Shown: piece after piece, positions 1 through 45,220 of the stretch
How positions within the stretch are numbered: the stretch's first letter is position 1
How the letters are laid out: each line of letters begins with the position of its first letter
DNA from: Lachnospiraceae bacterium
Lineage (GTDB): Bacteria; Bacillota; Clostridia; Lachnospirales; Lachnospiraceae
Direction: 5' to 3'
DNA length: 45,220 nucleotides
Assembly: GCA_029005135.1 (NCBI GenBank)
Contig: JAQXFO010000040.1
Location: 1-45,220 of the forward strand
The notes under the pieces: model-generated
Databases searched by the model: none
The model's input: the letters and a program-made list of their open reading frames with translations, nothing else
Told to the model about the DNA's origin: nothing
Made by a program: the position numbers and the translations under genes

Positions 1-59
1 TGTTCATCCGCATAGGAAATATCACTGGCGGAATCTGTCATGATCCGGATCTTGCTCAT
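1..59 (-). CDS. DegV family fatty-acid-binding protein, N-terminus only (partial)
   Basis: Only the first 19 codons are in the window; the gene runs off the left edge. The peptide begins MSKIRIMTDSASDIS, which matches the N-terminal beta strand and T-D-S-x-S-D motif of the DegV family. These proteins bind a fatty acid and, in several Firmicutes, feed it to the FakA kinase. The ATG at 59 follows an AGGAAAAG ribosome site. It lies five bases downstream of the stop of a very short reading frame (64-150) and probably belongs to the same transcript as the flavodoxin-ferredoxin gene. The family call rests on the N-terminal motif alone. Confidence 0.7.
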   Translation of the reverse strand, partial: MSKIRIMTDSASDISYADE

Positions 60-63
60 GGTC

Positions 64-150
64 TTACTTTTCCTCACATAAGCAGCTTTTGATTGTCTGT
101 CCGTCTGCATTACTGAGAGTGCCGCCCACATCAATAACACCGATCTTCAC
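64..150 (-). CDS. 28-codon small ORF, possible gene remnant
   Basis: A GTG start at 150 has an AGAGAGG ribosome site at good spacing, and the frame encodes a 28-residue peptide beginning VKIGVIDVGG and ending CLCEEK before TAA. It sits between the flavodoxin-ferredoxin gene (stop at 165) and degV (start at 59). The first ten residues look like the opening beta strand and glycine turn of a larger enzyme (patatin-like or ROK/ASKHA type), but no fold can complete in 28 residues. It could be a truncated gene, a small protein, or a translated leader for degV. I cannot assign a function. Confidence 0.35.
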   Translation of the reverse strand: MKIGVIDVGGTLSNADGQTIKSCLCEEK

Positions 151-164
151 GGAATTCCTCTCTT

Positions 165-911
165 TTACAGATACAGTTCATTGTCTTTCCGGACGAGGCA
201 GGCCTTCCTGATGGCCATAGCGGCAAGGGATACCATGGCACCATTAACCGTTCTGGCCTTTTCAGGGCACTGCTTCACGCAGCGCATACAGGAGAGACAC
301 TTATGGTCGTCCGCCCTGGCACTCACCGGGTCAATGGCCTGTACAGGGCAGCTGGCAGCGCACAGGCCGCATTTCGTGCAGCTTTTGCCGGCCTTCGGAA
401 CAAGTCCCGCGCCGCCGGCTTTTTTGTAGGGGCGGTTTCCGGGAATGGCAGCGGCGCCTTCCGCCTTGCCCGCGATCTGCTCCGCAAACTGTTCCAGCTG
501 CTTTTTATCGGAAACATCCGGTCTGCCGGCAGCATACTGAGGCATAATGGAGTGTTCCGCCACGGCGGCGACTGCCGCAATGACCCGGAAGCCGCTTTCT
601 TTTGCGGCATCCTCCATTTCGGCAAGGGTATCCTCATAGGCCCGGTTTCCATAGACGCAGACAAGAGTGCATTTCGCGCCGTTTCCCGCAATGCTTTTCA
701 GTCGCCGGATGGCCGCGGCGGGCGCCCGTCCTCCGAAAGAGGGCATGGCAATCAGAACCTGATCTTCCTTATTAATGACGCACCCGGAAAAATCAAGGTG
801 AGGTTGGCTCAGATCTATGATTTCCGCGCTTTCACTCCAGTGCCTGCCGATGATATGGGCCACTTTCTCCGTCCCGCCTGTGGGGCTGAAAATGATCTCG
901 ATGGTTTTCAT
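165..911 (-). CDS. EFR1-type flavodoxin-ferredoxin fusion protein
   Basis: A 248-residue cytoplasmic electron carrier. Residues 1-150 form a flavodoxin-like domain with the FMN phosphate loop S-P-T-G-G-T (9-14). Residues 175-220 carry two [4Fe-4S] motifs, C178/C181/C184/C188 and C205/C208/C211/C215. This is the architecture of the EFR1 ferrodoxin family of anaerobes. The ATG at 911 follows an AGGAG site and lies 13 bp after the Rrf2 regulator stop, so the two genes form an operon. Rrf2 proteins commonly sense Fe-S status, redox state or NO, so control of this carrier by its neighbour is likely. Its redox partners cannot be read from sequence. Confidence 0.9.
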   Translation of the reverse strand: MKTIEIIFSPTGGTEKVAHIIGRHWSESAEIIDLSQPHLDFSGCVINKEDQVLIAMPSFGGRAPAAAIRRLKSIAGNGAKCTLVCVYGNRAYEDTLAEMEDAAKESGFRVIAAVAAVAEHSIMPQYAAGRPDVSDKKQLEQFAEQIAGKAEGAAAIPGNRPYKKAGGAGLVPKAGKSCTKCGLCAASCPVQAIDPVSARADDHKCLSCMRCVKQCPEKARTVNGAMVSLAAMAIRKACLVRKDNELYL

Positions 912-924
912 GTTTTTTCTCCTG

Positions 925-1344
925 TTATGACATGTTATTACGGATACCGGCTATGCAGTCGGCCAGCGTCTTATCTGCCAGGGACCGGGCAAAAACCTGC
1001 TCCAGGTCCGCGAACAGATCGGCCAGCACCGGGCGAATGTACCGGCCGACAAGGCACCGATCGCTGGCGTTTTGGTGGATATCCAGAAGATGAATCTTCG
1101 TCTCCTCCATAACAGCCTGATAAATCTGAAGCAAAGTAAGCTGCTCCGGCGCCGCGGTCAGTTTATAACCACTTATCCCCCTGTGCCCGTCGACAAGCTC
1201 CGCTTTTTTTAAAAGTGCCAGTATTTTGCGGATATAGCTGGCATTCGTGCCGACACTTTCTGCCATCTGATCCGAGGTCAGGGGCGATGGCGATTCTGAA
1301 ATCAGAATCATCACGTGTACAGCAACGGAAAATTTTGTATCCAT
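925..1344 (-). CDS. Rrf2 family transcriptional regulator
   Basis: A 139-residue protein with the Rrf2 winged helix: an N-terminal MDTKFSVAVH segment, a recognition region around TSDQMAESVGTNASYIRKIL, then a wing and a dimerisation helix. It has only two cysteines (about 97 and 130) rather than the three-cysteine cluster of IscR and NsrR. It therefore resembles the YwnA-like branch and may not hold an Fe-S cluster. The ATG at 1344 is preceded by AAGGGGGAAAG; upstream in-frame codons have no such site. A consensus promoter at 1400-1428 and an inverted repeat at 1374-1396 precede it, which suggests autoregulation. It is the first gene of an operon with the flavodoxin-ferredoxin gene. Confidence 0.9.
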   Translation of the reverse strand: MDTKFSVAVHVMILISESPSPLTSDQMAESVGTNASYIRKILALLKKAELVDGHRGISGYKLTAAPEQLTLLQIYQAVMEETKIHLLDIHQNASDRCLVGRYIRPVLADLFADLEQVFARSLADKTLADCIAGIRNNMS

Positions 1345-1373
1345 TTCTTTCCCCCTTGCAACGCCCGGAGATT

Positions 1374-1396
1374 TTTGTATCTGTATCAATTACAAA
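1374..1396. promoter_or_regulatory. Candidate Rrf2 operator (inverted repeat)
   Basis: TTTGTA at 1374-1379 and TACAAA at 1391-1396 form a perfect 6-bp inverted repeat with an 11-bp spacer. It lies at and just after the expected start point of the promoter at 1400-1428. That is where an autorepressor would bind. Its assignment to the Rrf2 protein is inference. Confidence 0.5.
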
Positions 1397-1399
1397 TAC

Positions 1400-1428
1400 A
1401 TTACACGGCATCATGAGATAATTGTCAA
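1400..1428 (-). promoter_or_regulatory. Sigma-A promoter for rrf2-EFR1
   Basis: On the minus strand a perfect -35 TTGACA (1428-1423) is followed by a 17-bp spacer and a -10 TGTAAT (1405-1400, five of six consensus bases). The ATG of the Rrf2 gene is about 55 bp downstream. Confidence 0.8.
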
Positions 1429-1470
1429 GATAAACCGGCGTTGATGATGGCAACCGGCACCGGAAAGCCG

Positions 1471-1725
1471 TCATTTTCTGAACAGAGAAAACCCTTTCTT
1501 TTGATAAGTCCCGCTTTGAATCGCCGCCACATGATAGCCGGCAGCTTCGATCTCGGCTCTGAGCCGGTTTTCTTCCAGCGGCTGCTCAGATACGATTTCT
1601 GTTCTCCCCCTGGTATGGGAGGAGGTGACCTTTTTCACCGAAAATGCCCTGCGCACAGCCGCATTGATATGGGCCTCGCACATCCCGCAGGCCATGCCTT
1701 CGATTTCCAGTATTGTTTTTATCAT
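1471..1725 (-). CDS. Heavy-metal-associated (HMA) domain protein, CopZ-like
   Basis: An 84-residue protein with a ferredoxin-like HMA fold. The metal site G-M-A-C13-G-M-C16-E lies in the first loop, as in copper chaperones and the N-terminal domains of P-type ATPases. It probably binds Cu(I) or a related soft metal in the cytoplasm. No copper ATPase or CsoR/CopY regulator lies nearby, so its partner is elsewhere. The start follows AAAAAGGAGAG. The C-terminus carries extra basic residues beyond the usual 70-residue domain. It is followed by the promoter of the rrf2 operon, so it is probably transcribed separately. Confidence 0.85.
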   Translation of the reverse strand: MIKTILEIEGMACGMCEAHINAAVRRAFSVKKVTSSHTRGRTEIVSEQPLEENRLRAEIEAAGYHVAAIQSGTYQKKGFSLFRK

Positions 1726-2063
1726 TGCTGACTCTCCTTTTTGATGACATTTCCATGCTGTCCGTTTCTTAAGAGGACAGGCACAGCACCTCCCGGCTTT
1801 TTAGTTTGATGTCACTAACTCATAGCAATAAAGCAACCTGGCTTTTGCGTCAAGGGTAAAGCCTGGTTACTGACGGAGAGCAAGGCGGTATCTCATGGCT
1901 GATAATTCAAGCCATTCCCAGATAATCAACCCGCTGCCTGCACAGCAGCTCCGGTGGAAAGGCTATGCGGAAAAAGATCAGGACCTATGTTTTTTTAACC
2001 CACCTAAAACGGTATTTTCGACGTCAGAACGGGACAGACCGCGAACGGAAAAAAAGGTAAAAG
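1726..2063. other. Intergenic region upstream of the HMA gene
   Basis: About 340 bp without a convincing gene. A 62-codon plus-strand frame (1895-2083) has no ribosome site and runs into the rpsI terminator. The region holds an imperfect 11-bp inverted repeat (1835-1845 with 1858-1868). Its loop carries a TTGACG that could be a minus-strand -35 for the HMA gene, although the -10 at 17 bp (TATTGC) is poor. A short repeat TTAGT-N8-ACTAA lies at 1801-1818. Any of these could be a metal-responsive operator; none is certain. Confidence 0.35.
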
Positions 2064-2098
2064 AAAAGCCCGGAAAACCTTGATTTTCCGGGCTTTTT
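2064..2098 (-). terminator. Intrinsic terminator after rplM-rpsI
   Basis: A 14-bp perfect stem (2064-2077 with 2084-2097) with a six-base loop and GC core GCCCGG. On the minus strand it is followed by a T-rich stretch. It lies 30 bp after the rpsI stop. The A and T runs on both sides make it potentially bidirectional. Confidence 0.9.
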
Positions 2099-2128
2099 GA
2101 ACCATTTTGATGCAGTTTGAACAGCTGA

Positions 2129-2518
2129 TTATCTCTTGCTGAACTGCGGAGCGCGTCTCGCGGCTTTGAGACCGTACTTCTTACGTTCCTTCATACGCGG
2201 ATCACGTGTCAGATAACCGGCTTTCTTGAGGGCCGGACGCATATCCGGATCCATCTTGTTAAGGGCTCTGGCAAGACCGTGACGGATAGCACCGGCCTGG
2301 CCTGTGAAACCGCCGCCGCGAACGGTGACGATGACGTCGAACTTGCCTTCTGTCTCAGTCGCAACGAACGGGGCACGAACGATCATCTTCAGTGTTTCCA
2401 TACCGAAGTATTCATCGATGTCTTTCTTGTTGATCGTGATTTTGCCTGTACCGGCCATAACATAAACACGGGCGATAGATTTTTTTCTTCTACCGGTTCC
2501 ATAATATTTATCTGCCAC
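2129..2518 (-). CDS. rpsI: 30S ribosomal protein S9 (uS9)
   Basis: A 129-residue uS9 with the family's [12 protein letters not shown] opening and the basic C-terminal tail ending APQFSKR, which reaches the ribosomal P site. The start is a GTG at 2518 behind an AGGGAGG site. It lies 17 bp after rplM in the usual two-gene operon. In many Clostridia truA and the ECF transporter genes precede rplM; here they are at 8.5-12.6 kb instead. Confidence 0.97.
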
Positions 2519-2535
2519 TTTTCAATCCTCCCTGA

Positions 2536-2967
2536 TCAGAATGTAACCTTTTCCGGCTTCTGAGCTTTCTGCTCGTAGTCCGGGCCAGCATAAACATGGA
2601 GTTTCGTAAACATCTGATCACCGAGAGCACCCTTCGGGCACATACCGCGAACAGCATGTTTGACAACCAGTTCCGGTTTCTTCTGCATCATGTCACGCAG
2701 TGTCGCGTACTTGGCACCGCCGACATAATCGGAATGGCTGAAATAAATCTTCTGATCAAGCTTCTTGCCGGAAACAGCAACCTTATCGGCGTTGATGATG
2801 ACGACATAATCACCGGTATCAACATGCGGTGTGTATTCCGGTTTATTCTTACCTCTCAGGATCTTGGCCACTTCTGAAGCCAGACGACCAAGAGTAACAC
2901 CCTCGGCATCGACAAGATACCATTTTCTTTCGATGTCAGCCGGGTTAGCCACAAATGTATGATTCAT
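2536..2967 (-). CDS. rplM: 50S ribosomal protein L13 (uL13)
   Basis: A 143-residue uL13 with the family motifs W-Y-L-V-D-A-E-G-x-x-L-G-R-L-A and A-V-R-G-M-C-P-K-G. It binds 23S rRNA early in 50S assembly. The ATG at 2967 follows a TAGGAGG site. It is first in the rplM-rpsI operon, driven by the consensus promoter at 3067-3095 with a leader of about 90 nt. Some Firmicutes carry an autoregulatory L13 leader in this position; I cannot confirm that structure here. Confidence 0.97.
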   Translation of the reverse strand: MNHTFVANPADIERKWYLVDAEGVTLGRLASEVAKILRGKNKPEYTPHVDTGDYVVIINADKVAVSGKKLDQKIYFSHSDYVGGAKYATLRDMMQKKPELVVKHAVRGMCPKGALGDQMFTKLHVYAGPDYEQKAQKPEKVTF

Positions 2968-3066
2968 GGATGAACCTCCTAAAATCCGTCTATAGTCAAT
3001 GGGTCTGTGTTTCCGAAGAACACCACCGGGGCTTTGGCAGATGTTTCTCCTTACGCACGCTCAAAT

Positions 3067-3095
3067 ATTATAGAAAATTCACGCCGGCATGTCAA
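3067..3095 (-). promoter_or_regulatory. Perfect consensus sigma-A promoter of rplM-rpsI
   Basis: On the minus strand, TTGACA (3095-3090), exactly 17 bp, then TATAAT (3072-3067). Both hexamers match consensus at all six positions, which fits strong ribosomal-protein transcription. The start point would be near 3060, giving a leader of about 90 nt. Confidence 0.95.
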
Positions 3096-3217
3096 GGTGT
3101 TTTTCCTTTATTTTCGGGCATTTCCGCCGCTTTTCGGGGCATTTTCGGGTCCCTGTCCGTCCCGGTGTCTTTCCTATCGCAGGGCTTGCCGCAGGCATCA
3201 CAGATAACGTATCCGGC
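3092..3217 (-). pseudogene. Possible zinc-ribbon gene remnant
   Basis: Between the rplM promoter and the zinc-ribbon operon, a minus-strand frame opens after a TAA, has no start codon, and reads GYVICDACGKPCDRK followed by a low-complexity basic tail and TGA. The VICDxCGKP core repeats residues of the RING-like protein encoded at 4998-5819 (VICDSCGKPHHRD). The DNA in that core is nearly identical over about 28 bases (compare 3183-3210 with about 5729-5756). This suggests a decayed duplicate of a zinc-finger gene. The frame is short and chance cannot be excluded. Confidence 0.4.
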
Positions 3218-3258
3218 TTATCTCAAAGATGATACCGGGCCTGCGCGATGAAAAAGTG

Positions 3259-3300
3259 AAGCCTGTGAAAAGGAAACACTTTTCACAGGCTTTTCTCTTT
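3259..3300 (-). terminator. Intrinsic terminator of the zinc-ribbon operon
   Basis: A 13-bp perfect stem (3259-3271 with 3280-3292) containing GCCTGTG, loop of eight bases. On the minus strand it is followed by CACTTTTTC; on the plus strand by TTCTCTTTT. It begins about 30 bp after the stop at 3323. Confidence 0.85.
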
Positions 3301-3322
3301 TCATGACAGCCGCCCTTACCGG

Positions 3323-4954
3323 TCAGCTCGTATAATTATAGTAAGACATATTGACAAGACGCCCGTCCTGGATCGTGATATAAAAAGCGCCGCCATAGGG
3401 ATTTCCTTGCCAGCTCATCAGAAAGTTCCAGAATTCATTAAGATCATAGGTTCCAAATCCAAAGGATTCGTAATACGTATCCGGATTACTCACAAGCTTC
3501 ATCTGACAGATCTCCGACACACCGTCAAGGTAATCGACCTGCCAGCTGCCGTTTATATAGACGGCGGTGCCGTCGCAGCTGATATCATAGATATAACCAT
3601 ATCCGTTGTTTTCATAGAAGGTACTGCCGTTGACCGGATCATAATTGGACATGTAACGCCCATCCGCCAGGACATTTCCCTCATCGACCGGCTCACGGGG
3701 CGGCTGAGGGTCGGCCGGCGGTGCCGCCGGCTGTCCTGCCGGTACCGATGACGGCTGAGAGGCCGGCGCCGATGTGGTTTCTGCCTGTGTTTTCTGTTCC
3801 GCCACAGGGTCATGATCAAAATCGATGGTGGATTCACTCTCCCACTGTCCCGCCAGGCCCGTCATGCGGTCTTCCCGGATCTCCGCCAGAGAGGCAAAGC
3901 CATAATAGGAACCGCTGCCCACCAGGATCTGCGTATCACCGTGAACGGACGACCGCGTGATGGCATCGAGGAAGGTGTCTGCGTCAAAGATGAGATGATC
4001 CTCCGAGTCGTAGATGAGGTTCATAAATTCGACGACACGGTAAAAGGTACGTCTCTCACCGTCCGCTTCCACCTCCGTACGAAACACCAGATCCGCCAGA
4101 TTTGTATGGGACACAAGGGCGTCTTCCCTCGCCTTCAGGTAAATTAGGCCGACATAGTCATAATCCAGAAGCCTTTCATTGGACGGCCAGGAAGCCGCCT
4201 TGATCTCCATGGCATTTTTGGCGTAGGACAGCATTTTCTGAAGCATGTCATCCGGAATATCCGCCAGTGACCCGGGGCAGGGTGACAGAGCCTCTACCGC
4301 ATAGGCCGTGGATTCCGCCGCCGGTACCGCATCAAAATGTTCCCGGCAGTAGTCTTCGAGGACCGCTCCCTCGTCAAGACAGAAGGCGGTGATCGTTACG
4401 CTGTCGCCAAGACGGACATTGTCCGGCTCGCAGCGATAACCGATTCCCTCATAGCGGCCCTCTATGCTTCCGATAAAGGCCGAAGAGGGACAGCCCGTCA
4501 CCACCAGTGACAGATCCTCAAAAAGATCGATTGTCCTGTCGGCTTCCAAAGCCGTTTCTTCCGATTGTGCGGCGCTCTCCCCACCGGCATCGCGGTTGTC
4601 GCCGTTCTGTCTGTCAGACAAGGAAGACCGGACGAGCATAAAAACGGCCGCGGCCGCCAGAGCAGCCAGAACAATGATCATCGCTGTAAGGACACCGCGT
4701 TTTTTCTTCGATTTTTCCGGTGCTTTCCCGGACGGTTCCGCCAGCGGCGGCTCCGTTTCAGCGAACGGCCCCGGCTTCATGATCGTCTCTGCCGGCTTTG
4801 TCTCGGGCTCAACCGGTTTTGCGATCGTCTCTGCCGGCTTTGCCTCCGGCGCGTCCGCCTGAGGGTTCTCCCGGGGCACCGGGTGTCCGCATTTCGTACA
4901 AAAGCTTGCTCCCTCTCGCAGCTTTGAACCGCAGTACACACAGAATTTTTGCAT
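3323..4954 (-). CDS. Zinc-ribbon membrane-anchored protein of unknown function
   Basis: A 543-residue protein. It starts with a zinc ribbon (MQKFCVYCGSKL then CTKCG), followed by a Pro/Ala/Glu-rich linker that repeats a P-A-E-T-I-x-K-P unit. Next comes a basic stop and one transmembrane helix (about 90-110), and then a large extracytoplasmic region. That region contains a second Pro/Ala-rich spacer (about 385-420) and an aromatic, Tyr/Asn-rich C-terminal domain. Topology is therefore cytoplasmic zinc ribbon and external C-terminus. The ATG at 4954 follows GAGGTG. It is last of three genes that share the zinc-ribbon N-terminus. I do not recognise the external domain. Confidence 0.8.
   Translation of the reverse strand: MQKFCVYCGSKLREGASFCTKCGHPVPRENPQADAPEAKPAETIAKPVEPETKPAETIMKPGPFAETEPPLAEPSGKAPEKSKKKRGVLTAMIIVLAALAAAAVFMLVRSSLSDRQNGDNRDAGGESAAQSEETALEADRTIDLFEDLSLVVTGCPSSAFIGSIEGRYEGIGYRCEPDNVRLGDSVTITAFCLDEGAVLEDYCREHFDAVPAAESTAYAVEALSPCPGSLADIPDDMLQKMLSYAKNAMEIKAASWPSNERLLDYDYVGLIYLKAREDALVSHTNLADLVFRTEVEADGERRTFYRVVEFMNLIYDSEDHLIFDADTFLDAITRSSVHGDTQILVGSGSYYGFASLAEIREDRMTGLAGQWESESTIDFDHDPVAEQKTQAETTSAPASQPSSVPAGQPAAPPADPQPPREPVDEGNVLADGRYMSNYDPVNGSTFYENNGYGYIYDISCDGTAVYINGSWQVDYLDGVSEICQMKLVSNPDTYYESFGFGTYDLNEFWNFLMSWQGNPYGGAFYITIQDGRLVNMSYYNYTS
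4781..4842. repeat. 20-bp direct repeat inside the linker-coding region
   Basis: GATCGTCTCTGCCGGCTTTG occurs exactly at 4781-4800 and again at 4823-4842, a 42-bp period equal to 14 codons. It encodes the repeated P-A-E-T-I-x-K-P linker units of the zinc-ribbon protein. The repeat could vary in copy number by slippage. Confidence 0.9.
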
Positions 4955-4997
4955 TTCTATCACCTCAATACACTCTGCAGACCCTTTACATCACCCA

Positions 4998-5819
4998 TTA
5001 TATATGAACCATTATAAACGTAAACACCAGTGAAACCAGCGTATATGCGATACATACGAGAATCGCTGCCGCCGTATTCGTGCCGCCGTTCTTCATAACA
5101 AATGACGGCCGCAGATTTTCAGGCAGGCTCCTCTCTCTCCTGATTCTTTTCTCCAGATCATATAGATAGGCATAATTGCCAAAAACCGCCGCCAGAACAC
5201 TGATGACCAGGCACAGCAGCGACCCAAACCAGCCGGCCAGCAAGGTCAGCAGCAGCTGAACACCCAGCACCACGGCACCTATCGCGTACATTTTCCGATA
5301 GACACACCAGTAGGAGGAAAAGAAAAAGGCGGCCCAGTTCCAGCTGTCATATCTTTTTTTCTGCTTTAAGGCTGAAAAACTCCTGAGATAGTATTCTCTT
5401 TTGTTTCCTATATAGTCGGCGAGACCCGAATCCAGCCTGTCATCTGTCGCAACAGCCCGAACGGCTTTTTGCCGGAAGCTGTCAAAGGTTTCGGTTATGG
5501 GATCTTTGGCTTTCGGCGATTCCGAAAATGCGCTGCTGTTCGAATGGCTGTCTCTTCGTTTGATCGGCGTGCCGCATTGGCTGCAGAAGGCGCCGACAGA
5601 ATTCAGAGGCGCGCCGCATTGACGACAGAAGGACGGTCGGCTCAGTGTCTCTTGAAGGCTGCGCATCCTGCCCTGACAGTCATTCAATGTACAGCCGCCG
5701 TGTTTTATCCAGCAGTCTCTGTGATGAGGTTTCCCGCAGGAATCACAGATAACGATATCGTCATTGTCTTTAAAAGCCGCCTGACAGCAGGGACAGATCA
5801 TATCAACATAAGGATTCAT
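4998..5819 (-). CDS. RING-like / zinc-ribbon DUF2628-type membrane protein
   Basis: A 273-residue protein. The N-terminus is a prokaryotic RING-finger-family-1 type module (CPCC, then ICDSCGKPHHRDCW with CTLNDC, residues 9-48). A zinc ribbon follows (FCRQCGAPL then FCSQCGTPI, about 64-86). The C-terminal half resembles DUF2628: the WNWAAFFFSSYWCVYRKMY motif (about 162-180) and several hydrophobic helices, the last at the very C-terminus. The ATG at 5819 follows GGAGAAGTGG. It lies 12 bp after the BIG2-domain gene and is the middle gene of the operon. Function is unknown; the RING-like fold does not by itself imply ubiquitin-like chemistry. Confidence 0.8.
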   Translation of the reverse strand: MNPYVDMICPCCQAAFKDNDDIVICDSCGKPHHRDCWIKHGGCTLNDCQGRMRSLQETLSRPSFCRQCGAPLNSVGAFCSQCGTPIKRRDSHSNSSAFSESPKAKDPITETFDSFRQKAVRAVATDDRLDSGLADYIGNKREYYLRSFSALKQKKRYDSWNWAAFFFSSYWCVYRKMYAIGAVVLGVQLLLTLLAGWFGSLLCLVISVLAAVFGNYAYLYDLEKRIRRERSLPENLRPSFVMKNGGTNTAAAILVCIAYTLVSLVFTFIMVHI

Positions 5820-5831
5820 ACCACTTCTCCG

Positions 5832-6599
5832 CTACCACTCCGCGTATTTGTACCGGACTTCAAGGCCCCTGTCCGGATGATATGTCCAGGATACATTCAC
5901 ATCACCAAATGTTTCCGATTGCCTCCCCATACTCCATGATGTCTGACACATATCGATCCAGAGAGAGTCCGGCAGGCCCAGGGAATCATTAATGATAAAA
6001 ATGGCCGCATCGGCTTCACTGTCCCGGTACTCATCCCAATCATACGGATTATCATCGATAAGCAGATAGCTGCCGTCATAACCAACCGTTGCCCACATTT
6101 CGTCGCAGTAAAGCCAGTATAGCCGTTCGAAATCGGGGCCAGGACTGACAGTCACAGTAACCTCATCGCTTTTCCATCCCGCCTTGGCAGTGATGACGCA
6201 TTCGCCTGCGCCGACCGCCTCAAGATAGCCGTCCTCATCGACAAAAGCCACCTGCTCATCAGACGTGCTCCAGGTCACCTTTTTCGCCCTGTTTCTCTCG
6301 GGACTTATGTCATAAAGCAAAAACGTCTTATTCCCGACATGCAAACTGACTTCCGTGTCGTACAAAGTTATGTTGTCTACCCAATGGTAAATCGTCAAGG
6401 ACGCCAATCCGATCAGCATCAGCAGGATCGCTGCCGGAACAATGAAAAAAATGTATTTATGACTGCGCGTCTGCGTCCGTACTTCGGCCTTCCGGCCGCA
6501 CGCAGGGCAAAAAAAATCGCCCGGATCAAGCGGTGTTCCGCACTGCGCACACACACCGGCACCGGGGATGCGTGGTAAAACATCCTTTTTCTTTTCCAC
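5832..6599 (-). CDS. Zinc-ribbon, single-TM, BIG2 (Ig-like) domain protein
   Basis: A 255-residue protein: zinc ribbon (VCAQCGTPLDP then FCPACGRK, residues 16-37), one transmembrane helix (about 48-70), then an extracytoplasmic bacterial Ig-like group 2 domain (about 80-152). The latter has the typical V-T-W-S-T-S-D-E-Q-V-A-F-V-D-E-D-G-Y and V-G-A-G-E-C-V-I-T-A-K-A motifs. A unique acidic/aromatic C-terminal region follows. The start is GTG at 6599 with a TAGGAGG site eight bases upstream. It is the first gene of the operon and is divergent from an XRE regulator. BIG2 domains usually mediate surface binding, which suggests an envelope role, by inference. Confidence 0.85.
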   Translation of the reverse strand: MEKKKDVLPRIPGAGVCAQCGTPLDPGDFFCPACGRKAEVRTQTRSHKYIFFIVPAAILLMLIGLASLTIYHWVDNITLYDTEVSLHVGNKTFLLYDISPERNRAKKVTWSTSDEQVAFVDEDGYLEAVGAGECVITAKAGWKSDEVTVTVSPGPDFERLYWLYCDEMWATVGYDGSYLLIDDNPYDWDEYRDSEADAAIFIINDSLGLPDSLWIDMCQTSWSMGRQSETFGDVNVSWTYHPDRGLEVRYKYAEW

Positions 6600-6728
6600 A
6601 GGTAATCCTCCTACGAAAGCAACCGCCGCCCCTTCGGAGCATCAACGCTTTATTACACTGTTTTAGTATTCTATATCACCATATTAGTACTTCCGAAAGA
6701 TAAACCCAAGTCATAGTGAGGTATGATT
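6600..6728. promoter_or_regulatory. Divergent promoter region, zinc-ribbon operon / XRE gene
   Basis: An AT-rich 129-bp region between divergent starts. TTAGTA occurs at 6663-6668 and 6684-6689, 21 bp (two helical turns) apart, a plausible operator pair. For the minus-strand operon a candidate promoter is TTGGGT, 17 bp, TAATAT, which overlaps the 6684 repeat. The plus-strand promoter is not clear. Control by the XRE protein is inference. Confidence 0.45.
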
Positions 6729-7022
6729 ATGGTTGATTTTGATTTTGGCAAACGCCTGAGGGATCTTCGCCTGCAATCCGGGCTGACCCAAAAACAGCTG
6801 GCAGCGCGTATCGGTGTGACCACTTCCGTGGTATCCTTTTACGAGTTGCGGGAACGCACACCGTCTCCCGAAGTTCTGGCCAAGCTGGCTGACGTGTTTC
6901 ATGTCAGCACCGACTATTTGCTGGGCATTGATAAAGCGAGAACGATTGATGTCAGCGGTCTCGACGATGACGATATCCAGCTTGTCTCACTGATGGTGCA
7001 ACGTCTGCGCGAAAAGAAATAA
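6729..7022 (+). CDS. XRE family HTH transcriptional regulator
   Basis: A 97-residue cytoplasmic DNA-binding protein. An HTH_3 (Cro/C1-type) domain covers residues 5-62, with the helix-turn-helix LTQKQLAARIGVTTSVVSFYE and the closing STDYLLG motif, followed by a short acidic/basic tail. I chose the ATG at 6729 because GAGG (6718-6721) is seven bases upstream; the ATG at 6723 would sit almost on that site. It is divergent from the zinc-ribbon operon and is its likely regulator. A strong hairpin follows the stop. Confidence 0.9.
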   Translation: MVDFDFGKRLRDLRLQSGLTQKQLAARIGVTTSVVSFYELRERTPSPEVLAKLADVFHVSTDYLLGIDKARTIDVSGLDDDDIQLVSLMVQRLREKK

Positions 7023-7023
7023 C

Positions 7024-7059
7024 GGAAAAGGGCTGTCGCCTTGGCGACAGCCCTTTTCC
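7024..7059. terminator. Bidirectional hairpin terminator between convergent genes
   Basis: A perfect 17-bp inverted repeat (7024-7040 with 7043-7059) with GC core GGGCTGTCGCC begins right after the XRE stop and 48 bp past the SDR stop on the other strand. The A/T-rich outer stem provides U tracts in both directions. Confidence 0.85.
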
Positions 7060-7106
7060 TCTGTTTTGCTTATGATAAATCCTATCGTCAATCCGATACC
7101 GCCGAC

Positions 7107-7865
7107 TTAGAAAGCGATCCAGCCGCCGTCGACCGGCATGATGACGCCGCTGATATAGGCGGAGTCATCGGAGGCCAGGAACAGAGCCGCCTTCGCGATG
7201 TCGTCCGCTTCACCGGCTTCCGGTGCCAGACCCAGCACGCCCTGCAGCTTGCCGTAGCCGTTCATGTTCGGCATACCCATGGCACTGCTGATTTCAGTCT
7301 TGATACCGCCCGGGGCGATGGCGTTGCAGCGGATGCCGTCCTTCATGTACATATAGGCGGTATTTTTGGTCATGGCATTCAGCGCAGCCTTGGAGGCACC
7401 GTAGATCGGACCGGCGGCCTGATGCATGGAGCCGATGGAGGAGACATTGATGATATTGCCGCCGTTACCCTGCGCCAGGAATACCTGGCAGGCTTTTCTC
7501 ATAGACGCCAGCGGGCCGTAGACATTGATGCCCATGACATAGTCATACTTCTCATCGGAGGCTTCGGCGATCGGCGCCATATCGTCCATAACACCGGCAT
7601 TGTTGACAAGAACATCCAGCTTGCCGAATTCCTTCACGGCCAGATCGATCATGGCTTCGTCATCCTCGCGTTTGGAGACGTCGCCGGCGAAGGTGACGAG
7701 ACGACCGGGGGCATCCTTCAGGCTTTCCGCCAGACTGTCCAGACGCTCCTTTCTTCTGGCCACAGCCACGACCTGTGCCCCTTCTCTGACGAAGAGTTCC
7801 ACGATAGCTTTACCCATACCGGAAGAGGCTCCGGTGACAACGATTGACTTTCCTTCGAGCTTCAT
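7107..7865 (-). CDS. Short-chain dehydrogenase/reductase (SDR)
   Basis: A 252-residue classical SDR. It has the nucleotide loop TGASSGMG (11-18), NNAG (88-91), N114, S143, Y155 and K159 (Y-x-x-x-K), and the C-terminal motif SGVIMPVDGGWIAF. It is probably an NAD(P)-dependent oxidoreductase acting on a hydroxyl or keto group; the substrate is not readable. Start: ATG at 7865 behind AAAGGATGG. It is divergent from a TetR regulator, with palindromes in the shared 137-bp region, so it is probably the regulator's target. Confidence 0.93.
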   Translation of the reverse strand: MKLEGKSIVVTGASSGMGKAIVELFVREGAQVVAVARRKERLDSLAESLKDAPGRLVTFAGDVSKREDDEAMIDLAVKEFGKLDVLVNNAGVMDDMAPIAEASDEKYDYVMGINVYGPLASMRKACQVFLAQGNGGNIINVSSIGSMHQAAGPIYGASKAALNAMTKNTAYMYMKDGIRCNAIAPGGIKTEISSAMGMPNMNGYGKLQGVLGLAPEAGEADDIAKAALFLASDDSAYISGVIMPVDGGWIAF

Positions 7866-7885
7866 AGGTCCATCCTTTCTGATAT

Positions 7886-7899
7886 CGGAAATATTTCCG
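7886..7899. promoter_or_regulatory. 14-bp perfect palindrome, candidate operator on the SDR side
   Basis: CGGAAATATTTCCG is a perfect palindrome just downstream of the minus-strand TATAAT (7914-7909), so protein bound there would block SDR transcription. It differs in sequence from the 7947-7960 palindrome. Confidence 0.55.
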
Positions 7900-7904
7900 T
7901 TTTC

Positions 7905-7932
7905 TTTCATTATAAAGGGCACTATAATGAAA
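7905..7932. promoter_or_regulatory. Face-to-face -10 elements within an inverted repeat
   Basis: TTTCATTATA (7905-7914) and TATAATGAAA (7923-7932) are exact inverted copies with an 8-bp spacer. Each arm contains a perfect TATAAT, one reading toward the SDR gene (7914-7909) and one toward tetR (7923-7928). The two promoters therefore overlap; the -35 elements are weak (TTGTTT or GTTGTT for SDR). Confidence 0.6.
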
Positions 7933-7934
7933 AC

Positions 7935-7962
7935 AACCGACATTTTCCGACAATTGTCGGTT
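7935..7962. promoter_or_regulatory. Nested palindromes, candidate TetR operator
   Basis: CCGACAATTGTCGG (7947-7960) is a perfect 14-bp palindrome. An extra half-site AACCGACA at 7935-7942 pairs with TGTCGGTT at 7955-7962. The element lies just downstream of the plus-strand TATAAT, a typical place for TetR autorepression. Confidence 0.6.
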
Positions 7963-8002
7963 ATCTCATTTTCAAAACGATACACGAAAGGAATCTCCGG
8001 CC

Positions 8003-8554
8003 ATGGAAGACAAACGCGTCCGAAAAAGCAAAGAAGCGCTCAAAACAGCGCTTCTGACTCTGCGATCTTCTAAAGAATTGAAGGATATCAGTGTCACGGA
8101 GCTCTGCCGCAAAGCCGGGCTCAACCGGTCCACCTTCTATGCTAATTACGCGGATATCAACGCCCTGGCGGCGGATTGTGTGACCGATCTTCTTCACTGG
8201 CTTCTTACCGATATGAACACTCAGCCGTCGGCTTCGGACGGTATGACCCGAAAAACCGTCCGGGACTCTGTCAAACGGTTTCTGACATATATGAAAGAGA
8301 ATCCGGCGATATTCCGGATTCTCTATGATTCAGAAGAACGTTTTCTTTTTGTTTCACAGATCATCGCCTACGCCGGGAGCAGCGGCCGGCCGGCTGAGGC
8401 GTGCCGGCGGTACCGGGATCTGTACTGCGTCGTCGGCGCCTTTGCCGTCACACGCCAATGGTTTCTGGATGGCTGCTCTTTTCCCGTCGAGGATATGACA
8501 ACGCTTCTTTGCACGCTGCTGTCCGCATCCGGAGAAGTCCCGATCAGTACCTGA
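8003..8554 (+). CDS. TetR family transcriptional regulator
   Basis: A 183-residue TetR/AcrR-type regulator. The N-terminal HTH spans about residues 8-55, with ISVTELCRKAGLNRSTFYANY as helices 2-3. The C-terminal helical domain resembles the TetR_C_33-type domain of Clostridia (KENPAIFRILYDSEE region) and should bind an unknown ligand. Start: ATG at 8003 with GAAAGGAAT upstream. It is divergent from the SDR gene. Its last 11 bp overlap the 3' end of truA-alkD on the opposite strand. Confidence 0.9.
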   Translation: MEDKRVRKSKEALKTALLTLRSSKELKDISVTELCRKAGLNRSTFYANYADINALAADCVTDLLHWLLTDMNTQPSASDGMTRKTVRDSVKRFLTYMKENPAIFRILYDSEERFLFVSQIIAYAGSSGRPAEACRRYRDLYCVVGAFAVTRQWFLDGCSFPVEDMTTLLCTLLSASGEVPIST

Positions 8555-9962
8555 GTGTCTTCAGATACGTCTTGGTTGCCTCCGGGATACGCCGGCTTTC
8601 ACAGGCCTTGCGGATAGTCAGGTTATGAACCGTCTTTGTCAGTTTCCGGTCCGTCAGATACCCGATGACCGCCTCGTACTGTTTTGTCAGGGCTTCGGCA
8701 AAATACCAGGCCGCGCCCATGGCGACGTAGTGATCGTCGGCGGTCAGGCCCGCCACCAGAGACGGATACTCCGGCCGGAAACGGTCATCCAGGAAAAGGC
8801 GCATCAGCAGATTGACGGCATAGCGTCTGGTAAAGGGCAGCGGTGAAGTCAGCCAGCGCCGGATGGAAGGCAGAAGTGCCTCCGCCTGAGCTGCAAAGAC
8901 CTTCGGGCAGGGAATATCACAGGTCTCCCAGTTGTCGATGAAGGGCAGCATCTCGGATACGGCCGTCAGCGCCCTGTCAAAATCCGTCATCCGGCGGATC
9001 AGTTCCATATGAAGGTCATTTTCCTCAAGATACCGATGCGGCACCGTTTCGAGAAAACGGGCCGCTTTTTCTGTCCCGTTGATGGTATCGGCATAACGGC
9101 ACAGAACAGGCCGGCGTATGCCGATGATGTCCTCCGGATTGACGGTGGGGATCAGACGGGCGGAAAAGTCATGATAGCCGTTCTCATCCTTCAGCGCCAT
9201 CAGGTCATGGCGCACCGGCGAGTCGGCATCGGGATAAGCGATCTTCTGAAGGATCAGTCCCTTCGGGATGGCGGTGGGCCCGGCGGCACGGCGGTCGGCA
9301 GCCTCCAGGATACCGGGCATGGCCTCCGCCTTCCGATAGCCCTTGCCGATATCCGCCAGTGTCCCGGCCAGAATGCGCACCATATTGTAAAGGAAGCCCG
9401 ATCCGGTGATACGGAAAATCACCCGGTCACCTTCCCGCCGCACCGAGGCATCGTAAATATGCCGCACGGTGGTTTTGGCACTGGAACCGGCGGCACAGAA
9501 GGAAGCGAAATCGTGCTCGCCGATGAGGTACCCGGCGGCCTTATCCATTTTCCTGTCATCCAGAGGCCCGTAGACATGCCACTCATAGAGGCGGCGGGTC
9601 GGATCCGGATGGGTACGGTTCAGAATATGGTATTCGTAGGTCTTGACAGTTCTCTGAAAACGGGGATGAAAGTCATCAGACACCTGTTCGGAGGCGGAGA
9701 TGCGGATGTCCTCGGGCAGACGGGCATTGAGTGCGTAGGCGATCTTGCCCGGGGCGATTCTCGTGTCCACGTCGAAAACCGCGACGTTGCCCGCGGCATG
9801 GACGCCGGTATCGGTCCGGCTGGCACTCATGGTCCTTATCGGAGTCCCGAACAGCTCGCAAAGCGCCTTTTCCAGCACATCCTGGATGGCGGTACCGTTC
9901 GCCTGACTCTGATATCCCACATAGGCGGTACCATCATAGGCCACCGTGAGTTTGATCCTCAT
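8544..9962 (-). CDS. truA: TruA tRNA pseudouridine synthase fused to AlkD-like DNA alkylation repair domain
   Basis: A single 472-codon frame with two complete modules. Residues 1-248 are TruA, which makes pseudouridine at tRNA positions 38-40. Visible are VAYDGTAYVGYQ, the catalytic S-R-T-D51-T-G-V-H-A loop, and ITGSGFLYNMVRILAGTL. Residues 252-472 match a full-length clostridial AlkD/COG4912 HEAT-repeat DNA glycosylase: DFSARLIPTVNPEDIIGIRRP, FIDNWETCD (W345, D349), AWYFAEALTKQYE (W419) and a K-T-Y-L-K-T-L-R end. The internal ATG at 9200 has no ribosome site, so separate translation of the second module is unlikely. The start overlaps the ecfT stop as ATGA. TruA normally ends near residue 250. 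An assembly error is possible, but both halves are intact and in frame. Confidence 0.88.
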   Translation of the reverse strand: MRIKLTVAYDGTAYVGYQSQANGTAIQDVLEKALCELFGTPIRTMSASRTDTGVHAAGNVAVFDVDTRIAPGKIAYALNARLPEDIRISASEQVSDDFHPRFQRTVKTYEYHILNRTHPDPTRRLYEWHVYGPLDDRKMDKAAGYLIGEHDFASFCAAGSSAKTTVRHIYDASVRREGDRVIFRITGSGFLYNMVRILAGTLADIGKGYRKAEAMPGILEAADRRAAGPTAIPKGLILQKIAYPDADSPVRHDLMALKDENGYHDFSARLIPTVNPEDIIGIRRPVLCRYADTINGTEKAARFLETVPHRYLEENDLHMELIRRMTDFDRALTAVSEMLPFIDNWETCDIPCPKVFAAQAEALLPSIRRWLTSPLPFTRRYAVNLLMRLFLDDRFRPEYPSLVAGLTADDHYVAMGAAWYFAEALTKQYEAVIGYLTDRKLTKTVHNLTIRKACESRRIPEATKTYLKTLRY

Positions 9963-10783
9963 ATGAGCTTGCCTCCGGGCAGAGATGCCCCGCAGATTCT
10001 GAAAAAGATCGAAATGCCCAGCAGCACCAGAAGCACAGCATACGCTGTATAGTCCCGGGCTGCGTAGCGGAGAGGCTTCATCTGGGTGCGGCCGTCGCCG
10101 CCGTGATAACAGCGGGATTCCATCGCCATGGCCAGATCATTGGCCCGGCGGAAGGCCGATACAAAAAGCGGTACCAGAAGAGGGATCATGGCCTTGAGGC
10201 GGCGCAGGAAGCTGCCGGATTCAAAATCGGCCCCCCGGGCGATCTGAGCCTGCCGTATCTTGTCCGTCTCCTCCATAAGGATCGGGATAAAACGCAGGGC
10301 GATGGACATCATCATAGCGATCTCATGGACCGGCACATGAATCCGGCTCAGAGGCGCGAAGAGCTTCTCCATGCCGTCGGTCAGCTGGTTCGGCGTCGTC
10401 GTCAGCGTCATCAGCGAAGAACCCAGAACCAGATACATCAGGCGTATCGCCATACGGACCGCCACCTGAACGCCCTGAACCGTGATGCTGATAAAGCCGA
10501 ACCGGAAAATCTCATCCCCCGGTGTCAGCAGCAGGTTAAACAGGACCGTGACCACCAGAATGACCGTCAGCGGCTTCAGCCCGCCCAGTATGATGCGAAA
10601 GGGAACCCGCGTCAGCACCATAAGTGTAAGAAGTACCGCTGTCATGAAGACATAACCGAGAGTACCCTTCACAAGAAAAAGCGCCACAATATAAATCAGC
10701 GTGCCGAGAAATTTGACCCGGGCATCCAGCCTGTGCAGGATGGAGTCCGACGGATAATACTGTCCAAGTGTAACGTCACGCAT
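9959..10783 (-). CDS. ecfT: ECF transporter transmembrane subunit EcfT
   Basis: A 274-residue membrane protein, the T component that couples the EcfA ATPases to interchangeable substrate-binding S proteins for vitamin or cofactor uptake. It has about five transmembrane segments and the two coupling-helix motifs, ARGADFES (about 175-182) and the later MESRCYHGG. The ATG at 10783 overlaps the ecfA stop by eight bases, with AGGAAA about ten bases upstream. An upstream in-frame start would extend it into ecfA. No S component is encoded nearby, so this is a group II (shared) module. Confidence 0.95.
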   Translation of the reverse strand: MRDVTLGQYYPSDSILHRLDARVKFLGTLIYIVALFLVKGTLGYVFMTAVLLTLMVLTRVPFRIILGGLKPLTVILVVTVLFNLLLTPGDEIFRFGFISITVQGVQVAVRMAIRLMYLVLGSSLMTLTTTPNQLTDGMEKLFAPLSRIHVPVHEIAMMMSIALRFIPILMEETDKIRQAQIARGADFESGSFLRRLKAMIPLLVPLFVSAFRRANDLAMAMESRCYHGGDGRTQMKPLRYAARDYTAYAVLLVLLGISIFFRICGASLPGGKLI

Positions 10784-12632
10784 GGGAGGATTTCCTTTCA
10801 AGTACACGAAGAATCTCGTGATAAGCCTCATCCACGGTCATGGCCTCGGCGGAGACAGGCAGGCCCGCTGCCTTCAGTTCGTGCATCAGATAAGTCATGC
10901 GCGGAGCCGCCAGTCCGATGCTTTCCAGCGCCTTATAATGACGGAAAACCTGCCGCGGTGTGTCGTCATAGAGGAGACGGCCGTCGCTGATTACCAGAAG
11001 TCTGTCCGCATAACGGGCGGCGTCTTCCATGCTGTGTGTGACCAGAAGGATCGTAATGCCCTGTTCGGTCTGAAGGGCCTTAAGGCAGTCGAGAATATCA
11101 TCCCTTCCGGCAGGGTCGAGACCGGCCGTCGGTTCATCCAGAATCAGCACCTGAGGATTCATGGCCAGCACACCGGCGATGGCTACGCGGCGCTTCTGTC
11201 CGCCGGAAATGTCGAAGGGAGATTCTTCGTACATCGACTCGGGAATGCCTGTCAGCGCCAGGGCTTTCCGGGCCTTCGCCTCGGCCGCAGCCTTGTCCAG
11301 TCCCTGATTCTTCGGGCCGAAACAGACGTCCGCCAGGATCGTTGTCTCAAAAAGCTGATGCTCCGGATACTGGAAAACCAGCCCCACCCGGGTTCTCAGG
11401 TTCCGGATATCAAAGGTCTTATCGGTAATATCGCAGCCCTCCCACAGCACTTCGCCCGCGGTGGGCTTGAGAAGACCGTTAAGATGCTGGATAAAAGTGG
11501 ACTTTCCGGAGCCGGTATGGCCAATCAGGGCAATAAACTCGCCGTGCCCGATACGCACTGAGATATCATCCAGGGCCCGGGAGGCGTAAACAGTACCGGC
11601 ACCGTAGTCATGGCACAGGCGGCGCGTCTCCAGAAGAGGGATTTCGCCGCGGCTGTCGCCGACACCGGTTCCGGCGGCTTCGCCGGTTTTGCCGGAAGCC
11701 GAGGCGGCGTCTTCCTCCGTCTCTTCTCCTGCCGCTTTTGCGGCCTCTCCCACGGTTTCCATCGCATTCTCCGCACCTGGTTCTGCCAGAGCCAGGATCG
11801 CGCCGCGCAGTTCTTCCTCCGTCAGAAGATCCGGTGCCACCGGATAACCGGCCCGATTCAGCTTATAAGCCAGTTCCGTCACCTCGGGCACGTCCAGACG
11901 ATAGCCCTTGAGCCTGTCGACCTGGGCAAAGATCTCGCGGGGGGTGCCTGTCATGACCAGGTCGCCCTTGTCCATGACGTAGACACGGTCGGCCCAGACA
12001 ACCTCTTCCATATAGTGTGTGATCAGAATAACGGTCACGTTTTCTTTTTCGTTCAGTTCCCGGACGACCTTGAGGACCTCCCGGCGGCCGTCGGGATCCA
12101 GCATGGCCGTCGGCTCGTCCAGCACGATGCACTGTGGGCGCATGGCCACAACGCCGGCGATAGCCACCCGCTGCTTCTGACCGCCTGACAGGCGGTTGGG
12201 CGATTTTTCCCGGAAGGCCTGCATGCCGACCTTGGTCAGGGCGTCATCCACGCGTTTCCAGATATCCTCCGTGGGCACACCGAGATTCTCGGGACCGAAG
12301 CCGGCATCCTCTTCCACCACCGTGCCGATGATCTGGTTGTCGGGATTCTGAAAGACCATGCCGGCCTTCTGACGGATCTTCCACAGTTCCTTCTCTTCGG
12401 CCGTATTACGGCCGTCGATCCAGATCGTGCCGGAGGTCGGCAGAAGAAGGGCATTGATGTGCTTGGCCAGCGTGGACTTGCCGGAGCCGTTGTGCCCCAG
12501 GACGGCTATGAACTCGCCGGGCTCGACATCCAGATCAAGACTGTTGATGGCCCGGATCTTCTCCGGTTCTTTTTCTTCATCGCTGTATTTCAGATACTGA
12601 AATCCCAGCTGTCTGGCTTTGATAATACTCAT
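10776..12632 (-). CDS. ecfA: Single-chain EcfA1-EcfA2 ATPase of the ECF transporter
   Basis: A 618-residue protein with two complete ABC ATPases. Domain 1 is EcfA1-like: Walker A GHNGSGKST (46-54), FQNPDNQ, LSGGQ (148-152), IVLDE (169-173). Domain 2 is EcfA2-like: GHTGSGKST (371-379), FQYPEHQLFE, ISGGQ (475-479), LILDE (496-500). An Ala/Glu/Gly-rich linker joins them (about 280-330). These are usually two genes. The ATG at 12632 overlaps the ysxC stop as ATGA; a TTG seven codons upstream is less likely. It powers uptake together with EcfT. Confidence 0.95.
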   Translation of the reverse strand: MSIIKARQLGFQYLKYSDEEKEPEKIRAINSLDLDVEPGEFIAVLGHNGSGKSTLAKHINALLLPTSGTIWIDGRNTAEEKELWKIRQKAGMVFQNPDNQIIGTVVEEDAGFGPENLGVPTEDIWKRVDDALTKVGMQAFREKSPNRLSGGQKQRVAIAGVVAMRPQCIVLDEPTAMLDPDGRREVLKVVRELNEKENVTVILITHYMEEVVWADRVYVMDKGDLVMTGTPREIFAQVDRLKGYRLDVPEVTELAYKLNRAGYPVAPDLLTEEELRGAILALAEPGAENAMETVGEAAKAAGEETEEDAASASGKTGEAAGTGVGDSRGEIPLLETRRLCHDYGAGTVYASRALDDISVRIGHGEFIALIGHTGSGKSTFIQHLNGLLKPTAGEVLWEGCDITDKTFDIRNLRTRVGLVFQYPEHQLFETTILADVCFGPKNQGLDKAAAEAKARKALALTGIPESMYEESPFDISGGQKRRVAIAGVLAMNPQVLILDEPTAGLDPAGRDDILDCLKALQTEQGITILLVTHSMEDAARYADRLLVISDGRLLYDDTPRQVFRHYKALESIGLAAPRMTYLMHELKAAGLPVSAEAMTVDEAYHEILRVLERKSSHA

Positions 12633-13249
12633 GTTTCGGCTATCAGTCTCCAAATATCGTCCATGCCTTCTTTGTTAAGGGCAGAAAACGGGATCACCGG
12701 CGTATCGGCACTGACCTTCAGGGCCGTGCGGATCATGCTGAGGCTCCTGTCAAGCTGGGAACGCTTGATCTTATCCTTCTTGGTTGCGATGATAACCGCC
12801 TGTTTGCCGTTTTCCACGATCCAGCGGTACATCATTTTGTCATTCTCGGAGGGCTCGTGGCGGATGTCCACCAACAGGAAGACACGGTTCAGCTGCTGAG
12901 AGGTATGCAGGTAACCCTCGATCATCCGGCCCCACTTTTCCTTTTCTTCCAGGGTGGTCTTGGCGTAGCCGTAGCCCGGCAGGTCTACGAGATAGCAGTC
13001 CGGTGCCATCCCGCGCTCAGAGACCTCCGCCGGCGCAACGCCTTCGTTGACATGATAGTAATTGATGGTCTGGGTTTTGCCCGGCCTCTCGGAGACCCGG
13101 GCATAAGCCTTCCGGTTGATCAGCGTATTGATCAGAGAGGACTTGCCCACGTTGGATTTTCCGGCAAAGGCCGTTTCGGGGACGGTCATCTGCGGCACAG
13201 TACTGGTGACGCCGATGACTTTTTCCAGATTGACCGATTTGATTTTCAT
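12629..13249 (-). CDS. ysxC: Ribosome biogenesis GTPase YsxC/EngB
   Basis: A 206-residue GTPase needed for late 50S assembly. Motifs: G1 AGKSNVGKSS (29-38), G2 region around RPGKTQTINYY, G3 DLPGYG (89-94), G4 TKKDK (156-160), G5 SALN. Compared with typical members there is an insert of some 10-15 residues between switch I and G3 (around VAPAEVSERGMAPD). The ATG at 13249 overlaps the lon stop (ATGA), and its own stop overlaps ecfA. Lon followed by ysxC is a classic Firmicutes arrangement. Confidence 0.97.
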   Translation of the reverse strand: MKIKSVNLEKVIGVTSTVPQMTVPETAFAGKSNVGKSSLINTLINRKAYARVSERPGKTQTINYYHVNEGVAPAEVSERGMAPDCYLVDLPGYGYAKTTLEEKEKWGRMIEGYLHTSQQLNRVFLLVDIRHEPSENDKMMYRWIVENGKQAVIIATKKDKIKRSQLDRSLSMIRTALKVSADTPVIPFSALNKEGMDDIWRLIAET

Positions 13250-15564
13250 GCTTTCACCAGGGCTTCCTTCAGGACCTGGCTCATGGAGGAGACGTAGACG
13301 ATCTTCAGACCGTCGGTGATCTCACTGCTGAGCTCGGCTATCTGATTCTTGTTGCTTTCCGGGACAAGGACCTTCACAACACCGGCTTTCTTGGCGGCCA
13401 GCAGCTTTTCCTTGAGTCCGCCGATGGGCAGGACACGACCGCGCAGGGTAATCTCACCGGTCATGGCCACATTGGCATGGACCGGCTGTCCTGTCAGGGC
13501 CGATACCATCGCCAGGGCCATGGTGATGCCGGCGGAGGGACCGTCCTTGGGCACGGCACCTTCCGGGATATGGATATGGATATCCTTCTTTGTAAAGCTG
13601 TCATCGTCAATGCCCAGGCGCCCGGCTTCGCTGCGGATCCAGCTGATGCCGGCACGGGCAGATTCCTTCATCACATCGCCCAGCTGACCGGTCAGTACCA
13701 GTTCACCCTTACCGGGCATGACGTTGACCTCGATCTCCAGCGTATCGCCTCCCACGGCGGTCCAGGCCAGACCGCGGACAATGCCGATCTCGTCTTTTTT
13801 ATTGATCTTGTCGATACCGCCCCTGGGCTGTCCCAGGAAGGTCTTCAGGTTCTTATCGGTGACCGAGACCTTGCGCCGCCCTTCCTCCAGTATCAGGCGG
13901 GCGGCCTTGCGGCAGATCTGCCCGAGGCGCCGCTCCAGGGAACGGACGCCGGCCTCACGGGTGTAGCCGGTAATGATCTCAGACAGGGCTTTGTCGCTGA
14001 TGGAGAGCTGCTTCTTGACAAGACCATTAGCCTCGATCTGCTTGGGCAGCAGATGCTCCCGCGCGATATGCATTTTCTCATTTTCCGTATAGGAGCTGAC
14101 CTCGATCACCTCCATACGGTCATAAAGAGGCTGCGGGATCGCCGACGCGTCGTTGGCAGTGGTCAGGAAGAGCACCTCGGACAGGTCAATGGGAAGCTCG
14201 ATATAGTGATCCTCGAAACGGCTGTTCTGTTCGGAATCCAGCACCTCCAGCAGGGCCGACGCCGTCTCGCCTTTGTAGTTGGCGCTGACCTTGTCGATCT
14301 CATCCAGGACGATCAGCGGATTCTTGACGCCGGCGGTCTTCAGCGCTGCGGCGATGCGCCCGGGCATGGCACCCACATAAGTGCGGCGGTGGCCGCGGAT
14401 CTCAGCCTCGTCATGGACACCACCCAGAGACAGGCGGACGTATTTGCGGTCGAGGGCCTCCGCCACCGAGCGGGCGATGGAGGTTTTGCCGGTACCGGGC
14501 GGACCCACCAGACAGAGAATGGGCGAGCGACCCTTCTTCGTCAGAAATCGGACCGACAGAAATTCCAGGATACGGTCCTTAACCTGATCCATACCAAAAT
14601 GATCACGGTCCAGGATGGCCTTGGCCGCCTTCAGGTCTTCGCGGTCCTCACTCTTCTTATCCCAGGGCATTTTGAGAAGGGTGTCGAGATAACCGTACAT
14701 CACGTTGGCTTCCGGCGACTGGGAGGCCATGCGGGCATAACGGCCGATCTCCTCGCGGATCTTGTCCTTGATCTCGTCGGAGGCGGTCAGAAGCTCGCAG
14801 CGCTCCCGGAACTTGTCGGCATCCGTTTTGGTATTGTCTTCGCCGAGTTCCTCGCTGATGACCTTCATCTGCTCCCGGAGCACGTATTCCTTCTGATTAT
14901 TGTCCAGCTGCTTCTTAATACGCTGGTTCAGTTCCCGGCGGATCGTCAGCACACGGATCTCATTTTCGATCGTCACGCAGAGCAGCTCACACAGATCCGC
15001 CGTGGTCTCAGCCTCCAGAAGGGCCTGGCGCTTTTCCCACGGGATCGTCATAACATTGCCGATCTGCTCCACCAGGAGGCTCAGATCCTCCACGCCCATG
15101 ATATTGTCGGCTATCTCTCCGCTGATGTTGTCATCGGCGGCGCTGTAGGCGGCAAAAAGCTCCTTCAGCTGACGGCTGTAGGCCAGGGCGGCGGCTTCGT
15201 CGGGCAGACCGGTCTCCTCGATGGGACGGATCTCGCCGGTCAGGTAATCCTTGTCGGTATTGAGGCTGAGAAGCTCGGCCCGGCAGACACCCTCGACCAG
15301 CACGCGTACCATGTTCTTGGGCAGCTTGACGATCTGACGGATATGCGCCGCCGTACCAATGTCGAAGAGGTCAGCGCGGCCGGGCTCGTCCGTCTCGGGA
15401 TCTCTCTGGGCCACCACGAAGATCTTCTGATCCTTCTGCATGGCCTCCTCCACCGCACGGATCGATTTTTCCCGACCGACATCAAAGTGGGCAACCATGC
15501 CCGGCAGGATAACATTGCCGCGAAGGGCGATGAGCGGCAGACATCTGATAATCGTTTTACTCAA
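13246..15564 (-). CDS. lon: ATP-dependent protease Lon (LonA)
   Basis: A 772-residue LonA: N-terminal substrate domain (LPLIALRGNVILPGM), AAA+ module with Walker A GPPGTGKTS and the IVLDEIDK Walker B, then the C-terminal peptidase with catalytic S677 in PKDGPSAG and K720 in GGLKEK. It degrades misfolded and regulatory proteins as a cytoplasmic hexamer. The only start compatible with the conserved N-terminus is TTG at 15564, with AAGGAG about ten bases upstream and an in-frame TGA just before it. It follows clpX by 48 bp. No HAIR or CIRCE element is visible, so heat control would act elsewhere. Confidence 0.97.
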   Translation of the reverse strand: MSKTIIRCLPLIALRGNVILPGMVAHFDVGREKSIRAVEEAMQKDQKIFVVAQRDPETDEPGRADLFDIGTAAHIRQIVKLPKNMVRVLVEGVCRAELLSLNTDKDYLTGEIRPIEETGLPDEAAALAYSRQLKELFAAYSAADDNISGEIADNIMGVEDLSLLVEQIGNVMTIPWEKRQALLEAETTADLCELLCVTIENEIRVLTIRRELNQRIKKQLDNNQKEYVLREQMKVISEELGEDNTKTDADKFRERCELLTASDEIKDKIREEIGRYARMASQSPEANVMYGYLDTLLKMPWDKKSEDREDLKAAKAILDRDHFGMDQVKDRILEFLSVRFLTKKGRSPILCLVGPPGTGKTSIARSVAEALDRKYVRLSLGGVHDEAEIRGHRRTYVGAMPGRIAAALKTAGVKNPLIVLDEIDKVSANYKGETASALLEVLDSEQNSRFEDHYIELPIDLSEVLFLTTANDASAIPQPLYDRMEVIEVSSYTENEKMHIAREHLLPKQIEANGLVKKQLSISDKALSEIITGYTREAGVRSLERRLGQICRKAARLILEEGRRKVSVTDKNLKTFLGQPRGGIDKINKKDEIGIVRGLAWTAVGGDTLEIEVNVMPGKGELVLTGQLGDVMKESARAGISWIRSEAGRLGIDDDSFTKKDIHIHIPEGAVPKDGPSAGITMALAMVSALTGQPVHANVAMTGEITLRGRVLPIGGLKEKLLAAKKAGVVKVLVPESNKNQIAELSSEITDGLKIVYVSSMSQVLKEALVKA

Positions 15565-15612
15565 AAAAGGTCATCTCCTTCTTATCTGAAATGCCCCGGC
15601 AGGCAGCTTTTG

Positions 15613-16914
15613 TCAGGCCTGGGCCGTTCTCTTGCGGCGGCGGCTGCGCGGCTCACCGGCCGCGGTGCGCGGGGCGCGTTCTCCGTGGATCAGCTCCGGC
15701 TCACCGGTCCCCTCCACACAGGCTTTGGTGATGCGGCAGCCCACGATGGTCTCGTCCGACGGCACGTCGAACATCGGCCCGAGGGCAGTCTTTTCCATAA
15801 TAGCGCGAAGACCGCGGGCACCGGTGCCGCGAATGACAGCCTGATGGGCGATCTCGCGGAGCGCATCGTCATCAATGGTCAGCTTGACGCCGTCCAGCTC
15901 GAAAAGCTTGCTGTACTGGCGCACCATGGAATTCTTAGGTTCTGTCATAATACGGATCAGCGCCTCTTCATCCAGGCCGTCCAGGGCCGTGACGATGGGG
16001 ATACGGCCGATCAGTTCGGGGATCAGGCCGAATTTGACAAAATCCTCCGGCATGACCTCCTTGAGGATCGCTCCGATCTGACGGCTGTCGCTGCCCGAGG
16101 ACAGGGCGGCGCCGAAGCCGAGGCTCTTGGTCTCCTGACGGCGGCTGATGATCTTGTCCAGGCCGATGAAGGCCCCGCCGCAGATGAAGAGAATATTCGA
16201 GGTATCGATCTGGATCATCTCCTGCTGGGGATGCTTGCGGCCGCCCTGGGGCGGAACGGAAGCCACCGTGCCTTCGATGATCTTCAGCAGGGCCTGCTGG
16301 ACACCTTCGCCGGAAACATCGCGGGTGATGGAGGCATTTTCGGACTTGCGGCCGATCTTGTCGATCTCGTCGATGTAGATGATGCCCTTTTCCGCCCGCT
16401 CGATATCGAAATCGGCGGCCTGGATCAGCTTGAGGAGGATATTTTCCACATCCTCACCCACATAGCCGGCTTCCGTCAGCGTGGTGGCATCGGCAATGGC
16501 AAAAGGCACGTTAAGGATCCGGGCCAGTGTCTGAGCCAGCAATGTCTTGCCCGAGCCGGTGGGACCGACCACCATGATATTGGACTTCTGCAATTCCACA
16601 TCCATGTCATTCGGCGCCAGGATACGCTTATAGTGATTGTAGACCGCCACCGACATCACCTTCTTGGTCTCCTCCTGCCCGACGACATAGTCATCCAGGA
16701 AGGCTTTGATCTCCCGCGGCGTCAGAAGGTTGATCTCCGCGTCCATCTCGGCGCGGCGCTCCTCTTCCTCCTCACGGAGGATGTCGCTGCAGATGTCAAT
16801 GCATTCGTTGCAAATATAAATGCCGTTCGGTCCCGCAATCAGCTTCCGAACCTGGTCATCCGTCTTATTGCAGAACGAACAGCGGATCTTTTCATTTGTA
16901 TAACGAGAAGCCAT
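15613..16914 (-). CDS. clpX: ClpX, ATP-dependent unfoldase of ClpXP
   Basis: A 433-residue ClpX. It has an N-terminal C4 zinc-binding dimerisation domain (CSFC then CNEC), AAA+ Walker A GPTGSGKT, Walker [10 protein letters not shown], the GYVGEDVE pore-1 region, and the IGF-type loop that docks on ClpP. It unfolds tagged substrates and feeds them to ClpP. The ATG at 16914 follows GGAGACAG; an upstream in-frame ATG would add residues absent from the family. The C-terminus has an unusually basic tail ([11 protein letters not shown]). It lies 88 bp after clpP. Confidence 0.97.
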
Positions 16915-17002
16915 GCTGTGCTGTCTCCATTTCTCTTTCTTCAAAAGAAGCACAAGCCGGATGGCTTATGCTTCTTAGGTTTGCATTCATTTGGACCGGA
17001 TA

Positions 17003-17602
17003 TTAAGCCTTCTTCTCCGATGCCCGGCGCTCGACGACGCTGTCGATGAGACCGTAGGCCACCGCTTCTTCGGCTGACATCCAGTTATCTCTGTCGGTAT
17101 CCTTTTCCACCTTCTCCAGCGGCTGACCGGTGTTGTCGGCCAGGTACTGATTGAGCTTCTTCCGGGTCTTCAGAATATGCTCGGCAGCGATCAGGATCTC
17201 GGAAGCCTGACCCTGTGTCCCGCCCGACGGCTGATGGATCATGATCTCCGCATTCGGAAGGGCCTGGCGCTTGCCTTTGGCGCCGCCGGCCAGGAGGAAG
17301 GCTCCCATACTGGCCGCCATGCCGATGCAGATCGTGCAGACATCGCACTTGATGTACTGCATGGTATCATAAATCGCCATACCGGCTGTGACGGATCCGC
17401 CCGGGCTGTTGATGTAGAGATAGATATCTTTGTTCGGGTCTTCCGACTCCAGGAACAGTAGCTGGGCCACGATGACCGAAGCGGCGGCATCCGTGACCTC
17501 GTCGCCGAGGAAAATGATGCGGTCCTTCAACAACCGTGAATAAATATCGTAGCTTCTCTCTCCCTGCGGAGTCTGTTCAATAACATAAGGGACAAGGGGC
17601 AT
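17003..17602 (-). CDS. clpP: ClpP, ATP-dependent protease proteolytic subunit
   Basis: A 199-residue ClpP serine protease with catalytic triad S98 (GMAASMG), H123 (MIHQPSGG) and D172 (TDRDNW), and the N-terminal [11 protein letters not shown] typical of Firmicutes. It forms the tetradecameric chamber served by ClpX. The ATG at 17602 has an ideal AAAGGAGG site. It lies 18 bp after tig, in the tig-clpP-clpX order shared by many bacteria. Confidence 0.98.
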
Positions 17603-17620
17603 GTGACGACCTCCTTTGTA

Positions 17621-18937
17621 TTATTCTGCGTCTTTCTTTTCCTCTTCCGCCTCAACCTCGACGGCATTGGCTGTCAGGACGGATACGGCTTCCTGAACAG
17701 CGAGGTCTTTCTTCATTTCTTCTTTTTCGGCATCGGACATGACGTCTCTGAGCTTCTCAACTTCCATGTTGTAAGCTTCGGCCATCTTCTTCAGCTCTTC
17801 TTCGATCTTGTCATCACCGATCTCAATGGCTTCCTTCTCGGCCACGGCCTCCAGCACCAGACGTGTCTGGATGCGCTTCAGAGCCTGCGGTTCCAGAGTC
17901 TTCGCAAAATCAGCCTTGTTCTGACCCATGTACTGCAGATAGGTATCGATGCTGATACCCTGCATCTGAAGGTTGTTGGCCATATTGCGGTACATATCTT
18001 CAACCTGGCCGTCAATCATGGCCTGCGGGATATCCATCTCGGAGGCGGCGATCAGCTTGTCGACAGCGGCATTTTCCTTGTCAGTCTTAGCTGCAGCTTC
18101 CTTACGCTCGACGATACCTTTGCGGATGTCGGCACGATACTCGTCCAGTGTGTCAAATTCGGATACATCCTTGGCGAAATCATCGTCCAGAGCCGGCAGT
18201 TCCTTGGCCTGGATCTTCTTGACGGTGCAGGCGAAGACGGCTTCCTTGCCGGCCAGCTCTTTGGCGTGATATTCCGTCGGGAAGGTCACAACCACATCCT
18301 TGCTCTCGCCGGCATTGACACCGATCAGCTGATCTTCAAAGCCCGGGATAAAGGAACCGGAGCCGATGACCAGGGTCTGATCCTCGGCTGTGCCGCCGTC
18401 AAATTTGACGCCGTCCACGGCGCCGCTGTAATCCAGAACGATGGTATCGCCGTTTTCAACAGCACGGTCTTCGATGTCGATCAGGCGGGCATTCTTCTCC
18501 TGCTCGGCCTTCAGAGAAGCGTCGACTTCCTCATCGGAGACTTCCACAGAAACCTTCGGCACTTCAAGGCCCTTGTATTCGCCCAGAGTGACGGCCGGCT
18601 TCACGGCGACAGTGGCGGTATAGATGAAGGGCTTGCCCTTCTCGATCTGCTCGACGCCGATCTCCGGGTAAGAAACGATATCCAGACCGCTCTCGGTACA
18701 GGCAGCCGGATAGGTGTTGTTGATGCATTCGTTGGCGGCATCATCGTAGAAGATAGCCGGACCGTATGTCTGTTCGGCCAGGGCCATCGGCACCTTGCCC
18801 TTGCGGAAGCCCGGCAGGGACAGGGATTTCTTCTGCTTGTTGTAGGCATTCTTCATCGCAGCGATGAAATCTTCGGCTGAGACTTCGATTGTCATTTTCG
18901 CCATGTTGTGCTCTAATGTTTCGACCTTAACGCTCAT
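17621..18937 (-). CDS. tig: Trigger factor
   Basis: A 438-residue ribosome-bound chaperone. The ribosome-docking signature GFRKGK is at 43-48 in the N-terminal domain. The FKBP-like prolyl isomerase domain (about 160-245) includes NGDTIVLDYSG and IPGFEDQLIG. The long helical C-terminal chaperone domain ends in a highly acidic tail. The ATG at 18937 follows GGAGATAAT. It is the first gene of the operon leading through clpP, clpX and lon to truA-alkD, with a promoter at 18996-19023. Confidence 0.97.
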   Translation of the reverse strand: MSVKVETLEHNMAKMTIEVSAEDFIAAMKNAYNKQKKSLSLPGFRKGKVPMALAEQTYGPAIFYDDAANECINNTYPAACTESGLDIVSYPEIGVEQIEKGKPFIYTATVAVKPAVTLGEYKGLEVPKVSVEVSDEEVDASLKAEQEKNARLIDIEDRAVENGDTIVLDYSGAVDGVKFDGGTAEDQTLVIGSGSFIPGFEDQLIGVNAGESKDVVVTFPTEYHAKELAGKEAVFACTVKKIQAKELPALDDDFAKDVSEFDTLDEYRADIRKGIVERKEAAAKTDKENAAVDKLIAASEMDIPQAMIDGQVEDMYRNMANNLQMQGISIDTYLQYMGQNKADFAKTLEPQALKRIQTRLVLEAVAEKEAIEIGDDKIEEELKKMAEAYNMEVEKLRDVMSDAEKEEMKKDLAVQEAVSVLTANAVEVEAEEEKKDAE

Positions 18938-18995
18938 ATTATCTCCATTCTTAACTCCGCCTTTGTCCGGCAGTCATTTTTTTACAGGGCAACAC

Positions 18996-19023
18996 AATAT
19001 CTATGGAAGTATATCACAGTCAA
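18996..19023 (-). promoter_or_regulatory. Promoter of the tig-clpP-clpX-lon operon
   Basis: On the minus strand, TTGACT (19023-19018), 16 bp, GATATT (19001-18996). An alternative is an extended -10, TGATATACT, at 19016-19008. The -35 overlaps the DJ-1 stop codon. No CtsR-like heptad repeat is evident. Confidence 0.6.
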
Positions 19024-19580
19024 AGCTGAAAAACAATGCCCTGTGCAACATCCTGAGCACGTTCTTCGCCTTCAAGGGCCTCTATCAGACGAAGGGCAAA
19101 GGGCACGGCCGTACCGAGGCCCCGGCTGGTGATAATGCGCTCATCCTTCACCACCTTCTTGACGGAATGGCGGGCGCATTTCAGCTGATCCTCCATACCC
19201 GGGAAACAGGTCGCCTTCTTATCCTTCAGAAGACCGAGGCCGCCCAGCACCGTCGGTGCCGCGCAGATCGCGCCGATAAGAACATGCTTATCCGCCGCCT
19301 TATCCTTCAGAAGATCACAGAGGCCGGCGTGGCCCGCCAGATGAAGCGTGCCGGGCATCCCGCCGGGAAGCACCAGAAGGTCGGCGTCGTCAAAGCGGAC
19401 ATCCTCAAAGAGGCGGTCAGCCTTCACATGAATGCGGCTGCGGCCGACCAGCTCAAGGGAATCTGATATCGATACCATCTCGCAGCGGATATCGGCCCGT
19501 CTCAGCAGGTCCACCACCGTCAGGGCTTCTACCTCTTCAAACCCATCTGCCAGAAAAATGTACGCTTTCTTTGTTTCCAT
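19020..19580 (-). CDS. DJ-1/PfpI (YajL/ThiJ-like) family protein
   Basis: A 186-residue protein of the DJ-1 superfamily. The nucleophilic-elbow cysteine is C106 (AICAAPT), with an acidic residue near 15-16 (FADGFEE-type segment), as in DJ-1 and YajL. Members act as redox-sensitive chaperones or glyoxal/protein deglycases; the exact activity is not readable. The ATG at 19580 follows GGGAGGAAAC; a longer in-frame start lacks this site. It has its own extended -10 promoter and sits just upstream of tig, which fits a stress-protection role. Confidence 0.92.
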   Translation of the reverse strand: METKKAYIFLADGFEEVEALTVVDLLRRADIRCEMVSISDSLELVGRSRIHVKADRLFEDVRFDDADLLVLPGGMPGTLHLAGHAGLCDLLKDKAADKHVLIGAICAAPTVLGGLGLLKDKKATCFPGMEDQLKCARHSVKKVVKDERIITSRGLGTAVPFALRLIEALEGEERAQDVAQGIVFQL

Positions 19581-19644
19581 TCTGTTTCCTCCCTGTCCCG
19601 CCGCTGAAGCGGGCTTTGTCATCAGTGTATGGCTGCCTGAAAAA

Positions 19645-19653
19645 AGTATAGCA
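19645..19653 (-). promoter_or_regulatory. Extended -10 promoter of the DJ-1 gene
   Basis: The minus strand reads TGC-TATACT (19653-19645), an extended -10. A weak -35 TTGTTT lies 18 bp upstream. The leader to the ATG at 19580 is about 60 nt. Confidence 0.55.
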
Positions 19654-19674
19654 TCCGTTTTTTCCCGAAAACAA

Positions 19675-19689
19675 GGGGGTCTCCCCCCC
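19675..19689 (-). terminator. Weak hairpin after ylmH
   Basis: G5-TCT-C5 forms a short GC-only stem, followed on the minus strand by TTGTTTT. It lies 20 bp after the ylmH stop and before the DJ-1 promoter. Confidence 0.45.
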
Positions 19690-19709
19690 GATATCCTGAC
19701 CGTCTTCGC

Positions 19710-20507
19710 CTAACAATACTGCCGCAGCCTGACGATCAGCCTGCCCTTTCGGGAGACCCCGGCCGGGCCGTCGTAGATGAATTTGCCGTATCCCCGGACC
19801 GAGACACGGCTGCCGGTCTTCAGCGTTCTGCCGCCCGTCATCATGACGGCACCGTCGACAGCGACCGCGCCGCCGTCGATAAGCCCGGAGACCTTGTCCC
19901 GGGAGAGGCGGAAGGCCAGCGCGATGACGGCATCCAGTCTCTCCGAAGCACAGAAGCCCTGTTTCTCTTCAAAGCGGGGCGCGGCGTGCACCGCCTCCGG
20001 CCGGACGGCCTTCAGGCTGACCGTGGTGTGCCGTATGCGTGTCAGTTCCTCCGTGATCCAGCCCGCCAGAGGCGTCATCACGAAAATAGCGGCTTCCCCC
20101 GCTTCGGTGTCGGCCAGAATATCGCCGATCACCGCCCTCTCAATGCCCAGATTCATCAGGGCTCCAAGATAGTCCCGGTGTGTCAGACTCTCACCGAACT
20201 TCCGCTGAAGCGGCGCCGCGCGGAGACAGGTCACCGCCGGATCGCTTTTTTCCATAGCCATCAGCGTCTCTTCATCCAGATAGGACGGCAGGAAAAAGGC
20301 CGCCCGCCGTTCCGCTTCCGGATAGCCGCCCCAGAGCACACAAGGCACCGGCGGCAGTCCCTCCGCGGGACCGCGCCGTCTCAGCACTTCGAGCTGCGCC
20401 TGTTCGGCCGGTGTCAGAAAATCGGTCCGGGTCATGACATCCCGCTCCCAGGTACGCCCCGCAAGATCCCGAAGGCGGGCTTCCAGGATTGTCTTCTCAT
20501 CCGTCAT
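19710..20507 (-). CDS. ylmH: YlmH-like S4-domain RNA-binding protein
   Basis: A 265-residue protein with the YlmH architecture: an N-terminal alpha/beta domain (F-L-T-P-A-E-Q near 30, CVLWGGYPEAERRAAFF at 56-72) and a C-terminal S4 domain (about 189-245) of the form R-L-D-A-V-I-A...V-x-V-D-G. YlmH binds ribosomal RNA or tRNA at the 50S subunit; in B. subtilis it has been linked to division-cluster genes and rescue of stalled 50S particles. Here it is not in a division cluster. Its ATG overlaps the stop of the secreted protease gene (ATGA), an unusual partner. Confidence 0.88.
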   Translation of the reverse strand: MTDEKTILEARLRDLAGRTWERDVMTRTDFLTPAEQAQLEVLRRRGPAEGLPPVPCVLWGGYPEAERRAAFFLPSYLDEETLMAMEKSDPAVTCLRAAPLQRKFGESLTHRDYLGALMNLGIERAVIGDILADTEAGEAAIFVMTPLAGWITEELTRIRHTTVSLKAVRPEAVHAAPRFEEKQGFCASERLDAVIALAFRLSRDKVSGLIDGGAVAVDGAVMMTGGRTLKTGSRVSVRGYGKFIYDGPAGVSRKGRLIVRLRQYC

Positions 20508-21328
20508 GTTTCCGCATTTTCCTCTTTCTTCCGGCGGCTTTTTCCCATATCCCGGCTGGTAACGATCGACGCCTTTTTTTCTCGATAGGCCTGCACCGCC
20601 TCAGGGCTCAGCTTCTCATCCCGGTTGCAGGTATAGATCGAATCCGTGTCCGCGGGCTTAACACCGCGGCAGGTAAAGATGGAATAATCCACCAGATAAC
20701 CGCCCAGCGGCCCATGGGTATCGCTCCAGTTCGTACCCTCATAGGCGCTGTCGCCGATCACCAGATCGTCATCATCAAGAATCTCATCGATGAAGATATA
20801 ATGGCCGTTTGAGTAGGCGCCGTCGAGACAGCAGATAATAAAATACCCCTCTTCCGTCAGCTGTCTCAATTCTTCCACCTGCCGGTGATAATCGGAAGAG
20901 GAAAACCGGACCTTGTAGCCATGGCAGGTCACCGCGGGATAAGCTTCATCAATCCTCTCATAATCCATCTTTCCCCAGGTGAGCCAGCCTTTGACGGCTT
21001 CCATCTTATCCAGCACCGTGATCGGGTCTTCCCCGCTGCGGATATCCAGCTGCCCCATCTTAAGAAGCATGTAGGCCGCTGCAAAATACGAGCAGCCGCC
21101 GTTGCCGACCCGATCGGAGGAGGCTCCCGCCCGGAGGTACCTGTCCGGTGTATAGGGCACCGTACCCTGCATCCAGGAGGCGGGCGTCATCGCATAATCC
21201 GCATCGCCGTTTTCCCGGAGCCGTCCCGCATAGAGGACTTCATCACGGCTGAAGGCCTGCACCGATACGGCACCGGCAGTCAATGCCATAACCAGTATGA
21301 AAATAATTGTCAGGAAGTATCTTTTCAT
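20504..21328 (-). CDS. Secreted C39-like putative cysteine peptidase
   Basis: A 274-residue protein with a signal peptide (basic MKRYF, hydrophobic 6-20, processing near VQAF) and a papain-like C39-type domain. The probable catalytic residues are C79 (GNGGCSYFAAAY), H176 (SNGHYIFI) and D193 (IGDSAY). It would act outside the membrane, on peptides or cell-wall stems; the substrate is unknown. The C-terminus is basic (KSRRKKEE). The ATG has no recognisable ribosome site and lies only about ten bases from a TATAAT, so the message may be leaderless. It is translationally coupled to ylmH. Confidence 0.8.
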   Translation of the reverse strand: MKRYFLTIIFILVMALTAGAVSVQAFSRDEVLYAGRLRENGDADYAMTPASWMQGTVPYTPDRYLRAGASSDRVGNGGCSYFAAAYMLLKMGQLDIRSGEDPITVLDKMEAVKGWLTWGKMDYERIDEAYPAVTCHGYKVRFSSSDYHRQVEELRQLTEEGYFIICCLDGAYSNGHYIFIDEILDDDDLVIGDSAYEGTNWSDTHGPLGGYLVDYSIFTCRGVKPADTDSIYTCNRDEKLSPEAVQAYREKKASIVTSRDMGKSRRKKEENAET

Positions 21329-21336
21329 AGTGTTAC

Positions 21337-21365
21337 ATTATAGCCATCTTTTCTTCTTTTTGCTA
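21337..21365 (-). promoter_or_regulatory. Promoter of the C39-peptidase/ylmH pair
   Basis: A perfect TATAAT on the minus strand (21342-21337) with a weak -35 TAGCAA 17 bp upstream. Transcription would start around 21330, almost at the ATG (21328). Confidence 0.55.
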
Positions 21366-21369
21366 TACT
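21361..21369 (+). promoter_or_regulatory. Extended -10 promoter of the A-type flavoprotein gene
   Basis: TGC-TATACT forms an extended -10 with no good -35. The 12-bp palindrome ATACTATAGTAT (21391-21402) lies in the resulting leader, just before the AGGAAAGGGA ribosome site, and could be an operator. Confidence 0.5.
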
Positions 21370-21422
21370 GTGGAATTGGAATTCATAACGATACTATAGT
21401 ATAGGAAAGGGAACTTTTGACC

Positions 21423-22586
21423 ATGATAAAAGTCACAGATTCAATTTTTTATGTCGGCGCTGATGACCATGAAGTCGACCTGTTTGAAGGACAGTACGAT
21501 GTCCCCCTCGGCATGGCCTATAATTCCTATGTCATCGTTGACGATAAAACCGCTGTCTGCGATACCATCGACGCCGGCAGCACCGAAACCTGGCTTGCCA
21601 ATATCCGCGAAGTCCTCGGAGATAAGGCGCCGGACTATCTGATCGTCCACCACATGGAACCGGATCATTCCGCCAGCATTGCCGTCTTCGCCGAGCTCTA
21701 TCCGACGACCGTGATCGTTGCCAGTGCCAAGGCCTTTGTGATGATGCAGCAGTTCTTCGGCACCGATTACGCCGACCGCCGTATGGTTGTCAAGGAAGGC
21801 GATGTCCTCGATCTGGGCACCCGCACGCTGTCCTTTATCACCGCCCCGATGGTGCACTGGCCGGAAGTTATCATGAGCTACGACAGCCGGGATAAGGTGC
21901 TCTTCTCAGCCGACGCCTTCGGCAAATTCGGTGCCAACGATGTCGAGGATCCGGAAGGCTGGACCTGCGAGGCCCGCCGCTACTACTTCGGCATCGTCGG
22001 CAAATACGGTCCCCAGGCACAGGCTGTCCTGAAGAAGGCTGCCAGGCTGGACATCGCGGTTATCTGCCCCCTTCACGGTCCTGTCCTGAAGGAAGATCTG
22101 GGTTACTATCTGGAAAAATACAACCTCTGGACCACGTATCAGCCGGAGGATAAGGGTGTGACTATCGCCTATACCTCCGTCTACGGCCACACCAAAACGG
22201 CTGTGGAGAAACTGGCCGCCATGCTGGAGGAAAAAGGCGTCAAGGTCTCCGTTCACGATCTGGCCCGCATGGATATGCCGGAAGCGGTGGAGGACGCCTT
22301 CCGCTACGACCGTCTGGTCCTGGCCACCACCACCTACAACAACGACTGCTTCCCGTTTATGCGCACCTATGTGGAGCATCTGACGGAACGCTGCTATCAG
22401 AACCGCACCATCGGCATCGTCGAAAACGGTTCCTGGGCCCCGACGGCCGCCAAAACAATCCGTTCCCTGCTGGAGGGTTCCAAAAACCTGACCTTCTGCG
22501 AGAACACCGTCACAATCAAATCAGCCCTGAATGCCGAATCCGAAGCGGCTCTGGCGGCTCTGGCCGAAGAGCTGGCTGCTGTGTAA
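21423..22586 (+). CDS. fprA: A-type flavoprotein (FprA), O2/NO reductase
   Basis: A 387-residue flavo-diiron protein. The N-terminal metallo-beta-lactamase-like domain carries the diiron ligands H77-x-E79-x-D81-H82, H145, D164 and H218. The C-terminal flavodoxin domain (about 240-387) starts TIAYTSVYGHT, which binds FMN. The family reduces O2 to water or NO to N2O in anaerobes, with electrons usually from rubredoxin; a rubredoxin gene lies at 33413-33568. The ATG at 21423 has AGGAAAGGGA upstream; the TTG two codons earlier is unnecessary. It is monocistronic, with a terminator downstream. Confidence 0.95.
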   Translation: MIKVTDSIFYVGADDHEVDLFEGQYDVPLGMAYNSYVIVDDKTAVCDTIDAGSTETWLANIREVLGDKAPDYLIVHHMEPDHSASIAVFAELYPTTVIVASAKAFVMMQQFFGTDYADRRMVVKEGDVLDLGTRTLSFITAPMVHWPEVIMSYDSRDKVLFSADAFGKFGANDVEDPEGWTCEARRYYFGIVGKYGPQAQAVLKKAARLDIAVICPLHGPVLKEDLGYYLEKYNLWTTYQPEDKGVTIAYTSVYGHTKTAVEKLAAMLEEKGVKVSVHDLARMDMPEAVEDAFRYDRLVLATTTYNNDCFPFMRTYVEHLTERCYQNRTIGIVENGSWAPTAAKTIRSLLEGSKNLTFCENTVTIKSALNAESEAALAALAEELAAV

Positions 22587-22616
22587 GCCGGCAGGCAGTT
22601 TCCCATCTGGTCATAT

Positions 22617-22661
22617 AAAGGGGCGGGTGATAAATGATCCTCATTTTTCACCCGCCCCTTT
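22617..22661. terminator. Bidirectional terminator between fprA and the C_GCAxxG gene
   Basis: A 14-bp perfect stem (22617-22630 with 22648-22661) of sequence AAAGGGGCGGGTGA, loop 17 nt. The A/T ends give U tracts in both directions for two convergent transcripts. Confidence 0.88.
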
Positions 22662-22703
22662 TCTGTTCTCATGCCGGCAAGTCAGGAGTTCTGTACTCCT
22701 GCC

Positions 22704-23090
22704 TCAGATGCCGAGTTCATCGATGATGGCCACAGCGTCAGCCACACAGCCGTCGCAATTGACCTTGTGCGGCACCTGCGCCTCATCGGCAGCCGCCAGA
22801 AGATCATCGCAGAGGAGTCTGCCGCCATGCTTTTCACGGAAACGGCGGATGAATTCCGCCTGAACGGCGGCGTCGGCACCTTTGAGGCCAAGGGCCATCA
22901 GCCCGCCTGTCACGGCGCCGCAGACACTGCCCATACGCATACCCTTACCGAAGCAGGCCGCGAGGGCAAAGGCCTGTTCCTCCGCCAGTCCGTTCTCGGC
23001 GGCAAAGGGCATCAGGGTGCTCTGAGCGCAGTTATGATGCGGCTCGGCGATATTTCTCAGTTCTTTAGCTTTTTCAACATGTCCACTCAT
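22704..23090 (-). CDS. C_GCAxxG_C_C family redox protein
   Basis: A 128-residue protein with the spaced cysteines of this family. NCAQS near residue 21 stands where GCAxx is usual. Then come ACFGKGMRMGSVCGAVTGG (C46, C57), a cysteine in LLCDD and two in CDGC near the C-terminus. Members often sit beside redox enzymes and may bind a metal or Fe-S cluster; the activity is unknown. The ATG at 23090 follows AAAGGTGG. It lies 51 bp after a MATE gene. A small 7-bp inverted repeat follows the stop (22683-22701). Confidence 0.85.
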   Translation of the reverse strand: MSGHVEKAKELRNIAEPHHNCAQSTLMPFAAENGLAEEQAFALAACFGKGMRMGSVCGAVTGGLMALGLKGADAAVQAEFIRRFREKHGGRLLCDDLLAAADEAQVPHKVNCDGCVADAVAIIDELGI

Positions 23091-23141
23091 GATATTTCCA
23101 CCTTTCTCAAGCCTGAGCTTGTCTCTTTCGTGTCTGTCCGG

Positions 23142-24530
23142 TCAGGCATCCGCCTGAACCGGTAAAGCCTCTTTTTTCATTTTTGATAATTCCGAACTGG
23201 CCATCGGAATGGCTATAACAAAGGACAGCACATCGGCACAGCTCTGTGCTATCTCCACGCCAAACAGACCGCGTACTGTCGACAGTATAATCAGAAGAGG
23301 AATAAAACAAAGGCCGTTGCGGCAGGCCGCCATGACAGAGCCCTTGACGCCGCGGCCGATCGACTGCAGCAGCATATTGGTCATGATGATCGTGGCCGAC
23401 AGCGGAAGCACCGCCGCCTGCCAGCGGAGAGCGGCTGAGCCGACCTCTATCACAGCGGGATCCGAACGAAAATAACCGACGATCTGCGGCGCGAAGACGA
23501 AGCACAGAATCCCGACCGTTGTCATGAAGACAGTCCCGTAACGAAGGCAGAAGAAATAACCTTCCCGAACCCTGGTCTTCCTGCCGGCTCCGTAATTAAA
23601 GGAGCAGACAGGCTGAAAGCCCTGGCCGAAGCCAATAAGAGCCGAGCCGGACATCAGCATCACGCGGCTCACCACGGACATCCCCGCGATCGCCGCATCA
23701 CCGCCGTAAACGCCCGCATACCGGTTGAGCAGAAGCGTGGCCACGGCAGCCATCCCCTGTCTGGCCAGCGACGGCATGCCGCCGTTCAGCATCTGGCCGA
23801 TAAAATGCGGTGTCAGACGAATACAGGTCACCGACAGGTGAATACAGTTTCCGGTCTGTGTCATGACAAAAAGAACCAGGAGACTGACGGCCTGACCGAT
23901 AATGGTGGCCCAGGCAGCCCCGGCAACACCCATGTCAAAACCAAAGATAAGCAGCGGATCCAGCGCCACGTTGATCACGGCACCGCTCATCAGCCCGATC
24001 ATCGCGTATGAAGCGCTTCCCTGGAAACGCAGCTGATTATTAAGAACAAAAGATCCGATGATAACCGGAGCCCCCAGCAGAATAACAGACATGTAAGCCT
24101 GTGTGTCCGCCAGTGTTGTCGGCGTCGCTCCAAGAAACAGCGATAACGGTGTGATGTTTCTGATACCGGCCGCCGCAACCACGATGCCGATCAGAATACC
24201 GGCTGTAAAGCCCGTGGAAGCCATGACCTCCGCCTCCCGGCGGTCACCGGCGCCAAGCCGCCGCGACATGTAATTTCCCGAGCCGTGTCCGGCCAGAAAG
24301 CCGAGGGCCTGTATGATCGCCATAACAGAAAAAACCAGGCCGACAGCCGCCGTCGCCTCTGTGGATATCTTCCCCACAAAAAAGGTATCGGCCATATTGT
24401 ACAGCGCCGTCACCAGCATACTGATGATCGTCGGCACCGCCAGCGTGGTGATCAGAGACGGTATCGGCGCCTCCGTCAGAATACGGGCCCGCTCTTCCTG
24501 TGTTGCCTTATTAATAGGGTTTAAACGCAT
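23142..24530 (-). CDS. MATE family efflux transporter
   Basis: A 462-residue inner-membrane antiporter with about 12 helices in two homologous halves, opening P-S-L-I-T-T-L-A-V-P-T-I-I-S-M-L-V-T-A-L-Y. MATE proteins export cationic drugs or metabolites using Na+ or H+. The ATG at 24530 has AAGGA upstream, inside the 3' end of the methyltransferase gene. Earlier in-frame codons would extend into that gene. It is cotranscribed with the homocysteine methyltransferase (13-bp gap), which suggests a metabolite rather than a drug, by inference. Confidence 0.93.
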   Translation of the reverse strand: MRLNPINKATQEERARILTEAPIPSLITTLAVPTIISMLVTALYNMADTFFVGKISTEATAAVGLVFSVMAIIQALGFLAGHGSGNYMSRRLGAGDRREAEVMASTGFTAGILIGIVVAAAGIRNITPLSLFLGATPTTLADTQAYMSVILLGAPVIIGSFVLNNQLRFQGSASYAMIGLMSGAVINVALDPLLIFGFDMGVAGAAWATIIGQAVSLLVLFVMTQTGNCIHLSVTCIRLTPHFIGQMLNGGMPSLARQGMAAVATLLLNRYAGVYGGDAAIAGMSVVSRVMLMSGSALIGFGQGFQPVCSFNYGAGRKTRVREGYFFCLRYGTVFMTTVGILCFVFAPQIVGYFRSDPAVIEVGSAALRWQAAVLPLSATIIMTNMLLQSIGRGVKGSVMAACRNGLCFIPLLIILSTVRGLFGVEIAQSCADVLSFVIAIPMASSELSKMKKEALPVQADA

Positions 24531-24543
24531 GTCTCTGAGTCCT

Positions 24544-25398
24544 TCATCGTCTGCTGTCGATTTCCCGGCGCAGGGCACGGATATAACTGACATCAGAGCC
24601 GCAGCAGCCGCCGACATAAGACACAAAGTCCAGAGCCGGCCTGATTTCCTCCACAAACTGCTCCGCCGTGTAGGGCTGCGTCATCGACCCGTCCGCTGCC
24701 ACGATCGGCTTGCCGGAATTCGGCTTGAAGATCAGCGGCAGAGAGGTCATCTCATGATACTCCCGGATGACCTCCAGGGATTCCGCCGGGCCCATGGAGC
24801 AGTTCATACCCACAGCGGCGATACCCAGAGGCTCCAGAGTCTTCACGATCTGCTTGACACTGTTGCCCATGATCGTACGGCGGCGCTTTTCAAAGGTCAT
24901 GGAACAAAAGACCGGCACACCGTAGCTCAACGCGGCCTTCGCCGCGATCTCCATCATAGACAGATCGATAAAGGTCTCCAGGAATATGAGATCAGCACCG
25001 GCTTTGACACCCGGTTCGATCTGTTCCCGGTAGATGGCCTCGCATTCCTCCGCCGTCAGGGTCCCGTAGGGCTTAAGCAGCATCGAGAGAGCCCCGACAT
25101 CCACACTGACCTTCGCCCCGGTGCCTTTCACGCCCTCTTTGGCCAGAAGTACACCCTCGCGCACCACATCCGCCACCTGATAATCGGAAAAATGACCGAC
25201 GGAATGGCGGTTGGCCGTGAAGGTATTGGCCTGAACGATCTCAGAGCCGGCAGCGGCATACTCTGCTGCCAGTTCACTCACCACATCGGGATAACGCAGA
25301 TTAAAAGCCCAGACCGGATCGTGATCTTCGATTCCCCGGGCATTGATCTTTGCCATCAGAGCTGTGCCGTAAGCCCCATCCAGTAAAGTAACAGCCAT
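24544..25398 (-). CDS. Homocysteine S-methyltransferase (MetH N-terminal-like, stand-alone)
   Basis: A 284-residue TIM-barrel enzyme with the zinc ligands C200 (GMNCSMGP) and C265/C266 (GGCCGSD), and the N-terminal LLDGAYGTAL motif. It corresponds to the first domain of cobalamin-dependent MetH, or to MmuM/BHMT-type enzymes, with no folate or B12 domain attached. It would methylate homocysteine using a donor or corrinoid partner encoded elsewhere. Start: ATG at 25398 with AAGGAGG. It has its own promoter and leads into a MATE gene. Confidence 0.9.
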   Translation of the reverse strand: MAVTLLDGAYGTALMAKINARGIEDHDPVWAFNLRYPDVVSELAAEYAAAGSEIVQANTFTANRHSVGHFSDYQVADVVREGVLLAKEGVKGTGAKVSVDVGALSMLLKPYGTLTAEECEAIYREQIEPGVKAGADLIFLETFIDLSMMEIAAKAALSYGVPVFCSMTFEKRRRTIMGNSVKQIVKTLEPLGIAAVGMNCSMGPAESLEVIREYHEMTSLPLIFKPNSGKPIVAADGSMTQPYTAEQFVEEIRPALDFVSYVGGCCGSDVSYIRALRREIDSRR

Positions 25399-25434
25399 CT
25401 CATATACCTCCTTATTGCCTGCAAAGATAGCTAC

Positions 25435-25463
25435 AGTATAAAACTTTCAAAAAAACGATTCAA
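25435..25463 (-). promoter_or_regulatory. Promoter of the methyltransferase-MATE operon
   Basis: On the minus strand, TTGAAT (25463-25458), 17 bp, TATACT (25440-25435). The -35 overlaps the stop codon of the upstream MATE gene. Only 36 bp separate the -10 from the ATG, so there is no room for a SAM riboswitch. Confidence 0.75.
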
Positions 25464-26827
25464 GAACGGTTATTCAGGATGCGGTCCACATGCCGGAAAC
25501 AGAAGCCCAGCAGAATCACGCAGTAGACGCCGGAGCTGAACCAGGCTGAGGCATCGGCAAAGCAGATGGCGGTGAAGCCCAGGCTTCCTGTCAGGCCGAG
25601 GCAGACCACGCTGCGGGCCGCCATTTCCAGGCAGCCTCCGACGATGGCCCTCTTGCTCCAGCCCAGCCCCTGCACCGTCTGACGCGTGATGATCAGAATG
25701 CCCAGGATGAACCAGAAGTAACCGTTGTACTTCAGGAACTTTTCGGCAGCATCGAGGATCGCCGGTGCGCCGTCCTTCAGGAAGAGCATGGAGAGCTGAC
25801 GGCCGAAGAAGATCAGTACCGAAGCCGATACGACACAGTACACAAAGCCCATGCCGAGGGCTGTCCGGTAACCCTTGTGAATGCGGTCGCGGTGACGGGC
25901 TCCGAAGTTCTGCGAGACGAAGGTCGCCGAGGCCGTGGCCAGGGAATCGTAGGGACTGATGAAGAGCTGCTTGATCTTCATCGCCGCCGCAAAACCGGCT
26001 ACATAGACGGTACCAAGGGCATTGTTGCAGGTCTGCATGACCATGGAACCGATGGCGGTGATGGAAAACTGGATACCCATGGGAATGCCCATATTCAGCA
26101 TCCTGATCATCATGCGGCGATTCCAGACCCTGTCCTCTGCCCGGAAATGCAGGATCTCAAAACGCCGGAGAATCACCAGGAAGCACAGGCCGCAGCTGAT
26201 GGCCTGGGCCGCCACCGTCGCCAGGGCGGCTCCGAAGCAGCCCATCCCCAGGACCTTGATGAAAACAAGATCCAGGGCCACATTGACAAACGAACACAGC
26301 GCCAGAAAAAAGAAGGGTGTAACGGAATCGCCCACAGCCCTGAGTATGCCGGCCAGATAATTATAGAAAACCGTCACAGGAATTCCGGCAAAAATGGTGC
26401 GGAGATAGCGATCCGCGTCTGTGAATATTTCCTCCGGGGTCTTCATCATATGGAGGATCTGCGGACACAGCACCACGGTGATCACCGCCAGAAGAAGGGC
26501 GATCACCGCCGCCAGCACCGCGCCGATATAGAGATACTGGCGCATCTCATGATAACGGCGGGCGCCGAAGGCCGTTGCGATCGGGATAGCCATGCCGATA
26601 CAGATCCCCATGCAGAAGCCCAGCACTAAAAACTGAACCGAGGAGGACGCGCCGACCGCTGCCAGCGCATCGGCACCGAGGGTGCGTCCGACGATGGCCG
26701 CATCGATCAGGTTATAAGCCTGCTGAAAGAGATTACCGCCCAGAAGCGGCAGAGAAAACAGAAGAAGATGCCGGAGGATACTGCCCTCGGTCATCGCTTT
26801 GACAGTGGTGCTGCTTTTCATTTTCAT
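25460..26827 (-). CDS. MATE family efflux transporter
   Basis: A 455-residue, 12-helix MATE transporter beginning with a basic N-terminus and PLLGGNLFQQAYNLIDAAIVG, the typical first helix and loop. The substrate is unknown. It is distinct from both neighbouring MATE proteins, so this is not a recent tandem copy. The start at 26827 has only a weak GGAT ribosome site. It is divergent from another MATE gene across an inverted repeat at 26841-26862. Confidence 0.93.
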   Translation of the reverse strand: MKMKSSTTVKAMTEGSILRHLLLFSLPLLGGNLFQQAYNLIDAAIVGRTLGADALAAVGASSSVQFLVLGFCMGICIGMAIPIATAFGARRYHEMRQYLYIGAVLAAVIALLLAVITVVLCPQILHMMKTPEEIFTDADRYLRTIFAGIPVTVFYNYLAGILRAVGDSVTPFFFLALCSFVNVALDLVFIKVLGMGCFGAALATVAAQAISCGLCFLVILRRFEILHFRAEDRVWNRRMMIRMLNMGIPMGIQFSITAIGSMVMQTCNNALGTVYVAGFAAAMKIKQLFISPYDSLATASATFVSQNFGARHRDRIHKGYRTALGMGFVYCVVSASVLIFFGRQLSMLFLKDGAPAILDAAEKFLKYNGYFWFILGILIITRQTVQGLGWSKRAIVGGCLEMAARSVVCLGLTGSLGFTAICFADASAWFSSGVYCVILLGFCFRHVDRILNNRS

Positions 26828-26840
26828 AGTTCTTATCCGA

Positions 26841-26862
26841 AACCGGTCTATACAGACCGGTT
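26841..26862. promoter_or_regulatory. Inverted-repeat operator between divergent MATE genes
   Basis: AACCGGTCT (26841-26849) and AGACCGGTT (26854-26862) are exact inverted copies with a 4-bp spacer. They overlap the candidate -35 of the plus-strand MATE gene. No regulator gene lies adjacent. Confidence 0.6.
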
Positions 26863-26877
26863 CTGTTCCGTTATACT
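26849..26877 (+). promoter_or_regulatory. Promoter of the plus-strand MATE gene
   Basis: TATACA (26849-26854), 17 bp, TATACT (26872-26877). The -35 overlaps the inverted repeat. The ATG at 26908 has GAGAGG upstream. Confidence 0.5.
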
Positions 26878-26907
26878 AAAGCTTACGTTTTGTGAGAGGT
26901 AAATGAT

Positions 26908-28284
26908 ATGGAAACACGTGAAAACAAAATGGGTGTGATGCCCATAAAAAAACTTGTCATCAGCATGGCGCTGCCCATGATGTTCTCCATGCTGGTTCAG
27001 GCTCTCTATAACATCGTGGACAGTTATTTCGTCGCCCGCCTGTCAGAGGATGCTCTGGCAGCCGTCACCGTCGCCTTCCCGATCCAGAACATGATGATTG
27101 CCGTCGGTTCCGGCACCGGTGTCGGTATCAACGCTCTCCTCTCCCGTTCTCTGGGCGAGAAGCGCTTTGACCGCGCCGATGACGCCGCCAATACCGGCAT
27201 CGCACTGGCCTTTTTCAGCTATCTGGCGTTCCTGGTGATCGGACTGACCGCCAGCCGTCCCTTTATCATATCACAGACCAGCAGCGAAGCTGTCAGAGAA
27301 TTCGGCATTATTTACACCACGCTGTGCTGCACCATGTCGATCGGCGTCTTTTTCCAGATGACTTTTGAAAGGCTTCTGCAGTCCACGGGGCGTACGGTTC
27401 TGAGTATGTTTTCACAGGTCACCGGTGCCGTCATCAACATCCTCCTGGATCCCATTCTGATTTTCGGTCTGTGGGGTGCCCCCGCTCTGGGCATCGCCGG
27501 CGCCGCCATCGCCACGGTCTTCGGCCAGATCATCGCCTCCGTCCTCGGCCTTTTTCTGAACCTGCGCTTTAATCATGACATCCATCTTTCAGGGAAACGC
27601 ATCCTGCGTCCGAAAGCCGCCGTGGTACGGGATATCTATCTTGTGGCCGTCCCGTCTATTCTGATGATGGCCATCGGTTCGATCATGTCCTATGCCATGA
27701 ACCGGATCCTTGACACCTTCTCCTCGACGGCCACCGCCGTCTTCGGGGCTTACTTCAAGCTGCAGAGCTTCTTCTTCATGCCGGTCTTCGGCATCAATGC
27801 CGGCATCATCCCCATTCTGGCCTATAATCTCGGCGCCGGCAAAAAGGACCGCATCCGCGGCACTCTGCGCTTTGCGCTGGGGCTGGCCGTGGTTATCATG
27901 GTCCTCGGCACACTGTGCTTTGAACTGTTCCCGGCACAGCTTCTTGGCATCTTCAATGCTTCCGGCCGCATGCTGACGATCGGCATTCCGGCGATGCGCA
28001 TCGTCGCCGTTCATTTCCCGCTGGCAGCCGTCTGCATTATTCTCGGCAGCGTCTTCCAGGCCTTCTCCGTCAGCATCTATTCGCTGATCGTCTCGGTCTG
28101 CCGCCAGCTTGTTATCCTGATCCCGGCGGCGTATCTCCTGGCCCGGAGCGGCATCGTAGACCTCGTCTGGCTCAGCTTCCCGATCGCCGAAGTTATGTCT
28201 GTCGTGATCACTCTCCTGATGTTCCGCCGCGTCTGCCGCAAGGTCCTGCACGAAAACCCGCTGAAACGGGCAGCAGACCGCTGA
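26908..28284 (+). CDS. MATE family efflux transporter
   Basis: A 458-residue, 12-helix MATE transporter with the VISMALPMMFSMLVQALYNIVDSYFV segment split over helix 1 and its loop, and the G-A-x-x-L-N-P/D-P-I-L-I-F-G-type motif in the middle of the N half (residues about 180-190). It resembles the clostridial MATE group that includes MepA-like exporters. It is monocistronic with its own terminator. The substrate is unknown. Confidence 0.93.
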   Translation: METRENKMGVMPIKKLVISMALPMMFSMLVQALYNIVDSYFVARLSEDALAAVTVAFPIQNMMIAVGSGTGVGINALLSRSLGEKRFDRADDAANTGIALAFFSYLAFLVIGLTASRPFIISQTSSEAVREFGIIYTTLCCTMSIGVFFQMTFERLLQSTGRTVLSMFSQVTGAVINILLDPILIFGLWGAPALGIAGAAIATVFGQIIASVLGLFLNLRFNHDIHLSGKRILRPKAAVVRDIYLVAVPSILMMAIGSIMSYAMNRILDTFSSTATAVFGAYFKLQSFFFMPVFGINAGIIPILAYNLGAGKKDRIRGTLRFALGLAVVIMVLGTLCFELFPAQLLGIFNASGRMLTIGIPAMRIVAVHFPLAAVCIILGSVFQAFSVSIYSLIVSVCRQLVILIPAAYLLARSGIVDLVWLSFPIAEVMSVVITLLMFRRVCRKVLHENPLKRAADR

Positions 28285-28370
28285 CGGACAGCAAACAGCC
28301 GGCGAGTATCAAACCGTGCCAAAAGTGTTCCGAGTCCGGGCCGCCCCAGGCTCCCCGGACAAACCGCAAT

Positions 28371-28407
28371 AAAAGTCCGAAGCCGGAAAACGGCCTCGGA
28401 CTTTTTT
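28371..28407. terminator. Terminator between MATE and EamA genes
   Basis: Stem AAAAGTCCGA-GCCG paired with CGGC-TCGGACTTTT, one A/C mismatch, loop GAAAA, followed by T6 on the plus strand. It also has a TTTT run on the minus strand, so it serves both convergent genes. Confidence 0.88.
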
Positions 28408-28412
28408 GATGG

Positions 28413-29336
28413 TTATGCTTTTTTCCCGAGGAAATCCGGCACCTGAGCCAGGATCACGGCCGAGAAGACCAGGAAACAGCCCAGAAGTTCCACCGGGCTC
28501 AGCCGTTCGTGAAGCAGCAGCCAGCCGGCCAGTGCCGCAAAGACCGATTCCATCGACATGGCGATGGAGGCGGAGGCGGGATCGGTATACTTCTGGCCGA
28601 GGATCTGCAACGTATAGCCGATGCCGCTGGAAACCAGGCCGGCATAGAGGATCGGCAAAAGCCCCGCGCGGATCTGACTCAGACTCGGCGCTTCAAAAAG
28701 GAGTGCCCCGATGAAGGACAGAATAAAGGTCACGATAAATTCCAGGCATGACAGCACCAGGCCGTCCACGTCTGAGAACCGGTCAATAAACATGATCTGC
28801 CCGGTAAAGCAGAGGGCGGACAAAAGCACCAGGCCATCTCCGATGTAGATACCGGAAATACCGCCGGACAGGCACAGAAGATACATCCCGCCGATACAGA
28901 CCGCCACCGCCGCAAAAATCAGCGGATGCAGCTTTTTTCCGGTGAAAAAAGCCGCCGCGGCCACCATGACCACATAGGTCGCCGTCAGGAAACCGGCGCG
29001 GCCGGCCGCCGCCGCCCCGTCGGGATAACTGCCGATCCCGGCCTGCTGCAGATTGGAGCCGCCGAAGAGGCACAGACCCACGAGAAAGCCGGCTGTCAGC
29101 ACGCGCTTAAGCGGCACCTTCTTCTCCGGAGACGCTTCCCCGCCCCGCCGGCGGAAAACGGCGCGCAGCCCCAGAAGGACCATAAGAAAAAGAATTGCCA
29201 GCACATTGCGGGCCGCCACATAAGTAAAATGGCCCATGGCATCGGCCGCCTTCGACTGGGCCACAAAGGCCATGCCCCAGACAAGGGCCGTCAGAAGCAG
29301 CAAAAGGATGCCTTTCATATTTTTACTGTTTTTCAT
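28413..29336 (-). CDS. EamA (DMT superfamily) metabolite exporter
   Basis: A 307-residue membrane protein with ten predicted helices made of two EamA repeats. The first opens GILLLLLTALVWGMAFVAQ and the second contains SSGIGYTLQILGQKYTDPASASI with MSMESVFAALAGWLLLHE, a signature of the family. It probably exports an amino acid or related metabolite. The ATG at 29336 follows GACAGGTG; an in-frame start 33 codons earlier lacks a good site. It is monocistronic. A 16-bp imperfect palindrome (GTGATTAC/GTTATCAC, 29383-29398) lies upstream. Confidence 0.92.
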   Translation of the reverse strand: MKNSKNMKGILLLLLTALVWGMAFVAQSKAADAMGHFTYVAARNVLAILFLMVLLGLRAVFRRRGGEASPEKKVPLKRVLTAGFLVGLCLFGGSNLQQAGIGSYPDGAAAAGRAGFLTATYVVMVAAAAFFTGKKLHPLIFAAVAVCIGGMYLLCLSGGISGIYIGDGLVLLSALCFTGQIMFIDRFSDVDGLVLSCLEFIVTFILSFIGALLFEAPSLSQIRAGLLPILYAGLVSSGIGYTLQILGQKYTDPASASIAMSMESVFAALAGWLLLHERLSPVELLGCFLVFSAVILAQVPDFLGKKA

Positions 29337-29507
29337 AACACAATCACCTGTCTCTCCTGTCGGAACCGCCTGACGACGGACGGTGATTACGTTATCACAA
29401 AAAAAAGGCCGATGCAAGGCGAACACCGGGGCCATGCGAAACCGCCAAAAGAAACTGAGGATTTTTCAGCGTTTTTCAACAATATTTTTTATATTCAAAC
29501 AAATTTA

Positions 29508-29536
29508 TTGTATATTTCTCCGAAACGGTCTAATAT
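29508..29536 (+). promoter_or_regulatory. Candidate promoter of the purine/pyrimidine permease
   Basis: TTGTAT (29508-29513), 17 bp, TAATAT (29531-29536) in an AT-rich tract. The leader is only about 35 nt and holds no purine riboswitch fold. Confidence 0.5.
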
Positions 29537-29573
29537 TAAGTTAGTCTAAATTATCTTTCAGGAGGTTGCTGCC

Positions 29574-30980
29574 ATGGCCCACTCTTCCGACAATGTCTCT
29601 GTCGATAATATTTACAAGCTGGACGGCCGCGTTCCCGTATCCAAAGCGATCCCTTTCGGACTCCAGCATGTGCTGGCGATGTTTGTCTCCAATATCGCCC
29701 CGATCCTTCTGATCTCCTCGGTGGCGGTCTACAACGGTGAAGGCTTCACCGCCGTGGAAACAGCCCGTCTTATCCAGAACTGCATGGTGATCGCCGGTAT
29801 CGGCACGCTGATCCAGCTCTATCCGATCTGGAAGATCGGCTCGCGGCTGCCCGTCGTCATGGGCATCAGCTTCACCTTCGTTTCTGCCATGATGCTGCTG
29901 GCAGCCAAAGACTATGGTCTGATGATCGGCGCCATCATCGTCGGCGGCTGCGTGGAAGGCGTCCTGGGTCTTACCGCCAAATACTGGCGTCATCTGATTC
30001 AGCCCATCGTCTCCGCCTGCGTCGTGACCACGATCGGTTTCTCCCTGCTCAATGTCGGCATCAATTCCTACGGTTCCTCCGGCGCCTACGCATTCGGCAC
30101 CTGGCAGAACCTCCTCGTCGCCACCATCACCCTGGTGGCCTGTCTGGTCTTCCAGAGCCTGGCCAGGGGCTTCTGGAAACAGCTCTACGTCCTCTTCGGC
30201 CTCATCGTCGGCTACGTCGTCGCCATTGTCTTCGGTATGGTGGATTTCTCCACGATCTCCGATACCATCAACGAACTCGGCATCATTTCCCTGCCGCAGC
30301 TGTGCCATTTCACACCGAAGTTCAGTGCGGGTGCCATCATCTCCGTCCTGCTGGTCTTCCTGGTCTCCGCCGCCGAAACCATCGGCGATACCTCAGCCGT
30401 CTGCTCCGGCGGTCTGGGCCGCGACATCACTGACCGGGAGGTCTCCGGCTCTCTGGCCTGCGACGGTTTCCTCTCCGCCATCTCCGGCGGCATCTTCGGC
30501 TGCTCGCCGATCACATCTTTCAGTCAGAACGTCGGCCTCGTCGCCATGACCAAGGTCGTCAACCGTTTCACCATCATGTTCGGCGCCCTGGCTCTGATCC
30601 TGGCCGGCCTCTTCCCGCCGATCGGTGCCTTCTTCTCGACCCTGCCCGACTGCGTCCTGGGCGGCTGCACCGTCATGATGTTCGGTTCCATCATTGTCTC
30701 CGGCGTCTCCATGATGAGTGCCTGCCGGCTTGATCTGCCGCGCAACATGCTGATCGCCGCCGGTTCTCTCTCCATCGGCATCGGCGTCACCCAGGTCGAC
30801 GGCTTTTTCAGCCACATGCCGGCCATTGTCGGTGATATCTTCGCCGGCAACCCGGTGGCGGGCGTCTTTGTTGTCTCCCTGCTGATGTCGATCCTTCTGC
30901 CTAAGAACGCTTCGCCGGAGTCCGTCGGTTCTCTCACACCGGAGGATCTGAAGGATTTTGAGGATACGGCAGACAACTGA
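29574..30980 (+). CDS. NCS2 family xanthine/uracil permease
   Basis: A 468-residue membrane protein with 14 predicted helices of the nucleobase-cation symporter-2 fold: FGLQHVLAMF (28-37), the substrate-site segment SAAETIGDTSAVC, and the family signature around SPITSFSQNVGLVAMTK. It imports xanthine, uric acid or uracil with H+. The overall sequence favours the xanthine/urate side, but specificity is uncertain. Start: ATG at 29574 with CAGGAGG. A small unknown gene follows 40 bp downstream in the same transcript. Confidence 0.92.
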   Translation: MAHSSDNVSVDNIYKLDGRVPVSKAIPFGLQHVLAMFVSNIAPILLISSVAVYNGEGFTAVETARLIQNCMVIAGIGTLIQLYPIWKIGSRLPVVMGISFTFVSAMMLLAAKDYGLMIGAIIVGGCVEGVLGLTAKYWRHLIQPIVSACVVTTIGFSLLNVGINSYGSSGAYAFGTWQNLLVATITLVACLVFQSLARGFWKQLYVLFGLIVGYVVAIVFGMVDFSTISDTINELGIISLPQLCHFTPKFSAGAIISVLLVFLVSAAETIGDTSAVCSGGLGRDITDREVSGSLACDGFLSAISGGIFGCSPITSFSQNVGLVAMTKVVNRFTIMFGALALILAGLFPPIGAFFSTLPDCVLGGCTVMMFGSIIVSGVSMMSACRLDLPRNMLIAAGSLSIGIGVTQVDGFFSHMPAIVGDIFAGNPVAGVFVVSLLMSILLPKNASPESVGSLTPEDLKDFEDTADN

Positions 30981-31020
30981 ACCGCACCGCAACCCGTCTG
31001 TCACGAAAAGGAGAACACTT

Positions 31021-31359
31021 ATGCCCGATTCCTCCGACACCCGCCGCAAAACCGGCGCGGCTGCCTCGCCCTGGTTTGCCGCCGTCGCGGCTCAGCTGAG
31101 CGCCGTCTACGGACCCGCGGAAGCGATCGTCCGCCAGGCGACGGTACTTCCCGGTATCCTTGAGGATTTCCGAAAAATGCTGCTGGCCTCAGACGGCGGC
31201 AGAACCGTCACGGAGACCTACCACTGTGAAGACGGCCGCCTGACCGTCGTGCTGGAGGGCCGCCGCCAAAAAGGACCGTCCGGGGACAGACTGACAATCA
31301 CCCGCACCGTCATCAACGGGCGAACCGTCACCATACCCTTCATTCTGGCATCGCCCTGA
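31021..31359 (+). CDS. Hypothetical protein downstream of the permease
   Basis: A 112-residue protein that I do not recognise. The ATG at 31021 has a clear AAAAGGAG site; a longer in-frame start overlaps the permease and lacks one. It has an Ala-rich N-terminal half with one amphipathic helix (ASPWFAAVAAQLSAVYG) and a C-terminal half predicted as beta strands (LTVVLEGRR, LTITRTVINGRTVTIPF). It has no signal peptide or transmembrane helix. Its position suggests a link with nucleobase uptake or use, by inference. Confidence 0.75.
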   Translation: MPDSSDTRRKTGAAASPWFAAVAAQLSAVYGPAEAIVRQATVLPGILEDFRKMLLASDGGRTVTETYHCEDGRLTVVLEGRRQKGPSGDRLTITRTVINGRTVTIPFILASP

Positions 31360-31397
31360 TATCACTCAGGCACAGCCCTGACAGAAAACCTTATCAT

Positions 31398-31454
31398 ATG
31401 AGCCTTCGGATACCCGCCGTACTGCTTTTGACGGGGCCTCCGAAGGCTCATTTT
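31398..31454 (+). terminator. Terminator of the permease operon
   Basis: A 13-bp stem (31398-31410 with 31439-31451) containing GAGCCTTCGGA, with a 28-nt loop, followed by TTT and then GCGG. The long loop is unusual, but the stem is perfect. Confidence 0.75.
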
Positions 31455-31482
31455 GCGGTCGTCTCTTTCTTTTCGGGAATTC

Positions 31483-33246
31483 TCAGATAAGTCCCGACGC
31501 ACTCACGGTCAGGGCCTCCTTGTGCCGTTTCAGTTCATCGTAAGCCGACAGCTCCTCGTGTCCCGGCTTCTGGTGACGCAGGCAGGCTTCCAGACTTTTA
31601 AGATCCGCCTTGATACGGGCTTTTCTGTCCTTGTCGAGGCTTCCTTTTGTCTCCTTGTCTCTGAGGGCTGTCTCAACCTTGTAAGCCAGCTCCTGCGCTT
31701 CTGCCACCAGCGCCTGCATGCGGCGCCGCTCGTTGTCCTCAGCTTCATAGCGTGCGGCATCGGCCATGGCACGCTGGATCTCCGCCTCGGACATATTGGA
31801 CGAGGAGGTGATGGTGATCTCCTGGGCGCGGCCGGTGCCCAGATCCTTCGCCGAGACGCGCACAATGCCGTTGGCGTCGATATCGAAGGTCACCTCGATC
31901 TGCGGAACACCCCTGGGCGCGCGCTTGATGCCTGTCAGGCGGAAGTTGCCGAGAAGCTTATTATCTCTGGCAAAATGACGCTCGCCCTGCAGAACCTTGA
32001 TATCCACCGATGTCTGGTAATTCATGGCAGTAGAGAAGATCTGGCTGTGCCTGGCCGGAATCGTTGTGTTGCGGTCGATCAGACGGGTTGCCACACCGCC
32101 GACGGTCTCGATGGACAATGACAGCGGCGTGACGTCCATCAGCACCAGTTCTGCGGCGGCACTGCCGGCCAGACAGCCGCTGCCGCTCAGCTTTTCACCC
32201 TGGATCGCAGCACCCAGTGCCACGCATTCGTCGGGATTGATATGGCGGGCCGGCTCACGGCCCGTCAACAGGCGTACCTTCTCCTGCACCGCCGGAATAC
32301 GGGTGGAGCCGCCCACCAGAAGCACCATATCCAGATCGGAAGGTGTGAGTCCCGCATCGCTGAGAGCCTGTCTGACCGGATCCTCTGTTCTGTCCACCAG
32401 CGTCTTAGTCAGTGAATTGAAGAGTGAACGGGTGATCGTCATTTCCAGATGCTTCGGCTCGTTTCTCACCATCGTAATAAAGGGCAGATTGACCGTTGTC
32501 TCCGACATGACCGACAGATCCTTCTTGGCCTTTTCTGCCGCTTCCTTCACCCGGTAACAGGCGGTGGTGTCTTTTCTGAGATCGACCCGCGTCTGCCGGC
32601 GGAATTCCGCTATCAGATAATCCGCAAGACAGGCATCAAAATCGTCCCCGCCCAGATGGTTGTCACCCGCCGTGGCCAGCACCTCGATCAGGGAGTCGCC
32701 CATCTCGATCACCGAGACGTCAAAGGTACCACCGCCGAGATCATAAACCATAATGCGGCGCCGTTCGCCGTGATCAAGGCCGTAAGCCAAAGCTGCCGAA
32801 GTCGGTTCATTGATGATGCGCAGAACATTGAGACCGGCTATGCGGCCGGCATCCTTGGTGGCCTGACGCTGGGCATCATTAAAATATGCCGGCACCGTAA
32901 TCACGGCCTGCGCGACCGGTTCTCCCAGATAAGCCTCGGCGTCTTTTTTGAGCTTCATCAGGATCATCGCCGACAATTCCTGCGGCGTATAGGCATGGCC
33001 GTCGATCCGTTTGGTATAGCCGGTGCCCATCTCCCGTTTAATTGAGACAACCGTTCTGTCGGCATTGACCGAAGCCTGCCGTCGGGCGGTATCGCCGATG
33101 ATGCGGCTGCCGTTTTTGTCAAAGGCGACCACGGACGGCGTCGTACGCTGGCCCTCCGCATTGATGATGACTGTCGGCTGTCCGCCTTCCATCACCGCGA
33201 CACAGCTGTTCGTCGTTCCCAGATCGATGCCGATCACTTTTCCCAT
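31483..33246 (-). CDS. dnaK: DnaK/Hsp70 family chaperone, solitary copy
   Basis: A 587-residue Hsp70. The N-terminal ATPase has [31 protein letters not shown] and [13 protein letters not shown]. The beta-sandwich substrate domain includes [13 protein letters not shown] and [19 protein letters not shown]. The helical lid is short and there is no acidic EEVD-like tail, so it is some 20-40 residues below typical DnaK. The ATG at 33246 precedes [10 protein letters not shown]. It is not beside hrcA, grpE or dnaJ and no CIRCE element is present. It may be a second DnaK, or the organism's only one displaced from the cluster. Confidence 0.93.
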
Positions 33247-33352
33247 GGTCCTGTCCTCCGTCTCATATTTCATGGCATGCCGTCAAACCTTTCACAGCAT
33301 GGCAGACTACAGACCATTGTACACCGCCTGCCGTCGGCCGCTGATAAAAAAA

Positions 33353-33390
33353 CCATAAAAAAGCGGCGTCTCTATAGAGAAACGCCGCTT
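33353..33390 (-). terminator. Terminator of the rubredoxin gene
   Basis: On the minus strand AAGCGGCG, a TT bulge, TCTCTA, then TAGAGA and CGCCGCTT, followed by T6. It begins 22 bp after the rubredoxin stop. Confidence 0.9.
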
Positions 33391-33412
33391 ATCATCTCTT
33401 GATCGGAAGCGA

Positions 33413-33568
33413 TCAGGCTTCTTCGAAATCGTCTTTGCCGACGCCGCAGAGCGGGCAGCTGAAATCATCCGGCAGATCTTCCCATTTTGTGCCCGGCTCG
33501 ATGCCGCCGTCCGGATAACCGGCTTCTTCGTCGTATTCCCAACCGCAGATGCTGCAAACGTATTTCAT
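33413..33568 (-). CDS. Rubredoxin
   Basis: A 51-residue rubredoxin. The Fe site is C5-S-I-C8 and C38-P-L-C41-G; the core aromatic residues and the [15 protein letters not shown] segment are as in clostridial rubredoxins. It is a one-electron carrier and the natural donor of A-type flavoproteins such as the one at 21423-22586, and of rubrerythrins. Start: ATG at 33568 with AAAAGGAGG. It is monocistronic with a strong terminator, and the 112 bp upstream should hold its promoter, although no consensus pair stands out. Confidence 0.97.
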
Positions 33569-33680
33569 AATAGGTTCCTCCTTTTATCTGTGACGGTGCC
33601 CGATGGCATCATCGCGAACTTATGTATCTGTATAGTAGCGCGTCCGACATCATTTTTCCATAGAAATATCTGTTCTTTTA

Positions 33681-34157
33681 TCACGGAAGCAGACGTTTTT
33701 TGCCCGTCATCGCCGTGACCTCCAGACAGTACACCGCCGTCACCGCAAGGCTCTTCTCATTGAAAGGCAATGCCTCGCCGTCATGATAAGCCCTCATCAG
33801 CTTTTCCATGACCGCCTTCTTCTCACCTTCCTCCGGAAAGCGGATAAGACCGCTGCCCATGACTGACCGGAAGCAGAAGGTGCAGTTCTTCAGTTCAGGA
33901 CGATAGACCAGCCGGTGATCACAGTCCATCTCAAAGCTCACCCGGGGATTCTGTTTTATCAGGTCCATCTTGAGGCCCTCCAGGGCGCTGTGAAAATACA
34001 GGCGCACCCGGCCGTCCTCAAACTCCGGTGCAAAATTAAGCGGGACGATATAGGCCAGACCGTCCTCTCCCACCAGGCCCAGGCGGCAGACATCGCAGTG
34101 CCTGATAACATCAAACATTTCTTCCTTATCCGTAATCTCACGGTCGGATCGTCTCAT
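33681..34157 (-). CDS. Pyridoxamine 5'-phosphate oxidase-like (Nim-type) flavoprotein
   Basis: A 158-residue split-barrel FMN-binding protein of the Nim/PNPOx-like group common in Clostridia. Typical segments are MRRSDREITDKEEM, VCRLGLVGEDGLAYIVPLNF and YFHSALEGLKMDL. Members bind flavin, heme or F420 and may reduce nitro compounds; the activity here is unknown. The ATG at 34157 follows AAAGGAGG. It lies 48 bp after the Na+-symporter gene and is the last gene of the acyltransferase-MoxR-VWA operon. Confidence 0.9.
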   Translation of the reverse strand: MRRSDREITDKEEMFDVIRHCDVCRLGLVGEDGLAYIVPLNFAPEFEDGRVRLYFHSALEGLKMDLIKQNPRVSFEMDCDHRLVYRPELKNCTFCFRSVMGSGLIRFPEEGEKKAVMEKLMRAYHDGEALPFNEKSLAVTAVYCLEVTAMTGKKRLLP

Positions 34158-34205
34158 CAAAGTTTCCTCCTTTTTTGAAAATGCCAATGGGCCAGGGACG
34201 GTGTT

Positions 34206-35561
34206 TCAGGTCAGTCCCTGGAAAATGATGACCAGGATCAGGAGCGGCAGGACGTATTTGAAATACGGCTTCAAGAATCGGCCGTAACGCAGCCCGCGTC
34301 CCGTGTTGCATTCTTCGATAAAATGATCATAGCCCCAGCCGGCCCGCAGGGTGCAGAACAGGCAGAAGATCAGGGAGCCGATGGGCAGAAGCAGGTTGCT
34401 GACCAGAAAATCCTCCGTATCCAGCACATCCCGGCCGCCGAAGAAACGCAGATTGCTCCAGATATTATAGCCGAAGACGCAGGGCAGGCTGGCGATAACG
34501 ATCACGACAGCGTTGATCATGACCGCCCGGCGCCGCTCGAGCCCGAACATCTCACAGCAGAAGGAGATGATATTTTCGAAGACCGCCATGACCGTCGAGA
34601 AGCTGGCAAAGGTCATAAAGAGGAAAAACAGGGTTCCCCAGATACGGCCTCCGGTCATATTGACGAAAACATTGGGCAGCGTGGCGAAAATCAGTGACGG
34701 TCCCTGATCGGGCTGAACACCAAAGGAGAAGCAGGCCGGGAAAATGATCAGACCGGACATGAGTGCCACGAAGGTATCCAGCGCGCAGATGCCGGCCGCC
34801 TCCGACGGCAGTGTGTTGTCGCGGGACATGTAGCTGCCGAAGATCTCCATGGCGGCGATGCCGAGGCTCAGGGTAAAAAAGGCCTGATTCATCGCGGCGG
34901 CGATCACCTTGCCAAGGCCGTTGGTCCGGACAGAGGTCAGGTCAGGCACCAGATAAAACTTCAGGCCCTCCGCGGCCCCGGGCAGGGTCAGGCTGTGGAC
35001 AGCCAGCACCAGGATCAGAAGAAGAAGGGCTGTCATCATGACCTTGCTGACCTTTTCCACGCCCTTCTGCAGACCCAGGCTGCAGATCAGGAATCCCAGG
35101 ATAACGGTAACGAACATCCAGGCCGCCATCTCACCCGGCGAGCCAAGAAGCGCCGTAAACACGGCGGCCGTCTCTTCGGCGGACATACCCGGTCCAAAGG
35201 TGCCGACGGCAAATTTGAAGAAATACGACAGCATCCAGCCGGAAACTGTGGTGTAGAACATCATCAGAAGATAGCAGCCGATCAGGCAGGCCCAGCCGTG
35301 GAGATGCCACCGGCTGCCGGGCTTTTCCAGGGCCCTGTAGCCCAGAACGGCACTTTTCCGGCTGGCACGGCCGACAGCCAGTTCCATCGTCAGGACCGGC
35401 AGCCCCATCAGGACCAGGAAAGCCAGATACAGGAGCACAAACAGACCTCCGCCGTTTTCACCGACGACATAGGGGAATCGCCAGACATTGCCGATACCGA
35501 TAGCACAGCCGGCACTGACGAAGATAAAGCCCAAACGGGATTGAAATTTTTCTCTCGGCAT
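34206..35561 (-). CDS. Sodium-dependent transporter, NSS/SNF family
   Basis: A 451-residue LeuT-fold symporter with the family opening SRLGFIFVSAGCAIGIGNVWRFPYV shared over helix 1, the TM6 region AFFTLSLGIAAMEIFGSYM, and 11-12 helices. It imports an amino acid or related amine with Na+. The ATG at 35561 follows a GGAGG site that lies inside the 3' end of the HAD gene, leaving a 5-bp gap, so the two are cotranscribed. Confidence 0.94.
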   Translation of the reverse strand: MPREKFQSRLGFIFVSAGCAIGIGNVWRFPYVVGENGGGLFVLLYLAFLVLMGLPVLTMELAVGRASRKSAVLGYRALEKPGSRWHLHGWACLIGCYLLMMFYTTVSGWMLSYFFKFAVGTFGPGMSAEETAAVFTALLGSPGEMAAWMFVTVILGFLICSLGLQKGVEKVSKVMMTALLLLILVLAVHSLTLPGAAEGLKFYLVPDLTSVRTNGLGKVIAAAMNQAFFTLSLGIAAMEIFGSYMSRDNTLPSEAAGICALDTFVALMSGLIIFPACFSFGVQPDQGPSLIFATLPNVFVNMTGGRIWGTLFFLFMTFASFSTVMAVFENIISFCCEMFGLERRRAVMINAVVIVIASLPCVFGYNIWSNLRFFGGRDVLDTEDFLVSNLLLPIGSLIFCLFCTLRAGWGYDHFIEECNTGRGLRYGRFLKPYFKYVLPLLILVIIFQGLT

Positions 35562-35566
35562 AGTTC

Positions 35567-36220
35567 TTATTCCTCCAGATAGCGCCGCACCTCTGCCATT
35601 GAGGGCGCGACATAGTCGGCAGCCTCTCGTGTCGCTTCATCGGGCTGCAGGATATCGGGTACCATGATCGTCAGCATACCGGCCGCCTTCACGGCACGCA
35701 CACCGGCAAAAGAGTCCTCGATGCCCGCACTGCGCCGGGGATCGACCCCCAGCCGACGGCAGGCCTCCAGATAAATGGCCGGATCCGGCTTGCTGCGGCT
35801 CACCATATCGCCGCATACCAGCGCATCAAAATAATCGATAAGACCGTCTGTCTTAAGCTCCTTCGTCACCACCGCCCAGGGTGTGGAGGAAGCCAGCCCG
35901 ACTTTCTTGCCGGCGGCTTTGAGCCAGGCCAGCATCTCGGGCACATAGGGCTTCATCGGCACGCCGGCGGCCGTCTTTTCCATAAAAAGGGCGTAGGCCT
36001 CATCCCGCATGGCATCATAGTCAAAATCCTCGCCGAACTCCGCCTGCCAGACACGACGGGAGATATCCCGGGTCACACCGAGACACCGGTGACATATTGC
36101 CGCGATATCCGCCTTGAGACCACGGGCGGCGGCTCTCTCCTCAAAGGCTTGGATCAGCGGCGTCTCCGAGTCAAGGAGAACCCCGTCCATATCAAAAACA
36201 ACAGCATCAAAATCCTTCAT
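35567..36220 (-). CDS. HAD superfamily phosphatase / beta-phosphoglucomutase-like
   Basis: A 217-residue HAD enzyme. Motif I is F-D10-M-D12-G-V-L-L-D, with a helical cap of the beta-PGM/GPH type. Motif II is LASST, motif III the K in RSKPDP, and motif IV GIEDSFAG. It probably dephosphorylates a sugar or nucleotide phosphate, or isomerises hexose phosphate. Start: ATG at 36220 with AAGGAG. It sits 15 bp after the VWA gene. Confidence 0.92.
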   Translation of the reverse strand: MKDFDAVVFDMDGVLLDSETPLIQAFEERAAARGLKADIAAICHRCLGVTRDISRRVWQAEFGEDFDYDAMRDEAYALFMEKTAAGVPMKPYVPEMLAWLKAAGKKVGLASSTPWAVVTKELKTDGLIDYFDALVCGDMVSRSKPDPAIYLEACRRLGVDPRRSAGIEDSFAGVRAVKAAGMLTIMVPDILQPDEATREAADYVAPSMAEVRRYLEE

Positions 36221-36235
36221 CTTACTGATAACTCC

Positions 36236-37966
36236 TTATGAAAATTCCCTCAGCTGCGTGATCAGCAGATTTCCCACCGTCCCGGCGAAGCGGTCCAGGC
36301 TCCGGATACGGACAAAATCTCGTCCGTACAGGCAGCGGGCCGACGGCAGATCGTCATCGTTCCCGGTGAAAATGCAGACCACCGCGATGCCGCGTCTCTT
36401 AAGGCGGCGGATCTCGGCCGCAGTGTTGTCAACGGCAGCCTCCCCGTTGTAGGGACACTGGCGGCCGCTGCGCTCAATGAATATCGTATCATTTGGCTTG
36501 GCATCCGACAAGACAATGACCAGGCGGTGCTCCGGCGTCCGGGGCGCGTTGTCAAAGAGCGCTCCCAGAGTTTTGATAGCCAGACCGTCTCTGTTACCGC
36601 CGAAGGTCGTATAGTTGAAAATGCGTTCATTATCCTCCGGCCTGTCGTAATCCCGATACTGTGTCAGAATCGTATAGCCGCTCAGGGAACTGTAAGCCAG
36701 TATCCTGACGGGAATACCGCAGTTGGTCAGGCTCTGAGCCGCCATATAGGCCTGGGCGGCGATCAACTGCTGACGCTCCACCTGGGACAGAGAACTGTCG
36801 ATCAGGATATCCACCGTCAGATCCCCGCGGTCAGCCAGGATCGTTCTCTCAAAAAGCTTATCGTCATTGACAAGTTCCGCCCGCCAGACCCTCACCGGCT
36901 CCAAACGCCCCTCCGCCGCGCGGACCAGGCTGTCATCCCGCAGGGACAGCAGCGCGTGCCGGATCCTCTCGGTCAGCTGACGGATCGCCAGGCGGCAGCT
37001 GTCCCGCCGGACGTCATAGTACTCGCGGTTTTTCTCCATCTGGGCCAGAGCCGAGCGCCGGATCACCCCGGCGTAGCCGATGATGTCATCCGCCAGACGG
37101 CCGTCACCCTCAGCAAAATACAGATGTGTATCCTTATGGCTGCCGCGGCAGAGCTGCCGCTCATAAGCGGCTGTCGCTGCCGGATCCAGAAGCGGTGTTC
37201 CGAAAACGTCCCGGACAAAACGGGCGATGGCTTCATCGCTCTTCTCCCGGCTCATGTCAAAGATCTGATGTGTGCCGTTCAGGACATCCTCCGTGTAAAC
37301 CAGGGCCGCTTTCTCGCGAAGGCCGAAGCCGAAATTGCTGACCGGCTTCGTCTTCTTCGCCTTTTCCCCGTCACCGGCTTTCAGACGCCGCTTCCGGATA
37401 AAGCCGAAGCGGCCGGCCTTGCCTTCGGGAATGTCCGCTTCCGTTCCGGCCAGCAGCAGGTATTTATCAAGATACGCCCGGGCATGCATCGCCAGTTCTG
37501 CGCCGTTCCAGCTGCCGGAAAAAGCCAGATCCTCCAGGCGGGCCCGGTCATTGTCGTCAAGGTCTGTCTCCAGGCCGGCAGCTCTGCGGAAATACGCCTG
37601 CCAGATACGGCTCCAGACCGGCGGCAGCCCCGCTGTCTCCTGCCCCAGCATACGGCGGGCGTACGCCTGTCTCAGCACCGGAAAGGCCGGCCTTGCCGGC
37701 GCCTCCCGTTCATAGCAGGCATGCTCCAGTCCGAGCCAGAGAATCTGTTCGCAGACAGCCTCCCCCAGGGACCCTTCCACATCGTCAAACAGGGACTCCA
37801 GAGCCTCGCCGTAATGCTTGCGGCAGGCGCCGATAACGCTGTTCCAGTAGAGTTCGGCCCGTCCCTGGTCGTCATAGGCACGGATCCGGGGCCGGAAACC
37901 GTAGATGCCGGCGGCATTCCAGATCTGGTTATCCGCCCGGCGCCTCTGTTCCTCCGTAATCGTCAT
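36236..37966 (-). CDS. VWA-domain protein, NorD/CoxE-like partner of MoxR ATPase
   Basis: A 576-residue soluble protein. Residues 1-380 form a helical, charged region without a domain I recognise. Residues 384-570 are a von Willebrand A domain with an intact MIDAS: D390-x-S392-x-S394, a Thr in NYTTFGGNRDG, and D488 (LSDAKPND). This layout resembles NorD, CbbO and CoxE, which work with MoxR-type ATPases to remodel or insert metal cofactors into enzymes. Its start overlaps the ATPase stop as ATGA, which implies stoichiometric coupling. No metalloenzyme client is evident in the operon. Confidence 0.85.
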   Translation of the reverse strand: MTITEEQRRRADNQIWNAAGIYGFRPRIRAYDDQGRAELYWNSVIGACRKHYGEALESLFDDVEGSLGEAVCEQILWLGLEHACYEREAPARPAFPVLRQAYARRMLGQETAGLPPVWSRIWQAYFRRAAGLETDLDDNDRARLEDLAFSGSWNGAELAMHARAYLDKYLLLAGTEADIPEGKAGRFGFIRKRRLKAGDGEKAKKTKPVSNFGFGLREKAALVYTEDVLNGTHQIFDMSREKSDEAIARFVRDVFGTPLLDPAATAAYERQLCRGSHKDTHLYFAEGDGRLADDIIGYAGVIRRSALAQMEKNREYYDVRRDSCRLAIRQLTERIRHALLSLRDDSLVRAAEGRLEPVRVWRAELVNDDKLFERTILADRGDLTVDILIDSSLSQVERQQLIAAQAYMAAQSLTNCGIPVRILAYSSLSGYTILTQYRDYDRPEDNERIFNYTTFGGNRDGLAIKTLGALFDNAPRTPEHRLVIVLSDAKPNDTIFIERSGRQCPYNGEAAVDNTAAEIRRLKRRGIAVVCIFTGNDDDLPSARCLYGRDFVRIRSLDRFAGTVGNLLITQLREFS

Positions 37967-38877
37967 CGGGAGAACACCTCTGAGGAACTTATCTCCTTCG
38001 GGAAACGGGAAGCCGCCACGTCAAGGACCAGCTGCTTCTCGTAATCATCAAAGCATTTGTTGGCAAGGCCCATCTTCAGGGCGCTGAAGGCATCCAGCCC
38101 CTGCTTCATCAGCGCGATGGCAGAGAGCATCCCCCGAAGATCCAACGAGCGGGTCGATATTTCGCCGCCGGTGCATTTTGTCTGAAGTTCTTCAAAAAAG
38201 GCCGCCAGCTGTTCGGCCCAGCGCGGATCCAGCTCCGGGAATTCCTGACGGAAGAGACGGGCCAGACCGTCCCCGTCCAGCTGAGGCATGTCGATCACCA
38301 CAAATCGCGAAGTCAGCGCCTCGTTGAGATCCCGGGTACCCGCGTAGCCGTAATTCATCGTCCCGATGAAACGGGTCGCCTCATGGAGATGAATGCGGCT
38401 GTAGCCGGGCATATCAATCACCCGGCGGTAGTCAAGGATGGCATGGAGCACCGCCAGTGATTCGTTTTTAGCCATATTGATTTCATCCAGGACACCGAAG
38501 CCGCCGGCCTCGGCACACTGATAGACAGGGCCTTTCCGCAGGTAGACACGGCCTTCACCGTAGGTGTCCGAACCCAGAAGGGAAGCCGCGTCAGTATTGA
38601 TGTGGAAGGAGACCTCATAGATCGGACGGCCGAAGAGAGCTGCCAGATTTTCCGCCAGAACATTTTTACCGGTGGCCTTGGAGCCGGACAAAAGAAGATG
38701 GCAGCCGGCCAGCACGGCGGTGATGGCTTCCTCCCACACCTCGCGGCCGAAATAGTGAAACCGCGGCACCGGGATCCTGTCCGCACAGCCGGCATCGATC
38801 CCATAGCGGGCCGCAAAGCGTGCCGCCTCATCAAGAAGTCTCCCGGAGATGCCCTCCTCCCTCAGAAAATCGATCAT
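37963..38877 (-). CDS. MoxR-type AAA+ ATPase (CbbQ/NorQ-like)
   Basis: A 304-residue AAA+ ATPase with Walker A GSKATGKN (65-72), Walker B VLDEIN (129-134), sensor 1 TMNYGY (173-178) and Arg finger near R191 in LTSRF. The sequence resembles the CbbQ/NorQ branch of MoxR proteins, which form hexamers and act with VWA partners. The ATG at 38877 lies 5 bp after the acyltransferase stop, and its GGAAAGGAAG site is inside that gene. It is therefore tightly coupled on both sides. Confidence 0.9.
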   Translation of the reverse strand: MIDFLREEGISGRLLDEAARFAARYGIDAGCADRIPVPRFHYFGREVWEEAITAVLAGCHLLLSGSKATGKNVLAENLAALFGRPIYEVSFHINTDAASLLGSDTYGEGRVYLRKGPVYQCAEAGGFGVLDEINMAKNESLAVLHAILDYRRVIDMPGYSRIHLHEATRFIGTMNYGYAGTRDLNEALTSRFVVIDMPQLDGDGLARLFRQEFPELDPRWAEQLAAFFEELQTKCTGGEISTRSLDLRGMLSAIALMKQGLDAFSALKMGLANKCFDDYEKQLVLDVAASRFPKEISSSEVFSR

Positions 38878-38882
38878 GGTGT

Positions 38883-40157
38883 TTATCTTCCTTTCCTGTT
38901 CATCTGTTTCAGCCGGTATAATTCTTCGGTCGCCAGGCGTGTCCGCGCCGCCACATCACAGCCCTTTTCGGGGAAACAGTAATACAGCGCCCGGTCATCG
39001 CCGATACAGATCATATCACCGATCTCATACCAGTAATAATCCGCGTAAAGACTGTAGGTATTTTCCGGCGGCACCGTCACCGTCAGGCGGCCGCCGCAGC
39101 CTTCCAGACGGAACCCCTCCGGTCCGTGACGCAGACGGCCGCTGCCCACGCGATAGAGGCTCTTCGTATCCACCAGCATGGCGATCTCCACCGGAATATC
39201 AAGGCTGTAGCGGCCTTCCAGAATATCGCGGCGGACACAATCCCGCTCCCACGCGTACCAGTCGGGCACATGGGTAAAGACCGGATCGTCCCCGGATTCC
39301 AGAAAGCCTGCCTCCGTCAGCGTCCAGACACGGCCGCAATGACCGCAGGTCAGCGTCGTGCCCTTCCCGGTCATCGCCCCTTCACATCCACAGACGGGAC
39401 ACTTGTACAGCACACGGTTCAGGCCGTCCGCCCGGAAATCCTCCGTGATGACCACGCCGTTTTCCTGCTGCCAACGGAAGTTATCGAATGTAAACTGTTC
39501 CCGGAGCACCGCATTGAGTTCCTCCACGCTCATGGCGGCGATGTCCTCCGGCGACAGCAGATAGGTCATCGAGGCCGAGACATCTGTCTTCCTGATCTGA
39601 AGGCCGTTGTAGAGGGGATCCCGCCCGAAGGCGCCCTCGGTCCGGATCATCACCACCGGCACCTGCAGGAGCTTCAGACATTTTCCCAGGGAAGACGGCA
39701 GCGAGGTCGCCGTCCCGTCAAAGGAATAGCTGGCCTCCGGGTACATCAGCACCGATGACTTCAGGTTTCTTAAAGCGCAGGTCATGTCCCTCACCAGTGT
39801 CAGGTCTGTCATAAACTTCCGGGTGGGAATGCAGCCCAGGGCCCGCATCAGGAATGCCTTGCCGACAAAGCCGTCGGAGGTGCACACAATATGAAAATCC
39901 CGCGGATACAGGAGTTCAAAGGCGATCTTCAGGTCAAGAAAACAGGAATGGTTCATCAGGAAAAGGGCCGGCTCATCGGCACCCAGCCTCTCCATCCCCT
40001 TTTTTTCGACGCGGAAATGCACCGCCTTCAGTTCACTCTGCGCCAGCAGCTTGACCAGAGAATGCAGAAACCGGCTCGGCCGGACGGGCTTTTGGTGTTT
40101 CTCCGCCGGCAGTGCCATGACGGCATCGTAATCCATATCTCTGACCCTGATCTTCAT
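38883..40157 (-). CDS. PlsC-like acyltransferase with zinc ribbon
   Basis: A 424-residue protein. Residues about 45-230 are a glycerol-phosphate acyltransferase (PlsC) domain with the catalytic N-H70-S-C-F-L-D75 motif (NHxxxxD) and a YPEASYS segment in place of the usual FPEGTRS. Residues 253-274 form a zinc ribbon (C253, C256, C271, C274), followed by a beta-rich C-terminal domain (VDTKSLYRVG to YYCFPEKG). It probably acylates a lysophospholipid or another hydroxyl acceptor at the membrane. The ATG at 40157 follows AAGGGAGAG. It is the first gene of a six-gene operon with the MoxR/VWA pair. Confidence 0.85.
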   Translation of the reverse strand: MKIRVRDMDYDAVMALPAEKHQKPVRPSRFLHSLVKLLAQSELKAVHFRVEKKGMERLGADEPALFLMNHSCFLDLKIAFELLYPRDFHIVCTSDGFVGKAFLMRALGCIPTRKFMTDLTLVRDMTCALRNLKSSVLMYPEASYSFDGTATSLPSSLGKCLKLLQVPVVMIRTEGAFGRDPLYNGLQIRKTDVSASMTYLLSPEDIAAMSVEELNAVLREQFTFDNFRWQQENGVVITEDFRADGLNRVLYKCPVCGCEGAMTGKGTTLTCGHCGRVWTLTEAGFLESGDDPVFTHVPDWYAWERDCVRRDILEGRYSLDIPVEIAMLVDTKSLYRVGSGRLRHGPEGFRLEGCGGRLTVTVPPENTYSLYADYYWYEIGDMICIGDDRALYYCFPEKGCDVAARTRLATEELYRLKQMNRKGR

Positions 40158-40196
40158 CGCTCTCTCCCTTCTTGTTTCCGCGAGGACGGCTGTGTC

Positions 40197-40243
40197 TGAA
40201 AAAAGGGCCTCATCAATTGAGGCTGTCAAATGATGAGACCCTT
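40197..40243 (-). terminator. Terminator of the FAD-oxidoreductase gene
   Basis: On the minus strand AAGGG-CTCATCA pairs with TGATGAG-CCCTT (40243-40231 with 40215-40203, one T/G mispair), followed by T6. A competing hairpin (CCTCA with TGAGG, 40208-40222) is mutually exclusive with it. Confidence 0.85.
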
Positions 40244-40283
40244 GGGTTTTACCTGCCGGATGTTCTTTTTCGAACGATGTCTG

Positions 40284-41660
40284 TCAGTCCAGCACGCCGG
40301 CAATGCGCCGCGCCACATAGACACCGCTGGCCGAGGCATGGGACAGAGAATGCGTCACACCGCTGCCGTCGCCGATGATATACAGATCCTTATATTTTGT
40401 TTCGAGATTATCGTCAAGTTCGACTTCCATGTTATAGAATTTGACTTCCACACCGTAGAGCAGCGTGTCGTCATTGGCCGTACCCGGGGCAATCTTGTCA
40501 AGAGCGTAGATCATCTCGATGATGCCGTCCAGAATACGCTTCGGCAGCACCAGGCTCAGGTCGCCCGGCGTCGCCGCCAGTGTCGGCTGAACCAGACCTT
40601 CCTCGATACGCTTGACCGTGCTGCGGCGGCCTCTGACCAGATCACCGAAACGCTGCACGATCACGCCGCCGCCCAGCATATTCGACAGACGGGCGATGCT
40701 TTCGCCGTAGCCGTTGCTGTCCTTGAAGGGTTCTGAGAAATGCTTGGCGACCAGAAGGGCAAAGTTGGTATTTTCCGTCTGCTTATCGGCGCCTTCGTAG
40801 CTGTGTCCGTTGACGGTGACGATGCCGTTCGTGTTCTCGTTGACCACGATACCGTGAGGATTCATACAGAAGGTACGGACATTATCCTCAAACCGCTGTG
40901 TGCGGTAAACGATCTTGCTCTCATAGAGCTCGTCGGTCAGATCGGAGAAGATCACGGCCGGCAGCTCGACGCGGACGCCGATATCCACCCGGTTGGACTT
41001 AGTCGGGATATCCATCTCGCGGCAGATCTCTTCCATCCACTTACTGCCGCTGCGGCCCACCGACACAATGCACTTTTCACAGTGGTAGCTGTCGGTCTTA
41101 GTGGTGACGGTATAGCCCGTCTCCTTTCTCTCGATCTTCGTGACAGGAGAGTCAAAATAGAAGTCGCAGTGGGTGCTCAGCCGGGCATACAGGTTTTCCA
41201 GCACGATGTAGTTGATATCGGTACCCAGGTGACGAACGGAAGCATCCAGAAGCTTCAGCTTGTTCTGCATGCAGATCTTCTTGATCTTGGTGCCGGCTGT
41301 GGAATACAGATGTGTACCCTCACCACCGTTCTCCCGGTTGATCTCATCCACATAATTCATAAGATCGATCGCGGGTTTTTTACCGATATGTTCGTACAGC
41401 GTTCCGCCGAAATCGTTGGTAATGTTGTACTTGCCGTCGGAAAAGGCACCGGCACCGCCGAAGCCGTTCATGATGGAACAGGTCGGGCAGTTGATGCAGC
41501 TCTTGACCTTGACACCGTCGATCGGACACTTTCTCCGGCTGAGTTCATGGCCGGCATCGAAGACCGCCACGGAAAGGCCCGGGGCCTTGTCCATAAGCTC
41601 ATAGGCCGCGAAGATACCGCCCGGACCGGCGCCGATGATGATGACATCGTACTGTTTCAT
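40284..41660 (-). CDS. FAD-dependent oxidoreductase (COG2509-type dehydrogenase)
   Basis: A 458-residue flavoprotein with the N-terminal dinucleotide fold VIIIGAGPGGIFAAYEL, a Cys-rich segment (CINCPTCSIMNGFGGAGAFSDGK split over about 55-75), and the C-terminal FAD motif LYIIGDGSGVTHSLSHA. It belongs to the group annotated as NAD(P)/FAD-dependent oxidoreductases or FAD-dependent dehydrogenases. The CxxCxxC-like cysteines could be redox-active or bind metal. The substrate is unknown. Start: ATG at 41660 with AAGGAG. It is monocistronic, between its own promoter and a strong terminator. Confidence 0.9.
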   Translation of the reverse strand: MKQYDVIIIGAGPGGIFAAYELMDKAPGLSVAVFDAGHELSRRKCPIDGVKVKSCINCPTCSIMNGFGGAGAFSDGKYNITNDFGGTLYEHIGKKPAIDLMNYVDEINRENGGEGTHLYSTAGTKIKKICMQNKLKLLDASVRHLGTDINYIVLENLYARLSTHCDFYFDSPVTKIERKETGYTVTTKTDSYHCEKCIVSVGRSGSKWMEEICREMDIPTKSNRVDIGVRVELPAVIFSDLTDELYESKIVYRTQRFEDNVRTFCMNPHGIVVNENTNGIVTVNGHSYEGADKQTENTNFALLVAKHFSEPFKDSNGYGESIARLSNMLGGGVIVQRFGDLVRGRRSTVKRIEEGLVQPTLAATPGDLSLVLPKRILDGIIEMIYALDKIAPGTANDDTLLYGVEVKFYNMEVELDDNLETKYKDLYIIGDGSGVTHSLSHASASGVYVARRIAGVLD

Positions 41661-41728
41661 GTATACTCCTTGTCTCTGTTCTCGCTCTGCCGTGCGTCCT
41701 GATCCGAAACCGTTTCAATCCGCCGGCA

Positions 41729-41797
41729 TGCCTTTACAGGAAAATGCTAAAAGGCACAATATCGCCTATACTATACCACATCACAGCCTCTGTTCAA
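41729..41797 (-). promoter_or_regulatory. Promoter and structured leader of the FAD-oxidoreductase gene
   Basis: On the minus strand TTGAAC (41797-41792), 16 bp, TATAGT (41775-41770) with TGG in front (extended -10). The 100-nt leader contains a 7-bp inverted repeat (TGCCTTT 41729-41735, AAAGGCA 41750-41756) and a smaller GAAAC-C-GTTTC (41706-41716), which may be regulatory structures. Confidence 0.6.
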
Positions 41798-42515
41798 AAG
41801 GAAATCTTTTGATTTTCCGGCGAAAACAGGCAAAATCCCGCAGAGAGCGGCAGCCGATGCCGATCATGCGGCGGATATTCAGCGAACTGCGGCCGCTTTG
41901 CCGCATCCGAAAGGTAATATCGCGGAAATCCACGATCTCGCCGCCCCGGACAAAGAAGGCGGTCAGCATGATGTTGGGCAGCGCGTAATCCGGGGGCAGA
42001 AGCGGCAGGTACCGCTCCAGGGCTTCACGCCGCATCAGACGGAAGGGGGCATTGGCATCAGGAACCCTGACACCGAAATACAGTCGGAGCAGGCAGCAGA
42101 CGACCGCTTCGACAAAACGACGCCAGGCGCCGTCACCGCGCTGCCGTCTCACGCCGATGACAGCGCTGCTGCCCTCGATCGCCGTACGGAAGGCCGGATA
42201 ATCCGCCGGATCCGTCTGATTGTCGGAATCCGTCTGGAAGATCAGATCCGCGCCGTTCCGAAGGGCCTCCCGGTACAGCGCCATCAGCTTCGGGCCGTGT
42301 TCCCGGGCCGTTCCCTCCAGGATCCGCAGCTTCGGATATCTGCCGGCCTGAAGCGTCTGAAGACGCTCATGCGTCTCGTCCGTACTGCCGCTGTCGGCAA
42401 TCAGAAGGCGTGAGGCCGGATCCTCCGACAGCAGGAGCGGATACCATTTCTCCACCACCGCCGTGATAGTCTCCGCTTCGTTGTAAGCCGGCATTACGAT
42501 ATACAGAATAGCCAT
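41781..42515 (-). CDS. Glycosyltransferase family 2
   Basis: A 244-residue GT-A glycosyltransferase. It has the nucleotide-binding VMPAYNEAETI start, SGSTD, and QTDSDNQTDP containing the metal-binding D-x-D. A hydrophobic patch in the middle, but no multi-helix C-terminal anchor, suggests a soluble or peripheral enzyme like dolichol-phosphate-mannose-type transferases lacking the membrane tail. The donor and acceptor are unknown; a cell-envelope role is likely. The ATG at 42515 follows GAGGTG; a GTG two codons earlier is possible. It is 15 bp after the ABC-F gene. Confidence 0.88.
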   Translation of the reverse strand: MAILYIVMPAYNEAETITAVVEKWYPLLLSEDPASRLLIADSGSTDETHERLQTLQAGRYPKLRILEGTAREHGPKLMALYREALRNGADLIFQTDSDNQTDPADYPAFRTAIEGSSAVIGVRRQRGDGAWRRFVEAVVCCLLRLYFGVRVPDANAPFRLMRREALERYLPLLPPDYALPNIMLTAFFVRGGEIVDFRDITFRMRQSGRSSLNIRRMIGIGCRSLRDFACFRRKIKRFPFEQRL

Positions 42516-42530
42516 CGTCACCTCATACCC

Positions 42531-44435
42531 TCAGGAGCCGGCTTCCCGGATCCTGTCATTGAGCTCGGTCAGATAAACCCAGCGCTCCATCTTGCCCGAC
42601 AGGGCCTGCTCCGCCGCCTCCAGTTCCGCCGTCAGCGCCGTCAGACGGGCGGCGTCGGTCGCATGGGCGGCCATAGTGTCATGGAGCCTTCCGATCTCCG
42701 CTTCCAGAGACGCGATATCCTCTTCGATCGTCTCGAATTCACGGGCTTCACTAAAGGTGAAGCGGAGCTTTTTCTCCCGTACCTTCCAGCCGGCCCGGCT
42801 GTCGGATGACACGGCGGCCGGCTTTCCGCCGTCGGAAATGCTGCTGCCGTCAGTGTCACCGGCGGCCCCTCTGCGGGCTGTCGGTACTCCGCGGTTTCCG
42901 CTTCTTCCGCGGGCAGCCCCGGCTGCAGCTTTCTCTGCCGCCTCGGCTTCTTCCACCGCTTGCCGGATCAGATAATCCGAGTAATTACCCTCATAGCGGC
43001 GTATGGTTCCGTCCTCGAAGGCAAACAGCCGGCGCACGGTCCGATCCAGAAAATACCGGTCATGGGACACCGTGATCACGATCCCCTCAAAGGCATCGAG
43101 ATAATCCTCCAGTACCGTCAGCGTCCGGATATCCAGGTCGTTGGTCGGCTCATCCAGGATCAGCACATTCGGTGCCCCCATCAGGATACGCATCAAATAC
43201 AGACGCCGCCGCTCCCCGCCGGAGAGATTATCGATCCGCGACCATGACATCGTCCCGTCAAAGAGAAACCGCTCCATCAGGGAAGAGGCCGACACCAATC
43301 CCTCCGGCGTTCGGATGTACTCACCCACCTCACGGATATAGTCGATGGCCCGCAGGCTGCCGTCAAGCTCTTCATTTTCCTGGGAGAAAAAGCCGATCTT
43401 CACCGTCTGCCCCACCTCGACAGTACCGGCATCCGGCGTCAGACGGCCGGCCAGGATTTTCAGAAGCGTGGTCTTGCCGCACCCGTTCGGGCCGATGATG
43501 CCGATGCGGTCATTTTTCAGGAAATGATAAGAAAAACCGCTGAACAGCTGTCGGCCGCCCCGGCTCATGCCAAGGCCATCGGCCTCAACGGTCTTGCGGC
43601 CCATGCGGGACGCCAGCGAGGTCATCTCCACCGTCGATTCAGCGCTGATGTCCTCGATTGCCTGCATGGCACGGATTCTGTCAATATGTGCCTTCTGCTT
43701 GGTACTGCGGGCTCTGGCACCGCGCATCAGCCACTGAAGTTCCGTTCTGAGGAGACTTTTACGCTTGCGCTCCGTCGCCAGGGCACTGTCAAGGCGCGCC
43801 TCTCTGAGACGGACATAATCGGCATAGCTGCCGGGATAGGTATACAGCTTGCCCTGATCCACCTCAACGATACGGTTCACGACACGGTCAAGAAAATACC
43901 GATCATGGGTAACCAGCACAAGGGCCCCCTTCCGGGCCGTCAGGTAACCCTCCAGATACTCGGCCATCGCGTTGTCAAGGTGGTTCGTCGGCTCATCCAG
44001 CACCAGAATTTCCGAGGGTGTCAAAAGTGTTCTCACCAGCGCGACCCTCTTCTTCTGACCGCCGGACAGACGAGCGACCCTGTCTTCGTGGCCGGTGATA
44101 CCCAGAGAATTGAGCATGGCTCTGGCTTCGGCTTCCGCCGACCATCGGTCCTGCTCCGGCAGCAGCTCGCCGAGAACGGCCTCAAGTACCGTCTCCTCTT
44201 CCCCGAAAACCGGTGTCTGGGGCAGATAGGCGATACGGGTGTGATGCCGGAGACTGATCTTGCCGGCATCACAGGTCTCGACGCCGGCGATGATCTTAAG
44301 AAGTGTGGATTTCCCCATACCGTTGACACCGATCACGCCGATCTTGTCATGGTCGTTAATGCTGAAATTCACATCATCCAGAACCACCCGGTTGGTGTAA
44401 GCCCGGGTGATATGTTCCATCGTCAGTATATTCAT
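42531..44435 (-). CDS. ABC-F ATPase, Uup-like
   Basis: A 634-residue soluble protein with two ABC domains: GVNGMGKST (36-44), LSGGQ (123-127), DEPTNHLD (147-154), then GPNGCGKTT (315-323), LSGGE (404-408), DEPTNDLD (428-435). They are joined by the basic P-site tRNA-interaction linker (about 205-265, RARSTKQKAHIDR). The C-terminus (about 505-634) is a low-complexity Gly/Ala/Arg stretch and a coiled coil, as in Uup. ABC-F proteins act at the ribosomal E site to relieve stalls; some give antibiotic resistance. Its start overlaps the SseB-like gene stop (ATGA). Confidence 0.93.
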   Translation of the reverse strand: MNILTMEHITRAYTNRVVLDDVNFSINDHDKIGVIGVNGMGKSTLLKIIAGVETCDAGKISLRHHTRIAYLPQTPVFGEEETVLEAVLGELLPEQDRWSAEAEARAMLNSLGITGHEDRVARLSGGQKKRVALVRTLLTPSEILVLDEPTNHLDNAMAEYLEGYLTARKGALVLVTHDRYFLDRVVNRIVEVDQGKLYTYPGSYADYVRLREARLDSALATERKRKSLLRTELQWLMRGARARSTKQKAHIDRIRAMQAIEDISAESTVEMTSLASRMGRKTVEADGLGMSRGGRQLFSGFSYHFLKNDRIGIIGPNGCGKTTLLKILAGRLTPDAGTVEVGQTVKIGFFSQENEELDGSLRAIDYIREVGEYIRTPEGLVSASSLMERFLFDGTMSWSRIDNLSGGERRRLYLMRILMGAPNVLILDEPTNDLDIRTLTVLEDYLDAFEGIVITVSHDRYFLDRTVRRLFAFEDGTIRRYEGNYSDYLIRQAVEEAEAAEKAAAGAARGRSGNRGVPTARRGAAGDTDGSSISDGGKPAAVSSDSRAGWKVREKKLRFTFSEAREFETIEEDIASLEAEIGRLHDTMAAHATDAARLTALTAELEAAEQALSGKMERWVYLTELNDRIREAGS

Positions 44436-45220
44436 ACAAACCTCGGATCCGTAAGCAGCGCCCGGGCCCTGTCGGCGGCAATGGGCAGGTTGGCGCCGGT
44501 CGGATTGATCACGATGCCGTCTACCCGGTCTCCTCCAAGAAAGGCGTTGACCAGTTCTTCATACGTGAAGACACGATACGAAAAATTCTTCCCCGGCTGT
44601 CTTCCCCGGGTCAGCTCATGGTAATCGGCAAAAACCGGTATCAGCTTCTTGTTAAGGGCCTTGTGCAGCAGCACCAGAGGAACGAAGCGCGTGACGCCGT
44701 CTTTCTCCGCCCCGTCACCGGCCCCGGCATCACCGCCGGAAGGCTTCAGCGGCACCATTTCCACATAGAGAGAGGCCTGGCGCAGATTTTTCATCGCCTC
44801 CTCATCAAGGGGCAGAAGCGTCTCCTTCTCCACCTCCTCCGGCTTGCTGTAAAGCGCCAGCTGCTGGCTCAGATAGACCAGGCAGATCTGCAGGGTCTTG
44901 TTGCTGATCAGAGGCCGGCCGGCAGGATCCTTCGCATCCGGGTTTTCTTTCACGATGTCCTCGATCGGCATCATCAGCGAGGAACCGTCGGTATCCACAA
45001 AATTGACGGCATCCAGCCCCAGGGCAAGGCATTCCCCGAAAAAACGCAGACGCTGCTGCTGATCCGTTTTGAGAATACGAAGCTTCCGGCGGGGATCCGC
45101 CTTCGCAATCGCCTGGGCCTTAGACAGAGCCTGCTTTTCATCGGCATAGACCTCGGCATAATCCAGACAGCTTTCCGCATGGCAGCGCACATAAGGCAGC
45201 TGACGGCTGCCGGAAAAAAG
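44432..45220 (-). CDS. SseB-like protein, C-terminal part (partial)
   Basis: The reading frame is open to the right edge (263 codons visible), with coherent sequence FSGSRQLPYVRCHAESC before any start codon, so the true start lies outside. It has an SseB-like region containing YADEKQALSKAQAI, FFGECLALGLDAVNFVDTDG and, near the C-terminus, FVPLVLL...KLIPVFADYHELTR and DGIVINPTGANLPI, which match the SseB N-terminal-type fold. The family has no firm biochemical role. It is the first visible gene of the SseB-ABC-F-GT2 operon and overlaps the ABC-F start by four bases. Confidence 0.75.
   Translation of the reverse strand, partial: LFSGSRQLPYVRCHAESCLDYAEVYADEKQALSKAQAIAKADPRRKLRILKTDQQQRLRFFGECLALGLDAVNFVDTDGSSLMMPIEDIVKENPDAKDPAGRPLISNKTLQICLVYLSQQLALYSKPEEVEKETLLPLDEEAMKNLRQASLYVEMVPLKPSGGDAGAGDGAEKDGVTRFVPLVLLHKALNKKLIPVFADYHELTRGRQPGKNFSYRVFTYEELVNAFLGGDRVDGIVINPTGANLPIAADRARALLTDPRFV

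Follow-up and report, generated by a model that had tools for sequence, protein, structure and literature searches.

TruA is a homodimer that makes pseudouridine at positions 38-40 of tRNA. AlkD binds DNA, which helix B of its N-terminal A-B-C cap probes, and removes cationic N3- and N7-alkylpurines such as 3mA and 7mG. In the Bacillus cereus enzyme (BcAlkD), the catalytic residues are given as W109, D113 and W187 in PMC8626424, whereas PMC4433238 lists position 187 as Tyr187. The latter source also describes AlkD2, which performs no alkylpurine excision, has no B-helix and, in SmAlkD2, carries Asn at position 187. A joining of an AlkD-like domain to another enzyme is on record as well. In Porphyromonas, according to PMC5708649, such a domain is fused to dipeptidyl peptidase III (DPP III), while in Bacteroides and Prevotella the two genes are separate neighbours; E. 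coli given the full-length fusion failed to regain alkylation repair.

Here, we describe a gene in which TruA is followed in frame by an AlkD-type domain. It lies on a 45,220-nucleotide contig of a Lachnospiraceae bacterium (GCA_029005135.1, JAQXFO010000040.1, positions 1 to 45,220), referred to as the window. According to an earlier note on this DNA, such a fusion is not known to have been described, and a search of titles and abstracts of the open-licence PMC literature likewise found no published TruA-AlkD fusion. The features of the locus are as follows.

8003-8554, plus strand: TetR-type regulator, convergent with the fusion gene and overlapping its 3' end by 11 bases
8544..9962, minus strand: truA-alkD fusion gene, 472 codons, ATG start, single open frame with Pfam and NCBIfam domains
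8547..9212, minus strand: AlkD-type HEAT-like-repeat half, residues 251-472 (Pfam DNA_alkylation, PDB profile, residue mapping, model)
9213..9227, minus strand: junction, residues 246-250, without a stop (DNA compared in both fused genes)
9228..9962, minus strand: TruA half, residues 1-245, catalytic D51 (TIGR00071; 81% identity to the sister gene in genome G015, D51 invariant)
9959..10831, minus strand: ecfT, next gene upstream, sharing 4 bases with the start of the fusion (Pfam CbiQ)
10776..12653, minus strand: ecfA1-ecfA2, one 625-codon frame in the same gene row (TIGR04520 at 12-285, TIGR04521 at 343-615)

The single uninterrupted 472-codon frame that the earlier note had reported was borne out: it opens with an ATG at 9962, preceded by GGAGG, and recurs in a second species of the genus. 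The two domains do lie only a few residues apart, the join measuring 5-12 residues according to the end point chosen for TruA (AlkD homology covers residues 251-471). The internal ATG at 9200 (codon 255) is confined to the window gene, being absent at the matching place in the sister gene, and the 20 bases before it hold no Shine-Dalgarno sequence, as had been stated. A GTG at codon 250 is present in both fused genes, with no ribosome site before either. In the sister gene, a TTG at codon 254 follows GGGAGG at a distance of about 2 bases, a tighter spacing than is usual for a ribosome site; since the motif is too close, an internal AlkD start at this codon appears unlikely. A promoter and terminator scan returned no promoter-like site and five terminator-like sites. 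The fusion would probably be translated as one chain.

The second fused gene (locus L032, contig JAUNDG010000014.1) belongs to the separately assembled genome G015. Its protein is 73% identical to that of the window, and both of its domains score above the Pfam cut-offs. The third codon positions of the two genes differ by 48% in the TruA part and 55% in the AlkD part; with about half of these positions changed, the genes are not copies of one error. Given that a separately assembled genome shares the fusion, a sequencing indel or assembly error is very unlikely, and the fusion is to be regarded as genuine. Between window and sister, dN/dS is 0.11 for TruA and 0.19 for AlkD (Nei-Gojobori), values that are rough at a dS of 1.3-1.6 and by which both halves are under purifying selection. 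A decaying AlkD half is disfavoured by the ratio of 0.19 and by a frame that stays open in the window and in the sister gene.

Both domains are complete, as the earlier note had also stated. In the TruA half, TIGR00071 matches residues 2-238 with 200.8 bits against an NCBIfam equivalog cut-off of 142.85, and Pfam PseudoU_synth_1 reaches 146.3 bits against 23.3. The catalytic Asp D51 lies within SRTDTGVHA (RTD motif) and is invariant across a 14-row TruA alignment. When the whole fusion was searched against the PDB as a single sequence, only TruA-type pseudouridine synthase chains and mitoribosomal relatives were found. The genome also has a second, unfused TruA paralogue (G000:C56:8303-9034, L125), 41% identical to the fused one, and a second TruA match is seen in most of the 42 genus genomes.

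In the AlkD half, Pfam DNA_alkylation matches residues 277-455 with 37.4 bits (gathering cut-off 21). An AlkD profile run against the PDB found BcAlkD with an E value of 1.1e-6, and SmAlkD2 was absent from its matches up to E = 1. From the profile alignment and residue numbering, the equivalents of W109, D113 and W187 are W345, D349 and W419, all kept in both fused proteins; the Asn of AlkD2 at BcAlkD position 187 is thus not present, W419 standing in its place. Among 61 near-invariant columns, in which no more than one of 27 relatives deviates (rows that include the tandem AlkD of genome G013 and the helicase-fused oG299), 19 are altered; 10 of these differ in both fused proteins, the remaining 9 in a single one of them. 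Common to both are A346E and T423E, near the catalytic residues. The distant rows G025, G004, oG236, oG196 and oG224 were excluded from this count and from the second AlkD tree, as was locus oG360, which had no match to the AlkD query. Because so many near-invariant columns are changed, some of them near catalytic residues, the activity of the AlkD half may be altered or lost.

The structural model of the AlkD half has a mean pLDDT of 85.5, with the W345 stretch among its least certain regions; at its N-terminus, helices 2-9 and 13-20 precede helix 34-44, in blocks of pLDDT 67-80, and a short helix is modelled with modest confidence where a B-helix would lie. Fold scores for AlkD and AlkD2 are tied, and unrelated HEAT-repeat proteins score close. 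Foldseek returned no match for the AlkD model at E ≤0.001, the best being AlkD at 2.1e-3. The full-length fusion model reaches a pTM of 0.53, with residues 247-283 and 345-348 below pLDDT 50, values too low for reading how the two domains are placed relative to each other.

Within the genus, a full-length match to the fusion in one piece occurs in two of 42 genomes, the window's own (G000) and G015. Related genomes in which truA is a gene of its own, ending near codon 250, would according to the earlier note speak against the fusion, and such genomes exist: truA stops at 244-264 codons in 28 of the 30 genus truA loci read. Since the second species is fused too, separate truA is the usual state and not a sign of error. 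The end of truA is unreadable in four of the 42 genomes (no match in G039, no orthologous copy in G002, a contig edge in G009 and G031). An AlkD of the same subfamily is present in 13 of 42 genomes, being fused in two, in tandem with truA in one and elsewhere in ten; three more have weaker or partial matches. The proposed search for both domains in one chain yielded the sister in G015, and a whole-protein search covering 397 genomes in the family and 393 in the class, two sets that overlap, gave no other TruA-AlkD chain among the matches listed; a fusion in close kin should top such matches, as both halves add score, while a more remote fusion might go unseen. AlkD as a family is widespread, with matches in at least 273 of the 397 family genomes, most of those among the matches listed lying in frames of stand-alone size. 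AlkDs of the same subfamily, 39-40% identical, were also seen on two IMG/VR contigs of viral or flanking host DNA (L107:1501-2160 and L108:4-654).

In G013, truA and alkD are adjacent and overlap by four bases (ATGA), the alkD bearing a short N-terminal extension. A tandem of this type would naturally precede a fusion. The fused pair groups with 100% bootstrap in the TruA, AlkD and joined TruA+EcfT trees (EcfT missing in 4 of the 44 rows of the last), and both the TruA and the AlkD of G013 fall apart from it. The fused AlkDs sit on a long branch, and for this reason their placement in the AlkD tree is weak; an AU test did not reject a common AlkD clade of G013 and the fused pair (p 0.23). The trees thus lend no support to the G013 tandem as a proven ancestor, though the AU test does not reject it, and the tandem may be either ancestor or parallel case.

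The gene row shows further variation. EcfA1-EcfA2 likewise forms a single frame in G015 (L060 4286-6157) and G013 (L048 6053-7870), and the EcfA1 and EcfA2 matches lie in different frames in G001 and G035. Directly behind the fusion in G015 stands a gene pair (L060:8551-9983, plus strand) which we take to resemble an AbiE-type toxin-antitoxin system.

The repair genes of the two fused genomes were surveyed by family. PF08713 has one match in each, namely the fusion itself. Family searches gave no match to Tag or AAG in G000, G015 or G013, and none to AlkZ in G000 or G015; in 14 control genomes the Tag, AAG and AlkZ searches found matches in 5, 3 and 5, respectively. HhH-GPD has two matches in each fused genome, best read as MutY and Nth, although the two MutY proteins and the G000 Nth do not reach the NCBIfam equivalog cut-offs and Nth of G015 was assigned by its 83% identity to that of G000. 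In G013 there is a third, Ogg-like HhH-GPD match. An Ogt-type match is present in both fused genomes. As G000 and G015 have no other recognised alkylpurine glycosylase among PF08713, Tag, AAG, AlkZ and HhH-GPD, the genomic context favours a retained role of the fused AlkD.

AlkD-family modules are also joined to six other partners, in six of the longer frames from the family and class searches, each read in one genome.

L067:3211-6297, minus strand: DinG/Rad3-type helicase-AlkD, 1028 aa, AlkD C-terminal
L068:473-1705, plus strand: Ogt (O6-methylguanine methyltransferase)-AlkD, 410 aa, in frame, AlkD behind Ogt
L069:1303-2514, plus strand: AlkD-GNAT acetyltransferase, 403 aa, AlkD in front
L109:2097-3533, minus strand: SASA esterase-AlkD, 478 aa, AlkD C-terminal
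L110:1487-2812, plus strand: AlkD-alpha/beta-hydrolase-like, 441 aa, AlkD in front, hydrolase below the Pfam cut-off
L111:2477-4681, minus strand: serine recombinase-AlkD, 734 aa, AlkD behind the recombinase

The domains of L068 and L069 are distant AlkD relatives, at 25-28% identity (25% for L068), and at the L111 junction a GTG preceded by a good ribosome site may allow AlkD to start separately. This range of partners suggests that AlkD-type modules readily fuse with adjoining genes. Because AlkD joins six other partners here and DPP III in print, the TruA-AlkD chain is one of a series. The earlier note had seen RNA modification and base-damage repair joined in one polypeptide. As an architecture this stands; as a working unit it finds no backing in the varied AlkD partners or in the lack of alkylation repair from the DPP III fusion (PMC5708649). 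The joinings warn against inferring function by association, Ogt-AlkD being the case where shared function makes sense.

Taken together, the observations are probably best explained by an operon fusion specific to this lineage, in which the two enzymes fold independently and each is likely to work as in its parent family. An alkD gene would have come to adjoin truA at the end of an ecfA-ecfT-truA row, and the truA stop would then have been lost in a common ancestor of the two species, this order of events being the one we infer. From then on the locus would encode one chain with TruA at the N-terminus and the AlkD-type HEAT-repeat domain at the C-terminus, and each half would keep its parental activity, pseudouridine formation at tRNA 38-40 and alkylpurine removal from DNA. 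Shared expression and the short linker would be the main ties between AlkD and TruA, presumably without direct coupling; a direct functional coupling of the two is possible.

The most serious competitor, which we consider doubtful, holds that the fused AlkD is no longer a glycosylase and serves as a nucleic-acid-binding or structural appendage, for instance by holding tRNA or stabilising the TruA dimer. It has to contend with the retention of W345, D349 and W419 in both fused proteins, where position 187 of SmAlkD2 is Asn (PMC4433238), and with the lack of any other recognised alkylpurine glycosylase in G000 and G015 among the families searched. Improbable, in our judgement, is a coupled enzyme whose AlkD half acts with TruA in one pathway, be it tRNA alkylation repair or a link between alkylation stress and tRNA modification. 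The short linker, the persistence of the fusion in two species and the constraint on both halves would fit such an enzyme, but the partners of AlkD-family modules vary, the matches listed give no sign that TruA and AlkD were fused a second time independently, and the genome also has its second, unfused TruA.

More improbable still is that the join arose in assembly or sequencing, or that an internal start yields a separate AlkD as well. The window does belong to a draft assembly in 88 contigs, and candidate starts exist at GTG 250 in both genes, at ATG 255 in the window and at the TTG 254 of the sister; against this stand the identical frame in a separately assembled genome with about half of the third codon positions different, the GTG and ATG codons devoid of ribosome sites and the overly close site before the TTG. 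The sister-species fusion disfavours an assembly artefact. A final and highly speculative idea is that the AlkD half has come to act on RNA, where, at the tRNA anticodon arm beside TruA, it would recognise or remove alkylated tRNA purines. If this were true, the fusion would be a tRNA modification-and-repair enzyme, and its changed active-site surroundings would reflect the new substrate. Under the favoured explanation, an operon fusion of two enzymes that each keep their own task, what the two species offer is a natural construct that pairs an RNA-modifying enzyme with one of DNA repair.

Compared with known systems, the N-terminal half is the same whole domain as the tRNA pseudouridine(38-40) synthase TruA (TIGR00071; PDB 1dj0, 2nqp), with the same catalytic Asp; the fold search shows it to be 36% identical to E. 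coli TruA, and it sits behind ecfT just as TruA does in the relatives read; the fusion differs from a standard TruA by its extra 222-residue C-terminal AlkD-type domain. That domain has in common with B. cereus AlkD (PDB 3bvs) the HEAT-like-repeat fold, the Pfam DNA_alkylation match and the three catalytic equivalents, but it is only 10-16% identical to BcAlkD in structural alignments, sits behind TruA and departs even from its own kin in 19 of 61 near-invariant columns. Among the fusions, L068, L067 and L109 likewise place an AlkD-family module C-terminal to an upstream partner, with partners that differ; the Ogt-AlkD chain of L068 unites two DNA alkylation-repair functions. The described counterpart, DPP III-AlkD of Porphyromonas, is similar in having a C-terminal AlkD-like domain on an unrelated enzyme, with the two genes as neighbours in relatives, and differs in that its partner is a peptidase (PMC5708649).
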